The notes below the pieces were generated by a model. The model saw only the letters and a program-made list of their open reading frames with translations. It searched no databases and was not told the DNA's origin. Below, one piece after another: positions 1-31,305 of a stretch of 31,305 bases of DNA. The DNA lies in IMG/VR virus record IMGVR_UViG_3300035128_000047, positions 1 through 31,305 of that record. One strand, written 5' to 3'. Within the stretch, counting starts at the first letter, position 1, and each line of letters starts with the position of its first letter. The position numbers were made by a program, and so were the translations under genes. Source of the DNA: a virus.

Positions 1-127
1 TAGGACGCGGGGCCGGGTTTCCTGGATTTGTTGGCGGAGGTCGGGAATACGGCCGTTTCTGTCGCAGTAGCGTACCAGGGCCTGGGCGCGGGCGGTGAGG
101 GGGCGGCCGGGGGCTATTTCATCGGGA
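1..127. repeat. Terminal direct repeat (left copy), circular overlap
   Basis: Bases 1-127 are identical to bases 31179-31305. A gene on each strand reads through the junction without interruption, so the window is a closed circle of 31,178 bp cut at an arbitrary point. A length of exactly 127 equals a common maximum assembler k-mer, so this is better read as assembly overlap than as a biological terminal repeat. Confidence 0.95.
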
Positions 128-459
128 TTGATGTCTAAGTTGAAGATGAGGGTGTTGAGTTCGTCTATGTCGTGGGTGGTGGTGATGATGTCTATCAGTT
201 GGCGCAAATCGAGGTTGGCGGCCGGTAGGGCTTTGACGGCATCGAGGGGGAAGAGGCGGGGATTGTGTTGGTGAAGGGCGGCGCGGAGGGAACGGCCGTT
301 ATCGTTTAGTTGGGCCTGGCGCAGGAGGTAACCGACTTGGGCCAGGTAGGGGCCGGGGTAGTCGGTGAAGTTGTAGCCGAGGTCGGCGGCGATCTGGGCC
401 AGGGTGTGGCGGGGGATGTGTTGGGTTATGAGGTGGGGGAGTTGGGTTAAATAGAGCAT
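1..459 (-). CDS. Protein of two tandem death-like effector-associated domains (3' end lies past the circular junction)
   Basis: Reading from the ATG at 459 down through position 1 and on to a TAA at 31169-31167 gives 156 residues. The C-terminal domain (about residues 84-151) has the pattern of bacterial effector-associated domains (EADs): DLRQLIDII, then DELNTLIFNLDINPDEI, then ARAQALVRYCDRNGRI, ending in ETRP. Residues 17-68 look like a second, degenerate copy (TLAQIAADLGYNF, a PG turn, LRAALHQHNP). In Chloroflexota and cyanobacteria such domains join effectors (caspase-like, TIR, protease) to STAND-type or WD40 partners by homotypic contact. No effector domain is present here, so the product looks like a free adaptor. 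It is convergent with the XhlA-like gene and overlaps it by 15 bp. The upstream -35-like TTGACA lies inside a heptamer repeat. The domain family is my recognition by eye, and the N-terminal copy is less certain. Confidence 0.75.
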   Translation of the reverse strand, partial: MLYLTQLPHLITQHIPRHTLAQIAADLGYNFTDYPGPYLAQVGYLLRQAQLNDNGRSLRAALHQHNPRLFPLDAVKALPAANLDLRQLIDIITTTHDIDELNTLIFNLDINPDEIAPGRPLTARAQALVRYCDRNGRIPDLRQQIQETRPRVL

Positions 460-470
460 AGGATAATTGT

Positions 471-498
471 GAATAATGAATAATGAATTGTCAATTGT
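471..498. repeat. Heptanucleotide tandem repeat (GAATAAT type)
   Basis: Four heptamers in register: GAATAAT, GAATAAT, GAATTGT, CAATTGT. This is the type of short tandem repeat scattered between genes in filamentous cyanobacteria and Chloroflexota. It lies immediately upstream of the minus-strand death-like-domain gene and contributes a TTGACA on that strand, so it may carry that gene's promoter. Confidence 0.7.
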
Positions 499-505
499 TA
501 ATGGG

Positions 506-534
506 TTGACTGCGGGGAGGTTTGGGTTTATGAT
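506..534 (+). promoter_or_regulatory. Sigma70-type promoter directly upstream of a terminator
   Basis: TTGACT at 506-511, a 17-bp spacer and TATGAT at 529-534. Predicted transcription starts near 541. An intrinsic terminator follows at 559-600, so the default product would be an RNA of roughly 55 nt. The same arrangement recurs at 14619-14722. The -10 hexamer is identical to that of the promoter at 2875-2903. Confidence 0.6.
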
Positions 535-558
535 TGTTGGTAGCTCCCCCCCCTAGTT

Positions 559-600
559 AAGGAGGCCAGTCCGCCCAGGATTTGGCCTCCTTTTAATTTT
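559..600 (+). terminator. Intrinsic terminator
   Basis: Perfect 9-bp stem AAGGAGGCC (559-567) with GGCCTCCTT (584-592), 16-nt loop, then TTTTAATTTT. It ends the short leader started at about 541 and would also stop late plus-strand transcription that crosses the circular junction antisense to the death-like-domain gene. Confidence 0.75.
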
Positions 601-673
601 AAGGATGAAGGATGAGGGATGAAGGATGAAAGAATGTCACTGACCAGGCTGGTTTGTGCCTGGCGGGGTGACG
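601..673. repeat. Composite repeat: AAGGATG heptamers plus 39-bp palindrome
   Basis: Four heptamers (AAGGATG, AAGGATG, AGGGATG, AAGGATG) and a short link run into a 39-bp imperfect palindrome at 635-673 that begins TGTCAC and ends GTGACG. The same layout, with a different heptamer, occurs at 13245, 19819 and 26440. The palindrome recurs alone at 2106, 11073 and 11139. Confidence 0.75.
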
Positions 674-728
674 TGTGACTGAGCTGAGGGGGTTTTGGGC
701 CGTCGAGTGACGGTTGGAGGATGTGAGA

Positions 729-1556
729 ATGCCGAGACGGGCAGCGAAACAGTGTAGGGTGCCGATGTGTGGGAATTTGGCGCAGGGTGGGGAGTATTGT
801 GATGTGCATCGGCGGAAACGGGCGTCTGGGGGCAAAAAACGGAAGAAGACGGCGGCGCGGGGGTATGGAGGGCGATGGCGGCGGCTGCGGAAGGTGGTGT
901 TGGCGGAGGAGCCGCTTTGCCGCGATCCGTTTGGGGTTCATGAGGGACGGCCGGTTCCGGCGACGGATGTGGATCATATTGTGCCGTTGGCGCGGGGGGG
1001 GACGAATGCGCGGAGTAATTTGCAGGGGTTGTGTCATTCGTGCCATTCTAAGAAGACGGCACGGGAGACGGGGTTTGGCCGCCGGGGGCAAACAGGTGAT
1101 GTGATGACTAAGGTGTGGATTGTGACGGGGCCGCCGGGGGCAGGAAAGACGACGTATGTAAATGAGCGGCGATTGGCGGGAGATTTGGTGGTGGATGTAG
1201 ATGCATTGTATACGGCCGTTTCTGGATTGGATTGGTATGATAAGCCCCTTTCCTTGCTGCCGTTTGTGCTGGCGGCCAGGGATGCGTTGATTGATCGGCT
1301 TTGCCAGCCGTCGGAGGTACAGCAAGCATGGGTGATTACTTCGGAAGCTGATGTGGGGAAGTTGGCAAGAATGAGGGAGCGATTAAAAGCAGAATTAATT
1401 GTGATTGAAACAAATCCGCAAGAATGTCTACGGCGCATTGCCAATGATGCGCGGCGATCTGACAACTGGGGGGCATGGGAGGAGTTGATTGATAAGTGGT
1501 GGCGTACTTATGAACATTCTAAAATAATAGAGGGGGGGGATAGTGTGGTGTTCTAA
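729..1556 (+). CDS. HNH endonuclease fused to a P-loop kinase/ATPase
   Basis: The 275-aa product has two domains. Residues 1-115 are an HNH nuclease: a CRVPMC...YCDVH cysteine/histidine knuckle (C9, C14, C28), the core VDHIVPLARGG (DH at about 82-83) and LCHSCHSKK. Residues 126-275 are a P-loop domain with Walker A GPPGAGKTT (about 134-142) and VVDVDAL as a kinase-like acidic strand, similar to zeta-toxin/polynucleotide-kinase-like phage proteins. In HK97-type phages an HNH protein commonly assists terminase cleavage, and the P-loop protein is often a separate neighbour, so the fusion is notable. GGAGG at 716-720 lies 8 nt before ATG 729 and fixes the start. An earlier TTG at 714 has no Shine-Dalgarno. 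An in-frame ATG at the domain junction (residue 126) could give a free kinase domain. It lies far from the terminase genes. Confidence 0.85.
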   Translation: MPRRAAKQCRVPMCGNLAQGGEYCDVHRRKRASGGKKRKKTAARGYGGRWRRLRKVVLAEEPLCRDPFGVHEGRPVPATDVDHIVPLARGGTNARSNLQGLCHSCHSKKTARETGFGRRGQTGDVMTKVWIVTGPPGAGKTTYVNERRLAGDLVVDVDALYTAVSGLDWYDKPLSLLPFVLAARDALIDRLCQPSEVQQAWVITSEADVGKLARMRERLKAELIVIETNPQECLRRIANDARRSDNWGAWEELIDKWWRTYEHSKIIEGGDSVVF

Positions 1557-2026
1557 GAGAAGGAGGTAGTCAAGTAAAGACAACTATCTCTAGCTAGTTT
1601 GGTTTGAATAGCGAGGGAAGTGTCAACCAAAAGCGAGAAATGTCAACCGGGAAACGGCCGTTAGAAGGTGGACGGATTTTAACTTAGAGGGCGGGATGTA
1701 TACAAAGTTTATACGAGAAAACAAAAGAATTATTCGTTTTATTGCATTTAATTATCTGTTTTTTAATCGGGATGTATATAAGTTGTACATATATTTGGGG
1801 AGAAATAGGGTAAGGGGTGCTAAATCCCTGCCGTTTTGCCGCTAGTGACCGCCGACCCAGTCAAATTTTAACGGCCGCAAGTTTATATATTTTTCCTAGA
1901 CAAGTTTTGTACAGGTTTTGGGGGTGGGGAGTGGTGGGTGAGGGCGGATTTCGGTTGTACAGATTGACGGGTGAGGTTGTACAGGTTTTGGTGGGGAGTG
2001 GTTACGGCCGTTTGTGTCATGCTTAA
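1557..2026. other. Non-coding region with AT-rich segment and short direct repeats
   Basis: No credible gene is seen. TGTCAACC occurs twice 19 bp apart (about 1621 and 1640). An AT-rich block (about 1680-1800) contains a repeated GGGATGTATA (1693 and 1769), each followed by AA/GTT/TAC-type sequence. TTGTACAG occurs three times in the same direction (1907, 1955, 1977), and the first and third continue into AGGTTTTGG and a G-rich tract. These look like operator or iteron clusters for an unidentified DNA-binding protein. A regulatory region or secondary origin is possible, but I cannot choose. Confidence 0.45.
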
Positions 2027-2081
2027 GACTTGAACCTGGAACCAATTGATCAAGAGTTAACTGGTCAATGGGGCAGTTGAC
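2027..2081. repeat. Diverged copy of the attP/tRNA-Lys segment
   Basis: This 55-bp segment matches 3250-3304 in the same orientation: the first 30 bases (reverse complement of a tRNA-Lys T arm and anticodon 3' stem) match at 28 of 30, and TGGGGCAGTTGAC versus TGGAGCAGTTGAC lies at the same 13-nt distance beyond. Unlike the other copy it lacks the tRNA acceptor end. The two copies bracket the lipoprotein and the Xis-like gene. It could be a decayed attachment site or a recombinase/Xis accessory site. Confidence 0.65.
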
Positions 2082-2105
2082 TTCTGGTTAATTGGTTTGG
2101 GGTTG

Positions 2106-2144
2106 TGTCACGCATCGATGTTGGTTTGCGGTCGATGGGTGACG
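2106..2144. repeat. 39-bp palindromic repeat, solo copy
   Basis: Starts TGTCACGCATCGATG and ends CGATGGGTGACG, with pairing arms around a GGTTTGCG centre. Its length is exactly that of the other family members. It has no heptamer array in front, and an ACGGCCGT palindrome overlaps its right end. Confidence 0.65.
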
Positions 2145-2184
2145 GCCGTCAGGCGGGGGCTTCCTGGATGATGAGGAGGATGGT

Positions 2185-2217
2185 GGGGGCGTTACCTAAC
2201 TGGGTAACGCCCCCTTT
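2185..2217. terminator. Strong hairpin downstream of the lipoprotein gene
   Basis: Perfect 12-bp stem GGGGGCGTTACC (2185-2196) with GGTAACGCCCCC (2203-2214) around a 6-nt loop, followed by TTT on the plus strand. It lies 30 bp beyond the stop of the minus-strand lipoprotein gene and probably blocks transcription from both sides, although neither side has a long U tract. Confidence 0.55.
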
Positions 2218-2247
2218 CCCTCGCCCTAGATGATAAGGTTGCCAAAA

Positions 2248-2841
2248 TCAACTTTCACACCCAACGCCGTCACCATCTCTATCGAAGCGATGGGGATCAG
2301 GAGGCCGCACCTCAAAACGTCGGTGTGGGATGTCCCCACAATCCAAGTCTGGGGGTGGTGGTGGGATGCAAACGGTGGGATAGGATGGATCGCAATTTTG
2401 TGCTGGCGGTTCCGTAGGCGGTGGCTGCGTAGGCGGTGGCTGCGTGGGTGGCGGTTGTGTGGGTGGCGGTTGTGTGGGTGGTGGCTGCGTGGGCGGTGGT
2501 TGTGTGGGTGGCGGTTGCGTAGGTGGTGGCTGTGTGGGCGGTGTCGTGGCAGTTGGTGCAGATGTGTTTGTTGGTGTTGGTGTATTGGTTCTGGTTGGCA
2601 TTGGCGTGTTGGTACTAGTTGGGGTTGGGGTGCTGGTGTTGGTTGGCGTTGGCGTGTTGGTACTGGTTGGCGTGTTAGAAGGTGACGGGGCTGGCGTGTT
2701 TGTTGCTGTCGGATGGGATGTTGCCACATCTGTTTCTAAAACAGGGTTTATTGTATTTGTTCTCTCTGGTTGTTCAGCACACCCAGACATCGAAAAAATA
2801 ATGCAGATAATGAGAGAAATGAATAACTGGAACTTGTTCAT
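2248..2841 (-). CDS. Secreted lipoprotein with Thr/Pro repeats and C-terminal Excalibur domain
   Basis: The 197-aa product begins with a lipoprotein signal peptide (MNKFQLF, hydrophobic core, lipobox SMSGC with Cys21). It continues as a low-complexity TNTPTPT-type linker and about eight PPTQP pentapeptides. It ends in an Excalibur-like calcium-binding module: paired cysteines (NCDPSYPTVCIP), DLDCGDI, and the DRDGDGVGCES loop. Such domains occur on bacterial surface proteins, often beside nucleases or adhesins. Here there is no catalytic partner, so a cell-surface role in the lysogen (lysogenic conversion or receptor masking) is an inference. AAGGAA lies 7 nt before the ATG. It is divergent from the Xis-like gene across a short promoter region. 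The pentapeptide array should be prone to length variation. Confidence 0.8.
   Translation of the reverse strand: MNKFQLFISLIICIIFSMSGCAEQPERTNTINPVLETDVATSHPTATNTPAPSPSNTPTSTNTPTPTNTSTPTPTSTNTPMPTRTNTPTPTNTSAPTATTPPTQPPPTQPPPTQPPPTQPPPTQPPPTQPPPTQPPPTQPPPTEPPAQNCDPSYPTVCIPPPPPDLDCGDIPHRRFEVRPPDPHRFDRDGDGVGCES
2410..2550. repeat. 15-bp tandem repeat (PPTQP-coding minisatellite)
   Basis: About eight to nine tandem 15-bp units of the form GTGGGTGGCGGTTGT (plus strand) encode the proline-rich pentapeptides of the lipoprotein on the minus strand. Units differ by synonymous changes, so they are not a fresh expansion. A long Gly/Cys reading frame on the plus strand here is only the shadow of this array. 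Confidence 0.8.
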
Positions 2842-2874
2842 GGCATTTCCTTATATTGAATTTTATCTATTTGA

Positions 2875-2903
2875 TTGACAAATTGCTCTGCGTACCCTAT
2901 GAT
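2875..2903 (+). promoter_or_regulatory. Near-consensus sigma70 promoter for the Xis-like gene
   Basis: TTGACA (2875-2880), a 17-bp spacer and TATGAT (2898-2903). The expected start of transcription is near 2910, so the first in-frame ATG at 2913 would be almost leaderless. The ATG at 2934, behind AGAAGGAG, is the likelier translation start. The promoter is in the 71-bp divergent region shared with the lipoprotein gene. Confidence 0.7.
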
Positions 2904-2933
2904 GTGCGTATTATGAGCAATAAGAAGGAGCAT

Positions 2934-3113
2934 ATGACCACAGGTGAAGTGGCTTCGCGGATGGGAGTTTCGATTGATACCGTAAAGCGAATGCTAAAAC
3001 GAGGTGAATTCCCAAATGCTTGGAGGACAAGTCCCTTGATTGGTCATTGGCGGATTCCTTTGCAAGATGTTCTCGCAGTTGAAGAGAAGCAGAAAAAGCA
3101 ACAGGCAATTTGA
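2934..3113 (+). CDS. Excisionase/MerR-like helix-turn-helix protein
   Basis: The product is a small basic DNA-binding protein of 59 aa from ATG 2934 (66 aa if started at 2913). MTTGEVASRMGVSIDTVKRMLKR is the helix-turn-helix of the HTH_17/excisionase family. GHWRIPLQDVLAVEE is the usual wing and following helix of these proteins, and a KQKKQQ tail ends it. AGAAGGAG precedes ATG 2934, though the gap is short (3 nt). Its place 126 bp from the attP and on the integrase side of the genome suggests it is the recombination directionality factor. It could equally be the lysogeny regulator, since no CI-like gene is seen. It is transcribed from the strong promoter at 2875 and followed by a hairpin at 3126. 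Confidence 0.75.
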   Translation: MTTGEVASRMGVSIDTVKRMLKRGEFPNAWRTSPLIGHWRIPLQDVLAVEEKQKKQQAI

Positions 3114-3125
3114 CATAATGAGAAA

Positions 3126-3164
3126 TTAGAGGCCAGCAGTTTTGACCGAACATCTGGCCTCTAA
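3126..3164. terminator. Hairpin after the Xis-like gene
   Basis: Perfect 11-bp inverted repeat TTAGAGGCCAG (3126-3136) with CTGGCCTCTAA (3154-3164), 17-nt loop, 12 bp after the stop codon. There is no U tract, so termination would be weak. It may act as a transcript-stabilising stem. Confidence 0.5.
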
Positions 3165-3217
3165 ATTGAACGCACCTTAAAAACCAAATACGAGGAATTC
3201 AGTAATTAAAGCGCATT

Positions 3218-3237
3218 CAGAGGTGAACGCACCTCTG
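3218..3237. promoter_or_regulatory. 8-bp inverted repeat abutting the attachment site
   Basis: CAGAGGTG, an AACG loop and CACCTCTG end one base before the tRNA-matching segment. It could be an arm-type or accessory site for recombination, or a terminator. Confidence 0.4.
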
Positions 3238-3238
3238 T

Positions 3239-3279
3239 GACCCACCCAGGACTTGAACCTGGAACCGATTGATTAAGAG
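3239..3279 (-). other. attP: Phage attachment site attP: 3' half of tRNA-Lys(CUU)
   Basis: On the minus strand this reads from an anticodon loop CTCTTAA (anticodon CUU) through the 3' anticodon stem, a complete T arm (CCAGG, TTCAAGT, CCTGG) and the 3' acceptor strand GTGGGTC plus discriminator A. The 5' half of a tRNA is missing, so it is not a gene. It is the usual signature of an attP that restores a host tRNA on integration. The next bases hold a 12-bp perfect inverted repeat of GGAGCAGTTGAC (3293-3304 and 3310-3321). That arm matches the tRNA sequence just 5' of the anticodon loop. The integrase lies about 1 kb away. The host target predicted is a tRNA-Lys(CTT) gene. Confidence 0.8.
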
Positions 3280-3292
3280 GCCACGTGTGAGT

Positions 3293-3321
3293 GGAGCAGT
3301 TGACGTGGTGTCAACTGCTCC
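3293..3321. repeat. 12-bp perfect inverted repeat beside attP
   Basis: GGAGCAGTTGAC (3293-3304), five bases, then GTCAACTGCTCC (3310-3321). The arm is a piece of tRNA-Lys (D-stem end to anticodon stem). It is likely a recombinase-binding pair or a rearranged core site. There is no U tract after it, so it is probably not a terminator. Confidence 0.6.
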
Positions 3322-3363
3322 GAACGGATATTATGTAAGGTTTGAGCAGGTGGGATTGTGAGA

Positions 3364-4269
3364 GTTTGATGGCCGCTTGAGGCCAAAATCAAACAGGCAA
3401 CGGCCGTATACCGTCCTCCCGGTGCTGGACGGCCGTTGCCGTCTGGCTCCGATCAGACAACTTTTTATTAGAGGATGATGCAATTGCGACTGGAGTTTCG
3501 GTATTCGGTTGTTTGTGGATTTGCCGGTTCGATTCCGGCCGGAGCCTATGCCCCCCCTTAATGAAGCGGATAGCGCGGAGTATGTTGGCAGACAGAAAGG
3601 CGCTTATAACCCTAGATAAACGCATGTTGTTTCCGGTTTTTAGGGAGCCGGGGCCGTCGTGTCTCGACGACGAAAGAATTAGAGAGAATGAAGCTGCTTA
3701 AGTGTAGCCGCTGCTGGCAAAGCGTAACCCAGCCGGTGCCAATTCCGTGAATATTGGCCGGGGCTGCTGTCGTTATGAGCAGACGTTTCCGTTTACGTGA
3801 AATGTGGCAGCATGGCAACATGTTGGCGGAGACTGCCGATTTCTCCGCTTGAAATAGCCGGGAAAAGGCTTGTGGTTGATGCGGATAGGCCACGAGAAAG
3901 GCGCTCGAAGATGGTCCTGAATGGCATAAGCTCCTGATGTGAAGCTGCATGTGTTGCGGTGATGGACGTGCCGGGGTGCGCCAGGGTAGTGTAAATCTGG
4001 GCCTGACTACCCAAAGGGGGGTGGTGTGATGCGGTAATGCATCCCCACCCCTTACCATTATGGCCCTGATCACAATGGTATGTTGAGGGATACGGGTACC
4101 GTTGGTGATTTCGGTTCGATCCGAACAGGGCTTTTGAGCCAGGCGTTGGCTCAACACACAAGGGCAGCGGGCTGCGGAGCCGCTCCTCCTCAAGTCAAGT
4201 TATAAACCTCCCGGATTAAGCGTGGACGCTGTGAAAGCCTGTGGGGGCCGCTGCTCTTGTTATTTTTTT
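3364..4269 (+). ncRNA. Candidate large structured RNA with tRNA-like domain
   Basis: About 900 bases without a credible reading frame contain a dense succession of perfect stems. These include GTTTGAT/ATCAAAC (3364/3388), a 12-bp stem 3396-3407/3429-3440, a tRNA-like unit 3445-3546, CGTCGT/ACGACG (3655/3667), GCTGG/CCAGC (3713/3729) and CCGG-CCAAT/ATTGG-CCGG (3733/3753). Further on are AGCATG-GCAA-CATGTT with a GNRA loop (3809), GCGGAG/CTCCGC (3826/3843), GGGTAGT/ACTACCC (3984/4006), a G-rich stem 4014-4053, TACCATT/AATGGTA (4053/4074), a second T-loop-like hairpin at 4110-4125 and TTGAGCCA/TGGCTCAA (4134/4147). A 10-bp closing stem (4159-4168/4250-4259) runs into a T tract. The size, position by a tRNA-type attP in a phage and tRNA-like element recall the GOLLD and ROOL RNAs, but I cannot assign the class. 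The strand follows from the 3' T tract, and the 5' end is uncertain. Confidence 0.55.
3445..3546 (+). other. tRNA-like fold (acceptor stem plus T arm, no anticodon arm)
   Basis: Perfect 7-bp acceptor GGCTCCG (3445-3451) with CGGAGCC (3540-3546) and a canonical T arm GCCGG-TTCGATT-CCGGC (3523-3539). In place of D and anticodon arms there is one 8-bp stem CAGACAAC (3454-3461) with GTTGTTTG (3508-3515) around a 46-nt loop. At 102 nt, with no recognisable anticodon and no encoded CCA, it is not a normal tRNA. The layout resembles the tRNA-like half of tmRNA or tRNA mimics in large phage RNAs. A competing hairpin GTCTG/CAGAC (3441/3454) followed by TTTTT could act as an attenuator. Confidence 0.6.
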
Positions 4270-5297
4270 ATGTGGGAGAAGAAGTCGTCGGCGAGGGGGG
4301 ATTTTTTTTGGCGACGGTTGGCGGAGAGGCCAGCAACGGCGCTATCGACTTGGGAGGAGGCGTGGCGGTAATGTTTGAGTGTGGTGGTTACGTCTTTGTG
4401 ACCCAGCACTTTTTGGACGATGGTGGGGTCGATGCCTTTGTCGAATAGTTGATTGGCGTTCCTATGCCGGACGGCATGGGAACGGAAAATGGGGATGCCA
4501 ACGAATTTGCATATCCGATCAAAGGCCCTGGATTGGGAGGAGGGGAGGAGGCGGTTTCCGGTTTGGAGGCTGATGAAGACCCACTGAGATTTGATGTTGG
4601 CGGTGGCGGTTAGCCACTGAGTAAATAGTTCGGCGGTTTCGGTGAAGAAACGGCCGTGGGCGGCGTCTGTTTTGCCGTAGCTGGCTATGTGGTAAACGGG
4701 GCCGGATGCGGTCAGGGCGTGGCGCACGTCTTTGCGGCGGATGCGGTTGAGTTCACCCAGGCGCATCCCGGAGTCGATGGAGAGGCTGATGGTGAGGCCG
4801 TCACGGAGATCGCGGAGGTTGCCGTTGCGGTGGGCGATGAAGGCGGGGAGAGCGTCTAGGACGGCAAGAATGTGCGCTTCGGGGGCGGAGCGGTCGGTGG
4901 TGGGGGTGAAGGGGCCGATTTTAATATGGACGCCATAATTTTCGTGTAACCATTCTTGCTCATAACAGAATTTGAGGAACGACTTGAGATAGCTCCTAAT
5001 GCCGGCAATGGAAGCGGGTGCAAGGGGGGCCTGGCGGATTTGACGCAGGTGTTGGGAGAGGTGGAGCCGGGTGAAGTCGGTGACGGGGGTGGCTCCGTGA
5101 GCCGCCAGCAGGCGGGAGAGGCTCCATTTTGCTTTTTTGATGTGGCTGGCGCTGCTTTCATTTTCATCGAGGCTGATGAGCCAAGCAGCGGCGCAGTCGT
5201 TAAGTTTCAATTTGCTCTCCGCCCCCTCGCCGGTTGTAACGTAAGGTAAACGATTCTGGGGTGAATTTGTGTGAATGTTGCGTGAATTTTGAGGCAT
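4260..5297 (-). CDS. int: Tyrosine-family site-specific integrase
   Basis: The 345-aa enzyme is of the usual phage integrase length. Residues 30-125 form a SAM-like core-binding domain (KLNDCAAAWL...SYLKSFLKFCYEQEWL). Residues 135-320 form the catalytic domain with R179 (SGMRLGEL), K209 (YGKTD), H274-x-x-R277 (HAVRH), H300 (VLGHKD) and the nucleophile Y310 (LKHYRH). It has no long N-terminal arm-binding domain. It would recombine the attP at 3239-3279 with a host tRNA-Lys, with the HTH protein at 2934 as likely Xis partner. GAGGAAG stands about 5 nt before the ATG, and a TTGACA-17-TAAACT promoter is at 5387-5415. Although on the opposite strand it shares the element's G-rich plus-strand skew. 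Its last codons (KK) overlap the T tract of the candidate large RNA. Confidence 0.95.
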   Translation of the reverse strand: MPQNSRNIHTNSPQNRLPYVTTGEGAESKLKLNDCAAAWLISLDENESSASHIKKAKWSLSRLLAAHGATPVTDFTRLHLSQHLRQIRQAPLAPASIAGIRSYLKSFLKFCYEQEWLHENYGVHIKIGPFTPTTDRSAPEAHILAVLDALPAFIAHRNGNLRDLRDGLTISLSIDSGMRLGELNRIRRKDVRHALTASGPVYHIASYGKTDAAHGRFFTETAELFTQWLTATANIKSQWVFISLQTGNRLLPSSQSRAFDRICKFVGIPIFRSHAVRHRNANQLFDKGIDPTIVQKVLGHKDVTTTLKHYRHASSQVDSAVAGLSANRRQKKSPLADDFFSHIKK

Positions 5298-5354
5298 TAC
5301 TGCTTCCTCGTGTTTGGGTAGATTGCAGCAATGCGGTGATCAGGCCGTTTGTTG

Positions 5355-5386
5355 GTGGATGAGGATGGTGGCTCATCCTCATCCAC
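5355..5386. promoter_or_regulatory. 13-bp perfect inverted repeat, candidate operator at the integrase promoter
   Basis: GTGGATGAGGATG (5355-5367), a 6-nt loop, then CATCCTCATCCAC (5374-5386). It begins at the predicted +1 of the minus-strand integrase promoter, so it is either an operator or a 5'-leader hairpin. Confidence 0.5.
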
Positions 5387-5415
5387 AGTTTACTTTTACA
5401 AATTGAGAGTGTCAA
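5387..5415 (-). promoter_or_regulatory. Probable integrase promoter
   Basis: On the minus strand: TTGACA (5415-5410), a 17-bp spacer, TAAACT (5392-5387). The -35 is perfect and the -10 matches at four of six positions. The start would be near 5380, 83 bp upstream of the integrase ATG. Confidence 0.5.
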
Positions 5416-5544
5416 GGCTTGTGGGCTGCAACGGCCGTTTCTGTGAATTCTATGTCTTCTCTTCCCGAATGGTTTGGATGTGGAAACGGCCGTTGGAGTG
5501 TATGAGCGGACACTCCACCTTATTTCTCCTCCTCTTTTTTGAGG

Positions 5545-5581
5545 ACCTGGTGGGGGTGACGGGGTTTTGCCCCCACCAGGT
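5545..5581. promoter_or_regulatory. 12-bp perfect hairpin upstream of the early operon
   Basis: ACCTGGTGGGGG (5545-5556) with CCCCCACCAGGT (5570-5581) around a 13-nt loop, 23 bp before the first early gene. There is no U tract on either side, so an operator or 5'-UTR structure is likelier than a terminator. GGATGAA-type repeats follow it at 5597-5609. Confidence 0.45.
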
Positions 5582-5604
5582 GGGAGAGGGGGAAAGGATG
5601 AAGG

Positions 5605-5820
5605 ATGAAGAAAAAGGAAATGGGGGAAGGAAAGCATGTACGGATTGCACAGAATGTGCAGACTTCGCGGGGGGCGCAGTTTGCCGGGAGGCATGGGGTG
5701 ATTACGAAGGTGTTTATGGCAGAGATGGATTCTTATTGTTTGGTGAAGGTGAATGCAGGGAACGGCCGTTCGCGTCATGCGGCGTTTGGCTATTGGGAGT
5801 TAACGGAGATTCCAGAATGA
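5605..5820 (+). CDS. Small basic protein, first gene of the early operon
   Basis: The product is 71 aa with an N-terminal lysine-rich stretch and a compact RGAQFAGRHGVITKV...DSYCLVKVNAG...YWELTEI pattern. A short beta-barrel (KOW/SH3-like: glycine, then hydrophobic strands) is conceivable. I do not recognise the family. GGAAAGG lies 7 nt before ATG 5605. An alternative ATG at 5620 is also possible. The stop overlaps the next start (ATGA), so the two are translationally coupled. It opens a chain of five coupled genes that ends with the replication initiator. Confidence 0.6.
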   Translation: MKKKEMGEGKHVRIAQNVQTSRGAQFAGRHGVITKVFMAEMDSYCLVKVNAGNGRSRHAAFGYWELTEIPE

Positions 5821-5924
5821 AGACTTGGATAATAAGGATTTTACTGGTGGTGGGGGCAGTGATTTTGATTACGGCGATTGTGGTGAATGGCATTACTATT
5901 TATTGCGAGTACGCGGGGTGTTGA
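5817..5924 (+). CDS. 35-aa single-span membrane peptide
   Basis: MKTWIIR is followed by a hydrophobic helix (ILLVVGAVILITAIVV) and a short tail with two cysteines (YCEYAGC). It starts in an ATGA overlap with the preceding gene, and the next gene begins two bases after its stop. A positive N-terminus and one helix predict N-in topology. No function can be assigned. Coupling to replication genes is typical of small phage membrane peptides of unknown role. Confidence 0.6.
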   Translation: MKTWIIRILLVVGAVILITAIVVNGITIYCEYAGC

Positions 5925-5926
5925 GG

Positions 5927-6049
5927 ATGAGATTTAAATTGAGGGTATCGTTGATTGTGGTGGTGGCGGCCGGAGCGGCCGGGGCGGCGTTGGTGCTGGC
6001 CTCTCAGTGGTTGGGGGCGGCGCTGCGCACGTGGGGGTGGTTACTATGA
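5927..6049 (+). CDS. 40-aa single-span membrane peptide
   Basis: A basic start (MRFKLR) is followed by a long Ala/Val/Leu-rich helix (SLIVVVAAGAAGAALVLA) and a Trp-rich end (QWLGAALRTWGWLL). GAGG lies immediately before ATG 5927. The stop overlaps the next start in ATGA. With its neighbours it forms a small membrane cassette. It could be a cleaved signal peptide of a small exported product, but no cysteine lipobox is present. Confidence 0.55.
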   Translation: MRFKLRVSLIVVVAAGAAGAALVLASQWLGAALRTWGWLL

Positions 6050-6468
6050 GCGGCATGATTCTGGCTTCGCTGATGATTACGGCGCAAGTGGCGGTGGAAA
6101 CTTCACTGACGGATTATGCGCTTTTCCCATATACCTACACGCCCGCGGCGGGGGGCATTAATTGTGATGGGGATTGCTCGACGGTGGCGACGGGGGAGAT
6201 GGGGCCGGAGTTGTATGGGTGGGCGTTGGCATGTCCTGGGGAGTTGGTGGGATATGACGTGACGGCCTGGGTTTGGGGGCCGTGGGGATATTGGCGGCCG
6301 TGCCTGGATGCGGGCGGGGCGATTGTGATTGACCATAAGGCGGGGGTGGTGTATGTGGATGCGATGGAGCATTGCATGGAGCGAGCGTGCCTGCCCTGGT
6401 GGAGTTATTTGGAGCATGAGGAGTGGCAGATTGAGTGGCGGGTTAATCCATTGAGGGGAAGCGCATGA
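6046..6468 (+). CDS. Cysteine-rich exported protein of unknown function
   Basis: The product is 140 aa and starts with a hydrophobic signal-like segment (MSGMILASLMITAQVAVETS). The rest has six cysteines in two or three pairs (INCDGDCS, ALACPG, RPCLDAGG, EHCMERACLPWW) and many tryptophans, which fits an exported, disulphide-bonded protein. The GYDVTAWVWGP...CLDAGGAIVID...VYVDAM stretch faintly recalls 3D/RlpA-like double-psi barrels with their aspartates, but I would not assign it. If that were right it could be the missing cell-wall enzyme. Start and stop overlap both neighbours (ATGA), so it is made together with the initiator. Confidence 0.65.
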   Translation: MSGMILASLMITAQVAVETSLTDYALFPYTYTPAAGGINCDGDCSTVATGEMGPELYGWALACPGELVGYDVTAWVWGPWGYWRPCLDAGGAIVIDHKAGVVYVDAMEHCMERACLPWWSYLEHEEWQIEWRVNPLRGSA

Positions 6469-7436
6469 ATTCAACGGCGCAGGTATTACAGACGTTGCGT
6501 GGCGGGCGGTTGCATGTGTTGATCGCACTCTTCGCCCAGGCGGTGTTACCGGTAGGAGAGCGGCCGATTGCAGCGATGTGTGGGGTGAGTCGGAAGACGG
6601 TGCGGGCGCATTTGCAGACGTTGGAGGCGTTGGGGTTGGTGGTACATGGGGAGTTTAAGTCTAAGGCTACGTGGAATTTAACTGTGGCGGCGCGGCAATT
6701 GCCGCTGCCATTTGCTGTTGTTTCGGATGGGCGCATTCGTGGCGCTCATGAGTCCCTGGCTCCGTTGCCGGGATTGCTGCCTGGTTCGTTGCAGGCAGCG
6801 CGATCTCCGTTGGTCGTTGATGGGACAACAGGAAGTTATCCACAGGGTTATCCACAGGTTGAGGGGGGAGATGAGGGTAAAAGTTACCCTCACGGGCCTG
6901 GTGAGGGTAAAAGTTACCCTCACGGGGACACTTATTTAAACGTTGTTGTTGATCAAGTTAATTTAAAAGATCAACAACAACGTGTTCTAAGCAGCGGTGA
7001 GGGTAAAAGTTACCCTCACGGTTTGATGTGGGCGGTGTTGGAGTGGTTGGAGGTGGAGCGGCCGGAGTCGTTACCGCAGGTGGCACCGGCGTTGGCGCTG
7101 GCTTATGCGTGGTATGCGCTGGCGGAGGAGAAGATTGAGCGCCCGGCCGGGTATGTGATTACTCGCATTGTCCGGGGTGATTCTTCGCCGCCGGGTGATT
7201 GGTTGACGCTGGCACGAGCGTGGTTGGCGTTGGATGATGACCGGCGGCGGGTTGTGCTGGAGCAGTGGCGCCAGGCCAGTATTTACGGGTTTGATTTGCC
7301 CAGCGGCTTCCCCTGGCTGCCTTTCGGGGTGTTGAAGGCGCTGGCAAGTGTGAAACGGAAGCGGTTGGAGCGGGTGACGGGAAACGGGCTTTTTGCCCCG
7401 GATTGCCTGTTGCCGGAGGAGTGGCGTATGGAGTGA
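6465..7436 (+). CDS. Replication initiator with winged helix; carries the origin in its own sequence
   Basis: The product is 323 aa. Residues 1-75 form a winged helix-turn-helix (ERPIAAMCGVSRKTVRAHLQTLEALGLVV). Residues 124-186 are a low-complexity linker in which EGKSYPHG occurs three times, because the DNA there is the origin. Residues 187-323 form an alpha-helical, Trp-rich domain that may contact the host replisome. This is the architecture of lambda O: an N-terminal ori-binding domain, the iterons inside the gene, and a C-terminal partner-binding domain. There is no sequence similarity I can claim. No helicase, primase or helicase loader is seen nearby, so host proteins (DnaA, DnaB) are presumably recruited. 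Its ATG overlaps the stop of the preceding gene. The assignment rests mainly on the origin. Confidence 0.75.
   Translation: MNSTAQVLQTLRGGRLHVLIALFAQAVLPVGERPIAAMCGVSRKTVRAHLQTLEALGLVVHGEFKSKATWNLTVAARQLPLPFAVVSDGRIRGAHESLAPLPGLLPGSLQAARSPLVVDGTTGSYPQGYPQVEGGDEGKSYPHGPGEGKSYPHGDTYLNVVVDQVNLKDQQQRVLSSGEGKSYPHGLMWAVLEWLEVERPESLPQVAPALALAYAWYALAEEKIERPAGYVITRIVRGDSSPPGDWLTLARAWLALDDDRRRVVLEQWRQASIYGFDLPSGFPWLPFGVLKALASVKRKRLERVTGNGLFAPDCLLPEEWRME
6836..7019. other. ori: Origin of replication inside the initiator gene
   Basis: Two perfect DnaA boxes TTATCCACA lie 12 bp apart (6836-6844, 6848-6856). Three palindromic iterons follow (6872-6892 core, 6901-6923, 6997-7019), each GTGAGGGTAA, AAG, TTACCCTCAC, with the first lacking its outermost base pair. 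Between iterons 2 and 3 is a 15-bp perfect inverted repeat ACGTTGTTGTTGATC (6940-6954) / GATCAACAACAACGT (6969-6983) enclosing an AT-only-rich spacer (AAGTTAATTTAAAA), with TTATTTAAA just upstream. This AT-rich segment is a natural unwinding element. Everything is in frame within the gene. Confidence 0.85.
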
Positions 7437-7449
7437 ACTGGCGTTGGTC

Positions 7450-7517
7450 AGGGCCTTGCCTCTCTGCGAGTTATCATGAAGTCAAGGGGTTGACTGGGGG
7501 CAAGGCTCTTTATTTTT
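7450..7517 (+). terminator. Branched terminator/attenuator after the initiator
   Basis: An outer 11-bp stem AGGGCCTTGCC (7450-7460) with GGCAAGGCTCT (7499-7509, one G-U) encloses a second perfect hairpin AGTCAA-GGGG-TTGACT (7480-7495) and runs directly into TTATTTTT. The next gene's GGGAGG follows at 7518. The position, 13 bp after a stop and just before a start, fits partial termination or attenuation. Confidence 0.65.
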
Positions 7518-7529
7518 GGGAGGTTGAAC

Positions 7530-7685
7530 GTGAACAAAACGCATAAGGTAAAGGCGAGATGGACGCGGCACCAACGGATGGTGACTACGCCGAATGGTAT
7601 GGCGAAGCCGGTGGTGAAGTATTGTGGCCGGTTGATTTATCCGAAGAGTTATATAGCAAGGAAAAAGGCCAGCGGTGGGCGCTGA
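7530..7685 (+). CDS. Small very basic protein (frame overlaps next entry)
   Basis: The product is 51 aa from GTG 7530, with GGGAGG 6 nt upstream, the best Shine-Dalgarno in this stretch. The protein is strongly basic (MNKTHKVKARWTRHQRM...KYCGRLIYPKSYIARKKASGGR) and could bind nucleic acid. It overlaps, in another frame, the longer reading frame 7559-7783. Only one of the two may be real, though both could be. I do not recognise it. Confidence 0.45.
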   Translation: MNKTHKVKARWTRHQRMVTTPNGMAKPVVKYCGRLIYPKSYIARKKASGGR

Positions 7686-7783
7686 CCTTTGGAAACCATT
7701 ATTTGAGTGTAACGGTCGGTGACATTGTAGCATGTGGAACGGCCGTTTTGCAAGATCATTTTAAGGAGTATGCAAAACGATGA
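7559..7783 (+). CDS. Small acidic protein (alternative frame)
   Basis: The product is 74 aa and acidic (MDAAPTDGDYAEWYGEAGGEVLW...ALTFGNHYLSVTVGDIVACGTAV). Its stop overlaps the start of the membrane protein gene (ATGA), as is typical of this operon, and an ACGGCCGT motif is read in the usual T-A-V frame. Against it, the Shine-Dalgarno is weak. It overlaps the basic 51-aa frame by 127 nt. Family unknown. Confidence 0.45.
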   Translation: MDAAPTDGDYAEWYGEAGGEVLWPVDLSEELYSKEKGQRWALTFGNHYLSVTVGDIVACGTAVLQDHFKEYAKR

Positions 7784-8610
7784 ATGACATTAGCAGAACA
7801 GTAAGCAAGTTTTTGTTTTATTCGGTGGCGGTGGTTTTGTTGATCTGGACAAGCAGCCTGACGGTGACGTTTGTTCAGGGCGCTTTGCCCAGCGTGTTTT
7901 GGGTGGTGCCGTTTCTGGCCCTGGTCATTTTCGATGGCGGGCAGGTGGCTTGGCTGTTCGTCTTCCTCCATTACAGCGAAGGGGCCGGGCAGCGGGCCGT
8001 TGCCATTGTGACGTGCCTGTTGGATTTTATTGGCGTGGGGCTAATGGTGGTGGCGGAGATTTTGTTGGGGGGGCAAACGTTAACGGCCGCGCCGGATAGC
8101 CTGGGGACTTATGCCATTTGGGGTATTGGTGTTTGGACGGTTGCCAATGTAGGCGCGGTGATTGCGTTTCATTTGTTTGCGCCTTCGGCCCGGTTGCAAA
8201 TGGCTCTGCAAAGTGAGACGGATTCTATAACTGACTCGGCTTTCAAACTGCTTTCTCAAATGCGGGCAGAACATAGCCAGGACCTAGCGAATCAATTAGC
8301 GAATGGCATGATGCAGCAGTTGACGGCGCGGTTGGCTGTGGACGCGAACAACAACGGGATTTCCGATGTGTTTGAGTTGGCTTCGGCTAATGGCAAGGCG
8401 GAGCCGGTTATGATTCCGGTCGATGGTCAAGCCAACAAGAAGCTGCCGGACAAAGATGATCCGGCCTGGCACCAAATGGCGGCGGAGGCGTTGACGCATA
8501 TTGGTTATGTTCAACCCAATGGTAAACCGATAACGGCCGCTTATGTGGCCCAAGCGCGGGAGATTGGCAGCAATAATTTACCGGATGAGGAGGCCCACCC
8601 AAACGGATAA
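7780..8610 (+). CDS. Four-span membrane protein with cytoplasmic tail
   Basis: The product is 276 aa. Four hydrophobic helices (about residues 10-32, 40-62, 72-95, 105-130) are followed by a soluble region of about 140 residues. That region holds a helical stretch (SETDSITDSAFKLLSQMRAEHSQDLANQLANGMMQQL), a DANNNGISDVFEL segment that resembles a calcium-binding EF-hand-like or type-3 repeat loop, and a C-terminal piece rich in A and H. The acidic pair in the second loop (FDGGQVAWLFVF) is also notable. It starts in an ATGA overlap and has AAGGAG 12 nt before. Function unknown; membrane-linked replication or superinfection exclusion are guesses only. Confidence 0.7.
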   Translation: MNDISRTVSKFLFYSVAVVLLIWTSSLTVTFVQGALPSVFWVVPFLALVIFDGGQVAWLFVFLHYSEGAGQRAVAIVTCLLDFIGVGLMVVAEILLGGQTLTAAPDSLGTYAIWGIGVWTVANVGAVIAFHLFAPSARLQMALQSETDSITDSAFKLLSQMRAEHSQDLANQLANGMMQQLTARLAVDANNNGISDVFELASANGKAEPVMIPVDGQANKKLPDKDDPAWHQMAAEALTHIGYVQPNGKPITAAYVAQAREIGSNNLPDEEAHPNG

Positions 8611-8626
8611 AGGCCACGCCCCACGC

Positions 8627-8661
8627 CTTGCCCACTAGACTCCGCCAGTATAGTGGGCAAG
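8627..8661. repeat. 11-bp inverted repeat; arm recurs at 9082-9103
   Basis: CTTGCCCACTA (8627-8637) with TAGTGGGCAAG (8651-8661), 13-nt loop. TAGTGGGCA recurs twice at 9082-9090 and 9093-9101, the latter followed by AGG as here. The three copies bracket two small overlapping genes, as the ends of a small inserted cassette would. The usual start of the next reading frame (TTG 8628) lies in the left arm. Confidence 0.5.
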
Positions 8662-8894
8662 GGCCACGCCGGGGTTGGCGTGAATATCGCAAGACGGGCG
8701 GTACCCAACGCTATCCCATGGATAGATGGTGGGTGAAGGAAGACGATAGGTGGGTGAAGCGTGGCCGGAATAGAAGTGATTTGGCAAGTATGAATGAGGC
8801 GCAATATGAACGATGGAAGGAACTTAGACGACGGGCAAGAGCTATCAAGCGCAGCGGCCAGCGTGCCGATGTGGGTGCAATCCGTCTTAGCTAA
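8628..8894 (+). CDS. Small basic Trp/Arg-rich protein
   Basis: Up to 88 aa if started at TTG 8628, 58 aa from ATG 8718. Neither start has a clear Shine-Dalgarno and the first lies in a hairpin arm. The sequence is basic with tryptophans (RRGWREYRKTGG, DRWWVKEDDRWVKRGR) and a helical end (EAQYERWKELRRRARAIKRSGQ). It could be nucleic-acid binding. It overlaps the next gene by about 90 bp in another frame. Family unknown. Confidence 0.45.
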   Translation: MPTRLRQYSGQGPRRGWREYRKTGGTQRYPMDRWWVKEDDRWVKRGRNRSDLASMNEAQYERWKELRRRARAIKRSGQRADVGAIRLS

Positions 8895-9084
8895 TGGCAA
8901 GGTGTTGGAGGCGATGATGGTGATACGGCCGTTGGCTATTGATCTGGATGTGGTTTCAGAAGATGACGGCGATGGCAAGTTGCAGACTGTTTCGTTGGAC
9001 ATCAATGGCAACTGGATTCTCTTGCGAGTATCTTCCTCCCATAATGATGGGGAGGAGGGTGGCCTATTCGATTTGGAATTCTAG
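8806..9084 (+). CDS. Small acidic protein of unknown function
   Basis: The product is 92 aa from ATG 8806 (an alternative ATG at 8794 adds four residues). The N-terminus is polar. The second half alternates hydrophobic strands and acidic turns (LEAMMVIRPLAIDLDVVSEDDGDGKLQTVSLDINGNWILLRVSSS), which suggests a small beta domain. The stop TAG forms part of the repeated TAGTGGGCA. It overlaps the preceding gene out of frame. Family not recognised. Confidence 0.5.
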   Translation: MNDGRNLDDGQELSSAAASVPMWVQSVLANGKVLEAMMVIRPLAIDLDVVSEDDGDGKLQTVSLDINGNWILLRVSSSHNDGEEGGLFDLEF

Positions 9085-9105
9085 TGGGCATATAGTGGGC
9101 AAGGC

Positions 9106-9456
9106 ATGAACAAGTTGGAAACAATCATCTCTGCATTAGTACCTGGCGGCGAAGGCCATCGGTTGTCGGGGGGGCTGGGGTTACGTCTCAGCCGGGGCAA
9201 TGGTATGTATGTGCTAGGATGTAGCCGATATGACAATGTGCCAAGTGAGACGGAGATGTCGACGGTGGAAACGGCCGTTGTTTCCGTCTTTGCACCACGC
9301 TTTATTTTTCGTTCTGCTAGGCCGGGGTGGGCAGGAAGAGGCGAGAAGCAACATGGATTGTGGAGAATCTATTGGCCCCAGGAAGAGATTGAGATGACAT
9401 ATTTCAAGCCAATGCAATTGGATCTATCAGCAAGAGATGGGGATAGGGGATCATAA
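9106..9456 (+). CDS. Hypothetical protein
   Basis: The product is 116 aa: a helical start (MNKLETIISALVPGG), then a beta-rich middle (LGLRLSRGNGMYVLGCSRYDNV...VVSVFAPRFIFRS) and a Trp/Tyr-rich end. AAGG lies just before the ATG and the TAGTGGGCAAGG repeat immediately precedes it. It contains an ACGGCCGT read as T-A-V, like other genes of the element. It is the last gene before the packaging operon, with 84 bp between. No function can be assigned. Confidence 0.55.
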   Translation: MNKLETIISALVPGGEGHRLSGGLGLRLSRGNGMYVLGCSRYDNVPSETEMSTVETAVVSVFAPRFIFRSARPGWAGRGEKQHGLWRIYWPQEEIEMTYFKPMQLDLSARDGDRGS

Positions 9457-9540
9457 TCTCTATGGCCTTTTTCCACATGACCGTTGGGCGAGTGAAAAAA
9501 CCACACCCGCACGTTTTAATTGTTTTCCTAGAGAGGTGAT

Positions 9541-10041
9541 ATGGGTAAGAGAGGCCCGAAGGCAACGCCGACGAAGCTGAAGGAGTTGAGGGGGAATCCG
9601 GGGAAACGGCCGTTGCCGGTGGATGAGCCGGAGCCGGTGGCTGAGGTGCCTATGGTGCCGAGGGGGATGAAGACGCACCATAAGTTGGCGGTGACGTTTT
9701 GGGAGGAGCATGGGGAGGCGATGGCGGGGTTGGGGGTGCTGACGGCGGCGGATGCGGGGGCGTGGCGGTTGATGGCTCATCATTATGAGATGGCGTTGTT
9801 GGCGTTGAAGCAGGTGGAGCGGGAGGGGTTGACGCGGCGGGATGAGGCGGGGGTGGAACGGAAGCATCCGGCGTTGCAAATCTGGCGGGATAACAGCAGG
9901 TTATTTTTGAAGTATGCGGCGGAGTTTGGTTTGACGCCGAGTGGGAGGGTGGGGCTGAAGGTGGAGCCGAGGAAGGCGAAGGCGCAGAGTATTGCGGATG
10001 AGTTGTTTAGGATGGTGAATGGGAAGGTGGATGATGAGTGA
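9541..10041 (+). CDS. terS: Terminase small subunit, P27 family
   Basis: The product is 166 aa. The start MGKRGPKATPTKLKELRGNPGKRPLP is the diagnostic N-terminus of P27-type small terminases. The remainder is helical (AVTFWEEHGEAMAGLGVLTAADAGAWRLMAHHYEMALLALKQVEREG) and ends near PRKAKAQSIADELFRM. The small subunit recognises the viral packaging site and feeds DNA to the large subunit. GAGAGGTGAT lies before the ATG. Its stop overlaps the start of the ParB-like gene. Unusually, two genes separate it from the large subunit. Confidence 0.9.
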   Translation: MGKRGPKATPTKLKELRGNPGKRPLPVDEPEPVAEVPMVPRGMKTHHKLAVTFWEEHGEAMAGLGVLTAADAGAWRLMAHHYEMALLALKQVEREGLTRRDEAGVERKHPALQIWRDNSRLFLKYAAEFGLTPSGRVGLKVEPRKAKAQSIADELFRMVNGKVDDE

Positions 10042-11320
10042 TATACAGGATGTGAGTGTAAATGTGATCAGGGCGGATGGGGGAACGCAATCGAGGGCTG
10101 AGTTGGATTCGGAGACGATAGAGGAGTATCGGGGACTTTTGGTAGATGGGGGGTGGCCGTTTCCGGCGGTGGTGGCGTTTTATGATGGGGCGACGTATTG
10201 GTTGGCGGATGGGTTTCATCGGCTTTATGCGGCGCTGCGGGTGGGGCGGTTTGAGGTGCCGTGTGATGTGCGGCAGGGGACGCAGCGGGATGCGGTGTTG
10301 TATGGGGCGGGGGCGAATGCCACGCATGGGCTGCGCCGGACGAATGCGGATAAGCGGCGGGCGGTGCGGCGGTTGTTGGAGGATGAGGAGTGGGGACGGT
10401 GGTCTGATCGGGAGATTGCGCGGTGGTGCCGGGTGAGTCATCCGTTTGTGGCGGGGGTGCGGCGGGAGGTCGGGGAGGTCACTGGTAATGTTTCCAGTGA
10501 GCGGGTGTATCAGAACAAGCATGGGGAAACGGCCATTATGGAGACGGGAAATATCGGCCGTGTCGATAATAATGAACCGGATTATGTTTTTGTTTGGCAA
10601 CTGGAATTGCATGTGAGAGAGTGGTTGGAGGGGGTTGCGAACGATTTGTTTGGGGGGGTGGATGCTTTGCTGGATATAAAAGAGCGGCGTGTGGGGTGGG
10701 GGAGGAGTTGGAGCAGCCTTTTGCAAGCAGTGGATAGACGTGAATCTGCTTATCGGAAGAATGATTTGCGGCAGGCGTGTAATAATGTGTTGGATCAAGA
10801 GCAGCAGAAGCGGAAGGTGGAACTGCCGTCGGCGTCTGTGGCTGATATTGAGGCGGGGGTGCGGGCCTGGTGTGCGGCGCGTGGGGAGGAGGTGGATGTG
10901 GTGCGGGCGCTGTTGGATGTGACGGTGCGGAGGGAGAATGCTACCTGGCATGATTCGTTGGTGAAGGCTTTGCCGGGGCCGCGTTATCGTGGTGATACGG
11001 TGACGGCCGTGAGGAGGGTGTTGGCCGGGATGAGGGAGGAAGCGTCTGAAAAAGCGGAATCGACTGTTTCTGCGTCACCCAACCAGGCACAAACTGGCCT
11101 AGTCGGTGACGCGCTGCCTTCCGCGGCCGGAGAGGATGTGTCACTGACCGGCGGGGATTCTTTGCCGGCCGGTGACGTGGGGGGGAGGCGGGCAAAGTTG
11201 GAGGAGATGCAGCGGGAGTTGGAGAGGATGGTGGTTGAGAGTGAGCCGCCGATGGTGTTTTTGTATAACAAGGCTGCGATGGCGGTGGATGATTGTATTG
11301 AAGGATTGAAAAATGGCTGA
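10034..11320 (+). CDS. ParB/Srx-like domain protein inserted between the terminase genes
   Basis: The product is 428 aa from ATG 10034 (ATG 10031 is also possible); GGAAGG lies upstream. Residues 5-120 form a ParB-type N-terminal domain: VNVIRADGGTQSRAELDSETIEEY, WLADGFHRLYAALRVGRFEVPCDV, then GANATHGLRRTNADKRRAV. An HTH-like segment follows (SDREIARWCRVSHPFVAGVRREVG). The middle is helical. Residues about 345-385 are a low-complexity linker made by two in-frame 39-bp palindromic repeats (11073, 11139), and a coiled coil ends the chain (AKLEEMQRELERMVVE). The ParB fold can bind or hydrolyse CTP or act as a nuclease. In phages such proteins often modify DNA or assist packaging and partition. 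Which applies here is unknown, but its place in the terminase operon argues for DNA recognition during packaging. Confidence 0.85.
   Translation: MSDIQDVSVNVIRADGGTQSRAELDSETIEEYRGLLVDGGWPFPAVVAFYDGATYWLADGFHRLYAALRVGRFEVPCDVRQGTQRDAVLYGAGANATHGLRRTNADKRRAVRRLLEDEEWGRWSDREIARWCRVSHPFVAGVRREVGEVTGNVSSERVYQNKHGETAIMETGNIGRVDNNEPDYVFVWQLELHVREWLEGVANDLFGGVDALLDIKERRVGWGRSWSSLLQAVDRRESAYRKNDLRQACNNVLDQEQQKRKVELPSASVADIEAGVRAWCAARGEEVDVVRALLDVTVRRENATWHDSLVKALPGPRYRGDTVTAVRRVLAGMREEASEKAESTVSASPNQAQTGLVGDALPSAAGEDVSLTGGDSLPAGDVGGRRAKLEEMQRELERMVVESEPPMVFLYNKAAMAVDDCIEGLKNG
11073..11111. repeat. 39-bp palindromic repeat, in frame within the ParB-like gene (first)
   Basis: Starts CGTCACCCAACCAGG and ends GGTGACG. 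Its reverse complement closely matches the copies at 635 and 26475, sharing the central GTTTGTGCCTGG. Thirteen codons long, it keeps the reading frame and encodes part of a Ser/Pro/Gln linker. Confidence 0.75.
11139..11177. repeat. 39-bp palindromic repeat, in frame within the ParB-like gene (second)
   Basis: Starts TGTCACTGACCGGC, centre GGGGATTCTTT, ends GCCGGCCGGTGACG. It shares its centre and arms with the copy at 19852. Thirteen codons, read as SLTGGDSLPAGD. It lies 66 bp (22 codons) after the first. Confidence 0.75.
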
Positions 11321-11576
11321 TGTATGGCGAAGGGCGAGGGTGCGGATTAGTGGGGAGTTGATTTTGGATGCGCTGGCATTCCCGGAGGGGTGTAAGGGGA
11401 GGGAAGGGAATGTGTTGGTGACGGCGACGGGATCAATTGTGGTGGAGTTGGTGGTGGAGCATGAGGATTTACCGGTAGTGATGGAGGGGGATGTGCTGCC
11501 GTTGTTGTCTCCGAGGTTGACGCAGAAGGGGGAACGGCCGTCTGCGTTTTTTGATTTTGATTGGGGATTGGATTGA
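11313..11576 (+). CDS. Hypothetical protein between ParB-like and large terminase genes
   Basis: The product is 87 aa: RVRISGELILDALAFPEGCKG, then VLVTATGSIVVELVVEHEDLP, then EGDVLPLLSPRLTQKGERPSAFFDFDW, a likely small beta domain. It overlaps both neighbours by a few bases (starts 8 bp before the preceding stop, stop shares a base with the next ATG). Strong coupling suggests it is needed in step with the terminase. Family not recognised. Confidence 0.65.
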   Translation: MADVWRRARVRISGELILDALAFPEGCKGREGNVLVTATGSIVVELVVEHEDLPVVMEGDVLPLLSPRLTQKGERPSAFFDFDWGLD

Positions 11577-13246
11577 TGGAGTTTAGGGCTGAGGCGTATG
11601 TGGATGGGGTGTTGAGTGGGGAGGTGGTGGCTTGCCGGTGGGTGCGGCTGGCTTGTGAGCGGCATCGGCGGGATTTGGCGGAGGGGGCGGGGCGGGGGTT
11701 GTGGTTTGATGAGGGGGCGGCGAAGGTGGCGATTGCGTTTTTTGGGCTGTTGCGGCATTGGAAGGGGGAGTGGGCGGGGCGGCCGGTGGTGTTGGAACCG
11801 TGGCAGCAGTTTATTGTGTGGAGTTTATTTGGGTGGAAGCGGGCGGATGGGACGCGCCGGTTTAGGACGGGGTATTTGGAGGTGGCGCGGAAGAATGGGA
11901 AGACGACGCTGGCGGCGGGGATTGGGCTGTTTTTGGTGACGGTGGATGGGGAGCCGGGGGCGGAGGTGTATTCGGCAGCGACTAAAAAGGCGCAGGCGAA
12001 GATTGCGCATACGGATGCGAAGGAGATGCTGAAGCAGTCTCCTAAGTTGCAGGAGGTGTTGTCGTTTTACCGGGATAATATTCATAATGTGGAGTCGTCT
12101 TCTAAGTTTGAGCCGCTGGGCCGGGATTCGGATAGTTTGGATGGGTTGAATGTGCATGGGGTGATTGCGGATGAGGTTCATGCGTGGAAAGGGGGAGGGA
12201 TGTGGGATGTGTTGGAGACGGCTACGGGGAGCCGACGGCAGCCGTTGTTGTTGGCGATTACGACGGCGGGGTTTGATCGGCAGTCGTTTTGTTTTGGGCT
12301 GCATGATTATGCGGAGAAGGTGGTGAGTGGGGCGGTGGAGGATGATTCGTTTTTTGGGATGATTTTTGGGTTGGATGAGGGGGATGATTGGGAGGATGAG
12401 GGGGTGTGGTTGAAGGCGAATCCGAATTTGGGGGTGAGTAAGAAGATTGAGGATATGCGCCGGTTGGCGAAGCGGGCTAAGGAGATGCCGGGGCGGTTGT
12501 TTGCGTTTTTACGGCTGCATTTGAGTGTGTGGACGCAGGCGGATAGTCGGTGGATTAGCCGAGATCGGTGGGATGCGTGTGGAGCGGCTCCGCTGCCGAG
12601 TGAGGAAGTGTTGGCGGGGCGGCGGTGTTGGGGGGCGTTGGATTTGAGTAATACGCTGGATGTGACGGCGTGGGTGTTGGTGTTTGAGCCGGTGGTGGAG
12701 GATGAGCCGTTTTGGGTGTTGCCCCGGTTTTTTATACCGGAGGAGAATATCAGGGAGCGGGTGAAGCGGGATCGGGTACCGTTTGATGTTTGGGTGGCGC
12801 AGGGGTTGGTGATGGCGACGCCGGGTAATGTGGTGGATTATGATTTTATTGAGTTTCAGGTGTTGGAGGATGCGGGGATGTTTGATTTGGCGGAGGTGGC
12901 GTTTGATCCGTGGAATGCTACGAGTGTGACGAATCATTTGGGGAGTGAGGGGATAGTGGTGGTGGAGTTTCGGCAGGGATTTGTGAGTATGAATCCGGCG
13001 ATGAAGGCGTTGGAGGTGGCCGTGGCAGAGGGGCGGATTGGGCATGGGGGGAACCAGGTGTTGACGTGGATGGCGGATAATTTGGTGGCGCGGCAGGACC
13101 CGGCCGGGAATTTGAAGCCGGATAAGGAACGAAGCCGGGAGAAGATTGATGGGGTGGTGGCGTTGATTATGGCTTATTACCGGGCGGTGTTGGGGGGAGG
13201 GAGTAGGGCGAGTGTGTATGAGGAGCGGGGGATAAGAGGGGTTTGA
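11576..13246 (+). CDS. terL: Terminase large subunit
   Basis: The product is 556 aa, usual for HK97-type TerL. The N-terminal ATPase has an adenine-binding EPWQQF, Walker A ARKNGKTT (about 104-111), Walker B VIADEVH (about 196-202) and a coupling motif LLLAITTAGFD. The C-terminal RNase-H-like nuclease has its first aspartate in GALDLSNTLDVTAW and later acids near EVAFDPWNAT. It translocates DNA into the prohead and cuts it. ATG 11576 overlaps the preceding TGA. A TTG at 11561 was rejected. The first heptamer of a composite repeat overlaps the last base pairs of the stop codon region. Confidence 0.95.
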   Translation: MEFRAEAYVDGVLSGEVVACRWVRLACERHRRDLAEGAGRGLWFDEGAAKVAIAFFGLLRHWKGEWAGRPVVLEPWQQFIVWSLFGWKRADGTRRFRTGYLEVARKNGKTTLAAGIGLFLVTVDGEPGAEVYSAATKKAQAKIAHTDAKEMLKQSPKLQEVLSFYRDNIHNVESSSKFEPLGRDSDSLDGLNVHGVIADEVHAWKGGGMWDVLETATGSRRQPLLLAITTAGFDRQSFCFGLHDYAEKVVSGAVEDDSFFGMIFGLDEGDDWEDEGVWLKANPNLGVSKKIEDMRRLAKRAKEMPGRLFAFLRLHLSVWTQADSRWISRDRWDACGAAPLPSEEVLAGRRCWGALDLSNTLDVTAWVLVFEPVVEDEPFWVLPRFFIPEENIRERVKRDRVPFDVWVAQGLVMATPGNVVDYDFIEFQVLEDAGMFDLAEVAFDPWNATSVTNHLGSEGIVVVEFRQGFVSMNPAMKALEVAVAEGRIGHGGNQVLTWMADNLVARQDPAGNLKPDKERSREKIDGVVALIMAYYRAVLGGGSRASVYEERGIRGV

Positions 13247-13319
13247 TTTACGATTGTCGATTTACGATTTACGATTGGGTGTCACTGGGCTGCTGGGTTT
13301 TTTAAGCTGCTGGATGACT
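13245..13319. repeat. Composite repeat: five GATTTAC heptamers plus 39-bp palindrome
   Basis: Five heptamers in exact register (GATTTAC, GATTGTC, GATTTAC, GATTTAC, GATTGGG; 13245-13279) start inside the large-terminase stop codon. The palindrome from 13280 (TGTCAC...CTGGATGAC, centre GGGTTTTTTAAGC) follows without a gap. The heptamer order is the same as at 26440. Confidence 0.85.
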
Positions 13320-13333
13320 GTGGATAGGTGATT

Positions 13334-13636
13334 ATGAATGAGAGACCGATTTTGATGAGTGGGGAGATGGTGAGGGCTTATTTGGCTGGGTTGAAGACGG
13401 TGACGCGGCGGGTGATACGGCCGCAGCCGGAGTTTTTGGGAAATGGTTGGCCTCTGCGGAAGGTCCAGGGTGGATATGTTCATCATGATTGTCCGTATGG
13501 GGTGGCGGGGGATCGGTTGTGGTTTCGGGAGGCGTGGCGGGCGGCGTGGTGTTGGGATAAATTGAGGCCATCTGATTTGGATGAGGATGCACAGGTGTGG
13601 TACGAGGCGGGTGGAAGGATGAGGGATGAAGGATGA
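13334..13636 (+). CDS. Truncated ASCH-like phage protein
   Basis: The product is 100 aa. RPILMSGEMVRAYLAGLKTVTRRVI...CPYGVAGDRLWFREAW is the N-terminal signature of a common phage family distantly like ASCH/PUA RNA-binding domains. That family normally continues to around 200 residues. Here the frame ends just after WYEAGGRMRDEG, in a GGATGA-type heptamer repeat that supplies the stop and the start of the next gene. It is probably a C-terminally truncated, possibly non-functional copy. AGG 6 nt before ATG 13334. Confidence 0.65.
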   Translation: MNERPILMSGEMVRAYLAGLKTVTRRVIRPQPEFLGNGWPLRKVQGGYVHHDCPYGVAGDRLWFREAWRAAWCWDKLRPSDLDEDAQVWYEAGGRMRDEG

Positions 13637-13640
13637 GGGA
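13612..13640. repeat. GGATGAA-type heptamer array at a gene boundary
   Basis: Four units of GGATGAG/GGATGAA, similar to the array at 601-628 but without a palindrome. It supplies the end of the ASCH-like frame and the start of the next one, and so appears to have cut the first gene short. Confidence 0.65.
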
Positions 13641-13968
13641 TGAAAATTGGAAGTGGATTGATGGGTTTATGCCGATTAAGGCGGAGGACGTGAAGGCGCG
13701 GGTGGCGGAGATTGGGGCGCAGATGGTAAGGCGGGCGTGGGAGGTGGTGGAGCGGTTTCATGTAGGGTCGATTACGGATGATTATTTAAATCATGATATT
13801 TCTTTGGCGGAGTATGAAACGGCCGTTGGTCAAATTTACCGGGTGCTTGAGGAGATGGAACCGGAGCAATTAATTGAGGAGGCGAGAGGGTTGGGGGAAA
13901 CTTTCCGAAGTTTATTTTTGTCTGGTGATGATATAGAGGCCCGGTTGGATGTGATGGGTTTGGGTTGA
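13633..13968 (+). CDS. Hypothetical helical protein
   Basis: The product is 111 aa and mostly helical (KAEDVKARVAEIGAQMVRRAWEVVERF, then SLAEYETAVGQIYRVLEEMEPEQLIEEA). It starts in an ATGA overlap inside the heptamer array, so its first residues (MRDEN) are repeat-derived and the original start may be lost; ATG 13669 is an internal alternative. Family not recognised. Confidence 0.55.
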   Translation: MRDENWKWIDGFMPIKAEDVKARVAEIGAQMVRRAWEVVERFHVGSITDDYLNHDISLAEYETAVGQIYRVLEEMEPEQLIEEARGLGETFRSLFLSGDDIEARLDVMGLG

Positions 13969-14166
13969 ATGAGCAAGGATGATTCGGTGGTGAGGCTGAG
14001 GGTGAGTGATGGGGATGGTGGGCAGAAGGGGGTGGATTTGTTGCCGTCGGATTATCTTTTGGTGAGGCGGGAGGCGTTGTTGATTGAGTTGGGGTGGTTG
14101 GAGGAGGAGTTGTTGCGGCGGAGGTTGATTAAAAGGGGGCGGCTGTTGCCAGCGCGGAGGCGGTGA
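13969..14166 (+). CDS. Small basic coiled-coil protein
   Basis: The product is 65 aa: a polar N-terminus (SKDDSVVRLRVSDGDGG) and a long amphipathic, Leu/Arg-rich helix (REALLIELGWLEEELLRRRLIKRGRLLPARRR). It begins directly after the preceding stop. It could be a small regulatory or DNA-associated peptide. Family not recognised. Confidence 0.5.
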   Translation: MSKDDSVVRLRVSDGDGGQKGVDLLPSDYLLVRREALLIELGWLEEELLRRRLIKRGRLLPARRR

Positions 14167-14194
14167 CAACAACGGATAGGAGGAATGAACGAAT

Positions 14195-14524
14195 ATGGTT
14201 TGGTTGAAGGATTTTTATGTGGATGAGGTGCGGATGTTGGTTGATAGGAATGAGAATGGAGAGTTGGATGCAGTACAGGAGAGTTTTTTGCTTGGCTGGG
14301 TTAATGGGGCTGTGTTGCATTTTGATTCGTTGGGAATTAGTACGGATGTGAGTGGGTTGAGGGAGACGGAGGTGGTGAAGTATTTTGGGCATGAGTTGTA
14401 TGGGGGAAATGGGTTGATGCGATGGTGGCGGTGTTTGTGTGGTGCGGGGACCGGATTTGGTTTGGGGTTGCTCCATTTGTTTGGCATGACGACGAATTGT
14501 ATGAGCTTGGCTTTGGTGAGGTGA
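14195..14524 (+). CDS. Hypothetical protein
   Basis: 109 aa with AGGAGG 10 nt before ATG 14195 (position about 14179-14184). Its first 75 residues look genuine (VWLKDFYVDEVRMLVDRNENGELDAVQESFLLGWVNGAVLHFDSLGI). The last 35 (LMRWWRCLCGAGTGFGLGLLHLFGM) are of shadow-like composition where another frame (14422-14622) starts, so a frameshift near 14410 in this or a parental genome is possible. DRNENGELD resembles an EF-hand loop. Confidence 0.5.
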   Translation: MVWLKDFYVDEVRMLVDRNENGELDAVQESFLLGWVNGAVLHFDSLGISTDVSGLRETEVVKYFGHELYGGNGLMRWWRCLCGAGTGFGLGLLHLFGMTTNCMSLALVR

Positions 14525-14622
14525 TTTGGCGCAATGGTCGATGGTATAAGAAGTGGACTGGGTGGCGGGTTTCTGAGGATGATAGACGGTTGCCTTTTGT
14601 CACCATAAAGGCGGAGAGTTGA
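14422..14622 (+). CDS. Small Trp-rich hypothetical protein
   Basis: The product is 66 aa: VWCGDRIWFGVAPFVWHDDELYELGFGEVIWRNGRWYKKWTGWRV. It overlaps the end of the previous frame by about 100 bp. The regular alternation of hydrophobic and charged residues suggests a real small beta protein. There is no clear Shine-Dalgarno. Its stop lies within the -35 of the next promoter. Confidence 0.45.
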   Translation: MVAVFVWCGDRIWFGVAPFVWHDDELYELGFGEVIWRNGRWYKKWTGWRVSEDDRRLPFVTIKAES

Positions 14623-14648
14623 CAAATAGATGAGAATCAATATATGAT
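14619..14648 (+). promoter_or_regulatory. Near-consensus promoter ahead of the head operon
   Basis: TTGACA (14619-14624), an 18-bp spacer, TATGAT (14643-14648). It shares TTGACAAAT and TATGAT with the promoter at 2875. Transcription should begin near 14655 and meet a strong terminator after about 60 nt. Confidence 0.7.
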
Positions 14649-14654
14649 AGATGG

Positions 14655-14722
14655 AAATTGAATCTCGCTGTAGGGTTTCCACGGCGCAGAAGGCATGATG
14701 CCATTCTGCGCCGTTTTTGTTT
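14655..14722 (+). ncRNA. Short leader RNA between promoter and terminator
   Basis: From the predicted start near 14655 to the terminator U tract, an RNA of about 64 nt would accumulate unless polymerase is made to read through. No reading frame fits. The arrangement is like lambda pR'-6S RNA-tR', where the Q protein permits late expression, or like HK022 put leaders. It is inferred from the promoter and terminator only. Confidence 0.4.
14682..14722 (+). terminator. Strong intrinsic terminator before the portal operon
   Basis: CGGCGCAGAA (14682-14691) pairs with TTCTGCGCCG (14704-14713), extended by an inner GGCA-TGA-TGCC hairpin with one bulged A, followed by TTTTTGTTT. It overlaps the approach to the next gene (ATG 14723), so head-gene transcription from the upstream promoter must pass it. 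Confidence 0.8.
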
Positions 14723-14890
14723 ATGGATAGGTTTGACGTTCTTTTTTTGTTGGGTTTGGTGATGGTTGGCTGGGGCTTGTACCTGGTCTATCCGCCGTTG
14801 GCGCTGATTGTGCCGGGGGTGGTGTTGGGGGTGGTGGGCCTGGTCGGTGCCAGTAGTCGGGCTGCTAGTGCTAGAGGCGGGGAGGGCTGA
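14723..14890 (+). CDS. 55-aa two-helix membrane peptide upstream of the portal
   Basis: MDRFDVLFLLGLVMVGWGLYLVYPPLALIVPGVVLGVVGLVGASS has two hydrophobic helices with a YPP turn, then a short polar tail (RAASARGGEG). It is coupled to the portal gene by a TGATG overlap. Small membrane proteins of this size occur ahead of portal genes in other siphoviruses of unknown function. A holin role cannot be excluded, but the position is unusual for one. Confidence 0.65.
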   Translation: MDRFDVLFLLGLVMVGWGLYLVYPPLALIVPGVVLGVVGLVGASSRAASARGGEG

Positions 14891-16932
14891 TGGGCGTTTT
14901 ATCTAAGATTTTTGAGCGGCGTGATTGGAAGTTGAGCAGTGTGCCTGACTCTGTGTGGCGGAGTTGGGGGGTGAATGTGGTGAGTGATGCGGGGGTGACG
15001 GTGACGCCGACGACGGCAATGAGTTATACGGCCGTTTATGCCTGCGTCCGCATTTTGGCGGAGAGTGTGGCAAGTTTGCCGCTGTTGGTGTTTGAGCGGT
15101 TGCCAGATGGAGGGAAGCGGCGGGCGGAGGGGTATCCTATTTTTCCGGTGTTGCATACGAAGGCGAATCCTGAGATGACGGCGTTTGAGCTTTGGGAGGC
15201 GCTGTTGGGGCATGTGTTGGTGTGGGGGAATGGGTATGCGTATGTGGAGTATGGCCGGGCGGGATGGCCTGTAGAACTGTGGCCGCTGCTGCCGAATAAG
15301 ACGCAGCCGATGAGACGGCCGGATTATTCGTTGGTGTATCGGTATTCTTCGGAGAAGCTGGGGGTGGTGGATTTTGAGCCGTACCAGGTGTTACATTTGC
15401 GGGGGTTGGGGTTTGATGGGCTGATGGGGTATTCGCCGATTACGTTGGCGCGGCAGGCGGTGGGGCTGGGGCTGGCGGCGGAGGAGTTTGGGGCGCGTTT
15501 TTTTGGGAATGATGCGCGGCCGGGTGGGGTGTTGAAGCATCCGGGTACGCTGAGTGACCCGGCGCATGAGCGGTTGAAGGCGAGTTGGGAGGCACGGCAT
15601 GGGGGACTGGATAAGAGCCATCGGACGGCGATTTTGGAGGAGGGGTTGGAGTATCAGGAGATTGGGTTGCCGCCGGAGGATGCGCAGTTTTTGGAGACGC
15701 GGAAGTTTCAGGTGCAGGAGATTGCGCGAATTTTCCGGGTGCCACCGCATATGCTAGCGGATTTGGATCGGGCGACGTTTTCTAATATTGAGCATCAGTC
15801 TATTCAGTTTGTGACGCATACGCTGCGGCCGTGGTTGGTGCGGATTGAGAAGATGTTGAATTCGCATTTGATTCCTGAGGAGGATCGGAAGCGGTATTTT
15901 GCTGAGTTTTTGGTGGATGGGTTGCTGCGGGGGGATATTGGGGCGCGGTATGCGGCGTATGCGCAGGGGCGGCAGAATGGGTGGTTGAGCGCCAACGATA
16001 TTCGCCGAAGTGAGAATATGAATCCGATTGAAGGGGGAGATGAGTATTTGGTGCCGCTGAATATGATACCGGCCAGCCAGGTGTCGTCGTTGGGGGTGGG
16101 CAGCGGGGAGCGGGCGTTGAGGTCCGCTGAAGGATCGCCGGATGTGGCGATAACGTCAGGGTTGGTGGGGACGGCCGAACGGTTGGAGATTCGGACGGCC
16201 GATTTGGAGGGGCGGCAGCTGGCGGCGGCGGTGGCGCGGCGGCGGCTGGCGCTGGCGTTTGTGGGGCAGTTTGCGGAGGTGGCGGGGCGAGTGCTGCGGC
16301 GGGAGGCGAATGATGTGGGGAACCAGGCGCAGAAGTTGATCCCCCGCAGTGTGGATGATTTTAAGCGGTGGAGTGTTGATTTTTACCGTGATTTTCAGGG
16401 GGTGGTGGCGGAGCAGTTCCGGCCGGTGATGCGAGGGTATGGGCAGCTTGTGAGTGAGGCGGCGGCTGAGGAGGTGGGGGCGGGGGCGATCAGTGAGTCT
16501 AATTTGGAACGGTTTGTGGGGGATTATGCGGCGGCGTATGCGGCGCGGCATGTGGCGCGGAGCCAGAAGCAGTTGAATGGTGTGTTGTCGATTGAGGAGC
16601 CGTTGGAGTCGCTGGAGGATTTGTTTGGGATTTGGCGGGAGGAACGGCCGGAGGAGGTGGGGCAGGGGGAGAGTAGCCGGGAGGGGAATGCGGTGGCGAA
16701 GTGGGTTTATGTGGGGGCGTTGATTCGCTTTTTCCGGTGGGTGCATGTGGGGAAGAGTTGCCCGTTTTGCCGGGGGCTGCATGGGCGGATTGTGGGGATT
16801 GAGCAAAATTTTTTGGATGCGGGGGTGGATTTTCAGCCGGAGGGGGCGGAGACGGTGTTACGGCCGTCGCGGAATGTGGGGCATCCTCCGGCGCATAAGG
16901 GTTGTGATTGTTTGATTGTGGCGAGTAGGTGA
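14890..16932 (+). CDS. Portal protein fused to a MuF-like minor head domain
   Basis: The product is 680 aa. Residues 1-400 are an HK97-type portal: AVYACVRILAESVASLPL, GYAYVEY, LRGLGFDGLMGYSPI, FQVQEIARIFRVPPHML and SNIEHQSIQFVTHTLRPWLVRIEKML are typical. Residues about 420-680 are a second domain that is mostly helical and ends with a cysteine/histidine cluster (KSCPFCRGLHGRIVG ... GHPPAHKGCDCLIVA), the hallmark of Mu gpF/SPP1 gp7-like minor head proteins. The portal is the DNA channel and prohead vertex; the MuF-like protein enters the capsid. Fusing them fixes their stoichiometry at 1:1 unless cleaved. The linker at about residues 395-420 is the likely cleavage or hinge region. Confidence 0.9.
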   Translation: MGVLSKIFERRDWKLSSVPDSVWRSWGVNVVSDAGVTVTPTTAMSYTAVYACVRILAESVASLPLLVFERLPDGGKRRAEGYPIFPVLHTKANPEMTAFELWEALLGHVLVWGNGYAYVEYGRAGWPVELWPLLPNKTQPMRRPDYSLVYRYSSEKLGVVDFEPYQVLHLRGLGFDGLMGYSPITLARQAVGLGLAAEEFGARFFGNDARPGGVLKHPGTLSDPAHERLKASWEARHGGLDKSHRTAILEEGLEYQEIGLPPEDAQFLETRKFQVQEIARIFRVPPHMLADLDRATFSNIEHQSIQFVTHTLRPWLVRIEKMLNSHLIPEEDRKRYFAEFLVDGLLRGDIGARYAAYAQGRQNGWLSANDIRRSENMNPIEGGDEYLVPLNMIPASQVSSLGVGSGERALRSAEGSPDVAITSGLVGTAERLEIRTADLEGRQLAAAVARRRLALAFVGQFAEVAGRVLRREANDVGNQAQKLIPRSVDDFKRWSVDFYRDFQGVVAEQFRPVMRGYGQLVSEAAAEEVGAGAISESNLERFVGDYAAAYAARHVARSQKQLNGVLSIEEPLESLEDLFGIWREERPEEVGQGESSREGNAVAKWVYVGALIRFFRWVHVGKSCPFCRGLHGRIVGIEQNFLDAGVDFQPEGAETVLRPSRNVGHPPAHKGCDCLIVASR

Positions 16933-16937
16933 GTGTG

Positions 16938-17048
16938 ATGGCTGATGAAGTAATTCGGGTTGAAGTTGATCTGACTGAGGATCATTGGATGAATTGTGGG
17001 AAGAAGAGCATGGGCCAAAAGTTAGAATTGTCGGGCTTGGCTTTTTAG
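16938..17048 (+). CDS. Possible 36-aa peptide
   Basis: MADEVIRVEVDLTEDHWMNCGK, then KSMGQKLELSGLAF. It fills the gap between the portal fusion and the DUF5662 gene, with the stop one base before a GTG of the next frame. The Shine-Dalgarno is poor (GGTGAG). It may be a real small gene or a fragment. Confidence 0.35.
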   Translation: MADEVIRVEVDLTEDHWMNCGKKSMGQKLELSGLAF

Positions 17049-17057
17049 GTGATACGA

Positions 17058-17642
17058 ATGATTGATGTGAATGATGAGGCTCAGATTCAGGCGTTTCGGC
17101 AGCAGAAGTTGAGGGACGGCATGGAGCCGGGGTTGTTGGATGCTTATTTGGGGGCGTTGGTGGTGCACATTCGGTATGTGCAGGAGGCGGGGCGGATGAT
17201 TGGGGTGGGGTTTGAGCAGTTGATGGCCCATGACCAGTCGAAGTTTTCTGAGGAGGAGTTTGAGGCGTATGCGGAGCAGCATTGGGGCAGTGGGGAGAAT
17301 GATGCGGAATATGCGTTGGCGTGGCTGCATCATCTTCATTTGAATCCTCATCATTGGAATCATTGGATTTTCCCGAAGGATTTCACGCCGGAGGGGGCGA
17401 ATGTGGAGAATGGGGTGGCGCGGATGCCGGAGCATTTTGCGTTGGAGATGGCGGCAGATTGGATGGGGGCGAATAAGGCGTATCAGGATACATGGGATGT
17501 GGGGGCGTGGTTGAGTGAGAAGATGTCTACGATTTGGCTGCATTCGGAAACGGCCGAATATCTCAACGGTGTTCTAACCGATCTGGGGTATGGGGATGTG
17601 GTGGCGGCCGGGCAGTGGGCGCATGAGTTGGGGAGTGAGTGA
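17058..17642 (+). CDS. DUF5662-type histidine-rich protein
   Basis: The product is 194 aa. The pattern HIRYVQEAG, AHDQSKFSEEEF, WLHHLHLNPHHWNHWIF and MPEHFALEMAADWMGANKAY (conserved His and Asp resembling an HD-like metal site) matches the phage DUF5662 family. The biochemical role is not known; the residues suggest a metal-dependent hydrolase. AGGTGAT about 6 nt before ATG 17058 is preferred over GTG 17049. Its place between portal and protease, where structural genes are otherwise contiguous, suggests an inserted accessory gene. Confidence 0.75.
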   Translation: MIDVNDEAQIQAFRQQKLRDGMEPGLLDAYLGALVVHIRYVQEAGRMIGVGFEQLMAHDQSKFSEEEFEAYAEQHWGSGENDAEYALAWLHHLHLNPHHWNHWIFPKDFTPEGANVENGVARMPEHFALEMAADWMGANKAYQDTWDVGAWLSEKMSTIWLHSETAEYLNGVLTDLGYGDVVAAGQWAHELGSE

Positions 17643-17650
17643 GGTTGATT

Positions 17651-18394
17651 ATGAGTAGCAAACAAAAATTTGGATTTGAGCGGCGGTATGTGCAGACGGA
17701 GATGCGGATAGATGGGCAGGGGCGGATTGAAGGACATGCGGCCGTTTTTAATGAGTGGAGCCAGGATTTGGGGGGCTTTCGGGAGCGTGTCCGGCGGGGG
17801 GCGTTTACAAAGACGTTGGGGGAGGCGGATGTGCGGGCGTTGTTTAATCATGATGCGAATTATGTTTTGGGCCGGAATCGAGCGGGAACGCTGGAGTTGA
17901 GCCAGGATGATACAGGGCTTTATTTCCGGGCCACGCCGCCGGATACGACGTGGGTGGCGGATTTGAAGGTGTCAGTTCGGCGGGGTGATATTAATCAGGG
18001 GAGTTTTGGGTTTGAGGCGGTGCGTGATGATTGGAAGCAGGAGAAGAATGAGGCCGGGGATTGGGAGTCGGAGCGGGAGTTGATTGAGGTGAAGTTGTTT
18101 GATGTGTCGATTGTGACGTTTCCGGCGTATCCACAAACGGCCGTTGGCATTCGCAGCCTCTACCACATGCTGCGAAGCGCACATGGGCAGATTGAAGGTT
18201 GGGATGAGGGGGCGTTTGAGCGGACGTTGGAGACGTTGGCACGGGCGGGGGCAATTGAAGTGAGTGGCACGGCCGGGGATAACGGCCGTGATGAAAGTGT
18301 GGCGGATGATGGCGGAGCGCCGGGCCGGGCGGCCCACCCTGCGCTGGATGTTGCCACGGAACGGGCGCGGCTGAGGTTGTTGGCTGCGCTGTAA
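17651..18394 (+). CDS. HK97-family prohead protease
   Basis: The product is 247 aa (peptidase U35). The catalytic histidine is in ALFNHD (H67) and the serine in NQGSFGF (S118), followed by IEVKLFDVSIVTFPAYP, which is typical after the active site. It cleaves the capsid delta domain during maturation. The C-terminal 60 residues are low-complexity and may be self-cleaved. GAGG before ATG 17651 favours this start over GTG 17639. Confidence 0.92.
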   Translation: MSSKQKFGFERRYVQTEMRIDGQGRIEGHAAVFNEWSQDLGGFRERVRRGAFTKTLGEADVRALFNHDANYVLGRNRAGTLELSQDDTGLYFRATPPDTTWVADLKVSVRRGDINQGSFGFEAVRDDWKQEKNEAGDWESERELIEVKLFDVSIVTFPAYPQTAVGIRSLYHMLRSAHGQIEGWDEGAFERTLETLARAGAIEVSGTAGDNGRDESVADDGGAPGRAAHPALDVATERARLRLLAAL

Positions 18395-18417
18395 ATTATG
18401 GATGTAAGGAGATTGAG

Positions 18418-19818
18418 ATGAAAACAGTTTTGAAACTTCGACGCAAACGGGCCGCCTTGATTCAGAAAGCGCGGCATATGATGGATGTGATTGATGAGCG
18501 TGGCGATGGCTTTACCGCTGAGGAGCGGTCGGAGTATGACGGCTATATGGCGGAGATTGAGACGCTGGGCAATGACATCCAGGAACGGGAGCGGCTGGCG
18601 CAGTTGGAAACGGAGTCGGGTGTGAATGGTGACGGCCGTCAGCGCCGGGCGGCATTGCCTCAACCGAATGATGATCCGGCCAGGATTGGTATGGAGGGGC
18701 GTGATATTCGCAATTACTCGTTGCGCCGGGCGATTTATGCGGCCACGCGAAACGATTGGCGGGGCGCTGAGTTGGAGCAGGAGGCGAATGAAGCGGTGGC
18801 GCAGCGCCTGGGTGAACGGCCTCAAGGCTTTTTTGTGCCTGCGGATTGGATGGATACGCGCCAAAGTGTGCGTTATTGGTCTCCACATCGTGGCTTTTTC
18901 TATGCTCGCCAGGAGCAGCGCGATTTGAACGTGGGGACAGCTACGGCCGGGGGCAACCTGGTGGCGACGGACTTACTGGCGTCCAGCTTTATTGACTTGC
19001 TGCGCAACCGGATGGTGCTGCAACAGGCCGGGATTATGATGCTGACGGGGTTGGTGGGGGATGTTGCCATTCCTAAGCAGTCGGGGGCAGCCACATCGTA
19101 CTGGGTGGCGGAAGGGAATGCGCCGACGGAAAGTCAGCAGACGGTGGCGCAGGTGGCGCTGACGCCGCACACGGTGGGAGCCTTCACTGATTTCACGCGG
19201 AAGCTGATGAAGCAGTCTTCTATTGATGTGGAGTTGATGGTACGGAATGACCTGGCGGCGGTGCTGGGGTTGGCGATTGACTATGCCGGGCTGCATGGTG
19301 ATTCTGGTGTGGATGCCAATCAACCGGACGGTGTGGAAACGTTTGCGGATGTGACCAGTGTGGTGGGCGGTGCGGATGGGGATGCTCCGGATTGGGCTGA
19401 TGTGGTGGGGCTGGAAACGGCCGTTGCTCAGGATAACGCAGACATCGGCCGTTTGGCCTACATCACCAATGCCAAAGTGCGCGGCAAGCTGAAGCAAACG
19501 GAGAAGGCGAGCGGCACGGCTCAGTTTGTTTGGGATATGATGGGCGGCAACAACACGCCTCTCAATGGCTACGGAGCCTTCACCACCAACCAGGTGCGCA
19601 GCAACCGCAGTAAAGGATCGGGAACCAACCTCAGCACTATTTTCTTCGGGAACTGGGGTGATTTGGTCCTGGGTATGTGGGGGGTCTTAGATATTCTCGT
19701 TGACCCGTACACGAATTCCACCTCCGGCACCACGCGGGTGGTGGCGTTGCAGGATGTGGATTGGGCCGGACGGCATGATGAGTCGTTTGCGGCTATGTTG
19801 GACGCGGTGACGACGTAG
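18418..19818 (+). CDS. HK97-fold major capsid protein
   Basis: The product is 466 aa. Residues 1-110 are a coiled-coil delta (scaffold-like) domain (LRRKRAALIQKARHMMDVIDERG ... ERERLAQLE). The mature part begins around the middle of residues 110-170, where GGNLVATDLLASSFIDLLRNR, then GAATSYWVAEGNAPTESQQTV, LTPHTVGAFTDFTRKLMKQS and GDWGDLVLGMWG-like segments are typical of the family. AAGGAGATTGAG before ATG is the best Shine-Dalgarno of the region. Codon use is more balanced (less G/T-biased) than in neighbours, as expected for the most expressed gene. Confidence 0.93.
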   Translation: MKTVLKLRRKRAALIQKARHMMDVIDERGDGFTAEERSEYDGYMAEIETLGNDIQERERLAQLETESGVNGDGRQRRAALPQPNDDPARIGMEGRDIRNYSLRRAIYAATRNDWRGAELEQEANEAVAQRLGERPQGFFVPADWMDTRQSVRYWSPHRGFFYARQEQRDLNVGTATAGGNLVATDLLASSFIDLLRNRMVLQQAGIMMLTGLVGDVAIPKQSGAATSYWVAEGNAPTESQQTVAQVALTPHTVGAFTDFTRKLMKQSSIDVELMVRNDLAAVLGLAIDYAGLHGDSGVDANQPDGVETFADVTSVVGGADGDAPDWADVVGLETAVAQDNADIGRLAYITNAKVRGKLKQTEKASGTAQFVWDMMGGNNTPLNGYGAFTTNQVRSNRSKGSGTNLSTIFFGNWGDLVLGMWGVLDILVDPYTNSTSGTTRVVALQDVDWAGRHDESFAAMLDAVTT

Positions 19819-19892
19819 GATTTGCGATTTGCGATTGACGATTGACGATTGTGTCACACACCGGCGGGGATTCTTTGCCGGTGTGTGACACA
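19819..19892. repeat. Composite repeat: five heptamers plus perfect palindrome after the capsid gene
   Basis: Five heptamers (GATTTGC twice, GATTGAC twice, GATTGTG; 19819-19853) start right after the capsid stop codon. The palindrome (19852-19890 in family register) is here a perfect 16-bp stem (19850-19865 with 19877-19892) around GGGGATTCTTT. It may terminate or attenuate transcription between the capsid and downstream genes. Confidence 0.85.
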
Positions 19893-19906
19893 TAAGGCGA
19901 GGTGTG

Positions 19907-20152
19907 ATGGCTACGAAGACGATTGAGATGGTGCGGAACCGGCGTGTGGCCGGGGCGCGGCGTGCGGTTGGGGATGTGGTTGATGGTGTGGATGCGGCTG
20001 TGGCGGATCACTTTATTGCGTTGGGAGATGCGAAGGAAGTGAAGGGGAAACGGCCCCAGAAGAAAGCGCCGGAGACGGCGACGGCCCCAGCCGGGGAGAC
20101 GGCGACCAAGCCTGCGCCGCGCCGGAGGACGCGCACCAAGAAAGGTGCGTGA
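19907..20152 (+). CDS. Small head-operon protein with Ala/Lys-rich tail
   Basis: The product is 81 aa from ATG 19907 behind AAGGCGAGG. N-terminal half TKTIEMVRNRRVAGARRAVGDVVDGVDAAVADHFIALGDAKEV has the small beta domain found directly after capsid genes in many siphoviruses. The rest is a low-complexity basic Ala/Pro/Lys/Arg tail. It might decorate the head or aid the connector. The role is not known. Confidence 0.65.
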   Translation: MATKTIEMVRNRRVAGARRAVGDVVDGVDAAVADHFIALGDAKEVKGKRPQKKAPETATAPAGETATKPAPRRRTRTKKGA

Positions 20153-20166
20153 AAGAAGGCTGATTG

Positions 20167-20760
20167 ATGGATTACGCATTGCGGGAAGTGACGGGGCCGT
20201 CCCTGGAGCCGGTGCCGGTGGCGACGGCGAAAAAGCATCTTCGCATTGATGGCAATGACGAGGGTGAGATTTTGGCGTTGTATGTGAAGGCGGCGCGGCT
20301 GCATGTGGAGAATCATATTAGCGGCAAGCTGATCAGCCAGACCTGGGAGATGGTGTTGGATGGGTTCCCGGAGGAGGATGAGGTGGCGCTGCCGCTGCCG
20401 CCGTTGCAGAGTGTGACCAGCATTAAGTACACGCCGGATGGGGGCAGTGAGACGACGTTTGATTCTGCTAATTATGTGGTGGATGCGGATTCGTTTCCGG
20501 GCCGGATTGTGCTGGATTATGATGCGTCGTGGCCGTCGGATACGTTGGTGGCGGCCGGTGGGGTGGTGATTCGGTTTGTGGCGGGGTATGGTGACGCGGC
20601 GGCGGATGTGCCGGAGCCGATTCGCCAGGCGATTTTGCTCTATGCGGGCGATTTGTATGAGAACCGTGAGGATACGCTGGTGGCGCAGGGCTTTTCGGTG
20701 ACGCCGCTGCCGAATGCGGCCAGGATGTTGTTGGCGAGTTATAGGAAGTGGTCATTGTGA
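20167..20760 (+). CDS. Head-tail connector protein (gp6-like)
   Basis: The product is 197 aa. VATAKKHLRIDGNDEGEILALYVKAARLHVENHISGKL and RQAILLYAGDLYENRED ... NAARMLLASYRKW are the typical ends of HK97 gp6/phiE125 gp8 adaptors, with a beta middle (LPLPPLQSVTSIKY). It forms the ring under the portal. ATG 20167 was preferred to TTG 20164. Confidence 0.88.
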   Translation: MDYALREVTGPSLEPVPVATAKKHLRIDGNDEGEILALYVKAARLHVENHISGKLISQTWEMVLDGFPEEDEVALPLPPLQSVTSIKYTPDGGSETTFDSANYVVDADSFPGRIVLDYDASWPSDTLVAAGGVVIRFVAGYGDAAADVPEPIRQAILLYAGDLYENREDTLVAQGFSVTPLPNAARMLLASYRKWSL

Positions 20761-21092
20761 GAGCGGGTCGATTGCGGCAGCGGGTGGTGTTGAAGCGCAG
20801 TGTGTCTACGTTGAATGCGGCCGGGGAGCCGGTGGAGACGTGGACGCCGTATGCGACGGTGTGGGCGGAAGTGAGTCCGTTGCGGGGCCGGGAGTTTTGG
20901 GAGGGGGCGCAGCAGCAGCAGCAGCTAACGACGCGGATTACGATGCGGCCCCGGACGGATGTAGTGCCTTCGCACCGGGCGGAGTGGGGGGAGCGTGTGT
21001 ATGACGTTGAGTCGGTGATTGAGCCGGATTATCGGAACCGGATGTTGCAGTTGATGTGTAAGGAACGCATCAACCAGGATGAGGGTACATGA
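20757..21092 (+). CDS. Head closure/adaptor protein (gp7/SPP1 gp16-like)
   Basis: The product is 111 aa, begins RAGRLRQRVVLKRSVSTLNAAGEPVETW and has TVWAEVSPLRGREFWEG and TTRITMRPR, the regular signature of phage head-tail adaptors. GTG 20757 overlaps the previous stop (GTGA), and AGGAAG is 8 nt upstream. It seals the connector after packaging. Confidence 0.85.
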   Translation: MRAGRLRQRVVLKRSVSTLNAAGEPVETWTPYATVWAEVSPLRGREFWEGAQQQQQLTTRITMRPRTDVVPSHRAEWGERVYDVESVIEPDYRNRMLQLMCKERINQDEGT

Positions 21093-21463
21093 GTAACCAG
21101 GCGTTTTTTCAGGGCCTTCGGGAGATGGTTCAGGATTTGGAACGAATGGATGACGTAATGAAAGACACGGTGCCAGAAGCGGCTAATGTTGGGCGTGATG
21201 TGTGGTTTGATGAGGTTCAGGCGCGTGCGCCGCGTGATGAGGGGGATTTGGCGCAGAGTATGGAGAGGGTGTCTGAGGAGATGGGGCCGGGTCATGCGCG
21301 GGCCGGGTTTAAGATGGATTTCTATGGCTATTTTCATGAGTATGGCACGGTGAAGATGTCGGCACGGCCGTTTATCCGACCGGCTGTGGATGCGAAGCGA
21401 GGGGAGATTGAGGCGGAGATGCAGCGGGTGGTGGATACGGCCGTTGAGAGGATGTGGGGCTGA
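21089..21463 (+). CDS. HK97 gp10-like tail completion/neck protein
   Basis: The product is 124 aa. An N-terminal helix pair (LREMVQDLERMDDVMKDTVPEAANVG), RAPRDEGDLAQSM, FYGYFHEYGTVKMSARPFIRPAVD and the terminal helix are diagnostic of the gp10 family, with the F-x-E-YGT...ARPF motif intact. Its ATG overlaps the previous stop by four bases. Confidence 0.9.
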   Translation: MSNQAFFQGLREMVQDLERMDDVMKDTVPEAANVGRDVWFDEVQARAPRDEGDLAQSMERVSEEMGPGHARAGFKMDFYGYFHEYGTVKMSARPFIRPAVDAKRGEIEAEMQRVVDTAVERMWG

Positions 21464-21831
21464 TGTCGTTTGTTACGGATTTGCGGAGCAGCCTGGTGGC
21501 AGATGCCGGGGTGAGTGCGATTGTAAGTAATCGGGTTTATCCAGTGAAGTATCCGTTGGAAACGACTTACCCGGCGATTCATTACTTTGTGGTGAGTGAT
21601 GTGCCGGTTTTCTCGACGGATGGCACGGAGGATGGCTTTCGGGCGCGGGTGCAATTTTCGCTGCGGGCGAAGACGTATTTTGAGGGGACTGGGAGCTTGG
21701 ATGCGTTGAGAACGGCCGTTAGGACGTGGGCGCGGGGGCGAACGGATATTACGTTGAATTGGGCCAGTGAGATTTATGAGATAGAGGCGAAGGTTTACCA
21801 TTTGCCGGTTGATGTGATTTTGGATCATTAA
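21463..21831 (+). CDS. DUF3168-type tail terminator
   Basis: The product is 122 aa. The N-terminal helix with DAGVSAIVSNRVYPVKYPLETTYPAIHYFVVSDVP and the following strands (ARVQFSLRAKTY, LRTAVRTW) match phage tail terminator/completion proteins. ATG 21463 shares a base with the preceding TGA; an earlier GTG at 21454 has no Shine-Dalgarno. Confidence 0.82.
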   Translation: MSFVTDLRSSLVADAGVSAIVSNRVYPVKYPLETTYPAIHYFVVSDVPVFSTDGTEDGFRARVQFSLRAKTYFEGTGSLDALRTAVRTWARGRTDITLNWASEIYEIEAKVYHLPVDVILDH

Positions 21832-21842
21832 AGGAGATTGCT

Positions 21843-22244
21843 ATGAGTGTTTTATCTGCAAAGATGATGTTGACGTTTGGCGCGACTGACTACTACTGCT
21901 TGCAACAATTTACGTGGAACGGCCAGGTGCAAATTTCGACGGCCGAATGTTCTTCGGCAACGGGGGCGGAGACGAAGAAAGAGGCGGGGGCCATCAACGA
22001 TAATTTGACGTTTGATATGTTGATTCCGAAAGCTACTTATTCAACGGTTGTTAATGCCTTGAAGCGGGGGACGGAAGCAACAGACATGGCTTTTTATCCC
22101 ATCGAAGATAATACCGGGGAGCCGGAGATGACGGCCACGAAAGCGATTGTGGCAAATTCGACGGCCAGTGGCGGAACCAGCACGCACAATGTTCTGAGCC
22201 TGACGCTGGAACTGGAAGGTTGGGCGCTGGAGGATAAAGTGTAA
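21843..22244 (+). CDS. Major tail tube protein
   Basis: The product is 133 aa, small for this role but in the right place. Strand-rich sequence (MMLTFGATDYYCLQQFTWNGQVQISTAE ... NVLSLTLELEGWALEDKV) and the order DUF3168, this gene, G/GT, tape measure identify it. AAAGGAG precedes ATG at the usual distance. Confidence 0.8.
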   Translation: MSVLSAKMMLTFGATDYYCLQQFTWNGQVQISTAECSSATGAETKKEAGAINDNLTFDMLIPKATYSTVVNALKRGTEATDMAFYPIEDNTGEPEMTATKAIVANSTASGGTSTHNVLSLTLELEGWALEDKV

Positions 22245-23020
22245 TGGCTGAAATAGTTGAATTCATCTCAAACAAAATGCTGGCGAACTGGGTGCGGGCG
22301 GTGCGGGCGCAGGTGCCGGAAGATTACGCTCCGGGGGATGTGGCAAACTTGCCTCTGACGGAGTTTATTGATGTGGCGCTGCTGGCGGCGCATGAAACAA
22401 GATTTTTTACGCCTGAGGTAACAAAGCGGAAGTTAGAGGCTATGTCGTTTGCTGAGGCAGATGCCCTTTCGGATAGATTCCTGGCGGCTTATAACGAAGC
22501 CAAAAAGGGGTATTATGCTGATGAGCGGGAGAAAGCGGCAATTCGGGCGGCGGCAGCAGCGTACAACGATGCCAAAAAGCCGGATGACAATGAGCCTCCT
22601 TTTGATCTTCTCTATGTGATGCTAAGGGCTTCTGAGGATGGCGAAGGCGAAGCGGCGGACATGACAGGGTTCACTGGGGATGCTTTTGCTGCTGCGCTGA
22701 CGGCTTACAAAGCTGCCAGGGAAACAACGGAGCCGCCGTTTGATACGGCGTTGGTGGAGCCGGTGACGAATCGCATGTTGGCCGACTGGATGCGAAAATT
22801 GCGTAAGTTCGCGCCGAAGGGATATACGCCGTTTACCATCAAGGATTTGTTGGTGGAAGAATGGTCGGATATTACCGTTCGGGCGGCGGCTGCAACCGGA
22901 TTGTTTGAGCATGTTGATTCGGCGGCAGCGGCTCAATTTACATATGCGCAGGCGCAGGCGGCGGCTATCATGCTCTGGCAGTGGTATACGGAAGTGACAA
23001 CTATTTCCCCAAACTCCTGA
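22244..23020 (+). CDS. Tail assembly chaperone G with internal duplication
   Basis: The product is 258 aa. Residues 5-50 (ISNKMLANWVRAVRAQVPEDYAPGDVANL) and about 170-215 (VTNRMLADWMRKLRKFAPKGYTPFTIKDL) are clearly related, so the gene contains two copies of one unit, separated by a variable middle with PPFD occurring twice (EPPFDLLYV, EPPFDTALV). It stands in the G position, before a -1 frameshift site at its 3' end. The chaperone coats the tape measure during tail assembly. Confidence 0.8.
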   Translation: MAEIVEFISNKMLANWVRAVRAQVPEDYAPGDVANLPLTEFIDVALLAAHETRFFTPEVTKRKLEAMSFAEADALSDRFLAAYNEAKKGYYADEREKAAIRAAAAAYNDAKKPDDNEPPFDLLYVMLRASEDGEGEAADMTGFTGDAFAAALTAYKAARETTEPPFDTALVEPVTNRMLADWMRKLRKFAPKGYTPFTIKDLLVEEWSDITVRAAAATGLFEHVDSAAAAQFTYAQAQAAAIMLWQWYTEVTTISPNS

Positions 23021-23054
23021 TCGCCTCCGCTGAAGCGGCAATCAACGGAGGCGA
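23008..23054 (+). promoter_or_regulatory. Programmed -1 ribosomal frameshift signal
   Basis: The heptamer C CCA AAC (23008-23014) is in the zero frame of G and obeys X XXY YYZ, so both tRNAs can re-pair with CCC AAA. The G stop TGA follows 3 nt later. Six bases after the heptamer is a 9-bp perfect hairpin TCGCCTCCG (23021-23029) with CGGAGGCGA (23046-23054), a classical stimulator distance. Confidence 0.88.
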
Positions 23055-23295
23055 ACGGCCGGAGGAACTGAACAAGGCGATTGAATCCCGGTTTTGGGGA
23101 AGTTTGCCAAGTGGGGGCGGCCTGGATGACCAACCGGCCGGATTGTTAGCAAAGATGAGGGTGTCTTTGAACGTATTCGACTCATTCACTCAATTCAACT
23201 CTGCGATGCCAGGCACGAAAGCGGCCTGGGTTTTGGCGCATCAAGGCGCGTGGGAGTTGATTTGTCTGGTGGAGGAGATGATGGCGGATGGCTAA
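23014..23295 (+). CDS. T extension of the tail chaperone (made as G-T by -1 frameshift)
   Basis: The -1 frame continues for 93 residues after the slip (LLIASAEAAINGGERPEELNKAIESRFWG ... HQGAWELICLVEEMMADG), giving a 350-aa GT protein. It has no plausible start of its own. The sequence is helical like other T domains, which bind the tape measure. Its TAA overlaps the tape-measure ATG. Confidence 0.85.
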   Translation, partial: LLIASAEAAINGGERPEELNKAIESRFWGSLPSGGGLDDQPAGLLAKMRVSLNVFDSFTQFNSAMPGTKAAWVLAHQGAWELICLVEEMMADG

Positions 23296-25042
23296 GAAGC
23301 AGGAGCTAAAATATTATATTGATGTGATTTGGAAGGGGGCGGCTTCTGTTAAGAATGCCACCAGTACCGTCAGGAAGATGGGGCGGGCATTTGAGAAAGC
23401 GCATCCTAAGACGGCGAAGTTTGCGAAGGGGTTGGGAAAGCTAACTTTGGGCCTTAATAAATTTGGGGGAACGCTGGTTAGGGGAACAGCCGGAGCGTTA
23501 GCAATTGTGGGGGGGATGCTACCAAAGGTGTTCAACTTAGCGGAAGAGGGGGCGGCGATTGATCGGACGCGGCAAAAGTTGGACGCGCTTTCGGAGGGGA
23601 TTGGCACAACGGCCAATCAAATGCAGTCTGGTCTGCGAACGGCTACGCAAGGGGCGGTGAGTGACCTGGATTTGATGAGGGGAGCGGTGACGTTCCTGAA
23701 TATGGGGTTTGTGGATAGCCAGGCGGGGGCGGAAGATTTGATGCAGAAGATTCTGCTGCTGAAGGAGCCGACAGAAGACGCCCAGGCTGCTATTGAAAAT
23801 TTCTCTTTGATGTTGGCAAATCAGTCGGTGGCGCGGCTGGATTCGTTTGGGTTGTCATCCGGGCGGGTGAAGACGCGCATCACGGAGTTGATGGATGCTA
23901 ATAAGGAAATGACGCGGGAGCAGGCGTTTACCATTGCCACGATGGAGGAGATGGATGTTGCCATCCAGCGCCAGGGCCTGAGTGTGGAAGATTTGGGGAA
24001 TGAGTATTCTGAGTTTAAGACCAACCTTTCTAATGCGACGGCGAAGGGGAAGGAGTTCCTGAATATGCAGTGGAAGCCGATTATTGGCAGCATTAATCGG
24101 CTGGTGGAGCTTGGGAAGGAGAAGTGGGATGACTGGACGCTGGCGACGGGGCGGAGTTTGGCGGCGGTGGAGCATTTGATTCCGGCGGCGGAGGGGGCGG
24201 ATCGGGTGCTGACACGGGCTAATCAAACGTTTGATGCGACGGCTTTCAATTTAGAACGGTTGGCGAATAATGCACTAAATTATCGTGATATTTCGGAAGA
24301 GTATGCGGTGACGGCGGAGCAGGTGACGGCGGCGGAGGAGCGCCAGGCGGAGGTGTTGGCGGAGAAGAATGAGATGTTGGAGGCGGCGCGGCAGCGGGCA
24401 TTGGATATAGTGGATGCGGAGTTGCAAAAAATTGATATTGAAAGCCAATCCAACCGGATTGTGATGGAAAGCGCTGAGGCATATGGTGCTTCCGCGACGG
24501 CGATTCTTGAGGCTGGCGTTGCCACCGGGGAGTTGAATGCCATCAAAGCGATGGCGATTGCTAAAGAGATTATCTTGCGGAAAAAGTTGGAGGCGATTGG
24601 GGAGGCATATGCTAATGGAACATTGCAGGCACATGAGTTGCAGGGGGCGATTGCGGCAGCGACGGACGAAGTGAATAATATGCCGACGGAGCATACGATC
24701 AATATCAAGTGGAATGTGGAGGCGGCTCCTGAAGTGTTTACGCCGACGACGCCGGGCACGGCCGGACCGGGTGGGGTGACGGCGCAGCATGGGGCGAATT
24801 TTGTGGTGCCGCCGGGGTATCCGAATGATAGTTTCCCGGTGCTGGTGACTTCGGGTGAGCATGTGCAGGTGACGCCCCGCGGCCAGATGGGGCAGGGACC
24901 GATGATCGGGGCGATTCATATTGATGCGCGGGGGGCGGCTCCGGGGGTGGGAGCGGAGATTGCGGATGAGTTGGAGTGGCGGTTGGCGCAGGTGTTGGGG
25001 GAACAGGGGCGGATGGCGAGTGCGCGGATGAGGATGACATGA
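23288..25042 (+). CDS. Tail tape measure protein
   Basis: The product is 584 aa. A basic start and hydrophobic helix (ALAIVGGMLPKVFNLA) precede long helices (MQSGLRTATQGAVSDLDLM..., EYAVTAEQVTAAEERQAEVLAEKNEMLEAARQRALDIVDAEL). The C-terminus has GANFVVPPGYPNDSFPVLVTSGEHVQVTP, as in many tape measures. It sets tail length. By the known ruler of about 0.15 nm per residue the tail would be roughly 88 nm, which is short. No lytic transglycosylase domain is seen. Confidence 0.85.
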   Translation: MAKKQELKYYIDVIWKGAASVKNATSTVRKMGRAFEKAHPKTAKFAKGLGKLTLGLNKFGGTLVRGTAGALAIVGGMLPKVFNLAEEGAAIDRTRQKLDALSEGIGTTANQMQSGLRTATQGAVSDLDLMRGAVTFLNMGFVDSQAGAEDLMQKILLLKEPTEDAQAAIENFSLMLANQSVARLDSFGLSSGRVKTRITELMDANKEMTREQAFTIATMEEMDVAIQRQGLSVEDLGNEYSEFKTNLSNATAKGKEFLNMQWKPIIGSINRLVELGKEKWDDWTLATGRSLAAVEHLIPAAEGADRVLTRANQTFDATAFNLERLANNALNYRDISEEYAVTAEQVTAAEERQAEVLAEKNEMLEAARQRALDIVDAELQKIDIESQSNRIVMESAEAYGASATAILEAGVATGELNAIKAMAIAKEIILRKKLEAIGEAYANGTLQAHELQGAIAAATDEVNNMPTEHTINIKWNVEAAPEVFTPTTPGTAGPGGVTAQHGANFVVPPGYPNDSFPVLVTSGEHVQVTPRGQMGQGPMIGAIHIDARGAAPGVGAEIADELEWRLAQVLGEQGRMASARMRMT

Positions 25043-25064
25043 TTTACGATGGGAGGTTGATGGC

Positions 25065-26438
25065 ATGGGCTTGAATGATCGGGTGTTTAAGGTGACGTTG
25101 GATGGGGTGGATTTTGTAGATTTTGACGGGACGGAGGGGTTGTTTGTGGAGACCTCGTGGCATCCGGCGGTGGCGGTGCGGCGGCGGGGGGCGTTGGGGG
25201 GGCGCGGGCCGTATATGCCGGTGGAGGAGATGGTGCCGGTGATAGTGCGTGGCTCGACGGTGGGGGAGGTGTTGGAGCGGCGGGATAAGCTGGCCCAGAT
25301 TGTGGAACGGGCGGCGGATTGGCAAGAGCGGAAGAGTACGGCGCCGGTGGTTTTGAATTTTCATTTTGATCAATCCAGCGCAACTTCCGGGCAGTGCGCT
25401 ATTTTGGGGCCTCCGGCGCGGCGGCCGGTGTTGGAATTTCGGGGGCTGCCGGAGAAGGTGTCTACGAATTTTCAGCAGGATGTGATGTGGCGGTTTATGC
25501 GGGCGGCGCAGTGGCTGGTGACGGAGGATTCGGACACGACGTTGGCGGTGGAGGTGGCGGAGATTGCGACGGCGAATATGGCGGCGGAGGAGAGTTTCCT
25601 CAGCCCCACGCGGCTGCTTTCGGCCACGCTGCCAACGGCGGTGACGAGTGATGTGACGCCGAGTGGTTTTGTGATTGTGACGGCCGATACGGGAATGGAG
25701 ATCGGCACGGGGGGGACATGGCCGACGGCGGATTGGGACACCACATCATCCTCGCCTTACAATGGTTTGGATGATTTGATCCATTTCACGAAGGGGGGGG
25801 TGACGGATGCTTATGTGTTGATTGGGGCGACGGAGAGTGTGCTGCGAGATGCAAAGCGGGTGACCGCGTTTGTGTGTGTGAAGGTGACGGCGGGGACGTG
25901 GAAGGCGACGCCGTATTTGCAGATTGGGGCGTCTTCCTCTTTCCCGGATGATGGCAGTTTTGTGGTGGGGACGCCGATTTATATTGACAATACCAACCCG
26001 GAAGTCCACGCGCTGGCAGCGGTGAGTATTCCAGTGGTGCGGGATGATAAGGCGCGGTTTCAATTTATGTACATTCGGTTTGAGCGGGTGGAGGGGAGCG
26101 GGGTGCTGAGTGTGAATTATTGGTGCCTGGTGAACGCCAGTGATGAGAATACGAATGTGATTCGGCTGACGCAGGGGACGAAGCCGTCTACGGCGGCGAA
26201 GTTTGAGGTGAATCACCAGCTTCTTCAATCGCCGCAGCCGTTTGTGGGGTTGAATGAGGGGCCAACGCAGCCGTTGGGGGATGCGGTTCCATTGGTTTAT
26301 GAGCATTCGCCCTACTGGTTTACCAGGGCGGAGGATTTGAACCTGGTTTATTTGTGGACGCTGGGGGCGAATTGGCGGTTTACGTTTGATATTACGCATA
26401 CGGTGGCGCGGTATCCGGGGCATTTGCTTCCGCAATGA
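25065..26438 (+). CDS. Distal tail (Dit-like) protein
   Basis: The product is 457 aa. The N-terminal part (VFKVTLDGVDFVDFDGTEGLFVETSWHPAVAVRRRGALGGRGPYMPVEEMVPVIVRG, then EVLERRDKLAQIV) is a Dit-type hub pattern. The middle (about residues 190-340) is beta-rich and could be an inserted carbohydrate-binding module, with FELNHQ-type C-terminal strands at the end. It stands directly after the tape measure. GGGAGG lies upstream. Confidence 0.7.
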   Translation: MGLNDRVFKVTLDGVDFVDFDGTEGLFVETSWHPAVAVRRRGALGGRGPYMPVEEMVPVIVRGSTVGEVLERRDKLAQIVERAADWQERKSTAPVVLNFHFDQSSATSGQCAILGPPARRPVLEFRGLPEKVSTNFQQDVMWRFMRAAQWLVTEDSDTTLAVEVAEIATANMAAEESFLSPTRLLSATLPTAVTSDVTPSGFVIVTADTGMEIGTGGTWPTADWDTTSSSPYNGLDDLIHFTKGGVTDAYVLIGATESVLRDAKRVTAFVCVKVTAGTWKATPYLQIGASSSFPDDGSFVVGTPIYIDNTNPEVHALAAVSIPVVRDDKARFQFMYIRFERVEGSGVLSVNYWCLVNASDENTNVIRLTQGTKPSTAAKFEVNHQLLQSPQPFVGLNEGPTQPLGDAVPLVYEHSPYWFTRAEDLNLVYLWTLGANWRFTFDITHTVARYPGHLLPQ

Positions 26439-26439
26439 T

Positions 26440-26513
26440 GATTTACGATTGTCGATTTACGATTTACGATTGGTTGTCACGCATCGAGGGTGTTTGTGCC
26501 TGGTTGGGTGATG
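26440..26513. repeat. Composite repeat: five GATTTAC heptamers plus 39-bp palindrome
   Basis: GATTTAC, GATTGTC, GATTTAC, GATTTAC, GATTGGT (26440-26474), one base after the previous stop, then TGTCAC...GGGTGATG (26475-26513). The first four heptamers and the beginning of the fifth are identical and in the same order as at 13245. Confidence 0.85.
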
Positions 26514-26526
26514 GAGGGGGTGGGTG

Positions 26527-28059
26527 ATGTTGGCGTTGCAAATTTACGACTCGCCGGATAAGACGGAGTTGTTGGCGGATTTGACGGCGGTGGGGGGGCG
26601 GCTGCGTTTTGGCACGAATGAGCATGGATTTGAGAGTTTGCAGGTGGAGTGGCCGGAGGGGTTGGGGCGGTCGTTTGACTTCCTAGCGCGGCCGGGATTG
26701 CCGCATGTGGTGGTGGTGGATGGGGCGGGGCAGTTGGTGTGGGAAGGGCGGTTGGAGGATAGGGCGCTGGTGCCGGGGGGATTGCGGCCGGGGGCGTTTG
26801 GGTATTGGCGGGCGTTTCATGACACGTTGTTTAATTCGTTTTTGTCGCATGGGTTGGTGGCGGATTGGAAGCCGGTGCCGGTGAATGCGCTATCGACGGT
26901 TAAGAACGGGCAGTGGGTGATCGGCGTATCGGGGCTGCCGGAGATGGGGCTGAAGGATGGGGAGAGTTATGCGGATGGGGATGGGGGGGCGTTTTATTTT
27001 GAGATTCGGTCGGACTCTGAGCATGATATTGCGAAGCTGGCGTATGGGTTTGATTCTAATCTGGATACGGATTGGGAGTTTAAGGTTTGGAGTTATAGCA
27101 GTAAGTGGGCAGGGGGGACGTTGGAGGCGACGATTGCGGCGGTGGGGGGCGGGGTGTCGTCGTATTCGGGGACGGTGCCGCTGACGGCGGCGCGGCCGAT
27201 TGTGCTTTTTAAGGCGCGGAATAAGAGTGGGAGTGCAATTGTGCATTCGGGGGATAGTGGGGAGACGTTTGTGAAGTTGACGCAGATGAATCTTTATGCC
27301 ACCAGCACGGGGCCGACGGCGCAGGATGTGATTGAGAAGGTGATGGCGAGTGTGGCGGCGCAGAATTCGGGCCAGGTCTACAACAGTGTGGCGACGGTGG
27401 ATGATCCGGGTGATGTGCTGACGGATCAGATGTGGTTTGATGTGCGGCCGGTGCAGGTGTTGAATGCGCTGGCGGAGTCGTATCGGTATGAGGCGCAGGT
27501 GTGGGAGGGGCGGCGGTTGTTTTTCCGGCCGGAGGGGAGTGGGGGGCGGACGTTGTATGTGAATGTGGTAAGTGTGGAGTTTGAGTCGTCGTTGAATGAG
27601 ATGTTTAACGAGGCGTATGGGGTGTACCAGGGGGTGGATGGGGTGCCGTTGGTGACGGCCGTGAGCCAGGATGCGGTGGCGGCGGATCGGCATGGGGTGG
27701 TGAGGCAGACGGTGGTGAGTCGGCAAACGACATCTTCGACGGAGGCGACGGCATACCGGGATGCGGCGTTGGCGGATGGGGCTGAGTTGGTGCTGCGGGC
27801 GAAGATTGTGTTTGAGAGTATTGAGAATGAGGTGGGGGGGGAGGTGGCGCTTTATATGCTGCGGGCGGGGGATACGATTGTGCTGCGAAATTTGCCGCCG
27901 GCGGCGAGTACGTTGGCGGCGAATGTGCGCCGGTTTGTGATTCGGCGGACGATGTTTATGGCGGATGCTTACCAGATGGATGTGGAACCGAAACGGCCGT
28001 CGCCGTCGTTGGTGACGCTGGTGAGTGAGAATTTTGAGCGGCAGTTTGCCGTGAATTAG
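26527..28059 (+). CDS. Baseplate/tail-tip protein
   Basis: The product is 510 aa. The N-terminal domain (LQIYDSPDKTELLADLTAVGGRLRFGTNEHGFESLQVEWPEG ... VVVDGAGQLVWEGRLED) and later QDVIEKVMASVAAQNSGQVYNSV, then VLNALAESYRYEAQVWEGRRLFF are characteristic of tail-tip proteins of siphoviruses (gp27-like hub domain followed by linker). The position after the Dit-like protein agrees. No peptidase motif is seen. ATG 26527 was preferred to GTG 26524. Confidence 0.75.
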   Translation: MLALQIYDSPDKTELLADLTAVGGRLRFGTNEHGFESLQVEWPEGLGRSFDFLARPGLPHVVVVDGAGQLVWEGRLEDRALVPGGLRPGAFGYWRAFHDTLFNSFLSHGLVADWKPVPVNALSTVKNGQWVIGVSGLPEMGLKDGESYADGDGGAFYFEIRSDSEHDIAKLAYGFDSNLDTDWEFKVWSYSSKWAGGTLEATIAAVGGGVSSYSGTVPLTAARPIVLFKARNKSGSAIVHSGDSGETFVKLTQMNLYATSTGPTAQDVIEKVMASVAAQNSGQVYNSVATVDDPGDVLTDQMWFDVRPVQVLNALAESYRYEAQVWEGRRLFFRPEGSGGRTLYVNVVSVEFESSLNEMFNEAYGVYQGVDGVPLVTAVSQDAVAADRHGVVRQTVVSRQTTSSTEATAYRDAALADGAELVLRAKIVFESIENEVGGEVALYMLRAGDTIVLRNLPPAASTLAANVRRFVIRRTMFMADAYQMDVEPKRPSPSLVTLVSENFERQFAVN

Positions 28060-28071
28060 CAGGTTTATTGG

Positions 28072-28104
28072 AGGTGCCAGGCACTTTTGAAGTGCCTGGC
28101 ACCT
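28072..28104. repeat. 15-bp perfect palindrome in the leader of the tail-fibre gene
   Basis: AGGTGCCAGGCACTT (28072-28086), TTG, AAGTGCCTGGCACCT (28090-28104). The AAGTGCCTGGCACC word is known as a widespread bacterial intergenic repeat. It is followed by the fibre gene's Shine-Dalgarno and has no U tract, so it is a repeat rather than a terminator. It may tune fibre expression. Confidence 0.75.
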
Positions 28105-28119
28105 GGCGAGGATGAAACG

Positions 28120-30471
28120 ATGAGTGACAATATTATTACGGCTCCGCCGAATTATGGTGGGCAGATCAATGAGTTGGCGAATGGGGTGCAGGGGAGCCGC
28201 CACACGTATACGGTGGTGTGGAAGGACCTGGCGGGAAATGGATTCAGCCTGGCGGGGGGGACGCTGGCGGGGTATTTCCAGGATGTGGAGTCGCTGACTA
28301 ATTATGAGGTGTCCGGCACGTTGACGCCGGATGCGGATCAGGTGACGAATCCGGGTCGGTTTACGTGGACGATGAGTGCGGAGGATGTGGGGTTGAGCGG
28401 GTCGTTTTTGCTGCAATTTAAGGTGACGATTGGCGGTGTGGATTATTACACGTATCCGGTACCCTGGGAGATTGAGCAGAATTTGAATGTAACTCCGGTG
28501 ACGCCGCCGGCGGTGGTTGATATTTATCTCAGGAAAGATGGATCAACGCCGCTGGAGGGGGATTGGGAGGCGTCTGATGGTAATAATCGTCTGATTACGC
28601 TGCGTGAGGATGCTAATAATTATGTGCGGGTGGGGATTCAGGATGCCAGTGATGGGTTAGTTGTTTACCGGGATGAGGCGAGTTCTTCTAATATTTTGGC
28701 GTTGAATACGGGGGCGGGGGGAACGGCCGTTTCCGGCGCTTCTCTTGCCAGTGACGGCAAGGGCGTTGAGGGTCTGGCTGCCGCTGCCGGTGGGGTGGGG
28801 GTGAAGGCAACTGCCACTGGCGCAGCGACGACGGCGTTTGAGGTGGCGGGTGGGGTGGTGAACGGCGGGGGGCAGCGGTATGCGGACATGGGGGATGCAA
28901 CGGCGGATACGGATGGGTTAAACCGGCAGACGGGGGACGGCCGTTATGCGCTGGCGGCTCATGCGGCTAATCATACGGATGGCACGGATGACATCCAGGA
29001 TGCGACGGCGGGCCAAAAGGGGCTGATGACGGCGGCTTATGCGTCTAAGGTGGATGGGGTTGAGGTGGGGGCGACGGCGGATCAATCGGATGCGGAGATT
29101 GAGACGGCGTATAACAACCAGGTGGGCCAGGTGAGCGCGGGGGAGAAGACGGTGGGGACAGAAACGGCCGTTCGTCGTTTTTCGCCGAAGGATGTGGCGG
29201 ATATGGCGGGGACGCATGGGGGCGGGGGCGGAGATATGGATTCGGCTACGTATGATCCGGGCGGGGTGAGTGAGCAGTTGGTGGGGTTGACGGCGGCGCA
29301 GACGTTGACGAATAAGACGCTGACTTTACCCACTATAGGCGATTTGACCAATGCTACGCATGATCACGAGGACGCGGCCGGGGGCGGCTCGTTGGATGCG
29401 GCGGCCGTTGGCTCCGGCGAGTTTCCTACTGCCAGGATCGCGGACAATGCAATAACCAACGTAAAAATGGCGGATGATTCGGTTGGTGTGGCGGAGTTGA
29501 GCGCCACGGGCACACCGTCGGCATTTGTGTTTCTTCGTGGGGATAATACATGGGCGACTCCAGCCGTTGGTGGTGATATGTATGCTGTTACCTACGATCC
29601 GGCTGGAGTGGGCGAGCAGCTTGTGGGGTTGACGGCGGCGCAGACGTTGGCGAACAAGACGCTGACGACGCCGACGATTGGCGATATGAGCAACGCGACT
29701 CACAACCACCAGAACGCGGCCGGTGGCGGCGCGTTGGATGCGGCGGCGCTTGGTTCCGGTACGTTGGCGGATGGGCGGGTGGCGGAGAGTAATGTGACAC
29801 AGCACCAGGCGGCGTTGAGCATCACGGAGAGCCAGATTAGTGATCTGGACCATACGGATGGTGACGCGATTCATGACGATGTGGCGGGGGAGATTGCGGC
29901 ATTAACGGAAAAGGCTTCACCGGTGAGTGGGGATTTGCTGATTATTGAGGATAGCGCGGCGTCTAATGCGAAGAAGAAGGTGCAGGTCGGCAATCTTCCC
30001 GGCGGTGGAGGGAGTGACAATATTTTTGCGGCGCGAGATGACACAGGGGGGATTACGATTTTGTCTAGTCCGACGTTTAAGGATGTGGAGTGGACGGTTG
30101 AGGATCGGAAGGATAGCGCGTATTCGCATTCAACGTCTGCCAGTGAGGAGGATATTACGCTGGTGGATGCGGGGGATTATGTGATTCATGTGGATGTGTC
30201 GGTGGATATTACGTCGGGGAGCGCACGGACGGTTTTGGAGGGGAAGCTGCAATTGAAGCCGTCTGGTGGTTCGTTTGGGGATGTGGCGGGGAGTTTATTT
30301 TATCTTTATGCCAGGGATTCAGCGACGCCGCGGGCGTCTGCTTCGGCGGTGTTTTTTGTGACGGCGTCGGCGAATGATGTGATTAAGGTGTCGTTGACGA
30401 AGTTGTATGGCTCGAATGCCTGTGACACGCTGGCTGATGGTTCGAGGATTTTTATCAGGAAGTTACCATAA
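28120..30471 (+). CDS. Tail fibre / receptor-binding protein
   Basis: The product is 783 aa from ATG 28120 (GAGG 9 nt upstream). The N-terminus (NIITAPPNYGGQINELANGVQGSRHTYTVVWKDLAGN ... FLLQFKVTIGGVDYYTYPVPWEIE) is a BppU-like baseplate-binding domain. The shaft contains a duplicated unit of about 64 residues (about 371-435 and 485-549: YDPGGVSEQLVGLTAAQTLTNKTL versus YDPAGVGEQLVGLTAAQTLANKTL, then ATHDHEDAAGGG versus ATHNHQNAAGGG). The His-x-His motifs can bind iron in trimeric fibres. The last 160 residues (DAGDYVIHVDVSVDI ... SASAVFFVTASANDVIKVSL) look like a C1q/TNF-type jelly roll, a likely receptor-binding tip. Confidence 0.8.
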   Translation: MSDNIITAPPNYGGQINELANGVQGSRHTYTVVWKDLAGNGFSLAGGTLAGYFQDVESLTNYEVSGTLTPDADQVTNPGRFTWTMSAEDVGLSGSFLLQFKVTIGGVDYYTYPVPWEIEQNLNVTPVTPPAVVDIYLRKDGSTPLEGDWEASDGNNRLITLREDANNYVRVGIQDASDGLVVYRDEASSSNILALNTGAGGTAVSGASLASDGKGVEGLAAAAGGVGVKATATGAATTAFEVAGGVVNGGGQRYADMGDATADTDGLNRQTGDGRYALAAHAANHTDGTDDIQDATAGQKGLMTAAYASKVDGVEVGATADQSDAEIETAYNNQVGQVSAGEKTVGTETAVRRFSPKDVADMAGTHGGGGGDMDSATYDPGGVSEQLVGLTAAQTLTNKTLTLPTIGDLTNATHDHEDAAGGGSLDAAAVGSGEFPTARIADNAITNVKMADDSVGVAELSATGTPSAFVFLRGDNTWATPAVGGDMYAVTYDPAGVGEQLVGLTAAQTLANKTLTTPTIGDMSNATHNHQNAAGGGALDAAALGSGTLADGRVAESNVTQHQAALSITESQISDLDHTDGDAIHDDVAGEIAALTEKASPVSGDLLIIEDSAASNAKKKVQVGNLPGGGGSDNIFAARDDTGGITILSSPTFKDVEWTVEDRKDSAYSHSTSASEEDITLVDAGDYVIHVDVSVDITSGSARTVLEGKLQLKPSGGSFGDVAGSLFYLYARDSATPRASASAVFFVTASANDVIKVSLTKLYGSNACDTLADGSRIFIRKLP

Positions 30472-30486
30472 ATAAAGGAGATGATC

Positions 30487-30792
30487 ATGAATAGTCAAAT
30501 TAAGGCAGGTAAGTTGACGAGTGAGTGGAAGTTGGCGCAGGCGATTCACACGGGGGTGCGGGCGCTGCAAGGGATTTTGATGGTGTTGGCGGTGTTGGGG
30601 CTGCTGACGCAGGATGAGGCGGAGGGGCTGACGGCCGTGTTGGCGGCGGTGGTGGGCATTTTGGAGGGGGCGAATGCGTGGGTGGCGGTGAGTTATAATA
30701 ATGGCCGGGTGTCGATTAAGACGGCGCAGGAAGGGGAGGCGTTGACGGGGGAGGTGCTGACGGTGGGCGCGTTCCCGGATGAAGCTGAATGA
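30487..30792 (+). CDS. Holin-like two-span membrane protein
   Basis: The product is 101 aa. LTSEWKLAQAIHTGVRALQGILMVLAVLGLLTQDEAEGLTAVLAAVVGILEGANAWVAVSYNNGRVSIK has two helices separated by an acidic Q-D-E-A-E turn, a layout common among small phage holins. AAAGGAG lies 6 nt before ATG 30487 (ATG 30481 is too close to it). It follows the fibre gene, where lysis genes are expected, and a terminator closes its transcript. Confidence 0.65.
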   Translation: MNSQIKAGKLTSEWKLAQAIHTGVRALQGILMVLAVLGLLTQDEAEGLTAVLAAVVGILEGANAWVAVSYNNGRVSIKTAQEGEALTGEVLTVGAFPDEAE

Positions 30793-30798
30793 TTTTGT

Positions 30799-30836
30799 CG
30801 GCCGTTATCGCTGACTGTGGCGATGACGGCCGTTTT
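30799..30836 (+). terminator. Intrinsic terminator of the late operon
   Basis: CGGCCGTTATCGC (30799-30811) pairs with GCGATGACGGCCG (30820-30832) with one T-G wobble, 8-nt loop, then TTTT. Its base uses the ACGGCCGT motif of the genome. It lies 6 bp after the holin-like gene. Confidence 0.8.
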
Positions 30837-30884
30837 AGCGATTGGTTAACGGTTTGGGGGTTAGAATAGGATTGGGATTTCATT

Positions 30885-31181
30885 GTGGATGACAATGTGG
30901 CGAGACAAATTGAAATAGCGGTCGATATGAAGCTGGAGAAGCTGGTGGAGGATCGGATTCGGCCGTTGGAGAAGATGGTTGGCGTGGATGTGATTCACGA
31001 TAAGCCGTTGTCCTGGGTGATTAAGGTGAATTCTGATTCTATTGATGCGTTGAAGCGGGAGTTGAAAAAGATTCGATGGCTGCTGTGGGGGTTGGCGGTG
31101 ATTGGGGTGGCGGGGCTGGTGATGGGGACGTATTTTGCGTATCAATTGGTGTTGATTTTGCGCAGTTTAGCCGGAGGATAG
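30885..31181 (+). CDS. XhlA-like holin accessory protein
   Basis: The product is 98 aa from GTG 30885. An N-terminal amphipathic coiled coil (VARQIEIAVDMKLEKLVEDRIRPLEKMV ... DSIDALKRELKKIRW) is followed by one C-terminal membrane helix (LLWGLAVIGVAGLVMGTYFAYQLVLIL). This is the layout of haemolysin XhlA/gp26-like phage proteins that work with holins. A terminator separates it from the holin-like gene. It converges on and overlaps the death-like-domain gene by 15 bp. No endolysin follows. Confidence 0.65.
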   Translation: MDDNVARQIEIAVDMKLEKLVEDRIRPLEKMVGVDVIHDKPLSWVIKVNSDSIDALKRELKKIRWLLWGLAVIGVAGLVMGTYFAYQLVLILRSLAGG

Positions 31182-31305
31182 GACGCGGGGCCGGGTTTCC
31201 TGGATTTGTTGGCGGAGGTCGGGAATACGGCCGTTTCTGTCGCAGTAGCGTACCAGGGCCTGGGCGCGGGCGGTGAGGGGGCGGCCGGGGGCTATTTCAT
31301 CGGGA
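31167..31305 (-). CDS. 3' end of the death-like-domain protein (second copy of the overlap)
   Basis: This is the end of the gene described at 1-459: the last codons before the junction read CTA TCC TCC GGC TAA (31181 down to 31167), that is, ...RPRVLSSG. Bases 31179-31305 repeat 1-127 and are not a second gene. Without the circular view the gene would look broken at both ends. Confidence 0.75.
   Translation of the reverse strand, partial: PDEIAPGRPLTARAQALVRYCDRNGRIPDLRQQIQETRPRVLSSG
31179..31305. repeat. Terminal direct repeat (right copy)
   Basis: Identical to 1-127; see that entry. The unique genome is 31,178 bp. Confidence 0.95.

Follow-up and report, generated by a model that had tools for sequence, protein, structure and literature searches.

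What, if anything, does this phage encode between its attachment site and its integrase gene? In the 31.3-kb virus record studied here (the window is the whole stretch of 31,305 nt), a gap of about 900 nt separates the two. A preliminary description, made from the letters of the sequence, proposed that this gap holds a large structured non-coding RNA with a tRNA-like domain, perhaps a distant member of the GOLLD or ROOL RNAs. We find that the locus is best read as a structured RNA with tRNA-like parts. Two tRNA-like modules occur there beyond chance, but the link to GOLLD is without positive evidence.

Genomic setting and probable host

Among the genes of the record are those of a tailed phage (TerL, portal, protease, and capsid), and an integrase gene lies on the minus strand. 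Its nearest TerL relatives share 63% identity in IMG/VR and 55% in a Chloroflexota genome, and a search for integrase relatives found none close. The attachment site said to adjoin the gap is real: It matches the 3′ half of tRNA-Lys(CTT), best in one Chloroflexota family with genomes of ~2 Mb, whose intact genes for this tRNA are 92% identical to it over 48 nt. Because intact genes of this family match positions 3237–3284, the attP reading is supported and a host is indicated; judged by this similarity, the phage probably infects a Chloroflexota bacterium.

The tRNA-Lys fragment of attP, flank included, recurs in diverged form (82%) at 2027–2081, ~1.2 kb from attP. A direct repeat, TGAACGCACCT, adjoins attP (3167–3177 and 3224–3234), and these may be integrase arm sites. 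One Chloroflexota genome (G500) has a tRNA-Lys(CTT) gene and a partial second copy 2.6 kb apart (L136, 3115–3161 and 5758–5831), which suggests that the site also serves a different integrated element in that genome. The features of the locus are collected in Table 1.

Table 1. Predicted features of the gap and its surroundings (window coordinates)
Feature	Position	Strand	Remarks
HTH_17/excisionase-like (xis-like) protein	2856–3113	+	HTH_17, 2.4e-9; PHROG 66 excisionase, 3.5e-10
attP core: tRNA-Lys(CTT) gene, 3′ half from anticodon loop through acceptor	3237–3284	−	92% over 48 nt
Candidate structured non-coding RNA, extent as proposed, 5′ end tentative	3364–4269	+	Without coding signal; MFE −354.3 kcal/mol
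Hairpin H1, GTTTGA/TCAAAC and TGGCC/GGCCA	3364–3394	+	Pair probability 0.94–0.98; z −4.1
Hairpin H2, 12-bp stem 3396–3407/3429–3440, ACGGCCGT in both arms	3396–3440	+	Partly DNA-level effect
Terminator-like hairpin GTCTG(GCTCCGAT)CAGAC (3441–3458), then T-rich tail	3441–3470	+	Competes with module 1 acceptor
tRNA-like module 1: acceptor GGCTCCG 3445–3451/CGGAGCC 3540–3546, T-arm 3523–3539, discriminator T 3547	3445–3547	+	
Internal motif copy 1, GCGGATAG N20 AGAAAGGCGC (3566)	3562–3604	+	
Hairpin CGTCGT/ACGACG	3655–3672	+	Pair probability 0.84
GNRA hairpin 3811–3822 and stem GCGGAGA/TCTCCGC	3806–3848	+	
Hairpin with motif copy 2, GCGGATAG N6 AGAAAGGCGC (3881), in loop and 3′ flank	3870–3905	+	Pair probability 0.85
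Hairpin GGGTAGT/ACTACCC, 15-nt loop	3984–4012	+	Pair probability 0.97
Hairpin GGGGGGTGG...CCACCCCTT	4016–4053	+	z −3.8
tRNA-like module 2: acceptor GGCCCTG 4062–4068/CAGGGCT 4126–4132, arm 4069–4109, T-arm 4110–4125	4062–4132	+	
Hairpin TTGAGCCA/TGGCTCAA	4134–4154	+	Pair probability 0.88
Terminal 13-bp stem 4158–4170/4248–4260, then T tract 4259–4269	4158–4269	+	Pair probability 0.95
Tyrosine integrase (int), 345 aa	4260–5297	−	Phage_integrase, E 1.1e-21

Coding potential of the gap

The preliminary description took ~900 bp to be free of genes, and we agree: No supported gene lies between the end of the xis-like gene and int. The genes of this phage have a strong codon-position bias, with third-position G of 0.46–0.67 in the plus-strand genes tested and third-position C of 0.58 in int. 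Unlike them, the ORFs of the gap, the longest included, have a flat base composition across the three codon positions. That longest ORF (193 aa, 3612–4193, minus strand) could in principle encode a small protein downstream from int, and a GGGAGG stretch is visible by eye upstream of its TTG start. We nevertheless hold this to be very improbable: Besides the flat codon positions of this ORF, neither Pfam, nor PHROG, nor tblastn against phages gives a match to it, and 32 of 1000 shuffles produce an ORF as long. By its composition, the gap between attP and int reads as non-coding.

Two tRNA-like modules

Two T-loop hairpins and one full acceptor-plus-T-arm unit without an anticodon arm had been described in the gap. 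Both hairpins are present (GCCGG-TTCGATT-CCGGC and TTCGG-TTCGAT-CCGAA), and the unit corresponds to module 1. A second acceptor and T-arm unit, module 2, had not been clearly counted.

In module 1 the acceptor and T stems are entirely Watson-Crick (12 of 12 pairs). No D or anticodon arm forms in its middle part, where a possible 8-bp arm, CAGACAAC/GTTGTTTG, can be seen by eye in their place. The T-arm and acceptor 3′ strand are identical over 21 nt to those of a phage tRNA-Thr(TGT) in a 269-kb viral contig (L154, 6455–6526), which also shares the discriminator and a 5′ GGCTC. Unlike this tRNA, module 1 is without a recognizable D or anticodon arm, is ~30 nt longer, and is not called by ARAGORN.

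Module 2 is predicted to be a three-way junction without unpaired linkers, formed by a 7-bp acceptor (one G-U pair), a long arm of 4 + 8 bp standing where the D and anticodon arms would be, and a T-arm whose loop has 6 nt (TTCGAT). Its pair probabilities are 0.92–0.97 and its z score is −2.7 (−3.5 with flanks); a stretch in it, AATGGTA, resembles a tRNA D-loop by eye.

We scanned for such units with a descriptor consisting of a 5-bp T-stem, a TTCRA loop, and then a strand pairing with an upstream 6-mer. The window has exactly two matches, both in the gap, on the plus strand, and within 690 nt, and 1.13 Mb of comparison DNA has 11 matches in tRNAs and two others. A 7-bp version is found in four of 20,000 shuffles of the gap, although these chance figures are somewhat flattering because the descriptor was picked after the modules had been seen. 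The tRNA-like units exceed chance. By sequence, both modules qualify as tRNA-like elements: In each, the acceptor stem stacks on a T-arm with a canonical T-loop. Neither forms a cloverleaf with an anticodon arm: ARAGORN finds 0 tRNA genes, and the tRNA families of Rfam match neither module. Each module has the two strands of its acceptor close together, and so 3′ tRNA halves remaining from past attachment sites do not by themselves account for these units.

Further helices and overall folding energy

The most confidently predicted helices of the region lie in its 3′ part (3984–4260). The long-range stem thought to close the RNA at a T tract exists there, tract included, but it closes only the last ~100 nt rather than the whole RNA. 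A terminator-like site (4241–4260) falls in this stem region, and the T tract is, on the opposite strand, also where the int gene ends. In the predicted fold, 4158–4269 forms a putative terminator, convergent with int, that would set the 3′ end of the RNA. Farther upstream, the GNRA-capped hairpin was correctly described (CATG-GCAA-CATG), and a pseudoknot appears possible by eye between GGCAG (3806–3810) and the loop CTGCC of the stem GCGGAGA/TCTCCGC.

The competing helices noted earlier are also found, the hairpin at 3441–3458 and the module 1 acceptor at 3445 being mutually exclusive over 3445–3458. This arrangement could act as a transcription switch, in which the hairpin and its T-rich tail end a short leader unless module 1 captures the acceptor strand. 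We consider such a switch scarcely probable: The terminator-like hairpin is weak evidence because ~1.9 such sites are expected in shuffles of the region, and no supported plus-strand gene lies directly downstream to be controlled. Hairpin H2, locally the most conspicuous stem, is likewise poor evidence for an RNA, because the 8-bp palindrome in its arms pairs with any other copy of itself. The motif GCGGATAG...AGAAAGGCGC, present twice in the gap, was dropped as a strong signal; ~4% of shuffles satisfy a looser criterion, which makes its significance modest.

Fold energy is weak evidence for an RNA in the gap and is ordinary within the window. The 906-nt region has a z score of −3.1 (20 shuffles) or −2.1 (15 shuffles), and several other stretches of this length in the window attain −3.6 to −9.5. 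Tiles of 220 nt average −1.0 inside the gap versus −0.7 elsewhere, and the minus strand of the gap folds equally far below its own shuffles. The structural elements listed in the preliminary description are present in the sequence, but we weigh them differently, given the unexceptional overall fold energy and the inflated stem of H2.

Comparison with known RNA families

GOLLD RNAs are often >800 nt, occur in phages and prophages near tRNAs, and may hold a tRNA in their linker; ROOL RNAs are large phage or prophage RNAs with a complex fold, also often near tRNAs (PMC12286853). The candidate RNA resembles GOLLD (RF02032) in size, phage setting, and place beside a tRNA-derived attP, and ROOL in size and location beside attP. 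It could then be a distant member of either, with module 1 as the tRNA sometimes present in the GOLLD linker. The covariance-model comparison proposed for the locus (GOLLD, ROOL, tmRNA, and group I and II introns) found no family membership. Among 4227 Rfam families scanned, with positions 2900–4400 taken to E ≤ 10 under permissive filters, no large-RNA family and no group I or group II intron matched the region, and the GOLLD model, which covers the conserved 3′ region, had 0 matches in the record up to E = 10. GOLLD membership is unsupported because neither scan produced a match; the candidate further differs from GOLLD in carrying two tRNA-like modules rather than intact tRNAs and in having no tRNA island. 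An Rfam model exists for ROOL, too; the whole-library scan gave no such match, and the candidate has no sign of the ROOL architecture. A distant GOLLD or ROOL RNA is thus highly improbable in our judgment.

Two further systems invite comparison. As in tmRNA (RF00023), an acceptor stem and T-arm occur with a long helix in place of the anticodon arm, but the match is confined to the 17-nt T-arm (10.2 bits, where the cut-off is 47), and neither the Rfam nor the ARAGORN scan gave a sign of a tmRNA body or tag frame. Bacterial Y RNAs (YrlA) are short non-coding RNAs carrying one tRNA-like module. The candidate shares with them a tRNA-like module within a non-coding RNA; it differs in being long, in having two modules, and in lacking an Rfam match.

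Searches for homologs

No homolog of the gap was found in the phages and plasmids searched, in contigs of related phages, or in several hundred Chloroflexota genomes, all of which gave only chance or coding matches; these genome sets are samples, the large searches scored the top candidates per genome, and single-sequence models are weak. With blastn, the best matches among phages and plasmids had E values of ~1–3, and the one that we inspected falls within the coding sequence of a kinase-like gene. Neither the ~60 related-phage contigs identified via capsid and TerL nor the host-like Chloroflexota family yielded a homolog. A DNA search of 400 Chloroflexota genomes listed, besides tRNA, a single match to the body of the region, which is coding; 219 genomes of two Chloroflexota orders, partly overlapping the 400, yielded no gap homolog. 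Single-sequence covariance models (R1 and R2) found none either, the best R1 match being inside an NADH dehydrogenase gene. Pattern searches of IMG/VR gave seven matches to the motif GCGGATAG...AGAAAGGCGC (mostly in coding-like context, none sharing flanks), 26 to the purine-rich linker (those checked lie in open frames, 'ELERM'), and one chance match to the loop near 4000.

One structured RNA or decaying tRNA genes

Two modules, the lack of a coding signal, and a place beside attP and int are the observations from which we infer transcription, a single RNA, its processing, and a function. Our preferred reading, in which we place middling confidence, is that 3364–4269 encodes one structured phage non-coding RNA with two built-in tRNA-like modules. 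The clustering of two plus-strand units that are rare elsewhere and in shuffles points this way, as do the T-arm, acceptor strand, and discriminator that module 1 shares with a real phage tRNA-Thr, the well-paired, linker-free junction of module 2, the 3′ stem followed by a T tract, and the lack of any tRNA call by ARAGORN. Against it stand the lack of homologs in the searched sets, and hence of covariation, and a fold energy that is ordinary for the window and matched on the minus strand. No convincing plus-strand promoter was found upstream of 3364, and that both modules belong to one transcript is an assumption.

The main rival is that the gap is an ordinary attP or regulatory region containing the decaying remains of two tRNA genes, once of the phage or its host. 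The remaining stems would then reflect chance and iterated palindromes, and there would be no single large RNA. This would fit an attP that is itself a tRNA fragment with a diverged second copy, the likeness of module 1 to tRNA-Thr and of AATGGTA to a D-loop, the unexceptional fold energy, and the missing homologs. We think it somewhat unlikely, however: Although the D and anticodon arms are missing, the acceptor and T stems are almost fully paired, and neutral decay would not be expected to leave one half intact; module 1 exceeds the length of a tRNA by ~30 nt; and related phage loci are almost without tRNAs.

Under the single-RNA reading, the transcript would run rightward from near attP and stop at the terminator overlapping the 3′ end of the convergent int. 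In each module, the acceptor stem would stack on the T-arm, and another arm would stand in for the D and anticodon arms. RNase P, the CCA-adding enzyme, and EF-Tu recognize the acceptor stem and T-arm of tRNA, and because acceptor/T-arm minihelices are generally known to bind such factors, the modules would probably engage those that process or bind tRNA. Host tRNA machinery would then cut the precursor at the module 5′ ends, ~3445 and ~4062. Alternatively, the modules might tether the RNA to the ribosome or to proteins that handle tRNA. The other hairpins would form a scaffold.

It is possible, though we rate it as unlikely, that the locus represents a class of large phage RNA that has not been described before and has no relation to GOLLD or ROOL, its two tRNA mimics giving it access to the host tRNA machinery during infection. 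We know of no function for large phage RNAs such as these two, and an RNA with tRNA pieces built into its fold would offer a direct handle on what such a molecule engages.

Iterated palindromes and other repeats in the window

The palindrome seen in H2, ACGGCCGT (8 bp), has 36 copies in the window against 0.74 expected (for example, at 3400, 3429, 5431, 5486, and 11534) and is often lengthened to AAACGGCCGTTTC. A related phage (G002) has 11 copies (~1 expected), whereas 82 kb of DNA from the host family has none; in 350 Chloroflexota genomes, the long form is seldom present. From this distribution it looks like a phage-specific iterated site, whether an operator, a stoperator-like site, or one related to methylation or restriction. 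A second binding-site family is possible in the words ATCGTAAATC and GATTTACGAT, the 10-base ATCGTAAATC occurring seven times versus 0.04 expected.

On the minus strand, the strongest-folding part of the window is 6872–7019 (z ~ −10), where the palindrome GTGAGGGTAAAAGTTACCCTCAC occurs three times (6872, 6901, and 6997) together with a perfect 15-bp inverted repeat (6940/6969). A perfect 16-bp inverted repeat, TGTGTCACACACCGGC, lies at 19850–19892, within a 906-nt stretch from 19703 that has a z score of −9.5.
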